Assembly (NCBI RefSeq): GCF_014243445.1
Contig: NZ_JACLQD010000005.1
Span: 310,001 to 374,000, forward strand
Direction of reading: 5' to 3'
Length of the DNA stretch: 64,000 nt
DNA from: Paragemmobacter straminiformis
Lineage (GTDB): Bacteria > Pseudomonadota > Alphaproteobacteria > Rhodobacterales > Rhodobacteraceae
The notes under the pieces are model-generated. The model was given only the letters and a program-made list of their open reading frames with translations. It had not been told where the DNA came from and ran no database searches. A program made the position numbers and the translations under genes. Below, piece after piece: positions 1 through 64,000 of this stretch (positions within the stretch are counted from its first letter, which is position 1; the number at the start of each line of letters is the position of its first letter).

Positions 1-1
1 C

Positions 2-1048
2 GAGGCGAATGAGGGTGTCATCATCGTCGCTGCGACCAACCGCAAGGACGTTCTGGACCCCGCGCTCTTGCGTCCGGGCCGCTTCGACCGGCAGATCCAT
101 GTTCCCAACCCCGATATCAAGGGGCGCGAGAAGATACTTGGCGTCCATGCCCGCAAGGTGCCGCTTGGCCCCGATGTCGACCTGCGCACCATCGCGCGCG
201 GCACGCCGGGCTTTTCGGGTGCGGACCTCATGAACCTTGTCAACGAGGCGGCGCTCATGGCCGCGCGTGTGGGCCGCCGTTTCGTCACGATGGACGATTT
301 CGAGAATGCCAAGGACAAGGTCATGATGGGGGCCGAACGCCGCAGCATGGTCTTGACCGACGACCAGAAGGAAAAGACCGCCTATCACGAGGCAGGCCAT
401 GCCATCGTGGGCATGAACATGCCCAAGTGCGATCCGGTCTACAAAGCCACGATCATTCCGCGCGGCGGTGCGCTGGGCATGGTTGTCAGCCTGCCCGAGA
501 TGGACCGGCTGAACATGCACAAGGACGAAGGCAAGCAGAAGATCGCCATGACGATGGCGGGCAAGGCGGCCGAGATCATCAAATACGGGGAAGAGGGCGT
601 CTCGTCCGGCCCTGCGGGCGATATCCAGCAGGCCTCGTCGCTGGCGCGGGCGATGGTGATGCGCTGGGGCATGTCGGAAAAGGTCGGCAACATCGACTAT
701 GCCGAGGCGCATGAAGGCTATCAGGGCAATACGGCGGGTTTCTCGGTTTCGGCCGATACCAAGACGTTGATCGAGGCAGAGGTGAAGCGCCTGATCGACG
801 AAGGCTACGAGACCGCCTATCGCATCCTGACCGAGAAGGCCGATGATTTCGAGCGGCTGGCCAAGGGGCTTCTGGAATATGAAACCCTGACGGGCGACGA
901 AATCCGCAAGGTCATCGCCGGCGAGGCCCTTGGCAAGGACGACGACACCGCCGGTCCGGCCAGTGGCGGCGGGTCGATCGCCGCGATTCCGAAAACCAAG
1001 CCCAAGGCCCCCAAGGGTGGCGGGCTCGAACCGGAGCCGATGGTCTGA
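2..1048 (+). CDS. ftsH: ATP-dependent zinc metalloprotease FtsH, C-terminal part (5' end outside window)
   Basis: Membrane-anchored AAA+ protease that degrades misfolded membrane proteins and short-lived regulators. The reading frame is open from base 2, so the N-terminal membrane segments and Walker motifs lie upstream of the window. The visible part starts in the AAA+ module with the second region of homology ([22 protein letters not shown]), continues through the lid domain, and then the M41 peptidase domain with the zinc site HEAGH at about 385-402. A Gly/Pro/Lys-rich tail closes the protein, as in other alphaproteobacterial FtsH. A strong terminator follows within 30 bases. The assignment is certain; only the start is missing. 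Confidence 0.97.
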
Positions 1049-1071
1049 GGCTTTGCCGGACCGCTGAAAAT

Positions 1072-1112
1072 GAAAGCCCCGAAACCCGAGACGGTTTCGG
1101 GGCTTTCGTTTG
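1072..1112 (+). terminator. Rho-independent terminator of ftsH
   Basis: Perfect 15-bp stem, 1072-1086 pairing with 1093-1107, closed by a 6-base loop (CGAGAC). The foot of the stem ends in TTTCGTTT. It sits 24 bases after the ftsH stop codon. Confidence 0.9.
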
Positions 1113-1118
1113 GGACGG

Positions 1119-1237
1119 AGCCTGACACGGGGCAGGAAGATGCGGGGCCGCCTGACACGGGGCCGCCTGACACGGGGCCGAGAGGCTGGGGCCGGGAGAT
1201 ATGGGGCCGGGAGATGCGGGGCCGGGAGATGCAGGCC
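1119..1237 (+). repeat. Two adjoining 15-bp tandem repeats, degenerate
   Basis: Between ftsH and the MOSC gene, a unit GCCTGACACGGGGCC occurs about three times (the first copy interrupted), followed by a related unit GGGAGATGCGGGGCC about three times. Both units end in GGGGCC. The 15-base period keeps all frames open, which explains a spurious N-terminal extension of the MOSC reading frame. No function is apparent. The rest of the 300-base gap is GC-rich and featureless. Confidence 0.75.
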
Positions 1238-1350
1238 GAGGGGTCGGCCGCATGGCGGGGCTTGTGTGTCGCGCCGCAAGCGGCGAGGTTGGGGGCGACG
1301 GGGCTTTCCACACCGGAGGGCCGCCGCCTTGCCAATCTGCCGGAGGTTCC

Positions 1351-1950
1351 ATGCCTGCGTTGAAAGCCACCGCCTTCGTCGGCCGCATCGTCTGGCTGGG
1401 CCGTGTGCCCGACCGTGGACGGCAACTCGAGTCCGAACCCGTGCCGTCCCTGCGGGCCTCATTTGCGGGGCCCGAGGGAGAGGATCATGGCGGGCTGGTG
1501 CGGCCTTCGTGCAGTCGCGTGCTGGGGCTTTACCCGCGCGCGACCGAGATCAGGAACACGCGGCAGTTTTCGGTTCTGTCTGCCGAGGATCTGGCCGCCA
1601 TCGCCGGGCGCATGGGAATAGACCGGCTGGACCCCGCGCTGGTGGGGGCGACGATGATGATCGAGGGTATCCCCGATTTCAGCCGCATCCCGCCCTCGAG
1701 CCGCTTGCAGGCGGCGGGCGGGGCGACGCTGGTGGTGGATATGGAGAACCGCCCCTGCGTCTTGCCTGCCAAGCCGATCGAGGCGCGGCACCCCGGCCTT
1801 GGTGCGGCCTTCAAGCCCGCCGCGCAGGGCCGGCGCGGGGTGACGGCCTGGGTCGAGCGCGAGGGCATGCTGACCCTGGGCGAGGCGATCCGCCTGCATG
1901 TGCCGGACCAGCCGGTCTGGCCGCATCTGGCGCTTGCGCGGCGCGGATAG
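1351..1950 (+). CDS. MOSC domain-containing protein
   Basis: 199-residue protein with one MOSC domain, the beta-barrel fold shared with the C-terminus of molybdenum cofactor sulfurases and with YiiM/YuaD-type proteins. Family features visible are the NTRQFSVLSAEDLAAIA segment (about 69-85), the substrate-site segment IEGIPDFSRIPPSSRL (about 104-119), and the conserved cysteine in ENRPC (Cys136) that carries the persulfide or contacts the cofactor in relatives. The ATG at 1351 is preceded by CGGAGG and excludes the repeat-derived upstream frame. Its substrate is unknown; proteins of this size act on molybdenum cofactor or N-hydroxylated compounds. It is followed by a hairpin and is probably monocistronic. 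Confidence 0.85.
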   Translation: MPALKATAFVGRIVWLGRVPDRGRQLESEPVPSLRASFAGPEGEDHGGLVRPSCSRVLGLYPRATEIRNTRQFSVLSAEDLAAIAGRMGIDRLDPALVGATMMIEGIPDFSRIPPSSRLQAAGGATLVVDMENRPCVLPAKPIEARHPGLGAAFKPAAQGRRGVTAWVEREGMLTLGEAIRLHVPDQPVWPHLALARRG

Positions 1951-1964
1951 CGCGGGTGCAGCCG

Positions 1965-1992
1965 CGAAGATTTTTCGTCCGAAAAATCTTCG
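1965..1992. terminator. 13-bp perfect hairpin, probable bidirectional terminator
   Basis: 1965-1977 (CGAAGATTTTTCG) pairs perfectly with 1980-1992 across a two-base spacer, 14 bases after the MOSC stop. The AT-rich stem resembles the dispersed hairpin family found elsewhere in the window, although this copy has a shorter loop. Confidence 0.6.
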
Positions 1993-2054
1993 TCACGGTC
2001 GGCACGCCCTGTCTGCGGGAAGCGCGGGTGCAGCGGGTCTGCCTGCGGCAGTCG

Positions 2055-2116
2055 TGGAATGTATGTTCCATATTTGGAAAGATTTCCGCCCTTGTTCCAT
2101 AATTTCCGATCGGAAA
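2055..2116. promoter_or_regulatory. Cluster of TGGAA/TTCCA inverted repeats upstream of fhs (candidate operator)
   Basis: Three inverted repeats follow one another: TGGAA(2055-2059)/TTCCA(2066-2070), TGGAA(2075-2079)/TTTCC(2083-2087), and the perfect 14-base palindrome TTTCCGATCGGAAA at 2103-2116. The TGGAA-N-TTCCA pattern resembles operators of IclR-family regulators, which is known of that family; assigning it here is inference. The cluster lies 113-174 bases upstream of the fhs start and is a plausible control point for the one-carbon operon. Confidence 0.45.
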
Positions 2117-2228
2117 CCTGCGCTGGCGAAAATGGCGGGGAACATGTCGTAAAAGCCCACAACATAGTGCGTTTGGCCCGCTATCAAGTCGCAAACGGGG
2201 CATGAGCCTCCAACGGGAGCACGGGACC

Positions 2229-3905
2229 ATGGCATTCAAGACCGACATCGAGATCGCACGCGAGGCGAAGAAAAAGCCGATCATGGAGATCGGCGCCAAG
2301 CTCGGTATCCCGTCGGAGCATCTGCTGCCCTATGGCCATGACAAGGCCAAGGTGAGCCAGGAGTTCATCAAGTCGCTGGCGGGCAAGAAGGACGGCAAGC
2401 TGATCCTTGTGACCGCGATCAATCCGACGCCTGCGGGCGAAGGCAAGACGACCACGACGGTCGGTCTGGGCGACGGTCTGAACCGCATCGGCAAGAAGGC
2501 CGTGATCTGCATCCGCGAAGCCTCGCTTGGCCCGAACTTCGGCATGAAGGGTGGCGCGGCCGGGGGCGGCTATGCGCAGGTCGTGCCGATGGAGGAGATG
2601 AACCTTCACTTCACCGGCGACTTCCACGCGATCACCTCGGCTCACAACCTGCTGTCGGCCATGATCGACAACCACATCTACTGGGGCAACGAGCTGGACA
2701 TCGACGAGCGTCGCGTGATGTGGCGCCGCGTGATGGATATGAACGACCGCGCGCTGCGCGATATCGTCGTGTCGCTTGGCGGCGTGTCCAACGGCTTCCC
2801 GCGCCAGACCGGTTTCGATATCACGGTGGCGTCGGAAGTCATGGCGATCCTGTGCCTGTCGAACGACCTTGAGGATCTGCAGAAGCGTCTGGGCGACATC
2901 GTCGTGGCCTATACCCGTGCCAAGAAGCCGATCTACTGCCGCGACATCAAGGCCGATGGCGCGATGACCGTGCTGCTCAAGGATGCGATGCAGCCGAACC
3001 TTGTGCAGACGCTGGAGAACAACCCTGCTTTCGTGCATGGCGGCCCGTTTGCCAACATCGCCCACGGCTGCAACTCGGTCATTGCGACCAAGACCGCGCT
3101 GAAGCTGGGTGAATATGTCGTGACCGAAGCCGGTTTCGGCGCGGACCTTGGGGCCGAGAAGTTCTTCGACATCAAGTGCCGCAAAGCGGGCCTGAAGCCT
3201 GCCGCTGCGGTGATCGTGGCCACGGTGCGCGCGATGAAGATGAACGGCGGCGTGGCCAAGGCCGATCTGGGTGCCGAGAATGTCGATGCCGTCAAGAAGG
3301 GCTGCCCGAACCTTGGCCGCCACATCGCCAACGTGAAATCCTTCGGCGTTCCGGTCGTCGTAGCGATCAACCACTTCTACAGCGACACCGATGCCGAAGT
3401 GGCGGCGGTAAAGGCCTTTGTCGCCGAGCAGGGCGCGGAAGCGATCCTGTGCAAGCATTGGGCGAACGGCTCGGCCGGGATCGAGGATCTGGCGCACAAG
3501 GTCGTGGCGCTGGCGGAATCGGGTGCGTCGAACTTTGCCCCGCTCTACCCCGACGAAATGCCGCTGTTCCAGAAGATCGAGACCATCGCCAAGCGCATCT
3601 ACCATGCCGACGAGGTGATTGCCGACAAGTCGATCCGCGACCAGCTCAAGGGCTGGGAAGCGGCGGGCTACGGCCATCTGCCGATCTGCGTGGCCAAGAC
3701 GCAATACAGCTTCACCACCGATCCGACCGTGCGCGGCGCCCCCACGGGCCACACGGTTCCGGTGCGCGAAGTGCGGCTTTCGGCAGGGGCCGGTTTCATC
3801 GTGGTGATCTGCGGCGAGATCATGACCATGCCGGGCCTGCCCAAGGTGCCGTCGGCCGAGGTGATCCGGCTGAACGACCAGGGCAACGTCGAGGGTCTGT
3901 TCTAA
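2229..3905 (+). CDS. fhs: Formate--tetrahydrofolate ligase
   Basis: Joins formate to tetrahydrofolate using ATP, giving 10-formyl-THF; cytoplasmic one-carbon metabolism. The 558-residue length is usual for the family. The ATP site [12 protein letters not shown] (about residues 66-77) and the conserved [20 protein letters not shown] block are intact. An in-frame codon at 2202 would add nine residues, but the ATG at 2229 gives the canonical [10 protein letters not shown] start and has a purine-rich site before it. It heads a cluster with chorismate mutase and two folD genes, so formyl-, methenyl- and methylene-THF can be interconverted by neighbouring products. In marine and photosynthetic relatives this set serves demethylation of betaines and similar compounds (inference here). 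Confidence 0.97.
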
Positions 3906-3925
3906 GGCGCTCGTCTTGCGAAACG

Positions 3926-3950
3926 GGGCGCGAGGGTTTACCTCGCGCCC
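3926..3950. other. 10-bp perfect hairpin between fhs and chorismate mutase
   Basis: 3926-3935 (GGGCGCGAGG) pairs with 3941-3950 across the loop GTTTA. There is no T-run, so it is more likely an mRNA stabiliser or processing hairpin within the operon than a terminator. Confidence 0.6.
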
Positions 3951-3971
3951 TGTAAGACGAAAGGCGCGGCG

Positions 3972-4271
3972 ATGAAGCAACCGGCGGAATGCGAGACGAT
4001 GGCGGATATCCGGGCCGAGATCGACCGGCTGGATGCAGAGTTGGTGGCCCTGTTCGCGCAGCGTGTGGGCTATATCGACCGCGCCGCCGAGATCAAGGCG
4101 CAGGTCGGTCTGCCGGCGCGGATCAACAGCCGCGTCGAGGAAGTGATCGCCAATGTGCGGCGGCACGCCGAGGCGCAGGGCCTGCCGCCGGACAAGCTTG
4201 AAAAGCTGTGGCGCAAGCTGGTCGAATGGTCGATCGAACGGGAAGAAAGCCAACTGGGCCGCGACGACTGA
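3972..4271 (+). CDS. Chorismate mutase, AroQ class
   Basis: 99-residue all-helical AroQ-type chorismate mutase that converts chorismate to prephenate, cytoplasmic. The pattern IRAEIDRLDAELVALFAQRVGYIDRAAEIKA, with Arg and Lys at the active-site spacing, and the later RVEEVIANVRRHAEAQGL segment match the small free-standing mutases (PchB/AroQ). It is sandwiched between fhs and folD, a gene order seen in Rhodobacteraceae without an obvious metabolic reason. A PchB-like isochorismate-pyruvate lyase activity cannot be excluded from sequence. The next folD starts 36 bases downstream, so co-transcription is likely. Confidence 0.85.
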   Translation: MKQPAECETMADIRAEIDRLDAELVALFAQRVGYIDRAAEIKAQVGLPARINSRVEEVIANVRRHAEAQGLPPDKLEKLWRKLVEWSIEREESQLGRDD

Positions 4272-4306
4272 CCGTCGCTGCCGCAGCTGGGGGAAACGGG
4301 CGGCGG

Positions 4307-5185
4307 ATGACGGCAACGGTGATCGACGGCAGGGCCATTGCGGCCCGCATGACGGCAGAGGTCGCGCAAGAGGCGGCCGCGCTGGCACAGGCGGGCTGGG
4401 AGCCGCGTCTGGTGTCGATCTCGGTCGGGGATGTTGCGGCGGCAGAGCTTTACGTGCGCAACCAGCGCCGGCAGGCCGAGGCGGCAGGAGTCGCCTTCGA
4501 GGCGCGCAACTATCCCGAGACCATCAGTCTCGAGCAGTTGACAGGCGTGCTGGCGGGGCTGAATGCCGATCCGCGTGTGAACGGCATCATCATCCAGCGC
4601 CCGCTGCCTGCGCATATTCCGGTGAAGGCTTTGCAGAAAGCCGTGCATCCGTTGAAGGATGTCGAGGGGATGCATCCGGCAAGCATCGGGAACATCGTCT
4701 ACAACGATCTTGCGCTTGGTCCCTGCACGGCGGTTGCGGCTGTCGAGATCCTGAAAACCCTGCCGCTGAAGGTCGAGGGGCTGGATGTCTGCGTGATCGG
4801 GCATTCCGAGATCGTGGGCAAGCCGATCGCCTTTCTGATGATGGGGCTGGGGGCCACGGTTACGGTCTGCCACCATATGACACGGCAGGTCGCGGTTCAC
4901 AGCCGCGCGGCCGATGCGGTCTTTGTGGCCGTTGGCAAGCCGGGCCTTGTGACGGGCAATATGTTGAAGCCGGGGGCGGCGTTGATCGACATCGGGATAA
5001 ACCGTGTCGAGGGTCGCACGGTGGGTGATGCCGATTACGACAGCTGCGCCGAGGTGGCGGGCTGGATCACCCCTGTCCCCGGTGGCGTGGGGCCGGTGAC
5101 GGTGGCGGTGCTGCTGAAGAATGCGGTTCTGGCGACACGGATGCAAAGAGACCATTACAGCGCCGCTTTCGCGGCTGCGGTTTGA
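4307..5185 (+). CDS. folD: FolD-family methylene-THF dehydrogenase homologue with altered active site
   Basis: 292-residue FolD-type protein (methylene-THF dehydrogenase/methenyl-THF cyclohydrolase fold). The nucleotide-binding segment [11 protein letters not shown] and the C-terminal [10 protein letters not shown] signature are intact. Active-site positions differ from the paralogue next door: the catalytic YxxxK lysine is Gln (YVRNQ instead of YVKNK), the KDVDG loop reads KDVEG, and QLPLP reads QRPLP. The lysine is essential for cyclohydrolase chemistry in characterised FolD enzymes, so this copy may be dehydrogenase-only or act on a different substrate (inference). The ATG at 4307 follows a GGGGGAAACGGG stretch; longer upstream starts would overlap the mutase. 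It lies between chorismate mutase and the second folD. Confidence 0.88.
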
Positions 5186-5207
5186 CAGGGAAAAAGGGAG
5201 CGGGGAC

Positions 5208-6098
5208 ATGGTGGCCAAGGTGATCGACGGCAAGGCTTTCGCGGCGAATGTGCGCGGGCAGGTGGCCGGGCATGTGGCGAAGCTGAAGGCGGACAAGGGC
5301 ATCACGCCCGGTCTGGCCGTGGTGCTGGTGGGCGAGGACCCCGCGAGCAAGGTCTACGTCAAGAACAAGCACGCCTCGACCATCGAGGTGGGCATGGAAA
5401 GCTTCGAGCATCGGCTTCCGGCCGAAACCTCGGAAGCCGATCTGCTGGCGCTGATCCACAGGCTGAACGGCGATCCGGCGGTGCATGGCATTCTGGTGCA
5501 ATTGCCGCTGCCCAAGCATCTGGACAGCGAGTTGATCATCAACAGCATCGATCCGGCCAAGGATGTGGACGGGTTCCACATCTCGAACGTCGGTCTGCTG
5601 GGCACGGGGCAGAAAAGCATGGTGCCCTGCACGCCGCTGGGCTGCCTGATGATGCTGCGCGACCACCACGGCAGCCTTGCGGGGATGAATGCGGTGGTCG
5701 TCGGGCGGTCAAACATCGTGGGCAAGCCGATGGCGCAGCTGCTGCTGGGCGATAGCTGCACGGTGACGATTGCCCACAGCCGCACCAAGGATCTGGCCGA
5801 GGTGTGCAAGCGCGCCGATATTCTGGTTGCTGCCGTGGGGCGGCCCGAGATGATCACGGGCGACATGGTCAAGCCGGGGGCTACGGTGATCGACGTGGGC
5901 ATCAACCGGATCGAGCGGGACGGCAAGGCCAAGCTGGTGGGCGATGTGCATTACGACAGTGCCGCTGCCGTGGCCGGGGCGATCACGCCCGTGCCGGGGG
6001 GCGTGGGGCCGATGACCATCGCCTGCCTGCTGGCCAATACGCTGACCGCCTGCTGCCGCGCGAACGGCTTGCCTGAGCCGAAGGGGCTGACGGCCTGA
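5208..6098 (+). CDS. folD: Bifunctional methylene-THF dehydrogenase / methenyl-THF cyclohydrolase
   Basis: 296-residue canonical FolD, which interconverts 5,10-methylene-THF, methenyl-THF and 10-formyl-THF with NADP. All key residues are present: YVKNK with the catalytic lysine, [15 protein letters not shown], the Rossmann motif [11 protein letters not shown] and [10 protein letters not shown]. The ATG at 5208 follows AGCGGGGAC at good spacing and gives the standard MVAKVIDGK start. It ends the fhs-aroQ-folD-folD cluster and is followed by a terminator. Together with fhs it gives a complete route between formate and methylene-THF. Confidence 0.96.
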
Positions 6099-6151
6099 GT
6101 GCGGGCCTTGGTCCGAACGGGGTGTTCGGAACGGGCTGTTCGGAACGGGGG

Positions 6152-6178
6152 GGGCGGTCCTGCGGGGCCGCCCTTTTT
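6152..6178 (+). terminator. Rho-independent terminator of the fhs-folD cluster
   Basis: GGGCGG at 6152-6157 pairs with CCGCCC at 6168-6173, followed directly by TTTTT. Upstream, the 12-mer GTTCGGAACGGG is repeated twice in tandem (about 6123-6150). Confidence 0.8.
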
Positions 6179-6829
6179 CTATCGCGGAAGCGGGCAGGGG
6201 ATGGCGCGGGGGCCTGTCAGGATGGCCAGCGCCTTTGGCCCCATAAGGCCCGACAGCGCCGGATCGTCGTGGCGCATCCCGCCCGTATAGGCCCCGAAGG
6301 CGGGCAGGATCAGGCGGTCGGCGTCGAGCAGGAAGCAGGGGCGCGACTGGCCTGCAAGGCGCAGTTTGGGGTGGTAGTGGCCCGAGACTTCTCCCTTGGC
6401 CCCCGCCTGTGCGATGTGGCGGAAGGTGAGCGGGCCAAGCGCGAGTTCCGCGCGGTGGGTGCCGCCGATGTCTATGGGGCCCGCATCGTGGTTGCCTTCG
6501 ATCCAGACCCAGTCGCGGCCCGCCATGAGACGGGCGAGCCAGAGGCGTTCGGCGTCCGGCATCGCATCGGCGGCGGCGAGGTCGTCGAAACTGTCGCCAA
6601 GGCAGATGACGGTTTCGGAGCGCGTCGCCTCGATGGCCGCATCGAGGCGGGCAAGGGTTTCGCGCGTCTCGTAGGGGGGCAGAAGCGTGCCGCCGCGGCG
6701 GGCAAGGCGTTCGGATTTCCCAAGATGCAGGTCCGAGACGCAGAGAAGCCGCCGCTCGGGCCAATGCAGCGCGCCCGAGGCGAGGGCGCTGAGGGCGGTT
6801 TCGGCAAAGGTGAAGGCATGGGCGGTCAT
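6179..6829 (-). CDS. pdeM: Ligase-associated DNA damage response endonuclease PdeM-like metallophosphoesterase
   Basis: About 216-residue calcineurin-like phosphoesterase. The di-metal motifs appear in order: SDLHLGKSE (about 32-40), GDSFDD, GNHD and GHYHPK. The N-terminal WPERRLLCVSDLHLGKSE stretch is typical of the PdeM group, often encoded near a DNA ligase and the Lhr-type helicase in a DNA repair cassette; those partners are not in this window. The ATG at 6829 is chosen because it gives the usual short N-terminus before the first strand; an upstream ATG at 6865 is possible. It converges on the folD terminator. Confidence 0.8.
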   Translation of the reverse strand: MTAHAFTFAETALSALASGALHWPERRLLCVSDLHLGKSERLARRGGTLLPPYETRETLARLDAAIEATRSETVICLGDSFDDLAAADAMPDAERLWLARLMAGRDWVWIEGNHDAGPIDIGGTHRAELALGPLTFRHIAQAGAKGEVSGHYHPKLRLAGQSRPCFLLDADRLILPAFGAYTGGMRHDDPALSGLMGPKALAILTGPRAIPCPLPR

Positions 6830-6997
6830 GCGCTGGTTGATGGCCGATGGGGCAAGGCTTGGCAAGGGCAGCGCCGCGCTTGCGGGGGGCCATGCTTGCG
6901 GGGCAAGCCCTTCCCTTTGGTCTGCGGGCGCGGATAGGCTGGCGCTTCGGCGGCCCCGTGCCGTGCCAGAGCCGCGCGAGTGTCGGCCCTGTGGTGA

Positions 6998-7030
6998 CTG
7001 GACTTAAGCGGGTCTGGCGTCTGGCCCTAA
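6998..7030 (+). promoter_or_regulatory. Direct repeats resembling a TauR operator upstream of xsc
   Basis: CTGGACTTAA at 6998-7007 is followed by CTGGCCCTAA at 7021-7030, a start-to-start spacing of 23 bases, about two helical turns. TauR, the MocR/GntR-type activator of taurine genes in Rhodobacter capsulatus, has been described as binding CTGGACYTAA direct repeats (from memory). The pair lies 76-108 bases before the xsc start. No tauR gene is in the window. Confidence 0.55.
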
Positions 7031-7105
7031 GGTTGGGTCGGGGGCGGGGGTAGAAAGCCGCAAAGTGCCGTGCGTTCGGGCGCGGCGGGATCAGGAGTGA
7101 CTTCG

Positions 7106-8881
7106 ATGAAGATGACCACGGAAGAAGCCTTTGTGAAAGTGTTGCAGATGCACGGCATCGAGCATGCCTTCGGCATCATCGGGTCCGCCTTCATGCCGAT
7201 CTCGGACCTGTTCCCGCGGGCGGGCATCGCGTTCTGGGACTGCGCGCACGAAGGCTCGGGCGGGATGATGGCGGATGGCTATACCCGCGCCTCGGGCAAG
7301 ATGAGCATGATGATCGCCCAGAACGGGCCGGGGATCACCAACTTCGTCACCGCCGTAAAGACCGCCTACTGGAACCACACGCCGCTGTTGCTGGTCACGC
7401 CGCAGGCGGCGAACAAGACCATCGGCATGGGCGGCTTTCAGGAAGTCGAGCAGATGGCGCTGTTCAAGGATATGGTCGCCTATCAGGAAGAGGTGCGCGA
7501 CCCTTCGCGCGTGGCCGAGGTGCTGAACCGCGTGATCCTTCAGGCCAAGCGCCATTCCGCCCCCGCGCAGATCAACATGCCGCGCGATTATTTCACGCAA
7601 GTCATCGACATCGACCTGCCCGCGATCGTGGAATTCGAGCGGCCCTCGGGCGGCGAGGCGGCCATTGCCGAGGCGGCGGCGCTGCTGTCGTCGGCGAAGT
7701 TCCCCGTGATCCTGAACGGTGCGGGCGTGGTGATCGGCGGCGCGATTCCGGCAAGCATGGCGCTGGCCGAGCGGCTGACCGCGCCTGTCTGCGTGGGCTA
7801 CCAGCACAATGACGCCTTTCCCGGCAGCCATCCGCTGTTTGCGGGGCCGCTGGGCTATAACGGGTCCAAGGCGGGGATGGAGCTGATCGCGCAGGCCGAT
7901 GTGGTGCTGTGCCTTGGCACGCGGCTCAACCCGTTCTCGACCCTGCCGGGCTATGGGCTGGATTACTGGCCCAAAGAGGCCAAGATCATTCAGGTCGACA
8001 TCAACCCCAACCGGATCGGGCTGACCAAGAAGGTGACGGTCGGGATCGTCGGCGATGCGAAGAAGGTGGCCGAGGGGATTCTGGCGCGGCTTTCGGGCAC
8101 GGCGGGGGATGCGGGGCGCGATGCGCGGCGTGACACCATCGCCACGACGAAAAGCCGCTGGGCACAGCAGCTTGCCAGCATGGACCACGAGGATGACGAT
8201 CCGGGCACCACGTGGAACCAGCGCGCGCGGGCGGACAAGCCCGAATGGATGAGCCCGCGCATGGCGTGGCGTGCCATCCAGAGCGCGCTGCCGAAGGAGG
8301 CAATCATCTCGTCCGATATCGGCAACAACTGCGCCATCGGCAACGCCTATCCGACATTCGAGGCGGGGCGGAAATATCTGGCGCCGGGCCTGTTCGGGCC
8401 GTGCGGTTATGGCCTGCCCTCGATCATCGGGGCCAAGATCGGTTGCCCCGACACGCCGGTCGTGGGCTTTGCGGGGGACGGCGCTTTCGGGATTGCGGTG
8501 ACGGAACTGACCGCCATCGGGCGGCCCGAATGGCCCGCGATCACGATGGTCGTGTTCCGCAACTACCAGTGGGGCGCCGAGAAGCGCAATTCGACCCTGT
8601 GGTATGACGACAATTTCGTCGGGACCGAACTGGATACGCAGGTGTCCTATGCGGGCATCGCCAAGGCTTGCGGCTTGCAGGGCGTTCAGGCCCGCACGAT
8701 GGAGGAACTGCGCGACGCGCTGGCCAAGGCCATCGACGACCAGATGAAGCATGGCAAGACGACGCTGATCGAGGCGCTGATCAATCAGGAACTGGGCGAG
8801 CCTTTCCGCCGCGATGCCATGAAGAAGCCGGTTGCGGTGGCGGGGATCTCCAAGGCGGATATGCGCCCGCAGGTGGTTTGA
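7106..8881 (+). CDS. xsc: Sulfoacetaldehyde acetyltransferase
   Basis: Thiamine-diphosphate enzyme that cleaves sulfoacetaldehyde with phosphate to acetyl phosphate and sulfite, the convergence point for taurine, isethionate and other C2 sulfonates; cytoplasmic. The 591-residue length and the diagnostic opening MKMTTEEAFVKVLQMHGIEHAFGIIGSAFMPISDLFP fit Xsc. The ThDP motif runs from GDGAFG to the Asn in FRNYQWGAEK. The ATG at 7106 has AGGAG nine bases upstream, excluding the longer frame from 7070. Its stop overlaps the next start (TGATG), so xsc, the exporter and ackA are translationally coupled. The enzymes that make sulfoacetaldehyde are not in the window. Confidence 0.95.
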   Translation: MKMTTEEAFVKVLQMHGIEHAFGIIGSAFMPISDLFPRAGIAFWDCAHEGSGGMMADGYTRASGKMSMMIAQNGPGITNFVTAVKTAYWNHTPLLLVTPQAANKTIGMGGFQEVEQMALFKDMVAYQEEVRDPSRVAEVLNRVILQAKRHSAPAQINMPRDYFTQVIDIDLPAIVEFERPSGGEAAIAEAAALLSSAKFPVILNGAGVVIGGAIPASMALAERLTAPVCVGYQHNDAFPGSHPLFAGPLGYNGSKAGMELIAQADVVLCLGTRLNPFSTLPGYGLDYWPKEAKIIQVDINPNRIGLTKKVTVGIVGDAKKVAEGILARLSGTAGDAGRDARRDTIATTKSRWAQQLASMDHEDDDPGTTWNQRARADKPEWMSPRMAWRAIQSALPKEAIISSDIGNNCAIGNAYPTFEAGRKYLAPGLFGPCGYGLPSIIGAKIGCPDTPVVGFAGDGAFGIAVTELTAIGRPEWPAITMVVFRNYQWGAEKRNSTLWYDDNFVGTELDTQVSYAGIAKACGLQGVQARTMEELRDALAKAIDDQMKHGKTTLIEALINQELGEPFRRDAMKKPVAVAGISKADMRPQVV

Positions 8882-9621
8882 TGCCATTTGACCTCGGGCT
8901 TGGCGGGGCGGTCTGGATGGCGGTGGCCGTGCTGATCGCCGCGCTGGTGCGGGGCTATTCGGGGTTCGGCTATTCGGCGCTTGTGATTGCGGCCTCGAGT
9001 CTGGTGATGAACCCGCTGCACATGGTGGCGGTGGTGGTGATCCTTGAATCCGCCATGTCCTTGCAGGCGTGGCGGGGGGTCGGGCAGGATGTCGACTGGC
9101 GGCGCGTGTGGTTTCTGATGGGCGGGGCCGCGATCGGCCTGCCCCTTGGGCTTTGGGCGCTGACGGGCGTTTCCGAGGATACGGCGCGGGCGGTGATTTC
9201 GGCCTATGTGCTGGTCATGTGTCTGGTCTTGCTGGCGGGATGGCAGCTGCGCGGCGAATGGCGGGGGGGAAGCAATTTCGCGGCCGGCATCGTTTCGGGG
9301 CTGGCCAATGCGCCCGGTATGGGGGGCTTGCCGATTGCCGCCTTTTTCGCGGCGCAGGCGATTCCGGCCAATGTGTTCCGCGCCACGCTGATCGCCTATT
9401 TCCCGCTTTTGGACCTGTATTCCGCGCCGCTTTACTGGTGGCACGGGCTGGTAAGCTGGGACACGATCTGGGCGTCGCTTATTGCCTTGCCGCTGACCTT
9501 TCTGGGCAACTGGCTGGGGGGGCGGCATTTCCTGCGCACCGATCCGCAAGAGTTCAGGCGCTTTGCCATCGTGCTGCTGGCGCTTCTGGCCCTGATGGGG
9601 CTGGTGAAGGCGGTGTTCTGA
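8881..9621 (+). CDS. TauE/SafE-family sulfite exporter
   Basis: 246-residue integral membrane protein with about seven to eight hydrophobic segments and the internal two-fold repeat typical of TauE/SafE transporters (ALVRGYSGFGYSALVIA near the N-terminus; IVSGLANAPGMGGLPIAAFF in the second half). These proteins export sulfite or other organosulfur anions. Lying between xsc and ackA, with overlaps at or near both ends, it very probably removes the sulfite released by Xsc. Similar genes in sulfonate clusters are called tauZ or tauE; I leave the symbol open because the substrate is inferred from context. Confidence 0.88.
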   Translation: MPFDLGLGGAVWMAVAVLIAALVRGYSGFGYSALVIAASSLVMNPLHMVAVVVILESAMSLQAWRGVGQDVDWRRVWFLMGGAAIGLPLGLWALTGVSEDTARAVISAYVLVMCLVLLAGWQLRGEWRGGSNFAAGIVSGLANAPGMGGLPIAAFFAAQAIPANVFRATLIAYFPLLDLYSAPLYWWHGLVSWDTIWASLIALPLTFLGNWLGGRHFLRTDPQEFRRFAIVLLALLALMGLVKAVF

Positions 9622-9622
9622 C

Positions 9623-10750
9623 ATGGCGGTGCTGGTGGTCAATGCGGGATCATCCTCGATCAAGATCGCTGTCTTTGACGAGGGTTTGACCGAGGTCGCG
9701 TCCGGCCGCGTGACCGAGATCGGCGGCGCGGCGCGGGTCGAGGTGGGTGATTTGCGCGGCGGCCGCGTGGTGCCGGACCATGCCGCTGCGCTTGCGATCT
9801 GCCTTGAGGCGCTGGCCGAGCGTGGGTTGGGGTTGGAACGGCTGGACGCCGCCGCGCACAGGGTGGTGCATGGCGGCGCAAAGCTGGTGCAGCCCTGCCG
9901 GATCACGCCAAAGGTGGTGGCCGGGATCGAGGCGGTGGTGCCGCTGGCCCCGTTGCACAACCCCGCGAACCTGACGGCCATTCGCGCGCTGGGGCGGCTT
10001 GCGCCCGACTTGCCGCAATATGCAAGTTTCGACACCGCGTTCCATGCGACTAACCCCGAGGTGGCGGTGCGCTACGCCCTGCCGCCCGAGGCCGAGGCGA
10101 TGGGTCTGCGCCGATACGGGTTCCACGGGATCAGCTATGCGGGGTTGGTGCGGGCCTTGGGCGCGCGTCTGCCGGACCGGTTGCTCGCGCTGCATCTGGG
10201 CAACGGTGCCTCGCTCTGCGCCATTCGCGGGGGCGTGTCGGTTGCCACGACAATGGGCTATTCGCCGCTTGACGGGTTGACGATGGGCACGCGGACGGGG
10301 GGCATCGACGGCAACGCGGTGCTGCGGCTGGCCGAGTTGCACGGGGTTGCGCAGGCGGGGCGGATCCTGAACCGCGAGAGCGGGTTGCTGGGCCTTGGCG
10401 GTGCGTCCGACATGCGCGAGCTGGCCCGCATGGGGACGGATCGGGCAGGTTTCGCGCGGGCGCATTTCGTCTACTGGGCGGTGCGCCATGCGGGCAGCAT
10501 GATCGCGGCGATGGGGGGGCTGGACGGCATCGCCTTTACCGGCGGCATCGGCGAGAACGATGTGGCGGTGCGGGCGGGCATACTGGACGGGCTGGCATGG
10601 GCGGGGGCAGGTTATGACGCCGCCGCCAATGCGGAGGGCAGGGCAGAGTTGACGGGGGCGGGTTCCCGTGTCGCTATCTGGACAGTCGCCGCGGAAGAAG
10701 AGCGACAGATTGCAAGAGAGGCGCTGGCGGCCAAGGCTGCGGGCGCATGA
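9623..10750 (+). CDS. ackA: Acetate kinase
   Basis: 375-residue acetate kinase; acetyl phosphate plus ADP gives acetate plus ATP. Signatures are NAGSSSIK at the N-terminus, HRVVHGG, FDTAFH, YGFHGISY, HLGNGAS and FTGGIGEN. It is somewhat shorter than the roughly 400-residue average, and the usual MGTRSGDID reads MGTRTGGID. It starts one base after the exporter stop, so it belongs to the xsc operon. Many xsc clusters carry pta (phosphate acetyltransferase) instead; ackA here would let the cell take ATP by substrate-level phosphorylation from each sulfoacetaldehyde. Confidence 0.93.
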   Translation: MAVLVVNAGSSSIKIAVFDEGLTEVASGRVTEIGGAARVEVGDLRGGRVVPDHAAALAICLEALAERGLGLERLDAAAHRVVHGGAKLVQPCRITPKVVAGIEAVVPLAPLHNPANLTAIRALGRLAPDLPQYASFDTAFHATNPEVAVRYALPPEAEAMGLRRYGFHGISYAGLVRALGARLPDRLLALHLGNGASLCAIRGGVSVATTMGYSPLDGLTMGTRTGGIDGNAVLRLAELHGVAQAGRILNRESGLLGLGGASDMRELARMGTDRAGFARAHFVYWAVRHAGSMIAAMGGLDGIAFTGGIGENDVAVRAGILDGLAWAGAGYDAAANAEGRAELTGAGSRVAIWTVAAEEERQIAREALAAKAAGA

Positions 10751-10763
10751 GGGGAGAGGTGCT

Positions 10764-13541
10764 ATGGGGCAGCCACGGGTCGAGACGCAGCGTCCGGTAT
10801 CGGACGAGGTCAGAAAGACCACCTGCTACATGTGCGCCTGCCGCTGCGGGATCAACGTCCATCTGAACAGCGGCAAGGTCACCTATATCGAAGGCAACCG
10901 CGACCATCCGGTGAACAAGGGTGTTCTCTGTGCCAAGGGGGCATCGGGGATCATGCAGGTCACGGCGCCGAGCCGGTTGCGCGCGCCGCTGAGGCGGGTC
11001 GGGCCGCGCGGGTCGGGGGCCTTCGAGGAGATCAGCTGGGACGAGGCTTTGTCGCTGGCCGTCGATTGGTTGAAGCCACTGCGCGAGGAGGCGCCCGAAA
11101 AGCTTGCCTTCTTCACGGGGCGCGACCAGAGCCAGAGTTTCACCGGCTGGTGGGCGCAGCAGTTCGGCACGCCGAATTATGCAGCCCATGGCGGGTTCTG
11201 TTCGGTGAACATGGCGGCAGCGGGGATTTACACCATCGGCGGGGCCTTCTGGGAGTTCGGTCAGCCGGATTGGGCGCATACCAAGCTGTTCGTGATGTTC
11301 GGCGTGGCCGAGGACCATGACAGCAACCCGATCAAGATCGGGCTGGGCAAGCTGAAGGCACGCGGGGCGCGGGTGATCGGGATCAACCCGATCCGCACGG
11401 GTTACAACGCCGTGGCCGACGACTGGCTGGGCATCACGCCGGGGACGGACGGGCTGTTGATCCTGTCCTTGATCCATTGCCTGCTCGCCGCGGGGAAGAT
11501 CGACCTCGACTACCTGGCGCGCTGGACCAACGCGCCCTTGCTGGTGAACGAGGCCGAGGGGCCGGAGAAGGGGCTGATCCTCAAGAACGCGGAAAGCCAG
11601 CCCTTCGTGATCGACAAGCGCACGGGCATGCCCGCGCCGTGGGACGGGGCGGGGGTGCAGCCCGACCTCGGCGCGGTGTGGCAGGGGCACCGGACGGTGT
11701 TCCAGCATATGGCCGAGCGGTATCTGGACGAGCAATACGCGCCCGAGGCTGTGGAAGCGCGGGTCGGCATTCCTGCGGCGCGGATCAGGGCGCTGGCGGC
11801 AGAACTGGCGCGGGTGGCATTCGACGAGGCGTTCGAGTTGCCCGTGGAATGGACGGATTTCCGGGGCGACAGGCACAAGACGATGCTGGGGCGGCCCGTC
11901 AGCTTCCACGCGATGCGGGGGATTTCGGCGCATTCCAACGGTTTCCAGACCGCGCGGGCGCTGCATCTGTTGCAGATCGTGCTTGGCACGGTCGAGGTGC
12001 CGGGGGGCTACCGCTTGAAGCCGCCCTATCCCAAACCGGTCGAGGCGCATCCGACCCCGCATTTCGTGGCGGCGGCAGGCAAGCCGCTGTCGGGGCCGCA
12101 TCTGGGCTATGTGCGGGGGCCGGAAAACCTCGCCCTGAAAGAGGATGGAACACCGTGGCGCATCGACAAGGCGTTCACATGGGAGAACCCGTTCAGCGCG
12201 CATGGGCTGATGCATATGGTCATCCCCAATGCCCATGCGGGCGACCCCTACAAGGTGGATACGCTGTTTCTTTACATGGCGAACATGTCGTGGAATTCGT
12301 CGATGAATTCCGCCCGCGTCATGGAGATGCTGACGGACAAGGGCGAGGACGGGGAATATGTGATCCCGCGCATCATCTATTCCGATGCCTATGCGTCGGA
12401 AATGGTGGCCTATGCCGATCTGATCCTGCCCGATACGACCTACCTCGAGCGGCATGACTGCATCAGCCTGCTCGACCGCCCGATCTCGGAACCGGATGCG
12501 GCGGGCGATGCGATCCGCTGGCCGGTGGTCGAGGCGGATCGGGATGTGCGGGGGTTCCAGTCGGTGCTGCTTGACCTTGGGGTGCGGCTGGGGTTGCCGG
12601 GGATGACGAACCCGGACGGGACCGCGAAGTTCAGGGATTACGCCGATTACATCGTGAACCACCAGCGCCGCCCCGGTGTGGGGCCGCTGATCGGGTTTCG
12701 CGGCGATGGCACGGCCGAGGGGCGGGGCGATCCGAACCCCGACCAGTTGCAGCGATATATCGAGAACGGCGGCTTCTATCAGGCGCATGTGCCGGAAGGG
12801 GCCGAGTATTACAAACCGTGGAACGCGGCCTATCAGGATTGGGCGGTGGCGACATCGTTCTATGAAAGCCCGCAGCCCTATCTGTTTTCGATCTGGTCCG
12901 AGCCGATGCGCAAGTTCCAGTTGGCCGCCGAGGGGCAGGGCTTCATCCAGCCGCCCGACCATCTGCGCGCGCAACTGAAACTGGCGATGGACCCGCTGCC
13001 GCTTTGGTATCCGCCGTTCGGCGAGGATGCGGCGGCGGGCTATCCGGTCCATGCGCTGACGCAGCGGCCGATGGCGATGTATCATTCATGGGGGTCGCAA
13101 AACGCATGGCTGCGCCAGATTCACGGCAAGAACTATCTATATCTGCCGACGAAGATCTGGGAGGCCGAGGGGTTCGCCGAAGGGGATTATGCCCGCGTGA
13201 CCTCGCCCACGGGCGAGATCGTGGTGCCTGTCGCGCATATGGCGGCGCTGAACGCGGATACGGTCTGGACGTGGAACGCCATCGGCAAGCGCAAGGGCGC
13301 ATGGGCGCTGGACGAGGGCGCGCCGGAAGCGACCGAGGGGTTCTTGCTGAACCATCTGATTTCGGAACTGTTGCCCGAAAAGGGCGACGGGCATCGCTGG
13401 AGCAACAGCGATCCGGTGACGGGGCAGGCGGCGTGGTTCGATCTGCGGGTAAAGATTGCGCGGGTGGGGCCGAGGGATCATTCCGAGCCGTCTTTCCCCG
13501 TTTTGCCAAGGGTCGTGCCGAAGGGGAGGGCGCGGGGATGA
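10764..13541 (+). CDS. soeA: Sulfite dehydrogenase SoeABC, molybdopterin subunit
   Basis: 925-residue molybdenum bis-MGD oxidoreductase of the DMSO reductase family. A [4Fe-4S] site is formed by CYMCACRC (Cys21, 24, 28) and Cys56 in GVLCAKG. There is no twin-arginine leader, consistent with the cytoplasm-facing SoeABC enzyme that oxidises sulfite to sulfate and passes electrons to quinone. The identification as SoeA rests on family features plus context: it follows xsc-exporter-ackA and precedes an iron-sulfur subunit and a DmsC-like membrane subunit. The ATG at 10764 follows GGGGAGAGG. Polysulfide or thiosulfate reductases share the architecture and are the main alternatives, but a sulfite-producing enzyme upstream makes them less likely. 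Confidence 0.88.
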   Translation: MGQPRVETQRPVSDEVRKTTCYMCACRCGINVHLNSGKVTYIEGNRDHPVNKGVLCAKGASGIMQVTAPSRLRAPLRRVGPRGSGAFEEISWDEALSLAVDWLKPLREEAPEKLAFFTGRDQSQSFTGWWAQQFGTPNYAAHGGFCSVNMAAAGIYTIGGAFWEFGQPDWAHTKLFVMFGVAEDHDSNPIKIGLGKLKARGARVIGINPIRTGYNAVADDWLGITPGTDGLLILSLIHCLLAAGKIDLDYLARWTNAPLLVNEAEGPEKGLILKNAESQPFVIDKRTGMPAPWDGAGVQPDLGAVWQGHRTVFQHMAERYLDEQYAPEAVEARVGIPAARIRALAAELARVAFDEAFELPVEWTDFRGDRHKTMLGRPVSFHAMRGISAHSNGFQTARALHLLQIVLGTVEVPGGYRLKPPYPKPVEAHPTPHFVAAAGKPLSGPHLGYVRGPENLALKEDGTPWRIDKAFTWENPFSAHGLMHMVIPNAHAGDPYKVDTLFLYMANMSWNSSMNSARVMEMLTDKGEDGEYVIPRIIYSDAYASEMVAYADLILPDTTYLERHDCISLLDRPISEPDAAGDAIRWPVVEADRDVRGFQSVLLDLGVRLGLPGMTNPDGTAKFRDYADYIVNHQRRPGVGPLIGFRGDGTAEGRGDPNPDQLQRYIENGGFYQAHVPEGAEYYKPWNAAYQDWAVATSFYESPQPYLFSIWSEPMRKFQLAAEGQGFIQPPDHLRAQLKLAMDPLPLWYPPFGEDAAAGYPVHALTQRPMAMYHSWGSQNAWLRQIHGKNYLYLPTKIWEAEGFAEGDYARVTSPTGEIVVPVAHMAALNADTVWTWNAIGKRKGAWALDEGAPEATEGFLLNHLISELLPEKGDGHRWSNSDPVTGQAAWFDLRVKIARVGPRDHSEPSFPVLPRVVPKGRARG

Positions 13542-13696
13542 GTGTGAACGGGCGGGCGATTTCTGGCGCAGAAATCGCCCCGAATTCTGGCGCAGAATTC
13601 GGGGCGGCCCCGGGCGTTTCGTCTGGCCGTGGAGCGGCGGAATTTGCGTCAAATTCCGCGCCGTTTTCTGCGTCGGAAAACGGGGGTGCGGCATGA
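13538..13696 (+). CDS. 52-codon reading frame made of hairpin repeats, coupled to soeA and soeB
   Basis: The ATG at 13538 overlaps the soeA stop (ATGA), and the stop at 13694-13696 overlaps the soeB ATG (GCATGA). The frame consists almost entirely of four palindromic repeats and would encode a low-complexity peptide rich in Ala, Ser, Gly and Glu (SGAEIAPNSGAEFGAAPG and similar). No homology is recognised. It may be translated simply because it lets ribosomes run from soeA to soeB, or the overlaps may be coincidence. It is listed because the two ATGA junctions are exact. Confidence 0.4.
   Translation: MSVNGRAISGAEIAPNSGAEFGAAPGVSSGRGAAEFASNSAPFSASENGGAA
13554..13683. repeat. Cluster of four short perfect hairpins between soeA and soeB
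   Basis: 13554-13580 (11-bp stem, loop GGCGC), 13578-13604 (11-bp stem, loop GGCGC, sharing three bases with the first), 13637-13659 (9-bp stem, loop GCGTC) and 13661-13683 (8-bp stem, loop TGCGTCG). Stems are GATTTCT, GAATTCT, GGAATTT or GTTTTC type, AT-rich in a GC-rich genome. The same family recurs at 33924-34185, 37490-37510, 41472-41581, 46548-46568 and 61293-61313. Confidence 0.9.
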
Positions 13697-14433
13697 CGGC
13701 TTTGCCTCGGTCGACGGAAAAGAAGCTTGGCCTTGTCGTCGACCTTGACACCTGCGTGGGCTGCCACGCCTGCGTGACCGCCTGCAAGGGCTGGAACGAT
13801 CAGGGCTATGGCGCGCCGCTTTCGGACCAGAACCCCTATGGCGCCGACCCATCGGGGACGTTCCTCAACCGCGTGCATTCCTATTCGGTGCAGCCCGAGG
13901 AGGGCTTTGCCCAGACCATCAACTTCCCCCGATCCTGCCTGCATTGCGAGGATGCGCCCTGCGTCACCGTCTGCCCGACGGGGGCAAGCTACAAGCGGGC
14001 CGAGGACGGGATCGTTCTGGTGAACGAGGATGCCTGCATCGGCTGTGGTTTGTGTTCCTGGGCCTGCCCTTACGGCGCGCGCGAGATGGATGCGGATGCG
14101 GGCGTGATGAAGAAATGCACGCTTTGCGTCGACCGCATCTACAACGAAACGCTGCCCGAGGAGGACCGCGAACCCGCCTGCGTGCGGACCTGCCCCACCG
14201 GAGCGCGGCATTTCGGGGATTTCGCGGACCCTGACAGCAAGGTGAGCAGGCTGAGCGCCGCGCGGGGTGGCTATGCGCTGATGCCCGAGATGGGAACGAA
14301 ACCCGTCAACCGCTACCTGCCGCCGCGCAAGAAGGACCGCCCGCAAGAGGCAAGCCTGCTGGCGCCGCTTCTGGACATCAAGGCAAGCGGCTTTGCCGGA
14401 TGGCTGGACCGCGTTTTGGGGAAGATGGGATGA
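13693..14433 (+). CDS. soeB: Sulfite dehydrogenase SoeABC, iron-sulfur subunit
   Basis: 246-residue ferredoxin-like electron-transfer subunit with sixteen cysteines in four groups that would bind four [4Fe-4S] clusters: CVGCHACVTAC, CLHCEDAPCVTVC, CIGCGLCSWAC, and CTLC with a distant CVRTC. It links SoeA to the membrane subunit. The start at 13693 is set by the first ATG after the repeat cluster and by the mature-like sequence MTALPRSTEKKLGLVVDLDT; longer frames run backwards through the repeats. The last codons overlap the soeC ATG. Confidence 0.92.
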   Translation: MTALPRSTEKKLGLVVDLDTCVGCHACVTACKGWNDQGYGAPLSDQNPYGADPSGTFLNRVHSYSVQPEEGFAQTINFPRSCLHCEDAPCVTVCPTGASYKRAEDGIVLVNEDACIGCGLCSWACPYGAREMDADAGVMKKCTLCVDRIYNETLPEEDREPACVRTCPTGARHFGDFADPDSKVSRLSAARGGYALMPEMGTKPVNRYLPPRKKDRPQEASLLAPLLDIKASGFAGWLDRVLGKMG

Positions 14434-15302
14434 ATCCTGCACCTTCGGTGATCGTCTTTACCGTGCTGTCGGGCATGGGGTTCGGCTATCTGGCGATGCT
14501 CGGCTTCGGGCTGGTGCCGGTGGCGGGCTGGGCCGCGTTCTTCGGCTGGGGGCTTGGTTACGGGCTGGCGGTGGCGGGGCTGGTGGCGTCGACCTTCCAC
14601 CTTGGCAATCCGCAGCGGGCATTGCTGGCCTTTACCCAGTGGCGCACAAGCTGGCTGAGCCGCGAGGGATGGGCCGCCGTGCTGACGCTGGTCTTGCTGG
14701 CCCCGCAGGCGCTGTCGGACTGGCTGGTATTGGACTGGTGGCGCGGGTTCGGCTGTCTGGGCGCGGTCATGTGCTTTGTGACGGTCGGCTGCACCTCGAT
14801 GATCTATGCCCAGATCAAGGCGGTGCCGCGCTGGAACCACTGGATTGTTCCGGTGCAGTTCCTTTGGGCGGCGCTGACCGGAGGGCTGGTGCTGGCGGGG
14901 GCGGGGCTGGTGCCTGCGGCCGCTTCCGCACTGCTCGCGGCGCTTCTTGTCCTTGGCTGGCGGATCGGGGACGGGCGCTTTGCGGCGGTGGGGGCAACGC
15001 TGGGCAGCGCGACGGGGCTGGGTGCGATCGGATCGGTTGCGGTGTTCGAGCAGCCGCATACCGGCGGGAACTATCTGCTGCGCGAGATGATCTATGTCGT
15101 CGGGCGCAAACATGCCGAGAGGCTGAGGAAGATCGGCCTTTTGGCGGTGGGCTTCGTGCCGGCGGCCGCGCTGCTGTTCCTGCCGCCTTTGCTTGCGGTG
15201 CCGGTTGCCGCGCTGTCGCATCTGGCCGGCATGGCCGCCGCGCGGTGGCTGTTCTTTGCCGAGGCAGAGCATGTCGTGGGGCTTTACTACGGCCAGCGCT
15301 GA
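14430..15302 (+). CDS. soeC: Sulfite dehydrogenase SoeABC, membrane anchor (DmsC-like)
   Basis: 290-residue polytopic membrane protein of the DmsC family, about eight transmembrane segments, that anchors the complex and passes electrons to the quinone pool. The ATG at 14430 overlaps the soeB stop (ATGA). Recognisable family segments include STFHLGNPQRALLAFTQWRTSWLSREG near residues 50-75. The 14-base palindrome GTTCCGCGCGGAAC (15330-15343) followed by CCTTTT 30 bases downstream may end the operon. The short gap that follows, to 15550, also holds an inverted repeat TACC-N6-GGTA at 15400-15413. Confidence 0.88.
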   Translation: MNPAPSVIVFTVLSGMGFGYLAMLGFGLVPVAGWAAFFGWGLGYGLAVAGLVASTFHLGNPQRALLAFTQWRTSWLSREGWAAVLTLVLLAPQALSDWLVLDWWRGFGCLGAVMCFVTVGCTSMIYAQIKAVPRWNHWIVPVQFLWAALTGGLVLAGAGLVPAAASALLAALLVLGWRIGDGRFAAVGATLGSATGLGAIGSVAVFEQPHTGGNYLLREMIYVVGRKHAERLRKIGLLAVGFVPAAALLFLPPLLAVPVAALSHLAGMAAARWLFFAEAEHVVGLYYGQR

Positions 15303-15550
15303 CGCCCGCGGCCGGACCTGACCGCCCCGTTCCGCGCGGAACCGTGCCCTTTTACCGCCGTTGCATCGCCTGCCTGCGTTGGGCGGGATGGGGTCATTAT
15401 ACCTAAGGTGGTATGTTTCACCCAGTAGGGGGTCCGGCACGGTATGATGGCCGTATGGACCAGCCCCCATTATCGGCATAGCCCTCGTCGTCCGGATATC
15501 ATCCCGCTGAAAGCCGCTTTCGGTCGGGATCTGAGTGGAGCGGTCAGCCG

Positions 15551-16186
15551 ATGGCGCGGGACAGTGTTATGACGACGATCTCAATTCTTCTGGCAGACGA
15601 CCACACCTTGCTGGCCGAGTCGCTCGAGCTGTTTCTCGAGGCGGATGGCGGCTTTGCCGTAGAGCGGGCCGAGACGCTGGATGCGGCCTTGGCCAAGATC
15701 GCCGAGTTCGGGCATTTCGATGTGGTGCTGCTGGACCTCGACATGCCCGGAATGGCGGGGCTGCGCGGGCTTGAAAAGGCGCTGCTGGCCAATGCCGGGG
15801 GGCGTGTCGTGCTGTTTTCGGGGCAGGCGCGGCAGGATGCGGCGCTGCGGGCCATCGAGATGGGGGCCGCCGGATACATTCCGAAGACCCTTTCGCCGAA
15901 ATCGATGGCGACGGCCGTGCGCTTCGTTGCGGCGGGCGAGACCTACTTCCCCTCGAACCTGAGCCGGACCAAGCGCCCCGATGCCGATGCCGAGGTGCAA
16001 CTGTCGCAGCGCGAGTTCCAGGTGCTGCGCGGGCTGTGCGAAGGCCAGACCAACAAGGATATCGCGCAGGACCTGCAACTGACCGAAGTCACGGTCAAGA
16101 TGTATGTCCGTGCGGTCTGCACCAAGCTGAAGGCCAACAACCGCACGCAGGCGGCGATCATCGCGCTGTCGTCGGGCATGATCTGA
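15551..16186 (+). CDS. NarL/FixJ-type response regulator with LuxR HTH
   Basis: 211-residue two-domain regulator. The receiver domain (about 8-125) has the acidic pair ADDH, the phosphoacceptor Asp in VVLLDLDMPG, and a Lys in PKTLSP. The C-terminal LuxR-type HTH (about 148-205) carries LSQREFQVLRGLCEGQTNKDIAQDL. The start at 15551 has GGAG ten bases upstream; an ATG at 15569 is equally possible. Its probable partner is the hybrid kinase on the opposite strand at 17198-21013, an arrangement like BvgA/BvgS or EvgA/EvgS. The target genes are unknown. A terminator follows the gene. Confidence 0.9.
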   Translation: MARDSVMTTISILLADDHTLLAESLELFLEADGGFAVERAETLDAALAKIAEFGHFDVVLLDLDMPGMAGLRGLEKALLANAGGRVVLFSGQARQDAALRAIEMGAAGYIPKTLSPKSMATAVRFVAAGETYFPSNLSRTKRPDADAEVQLSQREFQVLRGLCEGQTNKDIAQDLQLTEVTVKMYVRAVCTKLKANNRTQAAIIALSSGMI

Positions 16187-16212
16187 ACGCTGCCAACCGC
16201 TGCACGGCAGGG

Positions 16213-16238
16213 CGCGCATCCGCAAGGGTGCGCGTTTT
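16213..16238 (+). terminator. Rho-independent terminator of the response regulator gene
   Basis: CGCGCATCC (16213-16221) pairs with GGGTGCGCG (16226-16234), with one G-T pair, around the loop GCAA, followed by TTTT. Confidence 0.8.
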
Positions 16239-16336
16239 GCATTGCGGCCTTGGTTGTGATCGGGGCGGGGCCTGCATAAGATCGGCGCGGCCTGCCCGTC
16301 GTGGCAGGTGGCACGGGGTTTCAGGGGGCGGGACGG

Positions 16337-17104
16337 ATGGGTTTGGCGGTTGTCACGGCGGGCACTTCGGCGATCGGGCGGCATCTGGTGACGGCTTTGG
16401 CCGAAGCGGGCCATGACATCGCGCTGACGCATCTTGGCAGCGCCGCCTTGGCCGAGACGGTCTGCGCCCGCGTGCGGGCCTTGGGGCGCAGGGCGCTGGC
16501 GGTCGAGGTGGATGCAGGCTGCGAGGTGGCCGTGCCGGCATTCCACGCGCAGGCGGCGGACTGGGCGGGAGAGCCGCCGCAGGTGTTGGTGAACAATGCG
16601 GGCATCCAGACATGGGCCAAGCTCATGGACCTGCGGGCCGACCAGTGGGACGCGGTGATGCGGACCAATCTGCGCGGCACCTTCCTGAACACCCAATCGG
16701 CGGCGCGCCTGATGATCGCGGGCGGGGTGAAGGGGTCTATCGTCAACCTCGGTTCGGGCTGCAACAAGATCGCCTTTCCGCGACTGGTGGACTACACGAC
16801 CTCGAAAGGCGGGATCGAGCAGTTCACCAAGGTTGCCGCGAGCGAGCTGGGGCCGAACGGCATAAGGGTCAACTGCGTTGCACCGGGCGCGGTCGAGACC
16901 GAGCGCACCAAGGCCGAGGCGGGCGATTACGCCGCCACCTGGAGCAAGGTCACGCCCTTGCGCCGGGTCGGCACCCCCGAGGATATCGCGGGGCCGGTGC
17001 TGTTTTTCTGTTCGCCGGCGGCGGCTTTCGTGACGGGGCAGACGTTGTGGGTGGATGGGGGCGTCTTTTCGCAGGCGCCCTGGCCCTATGATCTGGACGA
17101 CTGA
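16337..17104 (+). CDS. SDR-family oxidoreductase
   Basis: 255-residue classical short-chain dehydrogenase. The cofactor motif is TAGTSAIG (about 7-14), a slightly unusual version of TGxxxGxG, followed by NNAG and the catalytic YTTSK (Tyr near 153). A C-terminal GQTLWVDGGVF segment is typical of sugar or polyol dehydrogenases and FabG-like enzymes. The start at 16337 gives the first strand directly; twelve more residues are possible from 16301. It lies between a response regulator and its likely kinase, convergent with the kinase, so it may be a target of that pair, but nothing in the sequence proves it. The substrate is unknown. Confidence 0.85.
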   Translation: MGLAVVTAGTSAIGRHLVTALAEAGHDIALTHLGSAALAETVCARVRALGRRALAVEVDAGCEVAVPAFHAQAADWAGEPPQVLVNNAGIQTWAKLMDLRADQWDAVMRTNLRGTFLNTQSAARLMIAGGVKGSIVNLGSGCNKIAFPRLVDYTTSKGGIEQFTKVAASELGPNGIRVNCVAPGAVETERTKAEAGDYAATWSKVTPLRRVGTPEDIAGPVLFFCSPAAAFVTGQTLWVDGGVFSQAPWPYDLDD

Positions 17105-17197
17105 AGGTCGAACCTTTCGGGGGCAGGGGGCTGCGTGGCGCGACCGCCGCAAGGACGGGGCCTTGTTGCAAGCGGCGGCGGGTCGGGATTGCAGCGG

Positions 17198-20100
17198 TCA
17201 GTCGCCGGGGGCGAGCGGTTCGGGTTCGCGCTGGGGGGCGGCTGCGGTGGCACCCGATTGCCCGATCCAGCGCAGCAGAACCTCGCGCAGGTTGAGCGGG
17301 GTCATCGGCTTGACGATGTAATCGTTCATCCCCGCTTCGAGACCTTCGATCCGGTCGCTTTCGTCCGAGCGTCCGGTGAGGCCGATGATCGGGATGCGGC
17401 CCTTGGCGGTGGGCAAGGCGCGGATGCGGCGGGTGGCTTCGAAGCCGCTCATCACCGGCATCTGGTTGTCCATGAAGATCAGGTCGAAGTCGTTTTCGAG
17501 CAGGCTTTCCAGCGCGGCGGCACCGTTTTCGGCCGTCTCGGTGACCAGCGCGTGTTTCCTGAGCATCGCCGCCGCCAGTTCGCGGTTGAGCGGATGGTCA
17601 TCGACCACCAGCACGCGCTTTCCCGCATAGGGAAGGTCGTTCAGCACCTCGGGCGGGCGCGCGGGGCGCACGCCGCGGCGCGTCTTGGCGGCACTGCCCG
17701 GATCGGGATGGAGCAGGCGTTCGAGCTTGCCGATCAGGATTTCGGGATCGACCGGCTTGATCACCAGATCGTCGATCCCTTCGGACAGGGTCAGATCGAC
17801 GATCTGCTGCCCGCCCTGTTTGGTCATCAGGATCGAGGGGGGCGGCGTCTTGCCCAGATGCTCGCGCAGGCTGCGCAGGGTCTTGATGCCGTCCATGCCC
17901 GGCATCTTGAGGTCGACGACCATGGCTTCGGGCAAATGCGAGGGGTCGGCGTCGTCATGGAACAGGTCCAGCGCCTCGCCGCCCGAGGCGACGGCCGTGA
18001 CATCGGCACCGGCCCGTTGCAGCGCGGCCTTGATCTGGGCCGATGCGCCCGCGTGGTCATCGACGATCAGCACGCGGCGGCCAAGCAGCGCCGGATGCAC
18101 GGATGTCATCGCATCGCTGCCGATGCTGCGCAGGGCAAGGACGGCCCAGAAGGTCGACCCGATGCCCGGCGTGCTGGATACGCCGACCTCGCCGCCCATC
18201 AGCACGGCAAGCTGGCGGCAGATGGCAAGGCCAAGGCCGGTGCCGCCATAAAGGCGCGCGGTGGAATCCTCGGCCTGGCTGAAGCTTTGGAACATGCGCG
18301 CGACCTGATCGGGCGACATGCCGATGCCCGTATCGCTGACCGCGAAGTGAAGGTAGGTCGCGTCCCCGTCCAGATGGCCCGCTGCGTTGGCCGAAGGCGT
18401 CGCGCGGCTGACGGACAGGGTGATCGTGCCGTGTTCGGTGAATTTCAGCGCGTTGGTCAGGTAGTTCATCAGGATCTGGGTGATCCTGAGCGGATCGCCG
18501 ATCAGGCGGCGCGGCACGTCGGAGTCGATATGCACGATGAGTTCAAGGTTCTTGTCGGCCACGCCCTTGGAAATGGTATCGACCGCCGTGCGCAAGAGCG
18601 AGGGCAGGGTGAATTCCGTCTCTTCGATGCGCAGCTTGCCCGCTTCGACCTTTGACAGGTCCAGCACGTCGTTCACGATCAGCAGCAGATGGCGACCCGA
18701 GGACTGGACCTTTTGCAGATAGTCGCGCTGGTGGTCGCTGAGGGTCGTGCCCATGAGCAGTTCGGTGAAGCCCAGCACGGCGTTGATGGGCGAGCGCAAC
18801 TCGTGGCTCATATGGGCGAGGAATTCCGATTTCAGCCGCGCCGCCTGCAAGGCAAGGTCGCGGGCCTCGCCAAGTTGCGATTGTGCGGCATGTTCGAGCG
18901 AGATGTCTTCCAGAACCCAGACGGTGCCCTTGTCGGGGTCGGCGGGATCGACCGCGGTGGCCCGCTGGCGCACCCAGACCGACGATCCGTCAAGCCGGAT
19001 CAGTTCGGTCGTGCGTTCATAGACCCCGCCCGCATGCATCAGGGCATAGGCTTCGTCGCGGCCTTCCATCCATGAGGTGTCGTCCTTGAAAAAGACGCGC
19101 GTCGAGCGGCCGAGAAGTTCTTCGTGCGGCCAGAGCAGGATCGAGGCGAGCGAGGGGTTGCAGGTGACGATGTGCCGGTCGCGGACAAGGGCTATGCCTG
19201 CCTTGGCCGCCGCGAAGATGGCGTGCAATTCGTCATAAAGCGTCGTGATCTGCTGCGTGCGCTTGGCGACCTGTGCTTCGAGTGTCTGCTGATAGGCCGA
19301 CAGCGCCTGTTCGGCCTGACGTTTCACGGTGATGTCGTTCCACAGGACATAGACATCGGTGCGCCCGTCTTCGACAACGGCCGTCAGCAGCACTTCGAAC
19401 AGCACCACCTCGCCGTCGCGGCGCAGATGCTCCCATTCGAATTTCTGGCTGCCCTGTTCGATCGCTTCGGTCACAAGGCGCTGCGACTTCTCGCGGCTTT
19501 CCGTGCCGTCGGACTGGTAGAGGGGGGAAATCTGGTCGGGCGTCAGGCCGACGAAGGTTTGGCCCGGACCATAGCCCAGCAAGGCAAGTGCCGCGTTGTT
19601 GGCGCTGACGAAACGGCCCTCTTGCAGCACGGCGGTTGCCTGAGCCGAATGCATGAAGGTGCGCCGGAACCGTTCCTCGCTTTTTTGCAGCATGGCGAGG
19701 GTGGTCTGGCCCAGGGCGCGCCCCGCCACGCGCGAGGCGACAAGGCCAAGCAGCAGCCGGTTGACGTAGGGGGCGTTGGACTTCGACAGTTCGAGAAGGG
19801 TGATGCGGCCGCGTTCCTTGCCCTCGATCATGATCGGCGTGGTCACGGCGTCGCGGATGTCGCGCTTGCCGATCTCGTCATGTTCGTAGCCCATCAACTC
19901 GACGCGGATCAGGCATTCGATCGACTCGGGCCAGCCCTTGTGAATGGCGGCGGCGACATCGCGCAGAATGTCGACCATCGGGCGCTGCATGTTGTCGGTG
20001 GCCAGAAAGACCTCGTGCAGGCAGGTCTGTTCGCGGATGCGCTGGCGCAGCTGGGCCTCGATGGTGTCGCGCGAGAAAAGCGCGATGCCAAGCCGCCAGC

Positions 20101-21013
20101 GCAGGAAGATCGCCGAGCCGATGGCGGCGATGAAGATCGTCGCCAGCAATTGGAGCGCGCGCTTTATCTGGACCGGATCGAGGCCGAGCAGGCCCGGGAT
20201 CGACCCACCCTCCCAGCGGCGGTCGATTGCCGTGGCTTCGGTCGGGGCGATCATGCGGAAGCCGTCGGCCACGGTGGCCAGAAGGGCGGTGTCGCCCTTG
20301 CTGACGACCCAGTGGATCGTGCCGCTGAACAGCGTGGGGGTCTGGCGATAGCGGTCGAGGATGCCGGCGCGGGCCAGCAGGTAATCGGCCGGGTTGGTCT
20401 GCATGCAGAAAACCGGCAACTGGCCGACGACCGCCGTGTAGATCAGGTCGTGCATCGAGGGGAAGATGCGGGGCGTGACGCCGGCCTTGACCAGTTCGGC
20501 CTCGCACTGGCTGCGGCCAAGCGCGCCCACCTCCATGCCTTTGACGGATTCAAGGTCATGCACGCCGACCAGCGACTGATCGAAGAACAGCGCGGTGTCG
20601 GTGCGGGCGTAGGACGGGCCATAGTCGAGCCAGAGCCTGCGCGCATCGGTATCGATGACCAGATCGGCGACATCGGCGCTGGCATCCTCGATCGCGCCAA
20701 GAACCTGTGGCCAAGGTCGGTTCACGATCGTCACGGGAATGCCCGTGCGTTCGGACCAGAGGTTCCACATGTCGATGCGCTGGCCTTCGTATTTGCCCGC
20801 GTCGTTGATGAGGACATAGGGGGGGAAATCGTCAGGCATGACGACGGTGATGCCGTCGCGAAGCCGTCCCGCCGCCATCGGGGCGGGAGAGGCGACAGTT
20901 TCGGTCGGCACGGAAAGGGGTTCGGTCTGGGCCAGAAGGGCGACAGGATGCGCGAACAGCGACACGGACCAAAGTGCCATAACCCGCAGGCTATAAAAGA
21001 ACGATCTGGTCAC
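17198..21013 (-). CDS. BvgS/EvgS-like hybrid sensor histidine kinase
   Basis: 1271-residue multidomain sensor. Order: signal peptide (about 1-29), a periplasmic solute-binding family-3 domain (about 55-275), one transmembrane segment (about 289-310), a cytoplasmic linker, two PAS domains (about 460-570 and 615-715), HisKA with the phosphoacceptor in HMSHELRSP (His near 736), HATPase with NYLTNALKF and DTGIGM, and two receiver domains (Asp near 1033 in VVDLKMPG and near 1181 in FMDNQMP). No Hpt domain is visible, so phosphotransfer to the LuxR-type regulator at 15551 would need a separate Hpt or go directly from REC2. The start is GTG 21013; an ATG at 20980 would give a signal peptide lacking basic residues. 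The ligand is unknown. Confidence 0.92.
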
Positions 21014-21372
21014 GCGGCCCCACCAATCCCAGACTTTGACCCGAACAGGGCGGCACCTTTACCGTCCGCGGCCCAAATCCGCCGCGGATGTCCACTGGAC
21101 AGTGCCTGCCGCGCGAGTGCCTTGCGGTAGATCAAGGATTGCGCATGGCTGGCGTGATTTCATTAAAAAACGATAACGCTAAACCATAAGGTGAGCAACG
21201 AAAGAAGACGCTGGATCCTTGGGCGCCCGAGCGGCCGTTTCGGTGCGCGGGTATGGGTTTTCACATCCTTTCGTCTTGGTGCTATTCCAATTCATCAGGC
21301 GGATGGGCTATCGTTATGCTAGATTAGCGATATCTCTTTCGCCAGACACCCAGTCTTTGCAGCAACCAAGCC
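21014..21372. other. Intergenic region, divergent promoters
   Basis: 359 bases between the hybrid kinase and a small plus-strand gene. It is GC-rich near the kinase and becomes AT-richer from about 21150 to 21200 (ATTTCATTAAAAAACGATAACG), the most promoter-like stretch. I see no convincing operator, RNA or terminator. Confidence 0.4.
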
Positions 21373-21603
21373 ATGTCCGATATCACAAAGAACCGCTTTT
21401 CGGTCACGACGGGTGCAAAGGCATCCGAGCCGACGCGTGACCGCGCGCGGGATGTCGGGCATTATTTCGAGCAGGGTTTTTTCGAGCGCCAGCAAAGTCT
21501 GCTGGCGGCGCGGGCCGAGACATTGGCGCTGAATGACGAGCTGCTGAGGCTCGGGATCGAGGTCGACCCCAAGACCGGTGAAGTCAGGGTGCGCAGCGCC
21601 TAG
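21373..21603 (+). CDS. Small hypothetical protein, 76 residues
   Basis: Charged, soluble protein without recognised domain. The C-terminal half (RARDVGHYFEQGFFERQQSLLAARAETLALNDELLRLG) looks like an amphipathic helix or coiled coil and is followed by a short strand-rich tail (IEVDPKTGEVRVRSA). The start at 21373 is the first ATG in frame, without a strong ribosome binding site. The non-biased composition and an absence of a competing frame argue that it is real. It stands alone between the kinase and the LacI regulator. Function unknown. Confidence 0.5.
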   Translation: MSDITKNRFSVTTGAKASEPTRDRARDVGHYFEQGFFERQQSLLAARAETLALNDELLRLGIEVDPKTGEVRVRSA

Positions 21604-21858
21604 CGCAGGCCGCAGCGGGCCTGTGGTATGGCGCCGCCCTTGGGCGGGCGGGATGCCGAACAGCGGCAGAACACGCAGGGCCAGTCCTGTTTTGCGCAAG
21701 GGTCGCCGCAAGCGCGGCGGTCGGCCCCGCGGCGGTTCCGGTCAAGCCTGCCCGTTCCAGCCGGGTTTCAATGGCCGATCTTGCCGGAAATCGACGCGGG
21801 ACTGGCTTTTCGGCGCAACCTGCGGCACTGGTTTTCATGCGATTGCAAAGGGGCGGGT

Positions 21859-22830
21859 ATGGCGTCGTTGAAGGATGTGGCGGAACGGGCGGGTGTGTCG
21901 CGCTCGGCGGTGTCGCGGACATTCACCGAAGGCGCGTCGGTCGCGCCCGCCACACGGGCGCGGGTGCTGGCGGCGGCCGAGGCGCTGGGGTATCGGCCCA
22001 ACCTTTTGGCGCGCAGCCTGACGACACGGACGACGGGGCTGATCGGGCTGGTGTCGAACAACTTCCAGAACCCCGCCTTCCTCGAGATTTTCGATCTGTT
22101 CACGCGCGGTTTGCAGGAACGCGGCTTGCGGCCCCTGCTGGTGAACCTGACCGACGAGCTGGACCCCGCGCGGTCGGTGGGTTTGTTGCGGCAATATTCC
22201 GTGGACGGGGTCATCGTGGCCTCGTCGACGCTGCCCACGGCCTTTGCGCGGGCCTTCCGCGAGGCGGGTTTGCCCACGGTGCTGGCCTTTGGCCGCGTGG
22301 GTGGCCTGCCCGAGGTGGATGTGGTCGCCATCGACAACGTGGCGGCGGGGCGTCTGGCGGCGGAAACGCTGCTGTCGCGGGGCTATCGGCGGCTGGGCTT
22401 TCTGGGCGGCCCCGAGGGGGCGACCACCACGCAGGACCGCTTGGCCGGTTTCCGTGCCGTGGCAGGTGATGTGACCCCGCGCTTTGCGGCGGCCTATACG
22501 TTTCAGGCGGGCCGCGATGCGATGCGGGCCGAGCTTGCCGCCCCGAGCGAGGCCTATTTCTGCGGTGACGACGTGCTGTCCATCGGCGCGCTTTCGGCGC
22601 TGCGCGAGGCGGGCCTTTCGGTGCCCGGGGATGTTGGGTTGATCGGGGTCAACGACATGGCGATGGCGGGATGGGACAACATTCGCCTGACGACGATCCG
22701 CCAACCCTTTGCCGAAATCGTGGCGGGGGTGCTGGATGTTCTGGCCGAGTTGCTGCGCACCCCCGACAAGGCGCCGGAGGTGCGGGTGTTTCCTTGCGCG
22801 CTGGTCGAACGCGCGACGCTGCGGCGCTAG
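21859..22830 (+). CDS. LacI-family transcriptional regulator
   Basis: 323-residue LacI-type repressor: N-terminal HTH (MASLKDVAERAGVSRSAVSRTFTE) and hinge helix ending in NLLARSLTTRTTGLIGLV, then a periplasmic-binding-protein-like effector domain. The ATG at 21859 gives the standard start; longer frames run through non-coding sequence. It converges with the sugar/inositol dehydrogenase gene at 22827, and the two share the palindrome CTAG as stop codons. Its most likely operator is the perfect 20-bp palindrome at 25997-26016 between the two halves of the inositol-type cluster; a half-site GATTGCAA also occurs 11 bases before its own start (21841-21848), suggesting autoregulation. The effector is probably inositol or a derivative (inference). 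Confidence 0.9.
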   Translation: MASLKDVAERAGVSRSAVSRTFTEGASVAPATRARVLAAAEALGYRPNLLARSLTTRTTGLIGLVSNNFQNPAFLEIFDLFTRGLQERGLRPLLVNLTDELDPARSVGLLRQYSVDGVIVASSTLPTAFARAFREAGLPTVLAFGRVGGLPEVDVVAIDNVAAGRLAAETLLSRGYRRLGFLGGPEGATTTQDRLAGFRAVAGDVTPRFAAAYTFQAGRDAMRAELAAPSEAYFCGDDVLSIGALSALREAGLSVPGDVGLIGVNDMAMAGWDNIRLTTIRQPFAEIVAGVLDVLAELLRTPDKAPEVRVFPCALVERATLRR

Positions 22831-23981
22831 CGGAACATCGGGGGGCGGGCGTCCTCCCACGCGCCTTGCGCCGCAGCCGAGGCCACGGCGGCATGGATCG
22901 CGGCGATTGAGCGCAAGCCGTCCTCGGCCTTGGGGAACAGGTTGGCGGCGGGGTCGGGCGTTTTGCCTGCGTTCAGCGCGGTGATGGTGTCGGCCAGATC
23001 GCGGTAGATGTTGGCGAAAGCCTCGGGCATCCCCTCGGCATGGCCCACGGTCACGCGGCTTGCGCGGTCGGCTTCGGGCGAGAGGTTGCCTTCGCCGCGT
23101 TCGATGATTTGCAGGCGTTTGCCGAGCGGCATGTAGAACAACTGGTTCGGCTGTTCCTGCGCCCAGCGAAGGCCGCCGGTTTCGCCAAAGACCTGAAGCG
23201 TCAGCCCGTGCTGCCGCCCGATGGCGACCGAGGATGTCCAGAGCCGGCCCACGGTGCCGCCTGAGAAGCGGAGGTTGACCATCGCGTCATCTTCCAGCGT
23301 GCGGACGGGCAGGCACGAGGCGAAATCGGCTTGCAGCTTCACCGCCTCTTGCCCCAGCACGAAACTGGCCATGTGCAGCGCGTGGATGCCGCAATCGGCG
23401 AACTGGGCCGAAACGCCCGCTTGCGCGGGGTCATAGCGCCAGCGGACGCGGGGGTTGTCGGCATCGGCCGCGTCGGCGTGGTGGCCGTGGGCGAATTCGG
23501 CCACGACAAGACGGACCTTGCCGATATCGCCGCGCGCCACCATCGCCTTCATGTGGCGGACAAGCGCATAGCCCGTGTAGCCGTAGTTCACGGCACAGAT
23601 GCGGCCAGCGGCGCGGGCGGTGCGGACGAGGTCTTCGGCTTCCGCCACCGTCACGGTCATCGGCTTTTCGACCAGCACGTGAAAGCCCGCCTCGAGGAAG
23701 GCTTTGGCGATGGGGTAATGCGTGGCGTTGGGGGTGGCGACGGTGACGAGTTCGACGCGGTCGGGGCGGTTCCGTTCGCCCGCGAGCATCTCTTTCCAGT
23801 CGCCATAGGCGCGGTCGGGGGCTACGCCGAGGCGTCTGGCATAGTCGCGGCCGCGGGCGGGGTCGGCGTCGAGCGCGCCTGCGGCAAAGGTAAACAGGCC
23901 GTCCATTCCGGCGGCGATGCGGTGGGCGGGGCCGATCTGGCTTCCCTCGCCCCCGCCGATCATTCCCCAGTTCAGGCGCAT
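22827..23981 (-). CDS. Gfo/Idh/MocA-family oxidoreductase
   Basis: 384-residue NAD(P)-dependent sugar or inositol dehydrogenase. The Rossmann motif is GMIGGGEGSQIG at the N-terminus, with the EKPMT motif (VLVEKPMTVTVAEAE) and a C-terminal domain with FADCGIHALHMASFVLG. It is the last gene of the minus-strand half of the inositol-type cluster. It differs strongly from the paralogue at 24875, so the two probably act on different intermediates or isomers (myo-inositol, scyllo-inositol or the keto form). The stop codon is shared with the convergent LacI gene. Confidence 0.88.
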   Translation of the reverse strand: MRLNWGMIGGGEGSQIGPAHRIAAGMDGLFTFAAGALDADPARGRDYARRLGVAPDRAYGDWKEMLAGERNRPDRVELVTVATPNATHYPIAKAFLEAGFHVLVEKPMTVTVAEAEDLVRTARAAGRICAVNYGYTGYALVRHMKAMVARGDIGKVRLVVAEFAHGHHADAADADNPRVRWRYDPAQAGVSAQFADCGIHALHMASFVLGQEAVKLQADFASCLPVRTLEDDAMVNLRFSGGTVGRLWTSSVAIGRQHGLTLQVFGETGGLRWAQEQPNQLFYMPLGKRLQIIERGEGNLSPEADRASRVTVGHAEGMPEAFANIYRDLADTITALNAGKTPDPAANLFPKAEDGLRSIAAIHAAVASAAAQGAWEDARPPMFR

Positions 23982-23993
23982 GTCACTATCCTT

Positions 23994-24878
23994 TCAGAAA
24001 CCGATGGAGGCGAGGTATTCGCGGTTGGTGCGGGCGTCATCGACCGGAGAGGTCGGGCCTGCGGGGTCGCAATCCTGTTCGACGGTGCACCATCCCGAAA
24101 AGCCCGCGTCAAGCAGGGTCTGGCGGACGGCGGGGAAATCGACATCACCTTTGCCGAGGTTGCAGAAGATGCCTTGGGCGCAGGCATCGTAGAATCCGGT
24201 GCGGCTGGCCACGGCGCGGGCCTTGACCACAGGGTCGATGTCCTTGAAATGCATATAGGATATGCGGCCGATGTGTCGCCGCATGAAGGCCACGGGATCA
24301 AAGCCCGCATAGGAATGGTGGCCCGTGTCGAAGCAGATTTTCAGCAGGGACGCGTCGATCTCGTTCAGCAGGCGTTCAAGTTCCGGCTCGAAATCCATGA
24401 AGCCTGCGGCATGGGCGTGGATGCCGACCGTCAGGCCGTGGTCGACGCCCATCCTGGCGATTTCGCGGAAGCGGTGGACAAAGGCGGCCCAGTCGGCGGC
24501 GTCCATCTGCACGGCTTCGCTCGCGCGGCCTGCGGTCGGGGCGCGGGCGGGGGCGATGCTGTCGATCAGCACAAGGTGCTTGGCCCCGTGGGCGGTGAGC
24601 GAGGCGCAGGTGCGGCGCGCGGCGTCCCGCACCTCGTCCCATTTTGCCGGATCGTGGAAGGGGCGGAACACCACGCCGCCGATCAGCGTCAGGTCATGTT
24701 CTGCAAGGCCGTCGGCCAGCGTGGCGGGGTCTTCGGGCATGAAGCCGATGGGGCCAAGCTCGATCCCCTTGTAGCCTGCGGCGGCGCAGTCGGACAGGAC
24801 CTGCCGCCATGAGGGGTTGCGCGGATCGTCCGCGAATTCCACTCCCCAAGAGCAGGGAGCGTTGCCGATCTGGATCAT
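23994..24878 (-). CDS. iolE: Inosose dehydratase-like sugar phosphate isomerase/epimerase
   Basis: 294-residue TIM-barrel protein of the xylose isomerase-like superfamily, closest in character to IolE, which dehydrates 2-keto-myo-inositol to a diketone. Visible IolE features are IGNAPCSWGVEF at the N-terminus, GYKGIELGPIGFMP, CFDTGHHSYAG (metal ligands), HFKDIDP and the C-terminal EQDCDPAG. The ATG at 24878 overlaps the stop of the upstream dehydrogenase (ATGA), fixing the start. It is the middle gene of a three-gene minus-strand operon. Because iolD is absent nearby, related isomerases of other sugar pathways remain an alternative. Confidence 0.85.
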   Translation of the reverse strand: MIQIGNAPCSWGVEFADDPRNPSWRQVLSDCAAAGYKGIELGPIGFMPEDPATLADGLAEHDLTLIGGVVFRPFHDPAKWDEVRDAARRTCASLTAHGAKHLVLIDSIAPARAPTAGRASEAVQMDAADWAAFVHRFREIARMGVDHGLTVGIHAHAAGFMDFEPELERLLNEIDASLLKICFDTGHHSYAGFDPVAFMRRHIGRISYMHFKDIDPVVKARAVASRTGFYDACAQGIFCNLGKGDVDFPAVRQTLLDAGFSGWCTVEQDCDPAGPTSPVDDARTNREYLASIGF

Positions 24879-25981
24879 AGGGTCACCCATTGTCTGGTGC
24901 TGTGGGACCGGTGCGCCGCGTCGATCACCTGCATGACGGAAAGACCGTCGCGAAAGGTGGGCCAGACGGGTTTTCCGGTTGCGATGGCGGTCAGGAAATC
25001 ATGCGCTTCGATGATGATCTGGTCCTGATAGCCGGTGCCGTGGCCGGGCCCTTGGCAGAAGGGCAGGTAGTCGGGGTGGTCCGGGCCGGTCAGGATCTTG
25101 CGAAAGCCGCGCTGGGCGGCGGGGCCTTCGGATTTGTAGAGCCAGAGGGCGTTCTGGTCCTCTTGATCGAAGCGGATCGCGCCCGTGGTGCCCGTGATTT
25201 CATAGGCATAGCCCATCTTGCGGCCCGTCGCCACGCGGCTGAACGACAGGTGCCCCATCGCGCCGCCGGTGAAGCGGCACAGGAACTGGGCCTGATCGTC
25301 GTTGGTGACGGCAACGGGGCCGGTCGGGCCGGGGCGGGTGGGGTGGACGGTTTCGATATCGGCCACAAGGCTTTGGATCGGGCCGATCAGGGCGAGGGCC
25401 GCGTTGACCATATGGGGCGACAAGTCGCCCATCGTGCCGTTGGCCATGCCGAAGTTGCGCCAGCTTGCGGGCTTGGTGGCGTCGGCGTCGAAATCCTCGG
25501 TATGTTCGCCACGGAACCAGACGACGCGCCCGATCTCTCCGCTGGCGACGAGGTGGCGGGCGTATTGGCTGGCGGGGGTGCGGATGTAGTTGAAACCGAC
25601 CATGTTGGTCACGCCCGATGCCTCGGCCGCTTCGGTCATGGCGGTGGCGTCGGCGAGGCTGGCGCCGAGCGGCTTTTCGCAAAGCACCGGCTTGCCGAGG
25701 GCGAAGGCGGCAAGCGCGATCTCGCGGTGGAGTTCTTGCGGGGCGGCGATGACGACGGCTTCGATCAGGGGATCGTTGACCAGAACCCGCCAATCGGCGG
25801 TGCAGCGCGCGAAGCCGTAGGTGGCGCGGTAGCGTTCGGCGCTTTCGGGCGTGGTCGCCGCGATCATTTCGAGCTTCGGCCGCAGGGAAGTGCCGAATAC
25901 AGCGCCGACCGACGCCATCGCGACGGAATGCGCCTTGCCCATGTAGCCGCCGCCGACGATGCCGATGCCGATGTTGCGCAT
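24875..25981 (-). CDS. Gfo/Idh/MocA-family dehydrogenase, inositol 2-dehydrogenase-like
   Basis: 368-residue NAD(P)-dependent dehydrogenase; GIGIVGGGYMGKAHS at the N-terminus, CEKPLG near residue 100, and a metal-independent second domain containing DLSPHMVNAALALIG. It is the first gene of the minus-strand inositol-type operon. The start is ATG 25981, preceded by TGAGGGGCAAC; a longer frame to 26014 would run through the operator palindrome and is rejected. Expression is probably controlled by the LacI-family regulator through the palindrome 16 bases upstream of the start. Confidence 0.87.
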   Translation of the reverse strand: MRNIGIGIVGGGYMGKAHSVAMASVGAVFGTSLRPKLEMIAATTPESAERYRATYGFARCTADWRVLVNDPLIEAVVIAAPQELHREIALAAFALGKPVLCEKPLGASLADATAMTEAAEASGVTNMVGFNYIRTPASQYARHLVASGEIGRVVWFRGEHTEDFDADATKPASWRNFGMANGTMGDLSPHMVNAALALIGPIQSLVADIETVHPTRPGPTGPVAVTNDDQAQFLCRFTGGAMGHLSFSRVATGRKMGYAYEITGTTGAIRFDQEDQNALWLYKSEGPAAQRGFRKILTGPDHPDYLPFCQGPGHGTGYQDQIIIEAHDFLTAIATGKPVWPTFRDGLSVMQVIDAAHRSHSTRQWVTL

Positions 25982-25996
25982 GTTGCCCCTCAATAT

Positions 25997-26016
25997 GATT
26001 GCAACCGGTTGCAATC
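25997..26016. promoter_or_regulatory. Perfect 20-bp palindrome, LacI-family operator between divergent inositol-type operons
   Basis: GATTGCAACCGGTTGCAATC is a perfect inverted repeat with the central CG typical of LacI-family operators. It is located between the divergent starts at 25981 (minus) and 26035 (plus), so one bound repressor could block both. The LacI gene at 21859 is the obvious candidate. Confidence 0.85.
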
Positions 26017-26034
26017 TGATTAATCCTACGCGCC

Positions 26035-27036
26035 GTGCATGGCAACGGGAATGCTGAGGTGCTTGAAAAAAGACTGGCGGACCGATTGGCGCTGAACCGG
26101 TTCGTCGTGCTGGGGCGGGCGGGGATGGATCTGTATGCCGACCCTCCGGGTGCGGCGCTGGACGAGGCGGAGCGGTTCACCTCGGCCCTTGGCGGGTCGG
26201 CGGGGAACATTGCGGCGGGACTGGCGCGGTTGGGCGCGGGGGTCGGGCTGCTGGGCTGCGTGTCGGACGATGCGGTGGGGCGCTTCGTGCTGCGGCAACT
26301 GGCGGCTTACGGGGTGGATGCGGGCCATGTGCGGGTGGTGGGCGAGGGGCGCCGGTCGTCGCTTGCCATCACCGAAAGCCGCATCGCGGGCTTGCAGGGG
26401 GTGCTGTACCGCAACCATGCCGCCGACTTTGCGCTAAGCGTGGCGGATGTCGAGGCGGTCGATTTCACGACGGTCGCGGCGCTGGTCGTGACGGGAACGG
26501 CGCTTGCGGCCGAGCCGTCGCGGACGGCGACGTTCCGCGCGCTCGAGCGGGCGTGGGCGGCGGGGGCGATGACGGTCATCGACCTCGATTACCGCGCCTA
26601 CAGTTGGCAAAGCGAGGCCGAGGCGCGCAAGGTTTGCGCGGCGGCCATCTCGCTTTGTGATCTGACTGTCGGGAATGACGAGGAATTCGGGCTGCTGGCC
26701 GGAGGGGTCGAGCGGGGGCGGGACTTTGCCGCGGCGCTGCCGATGGCGATCTACAAGATGGGTGCGGAAGGGTCCGAGACCTTTGTCGAGGGGCATGCCT
26801 TCCGCAGCGGGATCTTTGCGGTCGACGCGTTGAAGCCGCTCGGGTCGGGTGACGGGTTTCTGGCCGGAACGCTGGCGGCGCTGGCCCGGGGCGAGGCGTT
26901 GCCCGCCGCCGTGCGGCAAGGATCGGCCGTGGCGGCGATCGTCGTGGCGGGGATCGGCTGCGCGCCGGCGATGCCGCGACTGCCCGCGCTTTTACATTTC
27001 ATCAAGGAACACGACCATGCACATCGCGCCGTTTGA
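26035..27036 (+). CDS. iolC: 5-dehydro-2-deoxygluconokinase
   Basis: 333-residue PfkB-type sugar kinase. Opening motif LGRAGMDLY, GGSAGNIAAGLARLG (glycine-rich substrate loop) and the C-terminal catalytic motif PLGSGDGFLAGTLAAL (in place of GAGD) match IolC. It phosphorylates 5-dehydro-2-deoxy-D-gluconate in inositol catabolism. The start is a GTG at 26035 or a GTG at 26059; the second has a GAGG nearby and removes eight poorly conserved residues. It leads the plus-strand half of the cluster with iolB overlapping its 3' end by 20 bases. Confidence 0.9.
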   Translation: MHGNGNAEVLEKRLADRLALNRFVVLGRAGMDLYADPPGAALDEAERFTSALGGSAGNIAAGLARLGAGVGLLGCVSDDAVGRFVLRQLAAYGVDAGHVRVVGEGRRSSLAITESRIAGLQGVLYRNHAADFALSVADVEAVDFTTVAALVVTGTALAAEPSRTATFRALERAWAAGAMTVIDLDYRAYSWQSEAEARKVCAAAISLCDLTVGNDEEFGLLAGGVERGRDFAAALPMAIYKMGAEGSETFVEGHAFRSGIFAVDALKPLGSGDGFLAGTLAALARGEALPAAVRQGSAVAAIVVAGIGCAPAMPRLPALLHFIKEHDHAHRAV

Positions 27037-27856
27037 CAATGCCAATTCACCGCTCGTCGGTGTCGATGACCCGCTGGTGCCTTTGTGCTATTTCAACATC
27101 GTCCGGTTGCGAGCGGGCGAGGCCTTCGTGTCCGAGGTGCCGGGCTACGAGACCTGTATCGTTCCTGCGACGGGGACGGTGCGCGTTTCGGTTGGCGGCG
27201 AGACCTTTGACGATATCGGCAAGCGGCGGCTGAATGTCTGGGACGGAGAGCCGGAAGGGATTTACGTGCCCACGGGGGCGGCGGCGCGGATCGTGGCCGA
27301 GGTGGACACGGAATGCTTTATCGCAGGTGCGCGTTGCCAAGAGGTTTACGCCCCGTTCGCGGTGCGGGCCGCCGATATCGACCCAGTGCAATACGGGTCG
27401 GACGACACCAAGACGCATCGCAAGATCAAGCATATCCTTGGCCAGAAATACCACGGCAAGGTGGGGCGCCTGCTGGTGTCCGAGCTTTACACCGTGGGCG
27501 CGGGCGGCTGGTCGGGCTTTCCGTCGCACAAGCACGATACCGAGCGGCTGCCCATCGAGACGCGCCATGACGAGGTTTACAATTTCCGGTTCAACCCCGC
27601 GCACGGATCGGGGCTTCAGATGATGCAGCGCGAGGAGGGGAAGTCGGGCGATGCCTATCATATCGTCGACGGATCAACGGTTTGCGTGGACAAGGGCTAT
27701 CACCCCTGCTGCGTGCTTCCCGGCTACGAGATGTATTATTTCACCATTCTGGGCGGGCTGACGCAAAGGCCGCTGGTGCAGTTCTTCCAGCCCTCGCACG
27801 CTTATCAGATCGAAACGATACCGGGGATCAAGGACATGATCGCGAAGTTCAAATGA
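27017..27856 (+). CDS. iolB: 5-deoxy-glucuronate isomerase
   Basis: 279-residue bicupin isomerase that converts 5-deoxy-glucuronate to 5-dehydro-2-deoxy-gluconate. Family marks are the central SGFPSHKHDTERLP metal site and GYHPCCVLPGYEMYYFTILGG near the C-terminus. The ATG at 27017, inside the end of iolC, has AAGGAAC at good spacing. Its stop overlaps the aldolase start (ATGA), so the three genes are a coupled operon. Confidence 0.93.
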   Translation: MHIAPFDNANSPLVGVDDPLVPLCYFNIVRLRAGEAFVSEVPGYETCIVPATGTVRVSVGGETFDDIGKRRLNVWDGEPEGIYVPTGAAARIVAEVDTECFIAGARCQEVYAPFAVRAADIDPVQYGSDDTKTHRKIKHILGQKYHGKVGRLLVSELYTVGAGGWSGFPSHKHDTERLPIETRHDEVYNFRFNPAHGSGLQMMQREEGKSGDAYHIVDGSTVCVDKGYHPCCVLPGYEMYYFTILGGLTQRPLVQFFQPSHAYQIETIPGIKDMIAKFK

Positions 27857-28659
27857 CCGTCGCCACGCTGGCCGATGTGCTGGGCGGACCCCGCGCCGTG
27901 GCGGGGCTTGTGGTGCTGGGCTGGGAAGAGGCGCAGGCCTTTGTCGATGCCGCCGAGGCCGAGGGACGGGCGGTGATCCTGCAGGCCGGACCGGGGGCGC
28001 GGCGCTACATGCCGCTGCGCGTCTGGGGGGCGATGTTGCGCACGCTGGCCGAGGGGGCATCGGTTCCGGTGGTCTGCCATCTGGATCATGGCGAGGGGTT
28101 CGAGACCTGTCTGCGGGCGGTGGAAGCCGGGTTTTCCAGCGTGATGTATGACGGCTCGGCCCTGCCCTTGGCCGAGAATATCGCGATAACGCAATGCGTT
28201 GTCGAGATGGCGCGGGCGTCGGGCGTGTCGGTCGAGGCGGAGTTGGGCGTGGTCGGCTATGCGGGGGGCGCCCTGTCGCAGGCGACCGATCCGGCCGAGG
28301 CGGTGGCGCTGGCGGCGACGGGAATCGACGCGCTGGCGGTTTCGGTCGGCAATGTGCATCTGATGACCGAGGCCGAAGCCGTCATCGATTTCAACGCCTT
28401 GCGCGCCATCGGGGCGGCGGTGCCGGGGCTGCCGCTGGTGCTGCACGGCGGGTCGGGGATTGCGCCGGGGGTGCGGCGGCGGATCGTGGCCGAGACGGCG
28501 GTGCGCAAGTTCAACATCGGCACCGAGCTGCGGCAGGTGTTCGGCGCGAGCCTGCGGAACGCGATGAAAGACCCTGCGATCTTTGACCATATCGGGATTT
28601 TGCGCCAGACCGTGGCACCCTTGACCGAAGCGGCGCGAGGGGTCATTCGGGAGCTGTGA
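27853..28659 (+). CDS. iolJ: Class II aldolase, IolJ-like (6-phospho-5-dehydro-2-deoxy-gluconate aldolase)
   Basis: 268-residue class II fructose-bisphosphate-aldolase-family protein. Zinc and phosphate sites are seen in CHLDHGEGFE, ELGVVG, NVHL and LHGGSGI. In this operon its expected reaction is cleavage of phosphorylated dehydro-deoxy-gluconate into dihydroxyacetone phosphate and malonate semialdehyde. It is shorter than typical Fba (about 285 residues). The ATG at 27853 overlaps the iolB stop. Tagatose- or fructose-bisphosphate aldolase is the alternative if the operon serves another polyol. Confidence 0.83.
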   Translation: MTVATLADVLGGPRAVAGLVVLGWEEAQAFVDAAEAEGRAVILQAGPGARRYMPLRVWGAMLRTLAEGASVPVVCHLDHGEGFETCLRAVEAGFSSVMYDGSALPLAENIAITQCVVEMARASGVSVEAELGVVGYAGGALSQATDPAEAVALAATGIDALAVSVGNVHLMTEAEAVIDFNALRAIGAAVPGLPLVLHGGSGIAPGVRRRIVAETAVRKFNIGTELRQVFGASLRNAMKDPAIFDHIGILRQTVAPLTEAARGVIREL

Positions 28660-28759
28660 GCGGCGAATCCGGCATGCACAGGTGATGCAGACGCTTTGAA
28701 CGCGGGCTTCACGATGTGGTAAGGTTCGGCGCAGGCGTGTCGGCAGGTTCGGGGCAGCG

Positions 28760-29779
28760 GTGGGAGCGATGAAGGCGGCAGGGGATTTCGTCCCGAAGGG
28801 GGTGGCGCATGTGCCCGTGGCGAAGGTTGCCGAACCGCTGCGGCTGACCTTTGTCGTCTTGCCGAATTTCAGCCTGATCGCCTTTTCCTCGGCCATCGAG
28901 CCTTTGCGGATCGCCAACCAGCTTTCGGGGCAGGCGCTGTTCGAGTGGGAGGTGATCTCGGAGGATGGCGCGCCGGTGCGCTGTTCGAACGGGCTGGCGG
29001 TGAATGTGGATCGCGGCCTCGGAGAGACGAAGCCGAAGTCGATGGTCTTTGTCTGCGCCGGGGTGGAGCCGGAAAAGAGCGCGTCCAGACGGGTGGCCGA
29101 TTTCATCCGCGGCGAATGGCGCAAGGGGCGGGTTGTGGGCGGGCTGTGTTCGGGGGCCTATGCGCTGGCCAAGGCGGGCATCCTCGAAGGGCGCAAGTTC
29201 ACTCTGCATTGGGAGAACCTGCCGCCCTTTGTCGAGACATACCCGAAGCTGAAACCCGTCGAGCAGCTCTACGTGATCGACGACCGCATCCTGACCTGTG
29301 CGGGCGGGGCGGCGGCGACCGATCTGTTCATCGAGATCGTGGCGCGGAATTTCGGCGCGAAACTGGCCGATGCGGTGCTGCGGATGTGCCTGCACGGCCA
29401 GCAGCGGCCCGCGCATCTGCGGCAGCGGATGAGCGTGTCCTCGACCATCGGCATCCGCAACCCCGTGCTGGTCGCGGTGATCGAGCGGTTCGAGGAGAAC
29501 ATCACCGGCGAGGTCGATCTGGTGGCGCTGTCGGCCGAGCTTGGCGTGTCGCGGCGGCAGGTGGAGCGGTTGTTCGAGAAGCATGTGGGCGTGTCGCCCA
29601 AGCAATATCTGAACGGGTTGCGGCTGGAACGGGCGCGGGGGCTGCTGTCCGAGACCGACATGGCGGTGTCCGAGGTGGCCTATGCCTGCGGGTTCCAGAC
29701 GGTGAACACCTTTTCCAAGGCCTTCCGGCAGCGCTACGGCACCCCGCCCGTGGTGGCGCGGCGCGGGCGGGCGGGGTAG
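28760..29779 (+). CDS. GlxA-family AraC-type transcriptional regulator
   Basis: 339-residue regulator with an N-terminal DJ-1/PfpI-like domain (about 28-190, GGLCSGAYALAKAGIL around the nucleophile-elbow position) and a C-terminal AraC HTH (about 230-325, ELGVSRRQVERLFEKHVGVSPKQYL and AYACGFQTVNTFSKAFRQRYG). Relatives such as GbdR, CdhR and ArgR of Pseudomonas sense quaternary amines or amino acids. The start is GTG 28760 or ATG 28769. It lies 100 bases after the inositol-type operon, but nothing links it to that pathway; the effector is unknown. Confidence 0.87.
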   Translation: MGAMKAAGDFVPKGVAHVPVAKVAEPLRLTFVVLPNFSLIAFSSAIEPLRIANQLSGQALFEWEVISEDGAPVRCSNGLAVNVDRGLGETKPKSMVFVCAGVEPEKSASRRVADFIRGEWRKGRVVGGLCSGAYALAKAGILEGRKFTLHWENLPPFVETYPKLKPVEQLYVIDDRILTCAGGAAATDLFIEIVARNFGAKLADAVLRMCLHGQQRPAHLRQRMSVSSTIGIRNPVLVAVIERFEENITGEVDLVALSAELGVSRRQVERLFEKHVGVSPKQYLNGLRLERARGLLSETDMAVSEVAYACGFQTVNTFSKAFRQRYGTPPVVARRGRAG

Positions 29780-30085
29780 GCGAGCCCTAGGCAGGTGCGC
29801 CGGGGATCGGGAGGCCGCGGAAGGGGGCCTTCTGCCCCCCTCTTGGCCTGCGGCCAATTCACCCCCCGAGGATATTTGGAGCAAGAGGAAGCTGGGGGCG
29901 GGCAAGCGGCCATGCCCTTTCGCCTTTGCGGAAAATACTCCACGGGGGGAGCGGCGCGGCACGCGCCGCGCGGGGGGCGTGAAGCCCCCCGTCGCGCCAT
30001 CGGCCGCGCTGCGGTTTCCGTCTGGAAGCGCGGGCGTGATTGCGCTAAGGGGGCGGCACATCCTGCCAGCCAGAGGGAGCGCCCC
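29780..30085. repeat. Intergenic region with two facing copies of the GAGGATATTTGG repeat family
   Basis: 306 bases. A plus-strand copy spans about 29820-29892: a hairpin of G-run and C-run, an inverted GGCC-TGC-GGCC, then ACCCCCCGAGGATATTTGG and CAAGAGGAAG. A degenerate minus-strand copy (GGAGTATTTTC core) spans about 29928-29952, pointing back toward it. The remainder is GC-rich, ending in the purQ ribosome binding site GAGGGAG. Confidence 0.75.
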
Positions 30086-30754
30086 ATGAAAGCCGCCGTC
30101 GTCACCTTTCCGGGATCGAATTGCGACCGTGACCTTGCGCTCGGCTTCGAGAGGGCGGGGTTCGAGGTGGTGCGCGTCTGGCACAAGGACACGGCGCTGC
30201 CGGCGGGGGTGGATGTCGTGGGCGTGCCGGGGGGCTTTTCCTTTGGCGACTATCTGCGCTGCGGGGCGATTGCCGCGCAGTCGCCCATCGGGGTTGCGGT
30301 CAAGGCCCATGCGGCCCGGGGCGGCTATGTGCTGGGCATCTGCAACGGATTCCAGGTGCTGACCGAGATGGGGCTTCTGCCCGGCGCGCTGATGCGCAAT
30401 GCGGGGCTGAAGTTCATCTGCAAGATGCTGACGCTGAAGGTTGCGACCACGGACAGCGCCTATACCGCCGGATATGCCAAGGGGGCCGCCATCGAGGTGC
30501 CCGTGGCGCATCATGACGGCAATTTCACCATCGACGCCGAGGGGCTTGCCGCCTTGCGCGATCAGGACCGGATCGCCTTTACCTATGCCGCGAACCCGAA
30601 CGGGTCGATGGCGGACATCGCCGGCATCCTTTCGGAAAACCGTCGGGTGCTGGGGATGATGCCGCATCCCGAGCGGGTGGTGGATGCCGAGCATGGCGGG
30701 ACCGATGGCGCGGCGCTGTTCGCCTCGCTTCTGGGCGGGATGGCGCTTGCCTGA
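30086..30754 (+). CDS. purQ: Phosphoribosylformylglycinamidine synthase, glutaminase subunit PurQ
   Basis: 222-residue class I glutamine amidotransferase that supplies ammonia to PurL in purine synthesis. The nucleophile is in GICNGFQVL (Cys86) and the His/Glu pair in MMPHPERVV. The start at 30086 has GAGGGAG seven bases upstream. purS and purL are not adjacent here. The gene is followed after 57 bases by dctB, probably a separate unit. Confidence 0.95.
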   Translation: MKAAVVTFPGSNCDRDLALGFERAGFEVVRVWHKDTALPAGVDVVGVPGGFSFGDYLRCGAIAAQSPIGVAVKAHAARGGYVLGICNGFQVLTEMGLLPGALMRNAGLKFICKMLTLKVATTDSAYTAGYAKGAAIEVPVAHHDGNFTIDAEGLAALRDQDRIAFTYAANPNGSMADIAGILSENRRVLGMMPHPERVVDAEHGGTDGAALFASLLGGMALA

Positions 30755-30811
30755 GCCGAGACCTGCCGCTGGTGCTTGAAGCGGGCTGTGATGCGCGCCT
30801 AGATAGGGGCC

Positions 30812-32575
30812 ATGCAGGACGCGGACATTCCAACTGACGAAGCGACAGGCGGTCGCCGCATCTCGTGGCGCGTGAAGCTTGCCATCGCGTTGCTGGTGCT
30901 GATGGCATCGGGGGTGGTGCTGGTCACCAACCGCTGGCTGTCGGAGCGCTTTACCGAGACGACGCGCAACAGGGCCGAGCTGCGGCTTGCGCTTTATTCG
31001 GGCAACATGGTTTCGGAATTGCAGCGCACCTCGGTCGTGCCGCTGTTGCTGGCGGGCGATCCGGCGCTGGCCGATGCGCTGCGGTCGGGCAATTTCTCGG
31101 GCACGTCGCAAAAGCTGATACGGGTGCAATCCGAGATCGGGGTGGCGTCGATCGTGCTGCTGGACGGCGACGGGCGCACGGTGGGGGCGACGAACCGCAA
31201 CCTGCTTGGCACGAACCATCGCGGATCGGCCTATTTCATCGATGCGCAGCGCACGCAGGACACGGTCTTTACGGCGCAGGCGCGCGAGGGCGGGGCCTTC
31301 GAGTTCACCTATTCGCGGGCGGTCACCGTGGATGGCAAGCCTGCGGGGGTGATCGTGGTCGCGGTCGATCTGATGAAATACGAACGCGCCTGGTCGGGGT
31401 TGCAGGATGCGGTGCTGGTGACCGACAGCGAGGGGACGGTGATCCTTGCGACCGAGCCGCGTTGGCGCGGCTTGCCGATGGCCGAGGCTTTGGCGGCGAA
31501 GGATGTGACGACGACGCTTGGCCGCGCCTTGCAGGCCACGGCGGACTGGGCGCAGAACCCGCCCGACGCCTATGTGCGCGGCGAGGCGGTGATGAAGACC
31601 GAGGCGCGGGTGCCGTTTCGCGGCTGGAAGATGATGACCTTTACCGCCTATGATTCCGTGCGCGAGCGTGTGAACGGCATCCTTGCGCTCGAGATCATGG
31701 GTTTTGCCATCCTGATGGCGGCGGCCTTTTACGCGCTGTCGCGCAAGGCATGGTCGCAGTCGATCAGCTTCCAGCGGGAATCTGCGGAGCTGCGCCTTTT
31801 GAACGCGCGTTTGCAGCGGGAAATCGCCGAGCGCGAGAAGGTGCAGAAAGACCTCGAGGTGGCCGAGCTGACGCTGGCGCAATCGTCCAAGCTGGCCGCC
31901 CTTGGCGAGATGTCGGCGGCGGTGAGCCACGAGTTGAACCAGCCGCTTGCGGCGATGAAGACCTATCTGGCGGGGGCGCGGCTTCTGTTGCAGCGCAAGC
32001 GGCCCGAGGAGGCGTTGTCCTCGTTCCAGCGGATCGACGATCTGATCGAGCGGATGGGGGCGATCACGCGGCAGCTCAAGTCCTATGCCCGCAAGGGAGG
32101 AGAGGCCTTCGAGCCGGTCGATCTGCGGCAGGCGCTGTCGAGCGCGCTGTCGATGATGGAGCCGCAGTTGAAGCTGCGGGTTGTTAAGATCACGCGGACC
32201 TTGCCGCGCCAGCCCGTGATGGTGATGGCCGACAGGATCCGGCTGGAGCAGGTCATCATCAACCTGCTGAGGAACGCGCTGGATGCGACGCGGGACACGG
32301 TCGATCCGCAGATCGACCTGATCCTGTCGTCGGGCGAGGTGGCGATGCTGACGGTGCGCGACAACGGGCACGGGATCACGGATCTCGATAACCTGTTCGA
32401 GCCTTTCTACACGACAAAGAAACCCGGAGAGGGGGTAGGGCTTGGCCTTGCCATCAGTTCGGGGATCGTCACCGATCTGGGGGGGCGGTTGACGGCACGG
32501 AATGCCGAAAAGGGCGGGGCGGTCTTCGAGATGCAGCTTCCCCTGATCGGAAAGGAAATCGAGGCAGCGGAATGA
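30812..32575 (+). CDS. dctB: C4-dicarboxylate-type sensor histidine kinase DctB
   Basis: 587-residue membrane sensor: transmembrane segment 1 at about 22-40, a periplasmic double-PDC/Cache sensor region (about 41-290), transmembrane segment 2 near 295-315, a coiled-coil linker (RLLNARLQREIAEREKVQKDLE), then HisKA with the phosphoacceptor in AVSHELNQPLAAMK (His373) and HATPase (NLLRNALDA, DNGHGI, GVGLGLAIS). The HELNQPL box is characteristic of DctB and relatives. It pairs with the regulator 7 bases downstream. A dicarboxylate transporter is not in the window, so the ligand is inferred from family only. Confidence 0.88.
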   Translation: MQDADIPTDEATGGRRISWRVKLAIALLVLMASGVVLVTNRWLSERFTETTRNRAELRLALYSGNMVSELQRTSVVPLLLAGDPALADALRSGNFSGTSQKLIRVQSEIGVASIVLLDGDGRTVGATNRNLLGTNHRGSAYFIDAQRTQDTVFTAQAREGGAFEFTYSRAVTVDGKPAGVIVVAVDLMKYERAWSGLQDAVLVTDSEGTVILATEPRWRGLPMAEALAAKDVTTTLGRALQATADWAQNPPDAYVRGEAVMKTEARVPFRGWKMMTFTAYDSVRERVNGILALEIMGFAILMAAAFYALSRKAWSQSISFQRESAELRLLNARLQREIAEREKVQKDLEVAELTLAQSSKLAALGEMSAAVSHELNQPLAAMKTYLAGARLLLQRKRPEEALSSFQRIDDLIERMGAITRQLKSYARKGGEAFEPVDLRQALSSALSMMEPQLKLRVVKITRTLPRQPVMVMADRIRLEQVIINLLRNALDATRDTVDPQIDLILSSGEVAMLTVRDNGHGITDLDNLFEPFYTTKKPGEGVGLGLAISSGIVTDLGGRLTARNAEKGGAVFEMQLPLIGKEIEAAE

Positions 32576-32582
32576 GGGCAGT

Positions 32583-33911
32583 ATGGCGCGGGCAATGAAG
32601 GTGGCGATCGTCGATGACGAGGCGGACATGCGGCAATCGATCAGTCAGTGGCTGGCGCTGTCGGGGTTCGACACCGAGACCTATGCCAGCGCCGAGGATG
32701 CGCTGAAGGGGATCGGGCCGGAGTTTCCGGGGGTCGTGGTGTCGGACATCAAGATGCCGGGGATGGACGGAATGGCGTTCCTGAAGCGGTTGATGAGCAT
32801 GGATTCGGGGCTGCCGGTCATTCTGATCACGGGGCATGGCGATGTGCCGATGGCGGTCGAGGCGATGCGGGTCGGGGCGTTCGACTTTCTGGAAAAGCCG
32901 TTCAACCCGGACCGGATGACCGAGCTTGCCAAGAAGGCGACGCAGGTGCGGCGGCTGACGCTGGACAACCGCGCGCTGCGCAAGGAATTGTCGGACGGGT
33001 CGGTCCTGATGAAGAAGCTGATCGGCGGCTCGCCCGCGATGGAGCGGCTGCGCGAGGATATCCTCGATCTGGGGCAGGCCGACAGCCATGTGCTGATCGA
33101 CGGCGAGACGGGGACGGGCAAGACGCTGGTCGCCCACGCGCTGCATGCGGTGGGGCCGCGGGCGTCGAAGAAGTTCGTGACGATCTCTTGCGCGGCGTGG
33201 AGCGAGGACCAGTTGACGGCCAAGCTGTTCGGCCCGTCGGAAGAAGGGACGATTCCGCTGGTCGAGGAGGCGCGCGGCGGGACGCTGTGTCTTGAGGACA
33301 TCGAGGCGATGAGCCAGCCCTTGCAGGCGCGGTTGCTGACGCTGATCAACGAGCAGGGCACCCCGCCCGAGACGCGGATCATCGCCATCTGCAACGAGCA
33401 TGCGCCGGACAAGACGCTTGAGGATGTGCTGCGGTCGGACCTGTATTACCGGCTGGGGGCGATGACGATCCTGTGCCCGCCGCTTCGGGTGCGGGGCGAG
33501 GATATCCTGACGCTGTTCACCCGCATGTCGGAGCAGTTCGCGGAAGAATACGGCTGCGACGCGCCGCAGGTGACAGCGCAAGAGGCGGCGCAGCTGTTGC
33601 AGGCGCCCTGGCCCGGAAACGTGCGGCAGCTGGTGAACATCGCGGAACGGGCGGTGTTGCAGAACCGGCGGGGGTCGGGGTCGATCGCCTCGCTTCTGAT
33701 GGCCGACAACGAGGCGACGGGGCCTGCGATGACGACCGAAGGCAAGCCGCTGAAGGAATATGTGGAAGCCTTTGAGCGGATGCTGATCGACAATACGATG
33801 CGGCGGCACAAGGGCAGCATCGTCGCGGTGATGGACGAGCTGTGCCTGCCGAGGCGCACGCTGAACGAGAAGATGGCGAAATACGCGCTGAGCCGGGGGG
33901 ATTATGTTTGA
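32583..33911 (+). CDS. dctD: NtrC-type response regulator DctD lacking the GAFTGA loop
   Basis: 442 residues: receiver domain (phosphoacceptor Asp55 in VVSDIKMPG), AAA+ domain with Walker A GETGTGKT (174-181), and a C-terminal Fis-type HTH (GSIVAVMDELCLPRRTLNEKMAKYAL). Where sigma-54 activators have the GAFTGA loop, this protein reads LFGPSEEGTIPLVEEARGG, a deletion of the loop, and Walker B is LCLEDI rather than LFLDEI. Without GAFTGA it should not remodel sigma-54 holoenzyme; NtrC of Rhodobacter capsulatus is a known precedent that works with the housekeeping sigma factor. It is coupled to dctB. Its last 24 codons are partly duplicated just downstream. Confidence 0.88.
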   Translation: MARAMKVAIVDDEADMRQSISQWLALSGFDTETYASAEDALKGIGPEFPGVVVSDIKMPGMDGMAFLKRLMSMDSGLPVILITGHGDVPMAVEAMRVGAFDFLEKPFNPDRMTELAKKATQVRRLTLDNRALRKELSDGSVLMKKLIGGSPAMERLREDILDLGQADSHVLIDGETGTGKTLVAHALHAVGPRASKKFVTISCAAWSEDQLTAKLFGPSEEGTIPLVEEARGGTLCLEDIEAMSQPLQARLLTLINEQGTPPETRIIAICNEHAPDKTLEDVLRSDLYYRLGAMTILCPPLRVRGEDILTLFTRMSEQFAEEYGCDAPQVTAQEAAQLLQAPWPGNVRQLVNIAERAVLQNRRGSGSIASLLMADNEATGPAMTTEGKPLKEYVEAFERMLIDNTMRRHKGSIVAVMDELCLPRRTLNEKMAKYALSRGDYV

Positions 33912-33923
33912 GCGGCGGGAGGG

Positions 33924-34185
33924 CGAAATCTGACGCAGATTTCGCGGCGATTTTTGGCGCAAAAATCGGTGGGGGCGGGGGGGCGCGGAATGCGCTGTGC
34001 CTGCCGAGGCGCAGGCTGGCCGAGAAGATGGCGAAATACGCGCTGGGCCGGGGGGATTGGGTCTGAGCGGCGGGCGGGCGAAAACCGGCGCGGATTTCGC
34101 GGCGATTTTTGGTGCAAAAATCGGTGGGGGCGGGGTAGGGCGGAATTTGCGTCAAATTCCGCCGCGTTTTCTGAGTCAGAAAACG
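33924..34185. repeat. Cluster of short perfect hairpins after dctD
   Basis: 33924-33946 (9-bp stem, loop GACGC), 33949-33969 (8-bp, GGCGC), a decayed copy of the first near 34078-34101, 34103-34123 (8-bp, GGTGC), 34140-34162 (9-bp, GCGTC) and 34165-34185 (8-bp, GAGTC). The second and fourth are copies generated by the 156-base duplication. The family is the same as at 13554-13683 and 41472-41581. Confidence 0.9.
33995..34147 (+). pseudogene. Tandem partial copy of the dctD 3' end with its downstream hairpins
   Basis: The stretch from 33839 (inside dctD) through the first two downstream hairpins is repeated with an offset of 156 bases from 33995. About 140 bases align with roughly 13 mismatches (about 91% identity). 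The copy still reads LCLPRRRLAEKMAKYALGRGDWV followed by a stop, against LCLPRRTLNEKMAKYALSRGDYV in dctD. It has no start of its own and is judged a non-coding relic. Confidence 0.85.
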
Positions 34186-34608
34186 TTTGCGCTGCCCGCC
34201 TTTGCCACAGGTGTTAAATCTCCCATTGTGTTTGCCGCCGCTTTCCCGCTAGGGTCGAAGGGTGCGGGTTGAATCCCGCTGTAGAATTCTCTGCCCCATT
34301 GCAGGTCGCGCCAGACGCGCCGCGACGGGGGAGTCGGATCGGCCGCAAGGTCGTCAGTTTGCCCGGCCAAGTCTTTGACGCAAGCGGGCTTTTGTCAGCA
34401 GAGCCCTCTAAAGGGGTTCTAGAGAGAACCGCGATGACGCGTGCAATGACGAGCGAGAGAGGAGAGGGCTGCCCGACGGGCAGGACCCCGCCACTCGCCC
34501 TGCGCCGCCTCGCCCGAACAAGCCGCCCTTTACCAGCAGATGACGGACCACGTTTGGTGCTTGCACCATCGGGGCCGGATCGGCCGCGCCGGGGCGCATT
34601 GGAACACC
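34186..34608 (+). promoter_or_regulatory. Long leader region upstream of rne
   Basis: About 420 bases without a convincing gene. A weak housekeeping-type promoter may lie near 34226-34256 (TTGTGT, 18 bases, TAGGGT). Downstream are small hairpins: GGTTCT(34415-34420)/AGAACC(34425-34430) and CTGCCC(34469-34474)/GGGCAG(34478-34483). RNase E controls its own message through a long 5' leader in other bacteria, so this region is a candidate for autoregulation (inference). Confidence 0.4.
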
Positions 34609-37377
34609 ATGACCAAGAAAATGCTGATCGATGCCACCCATGCGGAAGAAACCCGCGTCGTGGTGGTGGACGGAAACAAGGTTGAAGAATTCGACTTCGA
34701 GACGGTGAACAAACGGCAGCTTGCCGGAAACATCTATCTCGCCAAGGTTACAAGGGTAGAGCCGTCGTTGCAGGCGGCCTTTGTCGATTACGGCGGCAAC
34801 CGTCACGGGTTTCTGGCATTCGCCGAAATCCACCCCGATTACTACCAGATCCCCGTTGCGGACCGTAAGGCGCTGCTCGACGAAGAGCGCGCCTACAACC
34901 GGGCACAGGACGAGGAAGACAACCGCCGCAGCCGCCCCAAGCCGCGCCCGCGCCCCGAAGGCGCGCGCCGCGATGCGGTGAAGGAAGCCGAGATCGGCGG
35001 CATGGATGTCGTCGATCTGGGCGAGGAAACCGGTGCCGATGCGCTGGTGGAAACCGCGGCGGAACCGGTGGCCGAGGCGCAGGATCACGGGCATGACCAC
35101 CACGGGCATGACCACCATGATCATGACCACGACCATGACCACCACGACCATGACCACGCCGCGCAGGACGAGAACGGCAATGGCGAGTCCGCCCCCGCGC
35201 CCTATCGCGCGATGGACCATGCCAGCGAGACCGATGACGAGATCGAGTCCATCGCGGAAGAGGATGTCTCGGAAGAGATCAGCGCGCCGCGCAAGCCGCG
35301 TCCGCGCCGCTACAAGATTCAGGAAGTGATCAAGGTCCGGCAGATCATGCTGGTGCAGGTGGTCAAGGAAGAGCGCGGCAACAAGGGTGCGGCGCTGACG
35401 ACCTATCTGTCGCTGGCGGGGCGCTATTGCGTCTTGATGCCGAACACGGCGCGGGGCGGCGGGATTTCCCGCAAGATCACGCAGGCGACCGACCGCAAGA
35501 AGCTGAAAGAGATCGCGCAGGAGATCGAGGTGCCGGAAGGCGCCGGTCTGATCATCCGCACGGCGGGGGCCAAGCGCACCAAGCCGGAAATCAAGCGCGA
35601 TTACGAATATCTGATGCGGCTGTGGGAACAGATCCGCGAACTGACGCTGAAATCGATCGCTCCGGCGGCCATCTATGAAGAGGGCAACCTGATCAAGCGG
35701 TCGATCCGCGATCTGTACAGCCGCGAGATCGACGAGATTCTGGTCGAGGGCGAGGCGGGATACCGCACCGCCAAGGATTTCATGCGGATGATCATGCCGA
35801 GCCATGCGCGGCTGGTGAAACGCTATGACGAGACGATGCCGCTTTTCGCGCGCTTTCAGGTCGAAAGCTATCTGGGGGGCATGTTCAACCCCGTCGTGCA
35901 GCTGAAATCGGGCGGTTACATCGTCATCGGCATCACCGAGGCGCTGGTTGCCATCGACGTGAACTCGGGGCGGGCGACGAAAGAGGGGTCCATCGAGGAC
36001 ACCGCTCTCAAGACCAACCTCGAAGCGGCGGAAGAAGTGGCGCGGCAGTTGCGCCTGCGCGACCTTGCCGGTCTGATCGTGATCGACTTCATCGACATGG
36101 AAGAGCGCAAGAACAACGCCGCCGTCGAGAAGCGTCTGAAGGACAAGCTGAAAACGGATCGGGCGCGGATCCAGGTGGGGCGCATCTCGGGCTTTGGCCT
36201 GATGGAGATGAGCCGCCAGCGCCTGCGTCCGGGGATGCTGGAAAGCACCACCCAGCCGTGCAGCCATTGCCACGGCACGGGCCTGATCCGGTCGGACGAC
36301 AGCCTTGGTTTGCAGGTGCTGCGCGCGCTGGAAGAGGAAGGCACGCGCAAGCGGTCGAAGGAAGTGCTGCTGAAAGCGCCGATCGGGATCGTCAATTTCC
36401 TGATCAACCAGAAGCGCGAGCATATCGCGCTGATCGAGGCGCGCTATGGCATGTCGGTGCGGATCGAATGCGATCCGGCGCTGGTGAGCCCCGATTACGT
36501 GATCGAGAAGTTCAAGACGGCGACCCGCGTGGTTCCCGAACAGTCGAGTGTGATTTCGGGCCATGCGGGCCTGATGGGCGCGCCGGTGGACGAGGACGAG
36601 GACGAGGATCTGCCGCTCGAGGACCTTGACGAGGTCGAAGAGGACGAGGCCGCCGAGACCGAGGGCGAGGCCAAGACCGAGGCACGTGCCGCTTCGGCGG
36701 GCGAGGCCAAGGGGGATGGCAACGGCAACGGCAAGAAGAAGCGCCGTCGCCGCCGTCGGCGCAAGGGGTCGGGCAATGGCACGGGCGCGGATGCGCAGGG
36801 CGATGCCGGCAGCGAAGAAGATGGTGACGACGAGGGCGAAGAGGACGGCGCCGACGAGGGTGCAGCCGGTGGCGATGCGGCGGTTGCCGCGCCTGCCGCT
36901 GCGGTCGAGGCCGCCGAGCCTGTCGCGGAAGAGAAGCCGAAGAAGCTGACGCGGGCGCGGGGCGGTGCTGCTGCCACGGCCAAGAAGAAGGCCGAAGCTG
37001 CGGCCGCTGCCGCTGCCGTGACAGAGGCCGCGCCGGTTGGCGAGGAGGCTGCGGGCGAAGCGGTGGCCGAGGCAGCCCCCGAGGCGGAAGCGCCGAAGAA
37101 GAAGCCTGCGAGCCGGTCGCGCGGGACATCGGCCAAGAAGAAGGCCGAGGCTGCGGCGGAAGCGGCTGCGGTCGATGCGGCTGCGGTTGCAGCGCCCGAG
37201 GTCGAGGCGGTTGCCGCACCCGTGGCGGAGGCTGCGGCCGAGACCTTCCCCGCCGATCCGGTGCTGACGGAAACCCCGTCGGAAACGCTGCTGCCCGATC
37301 CGTCGGAAGCCGCGGCGGAGGCTGCCGCCGACCCCGACAAGCCCCGCAAAAAGGGCTGGTGGTCGCTGGGACGCTGA
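34609..37377 (+). CDS. rne: Ribonuclease E
   Basis: 922-residue endoribonuclease of the RNase E/G family, core of the RNA degradosome. The catalytic half holds the S1 domain (about 35-330), the magnesium-binding aspartates in VAIDVNSGR (near 450) and VIDFIDM (near 493), and the Zn-link CSHCHGTG (near 551-558). The S1 domain is split by a long insert (about 100-240) that includes a run of 24 residues (160-183) with 14 His and 8 Asp. The C-terminal third is acidic, Ala-rich and Lys-rich, ending in RKKGWWSLGR, typical of alphaproteobacterial scaffolds. The start is the ATG at 34609. CcsR sRNAs later in the window are likely clients. Confidence 0.95.
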   Translation: MTKKMLIDATHAEETRVVVVDGNKVEEFDFETVNKRQLAGNIYLAKVTRVEPSLQAAFVDYGGNRHGFLAFAEIHPDYYQIPVADRKALLDEERAYNRAQDEEDNRRSRPKPRPRPEGARRDAVKEAEIGGMDVVDLGEETGADALVETAAEPVAEAQDHGHDHHGHDHHDHDHDHDHHDHDHAAQDENGNGESAPAPYRAMDHASETDDEIESIAEEDVSEEISAPRKPRPRRYKIQEVIKVRQIMLVQVVKEERGNKGAALTTYLSLAGRYCVLMPNTARGGGISRKITQATDRKKLKEIAQEIEVPEGAGLIIRTAGAKRTKPEIKRDYEYLMRLWEQIRELTLKSIAPAAIYEEGNLIKRSIRDLYSREIDEILVEGEAGYRTAKDFMRMIMPSHARLVKRYDETMPLFARFQVESYLGGMFNPVVQLKSGGYIVIGITEALVAIDVNSGRATKEGSIEDTALKTNLEAAEEVARQLRLRDLAGLIVIDFIDMEERKNNAAVEKRLKDKLKTDRARIQVGRISGFGLMEMSRQRLRPGMLESTTQPCSHCHGTGLIRSDDSLGLQVLRALEEEGTRKRSKEVLLKAPIGIVNFLINQKREHIALIEARYGMSVRIECDPALVSPDYVIEKFKTATRVVPEQSSVISGHAGLMGAPVDEDEDEDLPLEDLDEVEEDEAAETEGEAKTEARAASAGEAKGDGNGNGKKKRRRRRRRKGSGNGTGADAQGDAGSEEDGDDEGEEDGADEGAAGGDAAVAAPAAAVEAAEPVAEEKPKKLTRARGGAAATAKKKAEAAAAAAAVTEAAPVGEEAAGEAVAEAAPEAEAPKKKPASRSRGTSAKKKAEAAAEAAAVDAAAVAAPEVEAVAAPVAEAAAETFPADPVLTETPSETLLPDPSEAAAEAAADPDKPRKKGWWSLGR

Positions 37378-37402
37378 GCCTTTGCGATGAGGGAACGGAA
37401 CG

Positions 37403-37430
37403 GGGCGGCGGGGAAACCTGCCGCCCTTTT
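37403..37430 (+). terminator. Rho-independent terminator of rne
   Basis: GGGCGGC (37403-37409) pairs with GCCGCCC (37420-37426), followed by TTTT; 25 bases after the stop. Confidence 0.85.
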
Positions 37431-37763
37431 CCATAGGCGGCGGCTTCGGGCGGGGCGCGTTTGGGGGGGGCGCGCGTTTTGGGGGGGCGCGATTTTTCTG
37501 CGAAAAATCGGGTTCGGGCGGCAAGGGAGGGACGGGGTGGGCGGGCGTTCCGCTTTGCCCGAGCGCGGCAGGGGGGCTGTCTGCCCCCCTTTGGCCCGCG
37601 CCAGGGCGCAGGCCACCCCCCGAGGATATTTGGCCGGTGTGAAAGCGGGGAGAGCGGTGTCTCTTGCCGCATCCGACGGTTTTTGCGTCGGGGGGGGGGC
37701 TGGCGTGTTGGGGGCGGTGTGGCGGGGGCTGGCGTCTCGGGGGCCGCGTTTTTCGGGCCGCGT
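37431..37763. repeat. Intergenic region with one short hairpin and one GAGGATATTTGG repeat
   Basis: 333 bases between rne and the convergent tusA. A short hairpin lies at 37490-37510 (8-bp stem CGATTTTT, loop CTGCG). A full plus-strand copy of the second repeat family spans about 37571-37650: G-run/C-run hairpin, then CCACCCCCCGAGGATATTTGGC and GTGTGAAAGCGGG. The rest is G-rich and featureless. Confidence 0.75.
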
Positions 37764-38000
37764 TCAGCCGCGCCGGATGCGGTGGGTGGTGACGGGGCCT
37801 TCGGTTTCGGCGCCGAGGTAGGCGTGGCCGGACTGGGTGCAGAAGTGCGGCAGGTCGATCAGGGCCATTGCATCGGTGGTCTGCACCGCCAGCACCGCGC
37901 CTGCGGGCAGGGACAGAAGCCGCTTGCGGGCGCGCAGCACCGGAAGCGGGCACAGAAGGTCGATGCAATCGAGCGTTTCGGGCGGGCGATCTGTGGACAT
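37764..38000 (-). CDS. TusA-family sulfurtransferase
   Basis: 78-residue TusA/SirA/YedF-fold protein. The persulfide cysteine lies in the CPLP motif (LDCIDLLCPLPVLRARKRL, Cys17), with the TTDAMALIDLPHFC segment that also fits the family. Members relay sulfur for tRNA thiolation, molybdenum cofactor synthesis or sulfur oxidation. It is divergent from ccdA, and that neighbourhood (thiol redox) fits sulfur handling. The start is ATG 38000; an ATG three codons earlier is possible. Which sulfur pathway it serves is not shown by the sequence. Confidence 0.85.
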   Translation of the reverse strand: MSTDRPPETLDCIDLLCPLPVLRARKRLLSLPAGAVLAVQTTDAMALIDLPHFCTQSGHAYLGAETEGPVTTHRIRRG

Positions 38001-38092
38001 GGGGCGCATCTAGCGCAAGGGGGCGCGGTCTGCCACGGCAATGTGACAAAGCGGCAGGTGACGCCGTGCCCGCTTGGCGATATGGGAGGGGG

Positions 38093-38845
38093 ATGTTCGG
38101 ATTTGATTTCTTCGACGCGGGGCTTGTGCCCTCGATGCTCATCGCGCTTGTCGCGGGGGTCTTGTCGTTCCTGTCGCCCTGCGTGCTGCCGATCGTGCCG
38201 CCCTATCTTGCCTATATGGGCGGGATCAGCATGGGCGACATCAAGGGGGCGGCGCGGCGGCGGGTGATCCTGCCTGCGCTGTTCTTCGTGATGGGTCTTT
38301 CGACGGTGTTTCTGCTGCTTGGCTTCACCGCCTCGGCCTTCGGGTCGTTCTTTCTGCAGAATCAGGTCTGGTTCTCGCGCCTGTCGGGCGTGGTGGTGAT
38401 CGTTTTCGGGCTGCATTTCCTGGGATTGTTCCGCATTGCCCTTCTGGACCGCGAGGCGCGGCTGGATGCGGGGGATCGGGGCGGGTCGGCGCTGGGGGCC
38501 TATGTGCTGGGGCTTGCCTTTGCCTTTGGCTGGACGCCCTGCATCGGGCCGCAGCTGGGCGCGATCCTGTCGCTGGCGGCGCAGGAGGGATCGCTGTCGC
38601 GCGGGACGGTGCTGCTGGCTGTCTATGCGGCGGGGCTTGGCTTGCCCTTCCTGCTGGCCGCGCTGTTCATCGAGCGCGCCGTTGGCGTCATGGCGCGGCT
38701 GAAACGGCATATGAAGCTGATCGAGCGGGCGATGGGGGTCTTGCTGTTGCTGGTGGGCCTTGCGCTGCTGACGGGGGCTTTTACCGACGTGAGCTGGTGG
38801 CTGCTCGAGACCTTTGACCGTTTCGGCATTCCGCTGCTTGGCTAG
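38093..38845 (+). CDS. ccdA: Cytochrome c biogenesis protein CcdA
   Basis: 250-residue membrane protein with six transmembrane segments that carries reducing power from cytoplasmic thioredoxin to periplasmic thiol-disulfide proteins for cytochrome c maturation. The redox pair is Cys30 in FLSPCVLPIVPPY and Cys150 in GWTPCIGPQLG. The ATG at 38093 is preceded by GGGAGGGGG. It is divergent from tusA and upstream of the hydrolase-P450 pair. Confidence 0.93.
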   Translation: MFGFDFFDAGLVPSMLIALVAGVLSFLSPCVLPIVPPYLAYMGGISMGDIKGAARRRVILPALFFVMGLSTVFLLLGFTASAFGSFFLQNQVWFSRLSGVVVIVFGLHFLGLFRIALLDREARLDAGDRGGSALGAYVLGLAFAFGWTPCIGPQLGAILSLAAQEGSLSRGTVLLAVYAAGLGLPFLLAALFIERAVGVMARLKRHMKLIERAMGVLLLLVGLALLTGAFTDVSWWLLETFDRFGIPLLG

Positions 38846-38918
38846 TGCCGCAATTCGCCTATGATTTCGCCGAACTTGCCCGTCAGGATGGCGGGGTAAC
38901 GGTGGTCGGGGGTGTGGC

Positions 38919-40133
38919 GTGGGGCAAGACGGAACAGGGCAGGTGCGCAGGCGGCGCGTCTTCTACATTCCGGGGTATGATCCGGTCTCGCCGCGCCGCT
39001 ACCGCGAGCTTTACCGCAAGGAAGGGACCTGGCAGGCCGAGATTTCCGGCTATGCGCTGGCGCTGCGCCCGAAGCGGGTGAAGGGCCCTTATGGCTGGTT
39101 CGTCAGCGCCGAGATCGAGGGCGAGGCGGTCGAGGCGGATGTCGAGGTGCTGGTCTGGTCGGATATCGTGCAAGGCTCGATGGATCAGGGGGTGGCTGCG
39201 ACCTATCTGCAGATGGTCAAGACAGCATGGGTCTATATCGCCACGGGGGCCTTGTTCCGGCTGGTCTGGCTGCGCAAGGGGCCGACGGTGGCGGCGCTTT
39301 ATCCGATCATCAATCTGGTGGTGCAGTTCTTCCTTGCCCTCGGGGCGGGCTGGGGGCAGGTGGCGCTGTGGCGCTGGCTTTGGCCCGAGGGGGGATGGGC
39401 CGTGGGCGCGGTGCTGGGCGTGGTGGTCTTTGTCGCGCTGCTGCGGTTCTTCAAGCGGATCGACCGCAAGATCCTCGCCTATTACCTGATGCATGATTAC
39501 GCGTGGTCGGCGCAGTTCTACGGGCGCTATCCGCCGGAACTGGAGGCGCGGATGGCGCAGTTTCGCGGGGTGATCCGCGAGGCGCTGGCGGGCGGGTTCG
39601 ACGAGGTGCTGGTGGTGGGGCATTCGTCGGGGGCGATCTTGGGTGTGTCGATCCTGTCGGACCTGATCCGCGAGGGGGATCTTGGGCCGCAAGCGCTGTC
39701 GTTCCTGTCACTGGGGCAGGTGATTCCGATGGTGTCTTTCCTGCCCGAGGCAAGGCGGCTGCGGGCCGATCTGGCCTATCTTTCCGCGCGGGAGGAGTTG
39801 GTCTGGGTCGATGTGACAGCCCCCGGGGATGGCTGCGCCTTTGCGCTGTGCGATCCGGTTTCGGTGACGGGGGTGGCGCCGGAGGGCAAGCGCTGGCCGC
39901 TTGTGGTGTCTTGCGCCTTTACCCAGACCTTCAGCCCCGAGCGCTGGAAGAAGATGCGCTATCAGTGGTTCCGGCTGCATTTCCAGTACATGTGCGCCTT
40001 TGATCGGCCCGGAGACTACGATTACTTCAAGATCACGGCAGGGCCTTTGACGCTGGGGGCGCGCTATCTGGGGCGGGCGCCGTCGAAAAGCCGGATCGAG
40101 CGGGCGGCATCGGGCTATCGGAGCGTGGCATGA
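38919..40133 (+). CDS. Membrane protein with alpha/beta-hydrolase (GHSSG) motif
   Basis: 404-residue protein without a recognised family. N-terminal part begins with RRRVFYIPGYDPVSPRRYRELY, resembling an oxyanion strand; then two or three hydrophobic segments at about 107-175, and in the second half VLVVGHSSGAILGVSILSDLI (about 228-248), the nucleophile elbow GxSxG of serine hydrolases. An acid and a histidine downstream are possible but not assignable by eye. The start is a GTG (38919 or 38943). Its stop overlaps the cytochrome P450 start (ATGA), so the two proteins are probably made together and may act on the same lipid or hydrophobic substrate (inference). Confidence 0.7.
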   Translation: MGQDGTGQVRRRRVFYIPGYDPVSPRRYRELYRKEGTWQAEISGYALALRPKRVKGPYGWFVSAEIEGEAVEADVEVLVWSDIVQGSMDQGVAATYLQMVKTAWVYIATGALFRLVWLRKGPTVAALYPIINLVVQFFLALGAGWGQVALWRWLWPEGGWAVGAVLGVVVFVALLRFFKRIDRKILAYYLMHDYAWSAQFYGRYPPELEARMAQFRGVIREALAGGFDEVLVVGHSSGAILGVSILSDLIREGDLGPQALSFLSLGQVIPMVSFLPEARRLRADLAYLSAREELVWVDVTAPGDGCAFALCDPVSVTGVAPEGKRWPLVVSCAFTQTFSPERWKKMRYQWFRLHFQYMCAFDRPGDYDYFKITAGPLTLGARYLGRAPSKSRIERAASGYRSVA

Positions 40134-41482
40134 GCCTTCCTCCGAAGCCCGCGTCGCGGCCCGAGGGGGCGTCGGTCTGGCGGCATTTCCGGCTGTTCCG
40201 GGCCGATATCCTTTCGTCGCAGCCCGCGCGGCTGTATCGGGCCTGGATGGCCGAGTTCAGGACGCCGTTCTTCCGGTCCTATCTGTGCAACGACCCTGCG
40301 CTGGTCAGGCGGGTGCTGGACGAGCGGCCGATGGACTTTCCGAAATCGGGGCGGGTGGGCGAGGGGCTGCGGCCTTTGCTGGGTCGGTCGGTGTTCGTGA
40401 CCAATGGCGAGGAGTGGTTGCGGCAGCGGCGGATCATCGATCCGGCCTTTGAAGGGGGGCGGCTGAGGGATGCCTTCCCCGCGGTCTGGGCGGCGGGCGA
40501 GGCGGCGGTGGCGCGGATGCCAGCGGGCGAGGTGGAGATCGAGGAGGAGATGAGCCATGCGGCGGCGGATGTGATCTTTCGCACGCTGTTTTCCATTCCC
40601 ATCGAGCATGAGGTGGCGAGCCGCGTGTTCCGCGAGTTCCGCGCCTATCAGCGGGCGCAGCCGATTTTGAACCTTGCGGCCTTTGTGCCGCTGCCCGCAT
40701 GGCTGCCGCGCTTCCATAGGCGGGGGGTGCGTGGGTCGGCGCGCGTGATCCGGCGGTTGATCGCGGCGTTGACCGAGGCGCGGGCGGCGGAGATTGCCGC
40801 AGGCGTGGCGCCGGACGATCTGGCGACCAAGATCATGGTGACGGCGGACCCCGTGACGGGCGAGCGCTTTGCCACCGGCGAGATGGTCGATCAGGTGGCG
40901 ATCTTCTTTCTGGCGGGGCATGAGACGAGTGCGAGTGCGCTGGGCTGGGCGCTTTACCTGCTGGCCACGTACCCCGAGGTGCAAGAGGCTGTGGCGGCCG
41001 AGGCGGCGGGGCTGGAGCCTGCGTTTTCCGCGCTGTCGCGGTTGAGGCTGACGCGGGATGTGTTCCGCGAGGCGCTGCGGCTTTACCCGCCCGTGCCGAT
41101 GATGGTGCGCGAGACGACGCAGGCCGAAGAGTTCCGCGGGCGGCGCGTGCCGCGCGGGGCGCAGGTGGTGCTGTCGCCGTGGCATCTGGGGCGGCACGAG
41201 CGGATCTGGGACAATCCCGATGCGTTCGACCCTGCGCGCTGGGGGCGCGAGGAGAACAGGGCGGCGGCGCGGGACGGGTGGTTGCCCTTCTCGTCGGGTC
41301 CGAGGGTTTGCACGGGGGCGGGATTTGCCATGCTGGAGGGGGTGCTGATGCTGGCGATGCTGCTGCGCGCCTTCCGCTTCGAGGCGGTCGAGGGGCGGGT
41401 GCCGGTGCCGGTGGCGCATCTGACGGTGCGGGCGCGGGAGGGGATCTGGCTGCGGGTGGTGCGGCGGGGCGGCGAAATCTGA
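40130..41482 (+). CDS. Cytochrome P450
   Basis: 450-residue soluble-type P450 monooxygenase. Heme-binding loop FSSGPRVCTG with Cys394, I-helix oxygen motif AGHETSAS, and the ExxR pair in EALR are intact. It is translationally coupled to the preceding membrane hydrolase. No ferredoxin or reductase partner lies nearby. Its last residues (RRGGEI) and the stop codon TGA at 41480-41482 fall inside a short hairpin repeat, so the original C-terminus may have been altered by repeat insertion. Substrate unknown. Confidence 0.92.
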   Translation: MSLPPKPASRPEGASVWRHFRLFRADILSSQPARLYRAWMAEFRTPFFRSYLCNDPALVRRVLDERPMDFPKSGRVGEGLRPLLGRSVFVTNGEEWLRQRRIIDPAFEGGRLRDAFPAVWAAGEAAVARMPAGEVEIEEEMSHAAADVIFRTLFSIPIEHEVASRVFREFRAYQRAQPILNLAAFVPLPAWLPRFHRRGVRGSARVIRRLIAALTEARAAEIAAGVAPDDLATKIMVTADPVTGERFATGEMVDQVAIFFLAGHETSASALGWALYLLATYPEVQEAVAAEAAGLEPAFSALSRLRLTRDVFREALRLYPPVPMMVRETTQAEEFRGRRVPRGAQVVLSPWHLGRHERIWDNPDAFDPARWGREENRAAARDGWLPFSSGPRVCTGAGFAMLEGVLMLAMLLRAFRFEAVEGRVPVPVAHLTVRAREGIWLRVVRRGGEI

Positions 41483-41581
41483 CGCAGATTTCGCGACGGT
41501 TTCTGCACGCAGAAACCGGGTGAGTGGGGCGGGGCGCGGAATTTTCGTCAAATTCCGCTGCGATTTCTGCGTCAGAAATCG
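41472..41581. repeat. Cluster of four short perfect hairpins after the P450 gene
   Basis: 41472-41494 (9-bp stem, loop GACGC, containing the P450 stop codon), 41497-41518 (8-bp, GCACGC), 41536-41558 (9-bp, TCGTC) and 41561-41581 (8-bp, GCGTC). The last ends one base before the stop codon of the convergent small gene, so the cluster fills the convergent gap. Confidence 0.9.
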
Positions 41582-41812
41582 TCACAGCAGTCGGCGGACG
41601 GGTTCCTGATTGCAGATGATGATGAATTGGCCCGCATTCTCGAGCACCGAGAAACCGCGGCGGCGCATTTCGGCAAGGAAGGCATCGCGCCCGACATAGC
41701 GTTCCACATCGCGCGCCTGACGCCGGATCACGCCGCCATCGCGCGCCGCCTGCGAATTGAACAGGTGGGCGATCCATCCGTCTTGGGTATAGGGCAGGTA
41801 ATTGCGGGTCAT
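41582..41812 (-). CDS. Small hypothetical protein, 76 residues
   Basis: Conserved-looking small soluble protein (MTRNYLPYTQDGWIAHLFNSQAARDGGVIRRQARDVER...), with an alternating hydrophobic C-terminal part (FLAEMRRRGFSVLENAGQFIIICNQEPVRRLL). I cannot place it in a named family. It is the last gene of the minus-strand fumC block and its stop abuts the hairpin cluster. The context (next to a ribbon-helix-helix protein) suggests a conserved Rhodobacteraceae neighbourhood gene. Confidence 0.6.
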   Translation of the reverse strand: MTRNYLPYTQDGWIAHLFNSQAARDGGVIRRQARDVERYVGRDAFLAEMRRRGFSVLENAGQFIIICNQEPVRRLL

Positions 41813-41846
41813 GGGCGCAATCTGGCCCGAAACGGTAAACGCACCC

Positions 41847-42062
41847 TTAACCGCGATAGCGCCGCAGAACGAAAATCCGGATCGCCGAGGCGAGGCCGAT
41901 GTCGCTGTCGCGCGCCTCGTCCACCTCGACGGCGAGCTGGTTCAGCGTCAGCCCGCGCTCGGCGGCGATGTCGCGGAAGGCTTGCCAGAATTCGGCTTCG
42001 AGGCTGATGCTGGTGCGGTGGCCGCGCAGGGTGACGGAATGTTTGACGGGGCGGGCGGTCAT
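41847..42062 (-). CDS. Ribbon-helix-helix domain protein
   Basis: 71-residue protein with the pattern KHSVTLRGHRTSISLEAEFWQAFRDIAAERGLTLNQLAVEVDEAR, a short beta strand followed by two helices, as in small RHH (MetJ/Arc-fold) DNA-binding proteins of the RHH_4 type. The ATG at 42062 overlaps the stop of the preceding 57-residue gene (ATGA). Its target is unknown. The gene order fumC, DUF4169, RHH recurs in Rhodobacteraceae (from memory). Confidence 0.8.
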   Translation of the reverse strand: MTARPVKHSVTLRGHRTSISLEAEFWQAFRDIAAERGLTLNQLAVEVDEARDSDIGLASAIRIFVLRRYRG

Positions 42063-42232
42063 TCCCGTTCATGCCCGTCGAGTTTTGCCCGCGCCTGTTC
42101 GGCGCGGGCCTGTTGCAGGGCTTTTTCGGCCTTGGTCAGGCCGTGCTTTGCCGCGTTTTCGTCAGCCTGCCTGCGGGCCGCCGTGCGGGCGGCCTCTTTG
42201 CGCTTTTGGCGGAGGTTGACGATTTCGGCCAT
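42059..42232 (-). CDS. DUF4169-family small protein
   Basis: 57-residue very charged, Ala/Arg/Lys-rich, probably all-helical protein: MAEIVNLRQKRKEAARTAA, then a segment rich in Gln, Ala and Glu, ending HERE. The EIVNLRQKRK opening is the mark of DUF4169. It starts four bases after the fumC stop and its own stop overlaps the RHH start, so it is part of the fumC transcript. Function unknown. It is short enough to be missed by a 60-residue cutoff. Confidence 0.8.
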   Translation of the reverse strand: MAEIVNLRQKRKEAARTAARRQADENAAKHGLTKAEKALQQARAEQARAKLDGHERE

Positions 42233-42235
42233 GCC

Positions 42236-43630
42236 TTACCCTTTGGGTCCGATCATGTCTTCGGGGCGGACCACGCGGTCGAAGGTTTCGGCGTCGACGA
42301 AGCCGAGGGCGATGGCTTCCTCTTTCAGCGTGGTGCCGTTCTTGTGCGCGGTCTTGGCCACTTTGGTCGCGTTGTCATAGCCGATGGTGGGGGCGAGGGC
42401 CGTCACCAGCATCAGCGATTCTTTCATCAGCTTGTCGATGCGGGCGGTGTTGGCCTGCGTGCCTACGACCATGTTGTCGGTGAAGCTGCCTGCGGCATCG
42501 CCCAGAAGCTGCATGGATTGCAGGACGTTGTAGGACATCATCGGGTTGTAGACGTTCAGCTCGAAATGGCCCTGCGATCCGGCGAAGCCCACGGCGGCGT
42601 CGTTGCCCATGACATGGGCGCAGACCATCGTCAGGGCTTCGGCCTGCGTGGGGTTCACCTTGCCCGGCATGATGCTGCTGCCCGGTTCGTTTTCGGGCAG
42701 GATCAGCTCGCCCAGACCCGAGCGGGGGCCGGAGCCGAGAAGGCGCAGGTCGTTGGCGATCTTGAACAGGCTGGCCGCCACGGTTTTCAGCGCGCCCGAG
42801 AACATGACCATCGCGTCATGGGCGGCGAGGGCTTCGAATTTGTTGGGGGCGGTGACGAAGGGAAGGGCGGTGATTTCCGCGATCTTCGCCGCCACACGGC
42901 TGTCCCAGCCGACACGGGTGTTGAGGCCGGTGCCGACGGCGGTGCCGCCTTGGGCCAGTTCGTAGATGTCGGGCAGGCAGGATTTGACGCGGGCGATGCC
43001 CTTTTCGACCTGCTTGGCGTAGCCCGAGAATTCCTGACCCAGCGTCAGCGGCGTTGCGTCCTGCGTGTGGGTGCGGCCGATCTTGATGATGTCCTTGAAT
43101 TCGACCGCCTTGGCGTCGAGCGCGCGGTGCAGTTTTTCAAGGCCGGGGATCAGCACGTCGCGCGCCATCATGCCGATGGCGACATGCATCGCGGTGGGGA
43201 AGGTGTCGTTTGAGCTTTGCCCCATGTTGACATGGTCATTGGGGTGGACAGGCTCTTTCGACCCCATGACGCCGCCGAGCATTTCGATGGCGCGGTTCGA
43301 GATCACCTCGTTGGCGTTCATGTTCGACTGGGTGCCAGAGCCGGTCTGCCAGACGACGAGGGGGAAGTTGTCGTCGAACTTGCCTTCGATCACCTCTTGC
43401 GCCGCCGCCGCGATGGCGCGGCCCAGTTCGGGCGAGATGTCGCCCTGATCGATGTTGACCAGCGCGCAGGCTTTCTTGATGACGCCGAGGGCGCGGATGA
43501 TCGCCACGGGCTGGCGTTCCCATCCGATGGGAAAGTTGATGATCGACCGCTGGGTCTGGGCGCCCCAGTATTTGTCGGCGGGAACCTCGAGCGGGCCGAA
43601 GCTGTCGGTTTCGGTACGGGTTGCGGTCAT
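42236..43630 (-). CDS. fumC: Fumarate hydratase, class II
   Basis: 464-residue iron-independent fumarase; fumarate plus water gives L-malate in the citric acid cycle. Signature [25 protein letters not shown] and SSNDTFPTA are intact. The ATG at 43630 has AGGAGG seven bases upstream; the longer frame to 43645 starts inside that site. It heads the operon with DUF4169 and the RHH gene. Confidence 0.97.
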
Positions 43631-43734
43631 GGGAGCCTCCTGCAATCGCTTGGGGAGGGATTAGCCAAGCGGGGGCGTAAAATCAATTGGCATACCGTCG
43701 CATACAATGCCGCAGGTCGGCGCGGGGGACGGGC

Positions 43735-43765
43735 GGCGGCATGAGTATTTGGGCAAGGATGAAGC
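43735..43765 (+). repeat. Degenerate copy of the GAGGATATTTGG repeat
   Basis: GCGGCATGAGTATTTGGGCAAGGATGAAGCGCG spans fumC and sspB intergenic sequence; only the right half (core plus CAAGGATGAA) of the element is recognisable. Confidence 0.6.
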
Positions 43766-43771
43766 GCGGGG

Positions 43772-44233
43772 TCAGTGCTTGCGGAATTTGTCGAGGCTGA
43801 CCACCTGCGCGTCATGCGCGGGCGGCGGATCGTCATCGCCATCGTCTTCGCCGTCATCCTCGTCCTCGTCGCTTTCGTCGTTATGGGTTTCGAAGCGCAG
43901 GCCGAATTCGACGGACGGGTCGACGAAGGTGCGGACCGAATCGAAGGGGATGACGAGGGGTTCGGGCTGGTTGCCGAAGTTGAGCGTGACCGAGAAGCCT
44001 TCGTCGGTGACGGTGAGGTTTTCGAACCAGTGCTGGATCACCACGGTCATTTCCGAGGGGTAGCGCTGTTTCAGCCAGTCGGCGATGGCCACGTTGGGGT
44101 GGGTGGTGTCGAAGGTGATGAAGAAATGATGGGCGCCGGGAAGGCCGTTTTCGGAGACGTCCTGCAACACCGACTGGATCAGGCTGCGCATCGCCCGGTG
44201 CATCAGGTTTCCGTAATCGATGGAGCGGGCCAT
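43772..44233 (-). CDS. sspB: SspB-family ClpXP adaptor (alpha type)
   Basis: 153-residue homologue of SspB-alpha, which tethers ssrA-tagged proteins to ClpX. The core SIDYGNLMHRAMRSLIQSVLQDV and HHFFITFDTTHPNV match the alpha-proteobacterial form. A long acidic stretch (NDESDEDEDDGEDDGDDD, near 115-135) precedes the C-terminal ClpX-binding module VVSLDKFRKH. The ATG at 44233 is preceded by GAAAGGACG. Monocistronic, between the fumC block and apt. Confidence 0.92.
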   Translation of the reverse strand: MARSIDYGNLMHRAMRSLIQSVLQDVSENGLPGAHHFFITFDTTHPNVAIADWLKQRYPSEMTVVIQHWFENLTVTDEGFSVTLNFGNQPEPLVIPFDSVRTFVDPSVEFGLRFETHNDESDEDEDDGEDDGDDDPPPAHDAQVVSLDKFRKH

Positions 44234-44362
44234 TGGTCGTCCTTTCCCAGTTGGGTTCATTTAGGGCGGATTCGGCCCCGAAGGGAAGGGGGGAGAAGGC
44301 GGGAAGCGTGCGGGGATTTGCGCGGGGATTTGTGCGGGTGGCGGGATGGGCCGGAACGAAGA

Positions 44363-44388
44363 ACCCCGCCGGGGTGAACCGGCGGGGT
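44363..44388. terminator. Perfect 10-bp hairpin, terminator of apt
   Basis: ACCCCGCCGG (44363-44372) pairs with CCGGCGGGGT (44379-44388), loop GGTGAA. On the minus strand it follows the apt stop and is trailed by TTCTTCGTT. Confidence 0.75.
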
Positions 44389-44464
44389 GGGGTGGGTGTG
44401 GTTTGCAAGCAGTCCGGGTTGCCCCGGCAAGGGTGAGTCGTAAGGGGCAGGTGTTAAGAAGCGG

Positions 44465-44995
44465 TTAAAGCCCCTCGAAGGCGCAGAGGGCGTGGACTTC
44501 CATTCCCATCGCCTCGAGCCGTTTGCGGCCGCCGAGGTCGGGCAGGTCGACGACGAAGGCGCAGCCCGCGATCTGGCCGCCAAGGCGTTCGATCAGGCGG
44601 ATGCCCGCCTCGGCCGTGCCGCCGGTGGCCAGAAGGTCATCGACGAGCAGCACTTTCTCGCCCGGTTGCAGGGCGTCGTCGTGGATTTCCACCACCGCCT
44701 CGCCATATTCCAGCGTGTAGGACTGGCTGATCGTGGCGCCGGGGAGTTTGCCCTTTTTGCGGATCGGCACGAAGCCGGTGGACAGCTGGTGCGCGACCGC
44801 CCCGCCGAGGATGAAGCCGCGCGCCTCGAGCCCGGCGACCTTGTCGATGGGAAGGCCCGCGTAGGGGGCGAGCAGCTGGTCGACGCACATGCGAAAGCCG
44901 CGCGGATCGGCGAAGAGGGTGGTCACATCGCGGAAGAGGATGCCTTCGTGCGGGAAGTCGACGATGGTGCGGATGTAGTCCTTGACGGTTTTCAT
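44465..44995 (-). CDS. apt: Adenine phosphoribosyltransferase
   Basis: 176-residue type I phosphoribosyltransferase, adenine plus PRPP to AMP. The PRPP motif [14 protein letters not shown] and the opening [24 protein letters not shown] are intact. It starts four bases after the mtnP stop; the pair recycles methylthioadenosine: MtnP releases adenine and Apt salvages it. Confidence 0.96.
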
Positions 44996-44999
44996 GGCT

Positions 45000-45860
45000 T
45001 CAGCCTTTGAGAACGCGGGCAGCGACCGCGTCGAGTTTCGAGAGAAGGTCGGGGTCGCGCCTGTCGGGCGCGGTCATGATGGCATGGGTGAGCGCGTGGT
45101 CGCAGCCGTGGGTGCAGGCGGCGCGCTGGTCGAGAAGGGAGGGCAGGCGGGCGACCATGTCGCGGGCATGGCCTGCATTGGCGGTGAGGGTGGCTATGAC
45201 CTGTGCCACATCGACGGCCGCGTGGTCGCCGTGCCAGCAGTCGTAATCCGTCACCATCGCGATCGAGGCGTAGCACAGCTCGGCCTCGCGGGCGAGTTTG
45301 GCTTCGGGCATGGCGGTCATGCCGATCACATCCGCACCCCAGCTGCGGTAGAGCCGCGATTCGGCGCGGGTGGAGAATTGCGGCCCCTCCATCGCGAGAT
45401 AGGTGGCGCCGCGGTGCAGGGTGACGCCCTGAACCGCGGTGGCGCAGGCGGCGGAGAGGCGCGGGCAGGTCGGGTCGGAGAAGCCGACATGGGCGACGCA
45501 GCCCGCGCCGAAGAAGGATTTCGGCCGCGCGAAGGTGCGGTCGATGAACTGGTCGACAAGGACGAAATCGCCGGGGCGGTAATCCTCGCGCAGACTGCCC
45601 ACGGCGGAGACGGCGACGAGGTCGGTGCAGCCGAGGCGCTTGAGCGCGTCGATATTGGCGCGGTAGTTGATGTCGGAGGGCGCGTGGACATGGCCGCGCC
45701 CGTGGCGGGGCAGGAAGGCCATCGGCGTGCCATGCAGGCGGCCGACGAGGATTTCGTCGGAGGGTTTGCCCCAAGGGGTCGAGACCTTGACCCATGACGC
45801 GCCTTCGAGCCCGTCGATCTGGTAAAGGCCCGATCCGCCGATCACGCCGATCATGGTCAT
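45000..45860 (-). CDS. mtnP: S-methyl-5'-thioadenosine phosphorylase
   Basis: 286-residue PNP-family phosphorylase that splits methylthioadenosine, a by-product of polyamine and acyl-homoserine lactone synthesis, into adenine and methylthioribose-1-phosphate. Motifs: [34 protein letters not shown], and [25 protein letters not shown]. It forms an operon with apt. Confidence 0.95.
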
Positions 45861-45980
45861 GGCTGTCCCCTTTGTTTTGGGTCAAGCATAGCCGCAAGGC
45901 GCGGGTGCGCAAGGCGCGGGGGGAGAGGCGGGAGCGTGAAGGTGGGGGGCTGCGGTGAAACGGGAAGGAGGGAGCGGGGC

Positions 45981-46550
45981 ATGGATCTGGCGGGGCGACT
46001 GGCGGCGGGGATAAGGGCGGCGGTGGAGGCCGTGCCCGAGGCCGCGCCCTTTCTGGCCGATTGGCCCGGGGGCGCGGAGCGGCGGGCGCAGACGGCGGGA
46101 ACGCTGCCCGTCTGCCGCTGGCTTGGCGGCATGGCGGGCGATCTGGCGGGGATGGTCGCAGGCGGGGCGGGGGCGCTGGAGTGGCGGCAAACCTATGGCG
46201 CGGGGGATTTCGGGGCGGAGTTCCTGAGCCGTTACGGCTGGACCGAGGTGGTGGGGCTGCGCGGGCCGATCCCGTCGGAGCGGGTGGCGGCGGGGTTCCT
46301 GCTTCTGGGGCCGGAGGTGACCTATCCGCCCCACAAGCACGAGGCCGAGGAGGTCTATCTGCCGCTGTCGGGGCGGGCGTGGTGGCAGAAGGGCGAGGTC
46401 TGGCGGCAGGTCGAGCCGTTCACCGCGATCCACCATCCGGGTTGGGTGCCGCATGCGATGCGGACCGAAGGCGCGCCGCTGCTCGCGCTGTATCTGTGGC
46501 GCGGCGGGGATCTGGCGGCGAAGTCGGAGATCCTGCGCGAGGGTGGATGA
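45981..46550 (+). CDS. Cupin protein of the DMSP lyase (DddL/DddQ) family
   Basis: 189-residue protein; the C-terminal half is a cupin with metal ligands in HKHEAEEVY (His118, His120, Glu124, Tyr126) and His158 in HHPGWVPHAMRT. The YPPHKHEAEEVYLPLSG and LYLWRGGDLAAKSEIL segments are like the DMSP lyase family that includes DddL, DddQ and DddW, which split dimethylsulfoniopropionate to dimethyl sulfide and acrylate. A DMSP-lyase-like member with another substrate is equally possible. The ATG at 45981 follows GGGAAGGAGGGAGCGGGGC. The stop codon TGA lies within a short hairpin repeat. No DMSP genes are nearby. Confidence 0.72.
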   Translation: MDLAGRLAAGIRAAVEAVPEAAPFLADWPGGAERRAQTAGTLPVCRWLGGMAGDLAGMVAGGAGALEWRQTYGAGDFGAEFLSRYGWTEVVGLRGPIPSERVAAGFLLLGPEVTYPPHKHEAEEVYLPLSGRAWWQKGEVWRQVEPFTAIHHPGWVPHAMRTEGAPLLALYLWRGGDLAAKSEILREGG

Positions 46551-46704
46551 ATTTTCTGCGAAAATTCATGGCCCCGATCCGGCCGAGCGGTGGGCGGTGT
46601 CGTGTGGAGCCGATGCCGTTGGGAGCCGATGCGGGGCGGAGCCGATGCGGGGCGGGGGGCCAGCCCCCCGCGCCCCCCGGAGTATTTTCGCAAGGATGAA
46701 GGGA
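46548..46704 (+). repeat. Short hairpin, 16-bp tandem repeat and a GAGGATATTTGG-type element
   Basis: The hairpin at 46548-46568 (TGAATTTT stem, loop CTGCG) includes the upstream stop codon. Next, GAGCCGATGCGGGGCG is repeated about three times at 46607-46655. Finally a copy of the second repeat family at about 46651-46704 with a variant core (CCCCCCGGAGTATTTTCGCAAGGATGAAGGG split here into core and tail). Confidence 0.75.
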
Positions 46705-46713
46705 AAGCGCGGG

Positions 46714-47298
46714 TCAGGTGTCGTCGGGGCGGAGTTTCTCGAACCGGTCGCGGATGATGGTGTAGTCGCGGTAGCCCATGCGGGCGACGGGGTGATAGGC
46801 GGTCACGTCGAAGCGGCCGTCGATGATGCAATCGTCGCGCAGGTGGATGCCCGTCACCTCGCCGATCACCAGACGGTTGCCGCTGCCGCGCAGGGTGACG
46901 ATCTCGACCAGCCGGCATTCGAGGATGGCGGGGGCGCCTGCCACGGCGGGGCAGTCGATGGTTGTGCATTCGGCCTTGGCTATGGCGCAGGCCGCGAATT
47001 CGTCGGTGCCGTGCGGGAAGCCGGCCGAGGTTTCGGACATGGGGTCGAGCATCGCCGATTCGACGATGGAGGCGGAGAAAACGCCGGTTTCCTGAATATT
47101 CGTGACGCTGTCCTTGATGCCGGTGGAGGAGAACATCAGTTGCGGCGGGGTGTAGGCGACGGCGTTGAAGAAGGAATAGGGGGCGAGGTTGTCGCCCCGT
47201 GATCCGCGCGTGGCGATCCAGCCGATGGGGCGGGGGCTGATGATCGCGTTGAACGGGTTGTGCGGCAGTCCGTGGCCGTCTTGGGGGCGGTAGAACAT
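46714..47298 (-). CDS. Flavin reductase family protein
   Basis: 194-residue FMN-binding split-barrel protein of the flavin reductase/DIM6-NTAB family (FNAIISPRPIGWIATRGSRGDNLAPYSFFNAVAYTPPQLMFSS). Such proteins reduce FMN or act as flavoprotein oxygenase partners. The ATG at 47298 gives the usual short N-terminus MFYRPQDGHGLPHNPF; longer frames have no support. It is divergent from the acetyltransferase gene. The partner enzyme is unknown. Confidence 0.85.
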   Translation of the reverse strand: MFYRPQDGHGLPHNPFNAIISPRPIGWIATRGSRGDNLAPYSFFNAVAYTPPQLMFSSTGIKDSVTNIQETGVFSASIVESAMLDPMSETSAGFPHGTDEFAACAIAKAECTTIDCPAVAGAPAILECRLVEIVTLRGSGNRLVIGEVTGIHLRDDCIIDGRFDVTAYHPVARMGYRDYTIIRDRFEKLRPDDT

Positions 47299-47381
47299 GG
47301 GCTGGCTTTCGTTGGTTTGAACCTGACGTAGCCCCGTGTTACGGGCGTTTCCAGAGGATTCGGTTTTGGGATGGCGCGCGC

Positions 47382-47867
47382 GTGTACCGGCTTGAGGAAG
47401 AGACCGAGGACGACTGGTGGGAGGTGGAGGCGCTTTACGACCTGTGCTTCTCGCCGGGGCGGACGGCGCTGTCTTCCTATCGGCTGCGCGACGGGGTGCC
47501 GACGGTGGCGGCGCTGTGCCTGACGCTGCGCGACGATGACGGAACGCTGGCTGCCGCAATCCGCTATTGGCCGGTCGAGGTGGGCGGGCAGGATGCGCTG
47601 CTGCTTGGCCCCGTGGCGGTCCACCCCACACGGCAGGGCGAGGGGCTGGGCGGTTTGCTGATCAACGAAAGCATGGCCGAGGCGCGGCGTCTGGGCTGGG
47701 AGCGGGTGATGCTGGTGGGGGATGCGCCCTATTACGCGCGATTCGGCTTCAAGAAGCTGGAGGGGGTCGAGATGCCGCCGCCGACGAACCCCGACCGCAT
47801 CCTTGGCTTTGCGCTGAAGCGCGGGGCATGGGACGGGGTGACGGGGCTGGTGACCAAGGCGACGTGA
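47382..47867 (+). CDS. GNAT-family N-acetyltransferase
   Basis: 161-residue GNAT protein; the acetyl-CoA loop is LLLGPVAVHPTRQGEGLGGLLI, followed by ERVMLVGDAPYYARFGFK, as in the YhbS subgroup. The start is a GTG at 47382. The substrate is unknown. The next gene is 39 bases downstream on the same strand. Confidence 0.85.
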   Translation: MYRLEEETEDDWWEVEALYDLCFSPGRTALSSYRLRDGVPTVAALCLTLRDDDGTLAAAIRYWPVEVGGQDALLLGPVAVHPTRQGEGLGGLLINESMAEARRLGWERVMLVGDAPYYARFGFKKLEGVEMPPPTNPDRILGFALKRGAWDGVTGLVTKAT

Positions 47868-47906
47868 CGTCTTGCGGCAGGCCCTTGCGCGCCCCACATT
47901 GGCAGG

Positions 47907-48668
47907 ATGGATGCCGAGATCAACCTTCCCGCCATAGCCGCCCCCGACCGCAGCGCGGAGATCGCAGCCCTTGCGCGCCGATACCGGCGGGCCAACGGGC
48001 CGGTGATGGGTTTGGTCAACCGGCTGGGCGGCAGTCTGGAAGCGCGGATGGAGAGCCTGCCCGAAGGGGTGCGGCGGCAGATCGAGACGGTGACCGAACG
48101 CGCCCTGCTGGCAGCGCATGGTCTGGCGGGGATCGGGGCGCGGGGGCCGGATCTGGGCCGCAACGGGCCGATGGCGGCGGCGATGCTGTCGGGGGCCGTG
48201 GGCGGCGCGGGGGGGCTTGTCACCTCGGTCGCGGAATTGCCGGTGACGGTGACGGTGATGCTGCACGCGATCCGCAATGCGGCGGTGGAACAGGGGTTCG
48301 ACCCCGATGATCCGGCGATACGGGCCGAATGTCTGCGGGTGTTCACGGCGGGATCGCCGCTTGCGTCGGATGACGGGGTGAACACCTCGTTCCTGTCGGC
48401 GCGGCTGACGGTGACGGGGCCTGCGCTTCAGCGGCTGGTGGCGACGGTCGCGCCGAAGCTGGCGACGGCGCTGGGGCAGAAGCTGGCGGCGCAGGCGGTG
48501 CCCGTGCTGGGGGCGGTGGCAGGCGCGGGGCTGAACGCGGCGTTCCTGCGCTATTACCGCGAGATGGCCGAGATCCGCTTTGCGCTGCTGCGTCTGGCCG
48601 AGCAGCACGGGGCCGAGGCGATACTTGATGCCTTTGCCCGTGCGGTGGCCCCGAAGCGGCTGGGCTAG
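47907..48668 (+). CDS. EcsC family protein
   Basis: 253-residue protein, Ala-rich with hydrophobic glycine-zipper stretches (AAMLSGAVGGAGGLVTSVAELPVTVTVML and LAAQAVPVLGAVAGAGLNAAFLRYY) typical of EcsC/LasA-type proteins of unknown role in bacterial membranes. Its stop lies directly next to the stop of the convergent BenE gene without any spacer. Function not known. Confidence 0.8.
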   Translation: MDAEINLPAIAAPDRSAEIAALARRYRRANGPVMGLVNRLGGSLEARMESLPEGVRRQIETVTERALLAAHGLAGIGARGPDLGRNGPMAAAMLSGAVGGAGGLVTSVAELPVTVTVMLHAIRNAAVEQGFDPDDPAIRAECLRVFTAGSPLASDDGVNTSFLSARLTVTGPALQRLVATVAPKLATALGQKLAAQAVPVLGAVAGAGLNAAFLRYYREMAEIRFALLRLAEQHGAEAILDAFARAVAPKRLG

Positions 48669-49811
48669 CTAGCGGCGCAGGCGTTCCGCAGCATAGATGG
48701 CAAGCCCTGCGAGCAGGCCCCAGAAGGCGGCGCCGATGCCCGCAAAGGCGGTGCCCGAGGCGGTGACGGCAAGGGTGATGGTGGCGGCAAAACGCTGGTC
48801 GGGCGTGGCGAAGGCGCCGGTCAGCGCCCCCATGAGCGGGCCGAGCAGCGCCAGCGCCACAAGGGCCGTCATCAGCGGCGGCGGCAAGGCGGTGAGCAGG
48901 GCGATGACGACCGGACCCGTCAGCCCCAGCGCGACCCAGACGCCCGCATAGGCAAGACCCACCTTCCAGCGCTGGCTGCGGTCGGGGTGGACATCGTCGC
49001 CCATGCAGATCGCCGCCGTGATGGCGGCCATGTTCACCGTATGCGCCCCGAACAGCGCGGCAAGGGCCGAGATGCCGCCCGTGACCCCGAGGGCGGCGCG
49101 GACCGGCGGCTCGTATCCTGCCGCGCGCATGGTCGCGAAGCCGGGCAGGTTCTGCGAGGCCATCGTGACCAGATAGAGCGGCAGGCCGAGGCCGATCAGG
49201 GCGGCGGCGTGGAAGTCCGGCCGGATCAGCACGGGGGCGGGGGGAATGGCAGGCAAGGCCGGCAGGACGGCGGCCCCCGTGGCGAAGGCCAGCGCAAGGC
49301 CGAGGGCGAGGGCCGCCAGAACCGCGATCGCCGGGTTCTTCAACCGGACAAGGGCGAATACGGCCACCATGGGAAAGACCAGCAGGGGGGCGGCCTGCGC
49401 TGCCCCCGCGCCCTTGAGGCAGAAGGGCAGCAGCACCCCGGCGAGCATCGCCCCTGCGATGCCGTCGGGAATGCGGGCGACCAGCGCGCCAAGCGGGCGC
49501 AGCGCCCCCGTGGCCGCGACCAGCAGCGCCGCGAGGAGAAAGGCCCCCACGCCTTCGGCCATGGTGAAGCCCGTGCTTGCGGCGATCAGGGCGGCGCCGG
49601 GGGTGCTCCAGGCCAGAACCACCGGCACGCGGTGCCATGTGGACAGGATCGCCGTGCCCGCCGCCTTGGCGAAGCAGACGGCCATGACCCAGCTTGCGGT
49701 TTCGGCAGGGCTTGCGCCAAGGGCGGCGGCGGCGGCCAGCACCAGCGCGATGGTCGAGCCGTATCCCACCAGCGCCGCGACGAGGGCTGCCGAAAAAAGC
49801 GATGCACGCAT
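48669..49811 (-). CDS. benE: BenE family transporter (benzoate/H+ symporter-like)
   Basis: 380-residue polytopic membrane protein with 11-12 hydrophobic segments. BenE features include WSTPGAALIA, the GFTMAEGVGAFLL helix and the pair AGYEPPVRAALGVTGGISALAALFGAHTVNMAAITAAICMG. Family members import benzoate, but no benzoate catabolism is in the window, so the substrate is open. It converges with the EcsC gene with zero spacing. Confidence 0.88.
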   Translation of the reverse strand: MRASLFSAALVAALVGYGSTIALVLAAAAALGASPAETASWVMAVCFAKAAGTAILSTWHRVPVVLAWSTPGAALIAASTGFTMAEGVGAFLLAALLVAATGALRPLGALVARIPDGIAGAMLAGVLLPFCLKGAGAAQAAPLLVFPMVAVFALVRLKNPAIAVLAALALGLALAFATGAAVLPALPAIPPAPVLIRPDFHAAALIGLGLPLYLVTMASQNLPGFATMRAAGYEPPVRAALGVTGGISALAALFGAHTVNMAAITAAICMGDDVHPDRSQRWKVGLAYAGVWVALGLTGPVVIALLTALPPPLMTALVALALLGPLMGALTGAFATPDQRFAATITLAVTASGTAFAGIGAAFWGLLAGLAIYAAERLRR

Positions 49812-49878
49812 GAAGAACCCCGTCCTGATCGGGGCGGACTATCGGCAAAGCGCGGGGGTGATGCAAGCGGCCTCGCCC

Positions 49879-49966
49879 CTTCCTCTTGCCCCAAATATCC
49901 TCGGGGGGTGAGGGCCGGAACGGCCCGAGGGGGGCGGAAGGCCCCCCTTTGCCTTGCCCCGCGTGC
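49879..49966 (-). repeat. Full copy of the GAGGATATTTGG repeat family, minus strand
   Basis: Read on the minus strand: G-run/C-run hairpin (GGGGGGCCTTCCGCCCCCC), inverted GGCC/GGCC segment, TCACCCCCCGAGGATATTTGG and GCAAGAGGAAG. It is nearly identical in plan to the copy at 29820-29892. The gap up to 50053 holds nothing else I can name. Confidence 0.8.
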
Positions 49967-50053
49967 ATCCCGCAAGGCGCCGCGCGCATGCGCATCGGGC
50001 CGGCGGCGGCATGCCGCGCGGTGGGGTCAGGCTTTGACGGGGGGGGGAAGGGC

Positions 50054-50127
50054 GCGGCGGTTCCGGGGAGGAGGTCGGAACCGCCGCTCTTTACGATCTG
50101 CCCCAGGGAGGAGGAGGGGGCCTATCG
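50054..50127 (-). ncRNA. ccsR4: CcsR-type sRNA, fourth copy
   Basis: Minus-strand RNA of two hairpins. First (transcribed first) 50127-50094: stems CGAT and GCCCC separated by a 2x2 internal loop, 12-nt loop whose plus-strand sequence is AGGGAGGAGGAG. Second 50087-50054: perfect 12-bp stem GCGGCGGTTCCG with loop GGGAGGAGGT (plus strand). As RNA the loops read CUCCUCCUCCCU and ACCUCCUCCC, the anti-Shine-Dalgarno motif of the CcsR/cuckoo RNA family. Ends are estimated from the hairpins. Last of four tandem copies. Confidence 0.8.
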
Positions 50128-50173
50128 ATCCTGTTCGGGCGCGTGCCGCATCGGCGCTGCCCTGAAGTTTAGC

Positions 50174-50242
50174 GCGACGACCCCGGGGAGGAGGTCGGGG
50201 TCGTCGCTGGTCCGAAGGGCCAGGGAGGAGGAGGGCCCGTCG
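50174..50242 (-). ncRNA. ccsR3: CcsR-type sRNA, third copy
   Basis: First hairpin 50242-50213: GGGCC/GGCCC stem plus outer CGA/TCG pairs, loop AGGGAGGAGGAG on the plus strand. Second hairpin 50207-50174: perfect 12-bp stem GCGACGACCCCG, loop GGGAGGAGGT. The stem sequences differ from the other copies while the loops are the same. Confidence 0.82.
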
Positions 50243-50279
50243 TACACCGGTGGAAGCGCGAGGGCTTCCGGAAAGGGTC

Positions 50280-50350
50280 GCGGCGACCTCAGGGAGGAGG
50301 AGGAGGTCGCCGCTTCTACGATCGGCCCAGGGAGGAGGTTGGGCCTTTCG
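50280..50350 (-). ncRNA. ccsR2: CcsR-type sRNA, second copy
   Basis: First hairpin 50350-50319: GGCCCA/TGGGCC stem with outer CGA/TCG, loop GGGAGGAGGT on the plus strand. Second hairpin 50313-50280: perfect 11-bp stem GCGGCGACCTC, loop AGGGAGGAGGAG. The stronger, GC-rich stem is always the second, which fits a terminator or processing end. Confidence 0.82.
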
Positions 50351-50396
50351 GTCTGGTTTGGACGCTTTCGCCGCAGCGGGGCATCCGGATCAAAGT

Positions 50397-50465
50397 GCGG
50401 CGACGCCAGGGAGGAGGAGAAGCGCCGCCGCTTTTGCCATGAACCCCGGGAGGAGGTGGGGTTCA
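50397..50465 (-). ncRNA. ccsR1: CcsR-type sRNA, first copy
   Basis: First hairpin 50465-50440: perfect 8-bp stem TGAACCCC/GGGGTTCA, loop GGGAGGAGGT on the plus strand. Second hairpin 50431-50397: GCGGCG/CGCCGC and CGC/GCG with one mismatch, loop containing AGGGAGGAGGAG. It begins 12 bases after the ccaF1 stop codon, so it is co-transcribed with that gene and would be released by processing. Confidence 0.82.
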
Positions 50466-50476
50466 GCAAAGAAACC

Positions 50477-50695
50477 TTATTTGCCGTAAGCCGCTTCGCG
50501 GGCCACGGTTGCGATGTCGAAACGCGACAGGCCCAGATCGGCAAGCTCGCGGTCGGTGAGGATGTTCAGCTCGCGCACGGTCTGGTTATAGACAGCGCGG
50601 CGTGCGATCATCGTCTTGAGTTGCGCCAGAGCGCCGGAGAAGCGGTCAGCCAGAGTCACGTTGGCGGCACGGGCGGTAAAGTTCACATAAGCCAT
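50477..50695 (-). CDS. ccaF1: DUF1127 protein, CcaF1-like RNA-binding protein
   Basis: 72-residue basic protein with the DUF1127 C-terminal motif TVRELNILTDRELADLGLSRFDIATVAREAAYGK. In Rhodobacter sphaeroides the equivalent small gene (RSP_6037, CcaF1) binds RNA and takes part in maturation of the CcsR sRNAs encoded just downstream (from memory of the literature). The ATG at 50695 excludes the longer frame to 50812, which would cross the promoter. The gene and the four sRNAs form one stress-type operon on the minus strand. Confidence 0.9.
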   Translation of the reverse strand: MAYVNFTARAANVTLADRFSGALAQLKTMIARRAVYNQTVRELNILTDRELADLGLSRFDIATVAREAAYGK

Positions 50696-50759
50696 TTCAT
50701 CAGCCTCAGTTTGCGGTTTCCATCGAACGACGTTCTTGGTTGCGTCGCTGTTAGGGGTA

Positions 50760-50787
50760 ACATGGGGCAAATGCTGCAGTTGCACAA
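50760..50787 (-). promoter_or_regulatory. RpoH-type promoter of ccaF1-ccsR
   Basis: On the minus strand TTGTGC (50787-50782), a 14-base spacer and CCCCATGT (50767-50760) match the heat-shock sigma consensus (CTTGAA, 13-15 bases, CCCCATnT). Transcription would start near 50752, giving a leader of about 55 bases. RpoHI/RpoHII control is known for the R. sphaeroides operon. Confidence 0.65.
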
Positions 50788-50966
50788 TGCAGCCTCTCCG
50801 CAATGCCGCCATGCAGCATGCGCATGGCTGGACGTCGTGAAATTGTCATGATTAACAATGGTATCGCCGAAAATATGGGCGTTCGGCGAACAGTCCCTTG
50901 CGCTTTGGCTGCAAGATGCGGACTTAGGTATGTAAAGGTTGCCATGAAACAGAAGCCGAGGATGCC

Positions 50967-52040
50967 ATGACCGTGACCCGCGACGATATTCTGCGCCAGC
51001 TTTCCGGCGTTGCCTTGCCCGGTGGGGGCGATCTGGTGTCGCGCGATCTGATTCGCGCGGTGACAATCGAGGGTGGCACGGTGCGTTTCGTGATCGAGGC
51101 GGCAACGCCCGACGAGGCGCGGGCGCTGGCCCCCTATCAGGCGGCGGCGGAAGCGGCGGTCAAGGCGCTGGCCGGGGTCACGGCGGTTCAGGTGGTGATG
51201 ACGGCGCATGGGCCAAGCGCCAAGCCCGCGCCGCCGAGCCTGAAGATCGGCCAGCACCCGACGCCGCAGCAGGGCGGGCCGCAAAAGGTTTCGGGCGTGG
51301 ACCGGATCATCGCGGTGGGGTCGGGCAAGGGGGGCGTGGGCAAATCGACGGTCTCGTCGAACCTTGCCGTTGCCTTGGCGCGGCAGGGACGCAGGGTCGG
51401 GTTGCTGGATGCCGATATCTACGGCCCGAGCCAGCCGCGCATGATGGGCGTGAACCGCCGCCCCGCCAGCCCCGACGGCAAGATCATCGAACCCATCGTC
51501 GCGCACGGCGTCACGATGATGTCCATCGGGCTGATGCTGAAAGAGGACGAGGCGGTGATCTGGCGCGGGCCGATGATCATGGGGGCCTTGCAGCAGCTTT
51601 TGACGCAGGTGGCCTGGGGCCATCTGGATGTGCTGATCGTCGATCTGCCGCCGGGGACGGGGGATATCCAGTTGACGCTGTGCCAGCGGACGCAGTTGAC
51701 GGGGGCGATCGTGGTCTCGACCCCGCAGGATGTGGCGCTGCTGGATGCGCGCAAGGCGCTGGACATGTTCCAGAAGCTGAAAACGCCGGTGCTGGGGCTG
51801 ATCGAGAACATGTCTTCGTATGTCTGCCCGAATTGCGGGCACGAGGCGCATATCTTCGGGCATGGCGGCGTGGCCGAGGAGGCGCGCAAGCTGGACTTGC
51901 CCTTCCTCGGGGAATTGCCGCTTGCTCTCGAGGTGCGCGTGGCGGGCGATGCGGGCACGCCTGTCGCGGCGGGCGACGGTCCGGTGGCCGAAGCCTATGC
52001 GCGGCTGGCGCATCGGCTGATCGCGGGCGGGATGGCGTGA
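50967..52040 (+). CDS. mrp: Mrp/NBP35-family ATP-binding iron-sulfur carrier
   Basis: 357-residue protein: N-terminal MIP18/DUF59-like domain (about 1-80), then a P-loop ATPase with the deviant Walker [12 protein letters not shown] (about 117-127), [14 protein letters not shown], and the CPNC pair (about 290) that binds a bridging [4Fe-4S] cluster in the dimer. It transfers iron-sulfur clusters to apo-proteins in the cytoplasm; the window encodes several such targets. The start at 50967 has GAGG upstream. Divergent from ccaF1. Confidence 0.93.
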
Positions 52041-52167
52041 CGCGCGGGTAAGGCGCCTGTCGCAACCGGACGGCGCGGCAAGGCCCCGAAGCGGTGACGG
52101 CGGCGCTGCGTGGGGCGGGTGCGCACGGGAAAGCGCGGGACGCGGCATCACGGCGAATCACTTTGGC

Positions 52168-52474
52168 GGGAATGCGTGGGAAATCCGGGGTCAAACCCCG
52201 GATTTCTGCATTCCGGCGCTGGAATCGCTGCGGATTCTTCGGGTCTGGGGGCCTATCCGAAAGGTTGGTGCTGAAAACTTGGGAATATGCGGGAATGCCG
52301 TTTCGGTGAGTGAAATCACTAGATGTTGTGTGCGCTGCAAATCGTTTGCCGAGATGTGGCAATTAGGGCGGCAAAACTGGGGTCGCGTGGCGGTTTTGGC
52401 CTTGTCTTTCGGGGCGTTCGGCGGGTTTTGACCCAAAAATTTCCGTTGCTTCCCATGAAATCCCGTGGCATCCC
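52168..52474. promoter_or_regulatory. Three groups of GGGAA/GGGAT repeats with 10-base period (candidate MraZ boxes)
   Basis: Plus strand: GGGAA at 52168 and 52178; GGGAA at 52280 and 52290. Minus strand: GGGAT, GGGAT, GGGAA, GGAAA and GGGTC at exact 10-base steps from 52474 to 52430. MraZ of other bacteria binds TGGGN repeats separated by 5 bases upstream of its own gene, the same period. The region lies 300-600 bases before mraZ. Confidence 0.5.
52169..52214. terminator. Strong compound hairpin after mrp
   Basis: The inner 10-bp stem AAATCCGGGG (52181-52190)/CCCCGGATTT (52196-52205), loop TCAAA, is extended by an outer 7-bp stem GGAATGC (52169-52175)/GCATTCC (52208-52214). There is no T-run. 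It may end mrp transcription or fold in a leader of the dcw transcript. Confidence 0.55.
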
Positions 52475-52774
52475 TTGGTCATTCGATGACGGCGTGACGA
52501 TCAAAGCTGGGGCAGCTCCAAGACCCCGAACAGGCGACAGTCAGGCTCATACAGGCACCCGCTTTCATCGAACCAAGAGATCCGGCGCGCGAGCGAGCAG
52601 ACATCTCCCCCAGGTGGCGCGCGTAGCTGGACGCCCAGCGATGGGACAGGCGGCGGATCGAGCAGTGGCAGCAGCTCGATCCGCCGTTCCCGTTTTCAGG
52701 GTCCGGTTTTGCCGGACAGGGGCCTGAGCGGAACGAGGGACCTTTAACGGCTGCACGAAGGGGACCGGCACCAC
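52475..52774 (+). promoter_or_regulatory. mraZ leader with a 13-bp hairpin
   Basis: CGGCGGATCGAGC (52651-52663) pairs perfectly with GCTCGATCCGCCG (52674-52686), loop AGTGGCAGCA, and a smaller hairpin GTCCGG/CCGGAC follows at 52701-52717. The ribosome binding site AAGGGGACC is at about 52758-52766. No gene is seen in the 730 bases between mrp and mraZ; the hairpins suggest a structured leader. Confidence 0.55.
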
Positions 52775-53290
52775 ATGTCGGAGGCATTCAGAGGCGAATT
52801 CACCCAAAGGGTGGATGGGAAGGCGCGGGTTTCGATTCCCGCCGCGTTCCGTCGCGTGCTGGAAGCCGGCGACCCCGACAGCCCCCGCAAGCGCATTGTC
52901 ATGGTCTATGGCGACTCGCGCCGCAAATACACCGAATGCTACACGATGGCCGGTGCCGCGGCGCTTGAGGAGAAGATCAAGAGGCTGGCGCTCGGGTCGG
53001 ACCGGCGGCGGATGCTTGAACGCAACATGATCACGCTTTCGGTTACGCTCGAGATCGATGACGACGGGCGGATCGTGCTGCCGCCCAAGGTGCGCGAGAA
53101 ATGCGGCATCTCGCCCGAGGATGTGGCCAAGGGCGCCGAGGCGGTCTTTGCCGGTGCGCTGGATACGTTCCAGCTTTGGAAATCCGATGTCTATGATGCC
53201 GAAATCCTGCGGGCGGCCGAAGCGGACCTTGCCAGCCTGCCCGAAGGTGTGGACATCCTGTCGCTGCTGAGCGACGACGAAGGGGTCTGA
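52775..53290 (+). CDS. mraZ: Transcriptional regulator MraZ
   Basis: 171-residue protein with two SpoVT-AbrB-like MraZ repeats (RVDGKARVSIPAAFRRVL and EIDDDGRIVLPPKVREKCG). It is the first gene of the division and cell wall cluster, whose promoter it binds and represses in other bacteria. The candidate boxes upstream fit autoregulation. It is longer than enterobacterial MraZ (152 residues) because of a C-terminal tail, as in other alphaproteobacteria. Confidence 0.94.
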   Translation: MSEAFRGEFTQRVDGKARVSIPAAFRRVLEAGDPDSPRKRIVMVYGDSRRKYTECYTMAGAAALEEKIKRLALGSDRRRMLERNMITLSVTLEIDDDGRIVLPPKVREKCGISPEDVAKGAEAVFAGALDTFQLWKSDVYDAEILRAAEADLASLPEGVDILSLLSDDEGV

Positions 53291-53293
53291 GCC

Positions 53294-54295
53294 TTGGCCC
53301 CCAGCGATCAGAATACCGGTCGCGCCCCCCATGTTCCGGTGCTGCTGCGTCCGCTTCTGGCGGCGGTGGCCCCTGTGTCGGGCGTCTGGCTTGACGGCAC
53401 TTTCGGGGCGGGCGGCTATGCGCGCGGCCTGCTTCAGGCGGGGGCGGCGCAGGTGATCGGCGTGGACCGCGACCCGCTTGCCTTGCAGATGGCCGAAAGC
53501 TGGGCGGGTGCCTATGGCGACCGGCTGCGGCTGGTGGCGGGAGAGTTCGCGCGGCTTGACGATTATGCCGGGGGGCCGCTCGACGGGGTGGTGCTGGACC
53601 TTGGCGTGTCGTCGATGCAGCTCGATCAGGCCGAGCGGGGCTTTTCCTTCCAGAAGGACGGCCCGCTCGACATGCGGATGAGCCAGTCGGGGGAAAGCGC
53701 CGCCGATCTGGTCAATGACGCCCCGGAAGAGCTGTTGGCCGATATCCTTTACCATTACGGCGAGGAGCGCGCCTCGCGCCGGATCGCGCGGGCGATCGGG
53801 GCGGCGCGGGCGCTGGAGCCGATCACCACCACCTTGCGGCTGGCCGAGATCGTGGCGAAATGCCTGCCGCGCCCGAAACCGGGGCAGAGCCATCCGGCGA
53901 CGCGCAGCTTCCAGGCGATCCGCATCGCGGTGAACACCGAGTTCGACCAGCTTGCCGAGGGGCTTGCCGCAGCCGAGCGGGCCTTGCGGCCGGGGGGGAT
54001 GCTTGCGGTGGTGACCTTCCATTCGCTGGAGGACCGGATCGTGAAGCGGTACTTGCAGATCGCCAGCGGGACCGAGGCCAATTCCAACCGCTATGCCCCC
54101 GCGCGGGCCGACAGCGTGGCGCGGTTCGAGCTGGTCACGAAAAAGGCCGTGGGACCGGACGAGGAAGAACTGGCCGAGAACCCGCGCGCCCGCAGTGCCA
54201 AGCTGCGCGTGGCGCGGCGCACGGCGGTTGCGGCGCAAGCCATCGACGGGGCGGCGCTTGGCCTGCCCGACATCAAGAAGAAAGGACGCCGCTGA
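53294..54295 (+). CDS. rsmH: 16S rRNA (cytosine1402-N4)-methyltransferase
   Basis: 333-residue SAM-dependent methyltransferase RsmH (MraW), which modifies C1402 in the ribosomal P site. Motifs: [57 protein letters not shown] and [13 protein letters not shown]. The only in-frame start before the conserved HVPVLL block is TTG at 53294, three bases after the mraZ stop. Its stop overlaps the ftsL ATG (TGATG). Confidence 0.95.
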
Positions 54296-54726
54296 TGCGC
54301 CCTGTGCTTTACGTGCTGAGTTTCATGCTGGTGATGGGGCTGGCCTTTTGGGCCTACCGCGAGAATTACGCGACCCAGCACCAGTTGAAGGACATGGGCA
54401 AGTTGCAGGACGAGATCGCCTCGTTGCGCGAGGCGCTGACCTTGCAGCGGGCGGAATGGGCCTATCTGAACCGGCCCGAGCGGCTGCGCGACCTTGCCAC
54501 GGCGAATTTCGACCGTCTGGGGCTGCTGCCGCTTGAGGCCGCGCAATTCGGGGCCGCCGCCGAGGTGACCTATCCGGTCGCCTCGCCCGCGCCGGGCGAG
54601 ACGGGTGAGGTCGCGCCGGAAGGTCTGTCCGAGGATTTGCCCGCAATCACCGATCCGGTCGAAGTCTCTGGCGCGCTGGCGCCCGAGACGCAGGCCGCCA
54701 AGCCGGGGGATAAGGAGTTTCCGTGA
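54295..54726 (+). CDS. ftsL: Cell division protein FtsL
   Basis: 143-residue bitopic membrane protein: short N-terminus, a transmembrane segment (about 4-20), then a leucine-zipper-like coil (LKDMGKLQDEIASLREALTLQRAEWAYLNRPERLRDLA) and a proline-rich acidic tail. Part of the FtsQLB divisome subcomplex. Recognised by position between rsmH and ftsI and by structure, as sequence identity is low in this family. It overlaps ftsI by GTGA. Confidence 0.88.
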   Translation: MRPVLYVLSFMLVMGLAFWAYRENYATQHQLKDMGKLQDEIASLREALTLQRAEWAYLNRPERLRDLATANFDRLGLLPLEAAQFGAAAEVTYPVASPAPGETGEVAPEGLSEDLPAITDPVEVSGALAPETQAAKPGDKEFP

Positions 54727-56510
54727 TCCGCACGCCGCTTCGTCCGCTTGCCCGCATCCTTTCCGCCCGCCAGAAGGGCGAGAACCCCGACAGCATCGAG
54801 CGCGAGAACCTGCGCCTGCGCCACGAGGCGATCCGCGACAAGAGCAGGTTGCGGTCGGAGGGGCGGTTGCTGTTCCTCGGCCTCGGGTTTCTGGCGGCGT
54901 TCTCGACCATCGGGGCGCGGATGGGGCTTTTGGCCGCGACCGAGCCGATGGAGCCGCGTGCCGCCGCCACGGGGGCCGAGATCACGGCGCAGCGGGCCGA
55001 TATCACCGACCGCAATGGCCGGATTCTGGCGACGAACATGCAGACCTATGCGCTTTATGCGCAGCCCAAGGACATGGTCGATCCGGTGCGGGTGTCGAAG
55101 GAACTGGCGGCGATCTTTCCGGAACTGGATGCGGCCACGCTTGAGCGGCGGCTGACGGACGGGCGGTCTTTCCTGTGGATCCGCAAGGTGATGAGCCCCG
55201 AGCAGATGCAGAAGGTCCACGAGATCGGCGATCCGGGCCTGCTGTTCGGGCCGCGCGAGATGCGGCTTTACCCCAATGGCACGCTGGCCGCGCATGTGCT
55301 GGGAGGCGCCAGTTTCGGGGCCGAGGGCGTGCAATCGGCCGAAGTGATCGGCACGGCGGGAATCGAGAAGGCGTTGGACGCACGGTTGCGCGACCCGGCG
55401 CAGGCGGGCACGCCCTTGCAACTGTCGCTTGATCTGACGTTGCAGGCGTCGATCGAGGAGCTGCTTGGCACGGGCATGAACATGCTGAACGCCAAGGGTG
55501 CGGCGGCGATCCTGATGGATGTCCATACGGGCGAGATCCTGACGCTGGCCTCGCTTCCGGCCTTTGACCCGAACGACCGCCCGAACCCGCTGGTCAAGGG
55601 CGATGCGGGCGACAGCCCGCTGTTCAACCGCGCGGTGCAGGGTGTTTACGAGCTGGGGTCGACCTTCAAGATCTTTACCGTTGCCAATGCGATGCAACTG
55701 GGGCTGGTCACGCCCGAGACGATGATCGACGCCAATGCGCCGATGCGGGTGGGGCGCTTCACGATCAAGGAATTCCAGAACAAGAACTACGGGCCGAAGC
55801 TGTCGGTCGAGAATATCATCGTGAAGTCGTCGAACGTGGGGACGGCGAACCTTGCCATGCTGGTGGGGGCCGAGCGGCAGGCTGCGTTCATGCAGGCCAT
55901 CGGTCTGTTCGATGCGACGCCCGTGGAACTGGTCGAGGCGCCGGGGGCCAAGCCCATCGTGCCGAAGAAATGGCCCGACATCACGGTGATGACCACGGCC
56001 TACGGGCATGGCATCGCGGCAAGCCCGATGCACCTTGCCGCCGCCTATGCCACCATCGCCAATGGCGGGGTCAAGGTGACGCCGACGCTGCTGCGGGGCG
56101 GCGTGCCGCAGAACGGGCCGCGCATTCTGAGCCAGCAGGTCGCGACCGATGCCATCCGCATGTTGCGCGGCGTGGTGCAGCACGGCACCGCGACCCTTGC
56201 CGATGTGCCGGGTTACATGGTGGCGGGCAAGACGGGCACGGCGGAAAAGCCGAACAAGGCGGGCGGCTATGACACCGACAAGGTGGTGAACACATTCGCC
56301 AGCATGTTCCCGGCGAACGATCCGAAATATGTGCTGGTCGTCACGTTGGACGAGCCTGTGGAAACCACCGGAGACACGCCGCGCCGCACGGCGGGATGGA
56401 CGGCGGTGCCTGTCGCGGCCGAGATCATCCGCCGTGTCGCCCCGCTGCTGGGCTTGCGGCCGCAGGTTGAACCTGCCCCCCTGGATGGGCTAACAGCCGT
56501 CTCGAACTAG
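54723..56510 (+). CDS. ftsI: Penicillin-binding protein FtsI (PBP3), septal transpeptidase
   Basis: 595-residue class B PBP: a transmembrane anchor at about 47-70, a dimerisation domain, and the transpeptidase domain with the serine in STFK (Ser313), SSN, and KTGT (in GKTGTAEKPNK). It cross-links septal peptidoglycan at the divisome. It starts with GTG at 54723, overlapping the ftsL stop. The N-terminal cytoplasmic part is long, as in relatives. Confidence 0.95.
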   Translation: MIRTPLRPLARILSARQKGENPDSIERENLRLRHEAIRDKSRLRSEGRLLFLGLGFLAAFSTIGARMGLLAATEPMEPRAAATGAEITAQRADITDRNGRILATNMQTYALYAQPKDMVDPVRVSKELAAIFPELDAATLERRLTDGRSFLWIRKVMSPEQMQKVHEIGDPGLLFGPREMRLYPNGTLAAHVLGGASFGAEGVQSAEVIGTAGIEKALDARLRDPAQAGTPLQLSLDLTLQASIEELLGTGMNMLNAKGAAAILMDVHTGEILTLASLPAFDPNDRPNPLVKGDAGDSPLFNRAVQGVYELGSTFKIFTVANAMQLGLVTPETMIDANAPMRVGRFTIKEFQNKNYGPKLSVENIIVKSSNVGTANLAMLVGAERQAAFMQAIGLFDATPVELVEAPGAKPIVPKKWPDITVMTTAYGHGIAASPMHLAAAYATIANGGVKVTPTLLRGGVPQNGPRILSQQVATDAIRMLRGVVQHGTATLADVPGYMVAGKTGTAEKPNKAGGYDTDKVVNTFASMFPANDPKYVLVVTLDEPVETTGDTPRRTAGWTAVPVAAEIIRRVAPLLGLRPQVEPAPLDGLTAVSN

Positions 56511-56521
56511 GGGAGACGGGC

Positions 56522-58015
56522 ATGTCGGGATCGGTCGAGACAGGGCAGGCGAGGCTTTCGGCGCTGGGCCTTGCGGCGCGGGGCGGGCGCGATCCGGTTC
56601 TGACGGGGCTGACGGTGGACAGCCGCGCGGTCAAGGCGGGAATGCTGTTCGCGGCATTGCCGGGTGTTGCCGTGCATGGCGCGGCCTTTGTTCCGCAGGC
56701 CTTGGCGGCGGGGGCTGCGGCGGTGCTGACCGATGCCGAGGGCGCAAGGCTGGCGGCCGGGGCGCTTGCCGCTTCGGCGGCGGCGCTGGTCGTGGCCGAG
56801 GACCCGCGCGCGGCTTTGGCGGGGGCGGCGGCACTGTGGTTCGGCGCGCAGCCCGAGGTGATGGTTGCCGTCACCGGGACGAACGGCAAGACATCGGTCG
56901 CCACTTTCGCGCGGCAGATCTGGATGGCGCTGGGGCATAGCGCCATCAACATCGGCACCACGGGTGTCGAGGGGGCCTGGGCCGCGCCGTCGAGCCATAC
57001 CACGCCCGACGCCATCACCTTGCAGCGGATGCTGGCGCAGGCTGCGGTGGCGGGGGTGAGCCATGCGGCGATGGAGGCATCATCCCACGGGTTGCACCAG
57101 CGGCGGCTGGACGGGGTGCGGCTGGCGGCGGCGGGGTTCACCAATTTCACGCAGGACCATCTGGATTACCACGGCACGATGGAGGCCTATTTCGCGGCCA
57201 AGATGGAGCTGTTCGGGCGCGTGTTGCCGCCCGATGGCGCGGTGGTGGTGAATATGAACGACCCCTTCGGGGCGCGCGTGGCCGAGATCGCGCGGGCACG
57301 GGGGCAGCGGGTGCTGGCGGTCGGGCATGGCGCGGGGTGCGAGTTGCGGATTCTGGGCCAACGCTATGACGCCACGGGGCAGGAGGTGCGGTTCTCGTGG
57401 CAAGGGCAGCCCTATCAGCTGCGGCTCAACCTGATCGGCGGGTTTCAGGCGGAAAACGTGGCTTTGGCGGCGGGACTGGTCATCGCGGCGGGCGAGGAGG
57501 CGGGGACGGTGTTCCGCGCCTTGCCGGACCTGACGGGGGTGCGCGGGCGGATGCAACTGGCCGCGACGCGGGCCAACGGGGCGGCGGTTTTCGTGGATTA
57601 TGCCCATACGCCCGACGCGATCGCCACCGCGCTGCGGGCGTTGCGCCCGCATGTGATGGGGCGGCTGGTCGTCGTCTTTGGCGCGGGGGGCGACCGTGAC
57701 CGCACGAAGCGGCCCCTGATGGGGGCGGCGGCGGCGGAACATGCGGATGTTGTCTTTGTGACGGATGACAACCCCCGATCCGAGGAACCCGAAGCCATCC
57801 GTGCAGAAATATTGCAAGCCTGTCCCGACGCCAACGAGGTCGGAGACCGCGCCGAAGCCATCCTGCGGGGGGTCGATGCGCTGGGCGCGGGGGATGCCTT
57901 GCTGGTGGCGGGCAAGGGGCACGAGACGGGGCAGACCATCAAGGGGCAGGTCTTTCCCTTTGACGATGTGGAACAGGCAAGCATCGCGGTCGCGGCGCTG
58001 GACGGGGTGATCTGA
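56522..58015 (+). CDS. murE: UDP-MurNAc-L-Ala-D-Glu:meso-diaminopimelate ligase
   Basis: 497-residue Mur ligase, ATP motif GTNGKTS, and the DNPRSEEP motif whose Arg marks specificity for meso-diaminopimelate rather than lysine. Three Mur domains are complete. It adds the third residue of the peptidoglycan stem peptide. It overlaps murF by one base (TGATG). Confidence 0.96.
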   Translation: MSGSVETGQARLSALGLAARGGRDPVLTGLTVDSRAVKAGMLFAALPGVAVHGAAFVPQALAAGAAAVLTDAEGARLAAGALAASAAALVVAEDPRAALAGAAALWFGAQPEVMVAVTGTNGKTSVATFARQIWMALGHSAINIGTTGVEGAWAAPSSHTTPDAITLQRMLAQAAVAGVSHAAMEASSHGLHQRRLDGVRLAAAGFTNFTQDHLDYHGTMEAYFAAKMELFGRVLPPDGAVVVNMNDPFGARVAEIARARGQRVLAVGHGAGCELRILGQRYDATGQEVRFSWQGQPYQLRLNLIGGFQAENVALAAGLVIAAGEEAGTVFRALPDLTGVRGRMQLAATRANGAAVFVDYAHTPDAIATALRALRPHVMGRLVVVFGAGGDRDRTKRPLMGAAAAEHADVVFVTDDNPRSEEPEAIRAEILQACPDANEVGDRAEAILRGVDALGAGDALLVAGKGHETGQTIKGQVFPFDDVEQASIAVAALDGVI

Positions 58016-59484
58016 TGGCGCAAGACAAGACGGCCTTGTGGACAAAGGACGCGGCAGTTGCGGCAACGGGCGGGGCCTGTGCCGTGGATTGGGTGGCCGA
58101 GGGGGTTTCCATCGACACGCGGACGCTGAAGCGGGGCGATCTGTTCGTGGCGCTGGCGGATGTGCGCGACGGGCATGATTTCGTGGCGCAGGCGCTGGAA
58201 AAGGGTGCCGCGGCGGCGCTGGTCAGTCGCGTGCCCGAGGGCGTGGCTGCGGATGCGCCGCTTTTGGTGGTGCCGGATGTGCTGGCGGCTTTGGAGCGGC
58301 TGGGTGCCGCGGCGCGGGCGCGGACCCGCGCGCGGGTCGTCGGTGTGACGGGGTCGGTGGGCAAGACCTCGACCAAGGAGATGTTGCGGGCCATTCTGGG
58401 CGGGCAGGGCCGCGTCCATGCCGCCGAGGCGAGTTACAACAACCATTGGGGCGTGCCGCTCACGCTGGCGCGGATGCCTGCGGACAGCGATTTCGCGGTG
58501 ATCGAGATCGGGATGAACCACCCCGGCGAGATCGCGCCGCTGGCGCGGTTGGCGCGGCTGGATGTGGCGATGGTGACGACCGTGGCACCCGCGCATCTGG
58601 AAGCCTTCGAGAGTGTCGAGGGGATCGCGCATGAGAAGGCGTCGATCATGGAGGGTTTGGTCGCGGGCGGTGTTGCCGTGCTGAATGCCGATGTGGCGAC
58701 AAGCGGCATCCTGCGCGCCAAGGCCGATGCGGTGGGCGCGAGGGCGGTGATGTTCGGGGCCGATGCGGGGGCCGACTGGCGGCTGGTGTCTGTGTCGATC
58801 AGCGACGAGGCGACGGTGGTGCAGGCCGCGCGGCACGGGCAGCCGATCCTGTTCAAGGTGCTGTCGCCGGGGCGGCATTTCGCGGCCAATGCGCTGGGCG
58901 CGCTGGCCGTGGCCGAGGCGATGGGCTGCGATGCGGCGATTGCCGCCTGCGATATCGGGCGCTGGTCGCCGCCGAGCGGGCGGGGCACGCGCGAGCGGAT
59001 CGTGATGGATGCGCTGGAGGACCGGGGCTTCGATCTGATCGACGATGCCTTCAACGCCAATCCGGCAAGCATGGCGGCGGCGCTGGACCTGTTGATCGGG
59101 GCGGTGCCGGAAAATGGCGTGGGGCGCGTTGCCAAGGGGCGGCGGATCGCGGTGCTGGGGGATATGCTCGAACTGGGGCCGACCGAAGGCGCCTTGCATG
59201 CCGCAATCGCGCAGCATCCGGGGCTGGAGGCGGTGGATACGATCCATTGCGTCGGGCCGCGCATCAGGGCGTTGTGGCAGGCATTGCCGCGCGGGCAGAG
59301 GGGCGAATGGGCCGAGAAGGCCGAAGAGCTTGCCCTGCGGGCGCGCAGCCTGATCGATCCGGGGGATGTGATCCTTGTCAAAGGGTCCAAGGGCATCAAG
59401 GTGAGCCTTGTCGTTGACGCCTTGCGCAAATTGGGGCAGTCGGGCCCGACGAAGGCCGCGACGAAACACATGGGGACAGAGTGA
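58015..59484 (+). CDS. murF: UDP-MurNAc-tripeptide:D-Ala-D-Ala ligase
   Basis: 489-residue Mur ligase with SVGKTSTKEM as ATP motif, NNHWGVPLTLARMP and DDAFNANPASM. It adds D-Ala-D-Ala to complete the UDP-MurNAc pentapeptide. It is adjacent to mraY, with its stop immediately before the next ATG. Confidence 0.95.
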   Translation: MAQDKTALWTKDAAVAATGGACAVDWVAEGVSIDTRTLKRGDLFVALADVRDGHDFVAQALEKGAAAALVSRVPEGVAADAPLLVVPDVLAALERLGAAARARTRARVVGVTGSVGKTSTKEMLRAILGGQGRVHAAEASYNNHWGVPLTLARMPADSDFAVIEIGMNHPGEIAPLARLARLDVAMVTTVAPAHLEAFESVEGIAHEKASIMEGLVAGGVAVLNADVATSGILRAKADAVGARAVMFGADAGADWRLVSVSISDEATVVQAARHGQPILFKVLSPGRHFAANALGALAVAEAMGCDAAIAACDIGRWSPPSGRGTRERIVMDALEDRGFDLIDDAFNANPASMAAALDLLIGAVPENGVGRVAKGRRIAVLGDMLELGPTEGALHAAIAQHPGLEAVDTIHCVGPRIRALWQALPRGQRGEWAEKAEELALRARSLIDPGDVILVKGSKGIKVSLVVDALRKLGQSGPTKAATKHMGTE

Positions 59485-60567
59485 ATGTTTTATTGGCTGA
59501 CCGCCTTTTCGGACGGGGGCGATATCTTCAACCTGTTCCGCTATCAGACCGTGCGCGCGGGCATGGCCTTTGTCACGGCGCTGGTCTTCGGCTTCGTCTT
59601 CGGGCGGCCGCTGATCGATCTTTTGCGCCGCAAGCAGAAGAAGGGCCAGCCGATCCGCGATGACGGCCCCGCCTCGCATTTCGTCAAGGCGGGCACGCCG
59701 ACGATGGGGGGGCTGTTGATCCTGTCGGCGCTGGTGGTTTCCACGCTGCTCTGGGCGCGGCTGGACAACCCCTATGTCTGGATCGTGCTGCTGGTGACGC
59801 TGGGCTTCGGGCTGATCGGTTTTGCCGATGACTATGCCAAGGTGACCAAGCAGAACACCAAGGGCGTTTCGGGGCGCGTGCGCTTTACGGCCGGGCTGGT
59901 GATTGCGGCGCTGGCGTCCTTCGCGGCGGCGAGTTTCCATCCGGCGGAACTGACGAACCAGTTGGCGCTGCCCTTCTTCAAGGATGCTCTGGTCAACCTT
60001 GGCATCCTTTTCGTGCCTTTCGGCATGGTGGTGATCGTGGGGGCGGCCAATGCGGTGAACCTGACCGACGGTCTGGACGGGCTGGCGATCATGCCCGTGA
60101 TGATCGCGGGCGGGACGCTGGGGGTGATTTCCTATGTCGTCGGGAACTACAATTTCACCGAATATCTGGGGGTGCATTTCGTGCCCGGGACGGGGGAACT
60201 GCTGATCTTCACGGCGGCCCTGTTCGGCGGAGGCCTGGGGTTCCTGTGGTATAACGCGCCGCCTGCGGCGGTGTTCATGGGGGATACCGGATCGCTTGCG
60301 CTTGGCGGCGCGCTCGGGGCGATTGCGGTCTGCACCAAGCACGAGATCGTGCTGGCCATCGTGGGCGGGCTGTTCGTGGTCGAGGCGCTGTCGGTCATCA
60401 TCCAGGTGCTTTACTTCAAGCGGACGGGGCGGCGGGTGTTCCTGATGGCGCCGATCCACCACCATTTCGAGAAGAAGGGCTGGGCCGAGCCGCAGATCGT
60501 CATCCGCTTCTGGATCATCAGCCTGATCCTTGCGCTGGCGGGGCTTGCGACGCTGAAGCTGCGCTGA
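59485..60567 (+). CDS. mraY: Phospho-MurNAc-pentapeptide transferase
   Basis: 360-residue polytopic membrane enzyme (about 10 segments) that transfers phospho-MurNAc-pentapeptide to undecaprenyl phosphate, making lipid I. Motifs: [14 protein letters not shown] (Asp pair), [10 protein letters not shown] and [10 protein letters not shown] hydrophobic first segment follows [22 protein letters not shown]. Confidence 0.97.
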
Positions 60568-60733
60568 GGCCGGTGCCGGGGGCCTGTGCCGAGGCGGGAG
60601 CCGGGGCACGAAGTTTTGCGCGCCCGCCTCTGGACAAGGGGCGGGCGGGCGCGTCTTTGGGTGCAAAGGATGCCCGCCCGATGAACCCTGCCTGCCCTAT
60701 GAACCCTGCTTGCCCGAGACCCGCGCCGTGACG

Positions 60734-61285
60734 ATGGAAAGCCTGATCGCCGCCTGGGGGCTGCCCGCGCTGACCTTCGGCACGCTGTTCGAGGGGGACG
60801 CCGTCGCCTTTGTCGGCGGGTTGATGGCGCATCGGGGATTGATAACGCCGGTCGGGGCCTGGGGGGCGGTGACGCTGGGCGGGGTGGCGGTGGACAATGC
60901 GCTGTTCCATCTGGGACGCCGTTCGGGGCAGTCGGCCTGGATGGCGCGGATGCTGGCCAAGCCCCTGGCGCTGCGCCTGCTTGGTGCCGTGGCGGCGCAT
61001 CCGGTCAAGATCATCCTCGGGTTCCGCTTCGTCTGGGGCACGCGGACGGTGACGCCGCCGGTGCTGGCGGCGGCGGGGATATCGCCCCTGCTGTTTGCCG
61101 CGCTGGATGCGGTGTCGGTCGCGGTCTGGGCGGCGCTATATGTGGCGCTGGGCTACGGGTTGGGGTTGACCGTCGAGCGGCTGTGGGGCGGGTTGAGCTG
61201 GGGAGAGCATTGGGCGTTGTCGCTGGCGGCGGGGTCGATGCTGGCGGCGGGTTTGTTCGTGTTGTGGCGGCGGCGGAGCCGCTAG
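60734..61285 (+). CDS. DedA/VTT-domain membrane protein
   Basis: 183-residue membrane protein with features of the DedA (SNARE-associated/VTT) family: a reentrant-like GTLFEGDAVAFVGGLMAHRG near the N-terminus and FRFVWGTRTVTPPVLAAAGIS, the equivalent of the F-R-PGxR motif. DedA proteins help recycle undecaprenyl phosphate or phosphatidylethanolamine, which would suit its place beside mraY (inference). The ATG at 60734 is preferred over upstream codons. The upstream gap carries an 18-base tandem repeat (TATGAACCCTGCTTGCCC type). Confidence 0.72.
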   Translation: MESLIAAWGLPALTFGTLFEGDAVAFVGGLMAHRGLITPVGAWGAVTLGGVAVDNALFHLGRRSGQSAWMARMLAKPLALRLLGAVAAHPVKIILGFRFVWGTRTVTPPVLAAAGISPLLFAALDAVSVAVWAALYVALGYGLGLTVERLWGGLSWGEHWALSLAAGSMLAAGLFVLWRRRSR

Positions 61286-61292
61286 GGGCCTG

Positions 61293-61313
61293 CGAATTTT
61301 CTGCGAAAATTCG
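61293..61313. repeat. Short perfect hairpin
   Basis: CGAATTTT (61293-61300) pairs with AAAATTCG (61306-61313), loop CTGCG, eight bases after the DedA stop. It is the same family as 37490-37510 and 46548-46568. Confidence 0.85.
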
Positions 61314-61380
61314 GGCGGTGCGGGACGGGAGGGACGGCAATGGGTTTCGGTGACGGTTTCGGCTGGCAAAGGGGGCAGGC

Positions 61381-62052
61381 ATGACGCGGCCCTTGCATCC
61401 CACCGCGCTGGTGACAGGCGGGAACCGCGGGATCGGACTGGCGATCTGCAAGGGGTTGGTGGCCAAGGGCTGCCGCGTGACGCTTGCCGCGCGCGACGAG
61501 GCGGCGGGGCGCAAGGCGGCGGCCGAGGCGGGATGCGCCTTTGTCCGGCTTGATCTGGCGGATCCGGACACGTCCTTTGACGCGGTGGTGCAGGCGGGGG
61601 GCTTCGACATCCTTGTGAACAACGCGGGTGTCATGCGCGATGTGTCGCTGCTGTCGCCCCGTTCGGATTTCGCCGAGGCGATGGAGGTGATGGTGCAGGC
61701 CCCGCTTGACCTGATCCGGTTGAACCTGCCGCATTGGCGCGACGGCGGCTGGGGGCGGATCGTCAACCTGTCCTCGGGTTGGGGGGCACATGCGGAAGGG
61801 CTGGGCGGGCCGGGCGCCTATGGGGTGGCGAAGGCCGCTCTCAACGCGCTGACGCGGGCCTTGCCGCGCGATCTGCCGGCGGGGGTCAAGGTGAACGCCT
61901 GTTGCCCCGGATGGGTGGCGACGCGGATGGGCGGTGCGGATGCGCCGCTTTCGCCGGAGGAGGGGGCCGATACGCCGGTCTGGCTGGCGCTGCTGCCCGA
62001 GGACGGGCCGACGGGCGGCTTCTTTCGCCGCCGCCAGCCTGTCGGGTGGTGA
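61381..62052 (+). CDS. SDR-family oxidoreductase
   Basis: 223-residue short-chain dehydrogenase, cofactor motif TGGNRGIG (about 12-19), NNAG, and YGVAK as the catalytic pair. It resembles the carbonyl-reductase-like small SDRs. Substrate unknown. It stands with the DedA gene between mraY and murD, two genes foreign to the usual dcw order, probably a lineage-specific insertion. Confidence 0.83.
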   Translation: MTRPLHPTALVTGGNRGIGLAICKGLVAKGCRVTLAARDEAAGRKAAAEAGCAFVRLDLADPDTSFDAVVQAGGFDILVNNAGVMRDVSLLSPRSDFAEAMEVMVQAPLDLIRLNLPHWRDGGWGRIVNLSSGWGAHAEGLGGPGAYGVAKAALNALTRALPRDLPAGVKVNACCPGWVATRMGGADAPLSPEEGADTPVWLALLPEDGPTGGFFRRRQPVGW

Positions 62053-62114
62053 GGGGGCTTTCCGTGGGCGGCGCTATCCCCTAATCCCTTGGGGGGAATG
62101 CGAAGGGGGCTTTG

Positions 62115-63518
62115 ATGATACCTGTTCGGGGATATGCGGGCGCGAAAGTGGCGGTGCTGGGGCTGGGGCGGTCGGGACTTGCCACCGCGCGGGCGCTGGT
62201 GGCGGGCGGGGCCGAGGCGCTGCTTTGGGACGACAGCCCCGAGGCGCGGGCCAAGGCCGAGGCCGAGGGTTTCGTGCTGACCGATCTGGGCCGGCAGGGG
62301 GCCTTTGACGGGGTGGCGGCCTTGGTCACCAGCCCCGGCATTCCGCACCTGTACCCCGCGCCGCACAAGCTCATCGCCCGCGCGATGGAGGCGGGGGTGC
62401 CTGTCGACAATGACATCGGCCTGTTCTTCCGCAGCTTCGCCTCGGAGGATTGGGACGGGTTCGATGTGACGCCCAAGGTCGTGGCGGTGACAGGGTCGAA
62501 CGGCAAATCGACCACCACCGCGCTGATCACCCATATCCTTGCCGAGGCGGGGCGCGAGGTGCAGATGGCCGGCAATATCGGGCGCGGGGTGCTGGACATC
62601 GACCCTGCGGGCGATGGCGGGGTGGTGGTGCTGGAACTGTCCTCGTACCAGACCGAGCTTGCCCGCGCGCTGACGCCGGATGTGGCCGTGTTCACCAACC
62701 TGTCGCCCGACCATCTGGACCGGCACGGCGGCATGGGCGGCTATTTTGCCGCCAAGCGGCGGCTGTTCGCGGAAGGCGGGCCGGACCGCGCGGTGATCGG
62801 GGTCGACGAGGCGGAGGGTGTGTTTCTTGCCAACCAGATGGCGCAGGGAGCGGCGGATGACCGCGTGATCCGCATCTCGTCGGGGCAGAAGCTGGACGGG
62901 TTCGGCTGGACGGTCTTTGCCCGCAAGGGATTTCTGGCGGAATGGCGCAAGGGGCGGCAAGTCGCGTCGATCGACCTGCGCGAGGTGGCGGGGCTGCCCG
63001 GCGCGCACAACCACCAGAACGCCTGCGCCGCCTATGCCGCCTGCCGGACGCTGGGCCTTGCCCCGCGCGAGGTGGAGGCGGCGTTGCGGTCCTTTGAGGG
63101 GTTGCCGCACCGCAGCCAGCTGGTGGCCGAGCGTGGCGGGGTGAAGTTCGTCAACGATTCAAAGGCGACGAATGTGGATTCGGCGGCCAAGGCGTTGCAG
63201 GCCTTTGGCCGTATCCGTTGGATTGCGGGCGGGATGGGCAAGGACGGCGGGATCGCGGGGGCGCAGCCCTTCCTCGGGTCGGTTGCCAAGGCCTATCTCA
63301 TCGGCCATTCGGCGCGGGATTTCGCGCTGCAACTGGGTGATGTGCCGCACGAGATCTGCGAGACGATGGAGCGTGCCGTGGCGCGGGCGGCGGCCGAGGC
63401 CGAGGCGGGGGATGTGGTGCTGCTTGCCCCTGCGGCGGCGAGTTTCGACCAGTATCCGAATTTCGAGAAGCGGGGCGAGCATTTCACCGCCCTTGTCAAG
63501 GCGCTGCTGGCCGGGTGA
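62115..63518 (+). CDS. murD: UDP-MurNAc-L-alanine:D-glutamate ligase
   Basis: 467-residue Mur ligase; N-terminal Rossmann-like [14 protein letters not shown] motif GSNGKSTTT, and [10 protein letters not shown]. It adds D-glutamate to UDP-MurNAc-L-Ala. The ATG at 62115 has GAAGGGGG upstream; a TTG one codon earlier is rejected. A decayed copy of 82 bases of its 3' region lies 484 bases downstream. The usual next gene, ftsW, does not follow within the window. Confidence 0.95.
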
Positions 63519-63592
63519 GCCTTGGCCGGCCCCGGAGAGGGTTTTCCACCCTCTCCGGACCTCACCCGGGGATATTTGGGCAAGTATGAAAG
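63519..63592 (+). repeat. GAGGATATTTGG-type repeat after murD
   Basis: A GAGAGG-type hairpin (GGAGAGGGTTTTCCACCCTCTCC, about 63534-63556) is followed by ACCCGGGGATATTTGGGCAAGTATGAAAGCGGG at 63563-63595. It retains the hairpin-plus-core plan of the family with changed stem sequence. Confidence 0.75.
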
Positions 63593-63598
63593 CGGGGG

Positions 63599-63750
63599 CG
63601 CGTTAAGGTTAACGCGGGTGGCGCGTGCGTTAGGGTTAACACGGCGAGGGGGGGCGTTAGGGTTAACGCGGTGAGGGGGGCGTTAGGGTTAATGCGGGCG
63701 GGGTCCGCGTTAGGGTTAATGCGATGAATGGGTTTGTTAGGGTTAATGCG
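63599..63750 (+). repeat. Tandem repeat of TTAGGGTTAA hairpin units
   Basis: Six copies of a unit starting GCGTTAGGGTTAAYGCGG at about 63599, 63627, 63654, 63680, 63707 and 63734, period 26-28 bases. The first reads TTAAGGTTAAC. GCGTTA and TAACGC form a 6-bp stem around GGGT in the better copies; spacer sequences are G-rich and vary. Confidence 0.9.
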
Positions 63751-63812
63751 GTTGGGCGGCTGAGGGCTGGCCGGAGATTGGCTGAGGGCTGGCGTCGGGT
63801 GGGTGCAGCGGT

Positions 63813-63894
63813 GCAACTGGGTGATGTGCCGCAAGAGATCGTCGAGATGATGGAGAGTGGCGTGGCGCGGGCGGCGGTCGAGGCCGAGGCGGGG
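63813..63894 (+). pseudogene. Decayed copy of the murD 3' region
   Basis: 82 bases align without gaps to murD 63329-63410 with about 7-8 mismatches (about 91% identity). In frame it reads VQLGDVPQEIVEMMESGVARAAVEAEAG against [28 protein letters not shown]. The sequence beyond, to the end of the window, stays open in that frame but is not recognisable. There is no start codon of its own. Confidence 0.8.
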
Positions 63895-64000
63895 GCGCGC
63901 TTCGTGGAGGCGCGGCTGCGGGCGGTTTCGGGCGGACGGCGTCGGGCTTGTGTCGAGGTGCAATCGGGATGGGGCGGTGGCCGCGTTGCTGGGTGGCTTG

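Follow-up and report, generated by a model that had tools for sequence, protein, structure and literature searches.

The ccaF1-CcsR locus of Paragemmobacter straminiformis: four putative anti-Shine-Dalgarno RNA units on covarying stems behind a conserved promoter element

Results and Discussion

The 64,000-nucleotide stretch of the Paragemmobacter straminiformis genome that we analysed (the window) carries the ccaF1-CcsR operon as described in R. sphaeroides, a locus of an already known kind. On the minus strand, a promoter region is followed by a DUF1127 gene and then by eight hairpins in four units (50475–50049). The best explanation, in which we have high confidence, is an operon that encodes CcaF1 and four processed small RNAs (sRNAs) with anti-Shine-Dalgarno (anti-SD) loops. 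The sequence itself points to a single RNA strand with four units, to anti-SD loops that are invariant while their stems covary, and to a conserved promoter region; co-transcription, maturation by RNase E and CcaF1, Hfq binding and stress induction would carry over by analogy with R. sphaeroides. The new part may be the conserved promoter element, which relatives also carry at carbon-storage genes.

The ccaF1 gene and the CcsR array

The DUF1127 gene that the first-pass annotation placed upstream of the hairpins is real. It lies at 50477–50695 (minus strand), has 72 codons counted from the ATG at 50695, and encodes a 72-aa protein that matches PF06568 at 43 bits and aligns with its relatives; a comparison with NCBIfam gave no match. 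Among the matches listed, from which records very near the window may be omitted, the nearest CcaF1 proteins are those of two Rhodobacteraceae metagenome assemblies (L043, 92%; L034, 82%), followed in identity rank by that of Tabrizicola sp. TH137 (75%). A divergent mrp gene lies upstream of ccaF1 in 54 of the 63 loci with enough flanking sequence. The window also has mraZ at 52775–53290, and the gap between mrp and mraZ spans 52041–52774 (plus strand). In R. sphaeroides, the sRNA UpsM is made from the 5′ UTR of mraZ (PMC7866481).

All eight loops contain CCUCCUCCC. The minus-strand CCTCCTCCC cores lie at 50448–50456, 50409–50417, 50330–50338, 50292–50300, 50223–50231, 50186–50194, 50106–50114 and 50066–50074; the window has these eight only, all in the array, whereas shuffled sequences had a mean of 1.25 and none of 100 reached eight. 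This bears out the proposal of eight hairpins in a row behind the DUF1127 gene with near-invariant loops. Counted from the first base of the stop codon of ccaF1, the first core begins after 23 nt; cores inside one unit are 37–40 nt apart, and the step from unit to unit is 69–80 nt.

Membership in the CcsR family, as first proposed, is supported by the Rfam CcsR1 model (RF02791, gathering score 65.3 bits), by the DUF1127 gene and by the conservation of the array in relatives. Of the covariance-model search proposed at the outset, copy 1 (50392–50475, minus strand) gave the expected match at 89.2 bits, but copies 2 (50275–50353), 3 (50169–50247) and 4 (50049–50130), on the same strand, stayed below gathering at 53.4, 45.3 and 41.3 bits. 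Their E values are nonetheless 2.2e-8 or better, and they appear to be CcsR-like units of the array of copy 1. Beyond these four copies, RF02791 had no match at E 0.001 in the 4.12-Mb genome. The alpha-r14 model (RF02344, gathering score 58.8 bits) reached 47.2 bits at best, below gathering, and its matches, like those of CcsR1, are all on the minus strand. Other Rfam matches (6C, gntR-DTE, ar7 and others) fell far under their cut-offs and were set aside. The locus also has the features that define cuckoo RNAs (PMC4504443): 2–4 hairpins per RNA, variable helices and a conserved loop motif.

All four units fold into two hairpins, with z-scores of −4.3 to −6.1 on the minus strand (−6.05, −4.59, −4.37 and −4.34 for copies 1 to 4) and −2.4 to −3.8 on the plus strand. 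The plan of a weak first and a strong second hairpin holds in all four; across 62 loci, 226 of 250 units have the stronger hairpin in second place. In an 8 × 8 table of stem arms, all four strong second stems find their best partner in their own arm. Among the four weak first stems, those of hairpins 3, 5 and 7 pair equally well or better with the arm of another copy. The described swap in loop type is present, copies 1 and 2 having the short loop first and copies 3 and 4 the long one (S-L, S-L, L-S, L-S). Because the short/long order varies among loci, and the swap of the window is not conserved in other genera, it looks like lineage-specific drift.

The last hairpin of copy 4 likely forms the 3′ end. 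Behind it lies a C-rich tail (50039–50053, minus strand) without a U run (at most two T in any 8 of the 51 bases past the last loop core), and no intrinsic (Rho-independent) terminator was found on the minus strand at the 3′ end of the array. Elsewhere, a run with 7 T in 8 bases comes within 51 nt past the last exact core in 12 of 68 loci. Where such a T-rich run follows, the last cuckoo hairpin may double as a terminator.

Distribution and a possible role in cis

The family is widespread: of 394 family genomes, 324 have an RF02791 match at E 0.001 or better (18 above gathering). Relatives share the plan of the array: 67 of 73 CcaF1 relatives have at least one CCTCCTCCC behind the gene, with up to 16 copies, and in 60 of 68 loci the distance from the start of the stop codon to the first core is 19–28 nt. 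No CCTCCTCCC loops were found upstream of ccaF1 or on the opposite strand in the available stretches of the relatives. The six relatives without loops are L077, whose contig ends, L080, L089, L103, L104 and L105. By eye, L089 keeps hairpins with shortened loops and L080 has hairpins without the motif. Both keep the promoter element and have no exact CCUCCUCCC loop.

Arrays also occur as orphans. Among 50 inspected CcsR-type loci, a non-random set (29 from the best RF02791 matches, 20 picked on purpose elsewhere, and L211), 15 have no DUF1127 match within 700 nt, a call that a strongly diverged DUF1127 gene could escape. CcaF1 is therefore not always at hand in cis. The promoter element is present at six CcsR-type arrays without a DUF1127 match (L211, at 1690–2157, L252, L286, L300, L306 and L307).

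These data bear on a very improbable alternative, in which the array would chiefly be a set of tandem 3′-UTR hairpins that stabilise or terminate the ccaF1 mRNA in cis, with loops bound by a protein such as CcaF1 and no pairing in trans. The T-rich runs as possible terminators and the narrow spacing between stop codon and first core agree with such a role, but a terminator or stabiliser has no need of up to 16 hairpins with one invariant loop, and some arrays stand without a DUF1127 match nearby. Furthermore, the R. sphaeroides units are processed, bind Hfq and act on flhR mRNA (PMC8307010).

Covariation and the RNA strand

The claim of conserved loops on covarying stems was upheld in an alignment of 31 first units, including that of the window, out of 52 that follow the spacing rule. 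In these related sequences, 91.2% of 713 stem cells are paired (none of 500 shuffles was as high) and 18 of 23 stem pairs changed on both sides; the structure was folded from the window copy, itself one of the aligned sequences, which favours paired cells and, less so, double changes. Sliding the register lowers pairing to 34–56%. Arm scores for 555 hairpins from 68 loci averaged 23.7 for true arms, 12.0 for arms swapped between hairpins, 12.3 for arms swapped in the same array and 7.4 for shuffled flanks, and 48% of true hairpins score above 95% of the swapped ones.

The strand of the gene had been named as the RNA strand. Stem cells of the aligned first units hold 58 G-U against 18 A-C, so the minus strand is likely the RNA strand; the lower stem of hairpin 1, taken by itself, has G-U and A-C in balance (14 and 13). 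The opposite reading, in which GGGAGGAGG loops of a plus-strand RNA or overlapping reading frames would be functional, is very improbable: the long stop-free plus-strand frames across the array (48987–50165 and 49886–50851) are expected of stop-poor G/C repeats and most likely artefacts, and the G-U excess, the weaker plus-strand z-scores and the confinement of CcsR1 and ar14 matches to the minus strand all speak against it.

Proposed mechanism

In R. sphaeroides, ccaF1 is followed by CcsR1–4 behind an RpoHI/HII promoter, with RNase E processing and CcaF1 as maturation factor (PMC10253847); PNPase takes part in CcsR turnover (PMC7866481). By analogy, an RpoH-type promoter would yield one transcript from near 50752, which would be translated into CcaF1. 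RNase E, with CcaF1 taking part, would then cut the 3′ untranslated part into four sRNAs, as shown in R. sphaeroides. Each sRNA would display two anti-SD loops on its stems; by pairing with purine-rich ribosome-binding sites, the loops would make target mRNAs less stable or less translated, as proposed for the related cuckoo RNAs. The weak first hairpin may be able to open and the strong second hairpin, judging from its conservation, would protect the 3′ end after processing. Because the stems are free to drift, the multiple copies would mainly raise the dose of one invariant loop. Termination would occur at the C-rich tail, perhaps assisted by Rho, given that no U run follows the last hairpin. 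CcaF1 may do more than simply help, since its excess interferes with CcsR maturation in R. sphaeroides (PMC8307010).

The first-pass annotation also pointed to a C1 gene cluster and rne in the window. Both fhs (FTHFS, 2202–3905) and rne (RNase E/G, 34540–37377) are present, yet at about 46 and 13 kb from the array they are too distant to be evidence for a C1 role. The putative C1 role of CcsR RNAs rests instead on work in R. sphaeroides. A class III alcohol/glutathione-formaldehyde dehydrogenase is encoded in the genome (TIGR02818, 587 bits), and that C1 branch therefore exists.

We claim no target from a prediction by perfect complement. The genome has 31 CCTCCTCCC sites, of which 23 lie outside the array; the reversed pattern has 28. 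Among the 22 of these 23 inspected, six (L107, L109, L112, L114, L115 and L124) have GGGAGGAGG followed after 3–13 nt by the start codon of an ORF of 60 codons or more, and two of those starts are ATG (L114 and L115); long open frames span most sites anyway. Nor do we claim that CCTCCTCCC is avoided outside the array: on the opposite strand, each of 36 words alike occurs 0–2 times.

A conserved element in the ccaF1 promoter

The element TTGTGCAACTGCAGCA (50772–50787, minus strand) lies over the −35 region and is a candidate operator of the type bound by PhaR, the PHB-sensing repressor. In 71 of 74 loci, including the window, the 230 nt upstream of ccaF1 contain its TTGTGCA half, compared with four occurrences in 194,544 nt further upstream; that of L103, one of the 71, lacks the second half and looks like chance. 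Aligned promoters read TTGTGCA-N2-YGCAGCA, then CCCATgTT, then AACA. The TTG at 50787 would fit a −35 and AACA a start, predicted near 50752, with CCCCATGTT (50759–50767, minus strand) as the candidate −10 of an RpoH-type promoter (columns 23–28 and 35–37 are conserved). The RpoH-type sigma factor is inferred from the R. sphaeroides operon (PMC10253847). An E. coli-type RpoH consensus with up to three mismatches is present in 10 of 74 loci versus 4% of shuffles; at four or five mismatches the difference is small.

The exact TTGTGCANNNGCAGCA is found at a single site in this genome, and with up to two mismatches at 210 sites versus 116 for the reversed pattern. Across the family, TTGTGCANNYGCAGCA occurs in 76 of 100 genomes at 115 sites, against three for the reversed pattern. 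We classified 113 of these, leaving out the sites of G012 and G050: 56 have DUF1127 and loops, five have DUF1127 without loops within 700 nt, six have loops only and 46 have neither. Several of the 46 lie inside open frames and may be chance. Their recurrent neighbours, named by eye from N-termini, are an HpcH/HpaI-aldolase (malyl-CoA-lyase-like) and/or DUF1611 DgcN (eight sites), thiolase (two) and a ParA-like ATPase (two).

We checked ten proteins from nine of these 46 loci against models. In L278, a PHA synthase (PhaC_N, 250.9 bits) flanks the site on one side and a PHB depolymerase (TIGR01849, 579.7 bits) on the other. For L280, the model confirmed the depolymerase (570.3 bits), and PhaC was named by eye. 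A PhaR gene is present on both PHB contigs (G061:C129 and G019:C115). Models also fit an aldolase (L209, PF03328), DgcN (L221), thiolase (L224), pyruvate carboxylase (L312, partial), pntA (L254), rpiA (L223) and a ParA-type ATPase (L246).

The element is thus common, in relatives, to orphan CcsR arrays and to phaC-phaZ, malyl-CoA-lyase-like, thiolase, pyruvate carboxylase and pntA genes. From this pattern we tentatively propose, at somewhat under even confidence, that ccaF1-CcsR transcription is tied to carbon storage and that PhaR, or another regulator of the same genes, binds the element as its operator. The repressor would be drawn off the element by PHB granules and, together with RpoH under stress, this would release the anti-SD sRNAs. 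If the operator is of PhaR type, a stress-induced anti-SD sRNA array would be linked to the carbon-storage state.

In Sinorhizobium meliloti, the PHB depolymerase is a target of PhaR (AniA), which has a further, similar site, CAATTGTGCACCGCAGCATTA, at the sRNA gene mmgR (PMC12542648). This site has TTGTGCA and GCAGCA in common with the ccaF1 element. The spacing from TGC to GCA is 3 both at mmgR and in CTGCNNNGCAG, the sequence bound in R. sphaeroides (PMC12542648), whereas the ccaF1 element has a spacer of 4 and so departs from the PhaR form TGC-N3-GCA; the B. diazoefficiens consensus is TGCRNYGCASMA (PMC6201568). In this genome, spacing 3 occurs near a phasin-like gene (22.0 bits, below the cut-off of 24.9), and two relatives have the 4-base form between phaC and phaZ. 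Because 96 of 100 family genomes have a PhaR match, its presence is nearly uninformative as a test of the operator reading. Among the four genomes that lack one, G003 (100% complete) carries a single element, away from ccaF1 arrays, and G090 (97%) and G033 (74%) carry no element. In G098 (84%) there are three elements, including one at a ccaF1 array (L266); this argues against PhaR unless the gene is missing from the incomplete assembly. The main text of the two PhaR papers cited here (PMC12542648 and PMC6201568) makes no mention of DUF1127, and a literature search that left subscription work mostly outside gave, among the matches listed, no link of PhaR to CcsR, DUF1127 or the motif.

A palindrome, TGTTACCCCTAACA, lies over the start site (50749–50762). 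Its form TGTTA-N4-TAACA, which we take to be the CceR motif, occurs three times in the genome (the reversed pattern, zero): its neighbours, named by eye, are an edd-like gene, the gene of a LacI-type regulator and ccaF1. Of 71 aligned promoters, 38 have TGTT-N6-AACA, and about the start-site axis 284 of 469 cells are complementary, versus 49–143 at shifted axes. The case for a CceR-type operator is weak: the palindrome of the window lacks the CG centre that 16 of 67 distinct promoters have, and half of it overlaps the −10. The ccaF1 form is absent from the 12 other genomes of the genus, the close relatives L034 and L043 read TCTT, and the symmetry is kept in part of the relatives only, the nearest not among them. 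We set this candidate aside.

Comparison with known systems

The alpha-r14/NfeR1 (RF02344) and cuckoo RNAs share the variable stems and CCUCCUCCC loops (PMC10746234, PMC3927594 and PMC4504443), although alpha-r14 has three hairpins in one RNA and the units of the window two. Within the CcsR1 family (RF02791), the window differs in that copies 2–4 score under the Rfam threshold. The CIN1 locus, as described in PMC10253847, has the same short DUF1127 gene and CcsR-like array on the same strand, with no difference seen. The R. sphaeroides operon has a Rho-independent terminator, a feature that is not defining (PMC10253847), whereas the array of the window lacks a U-run terminator. Otherwise, by its published description, the R. 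sphaeroides ccaF1-CcsR1–4 operon is built alike, with four two-hairpin RNAs that have CCUCCUCCC loops behind a DUF1127 gene, and it probably also lies near mraZ, as the names RSs0680a–d and RSs0682/UpsM suggest.
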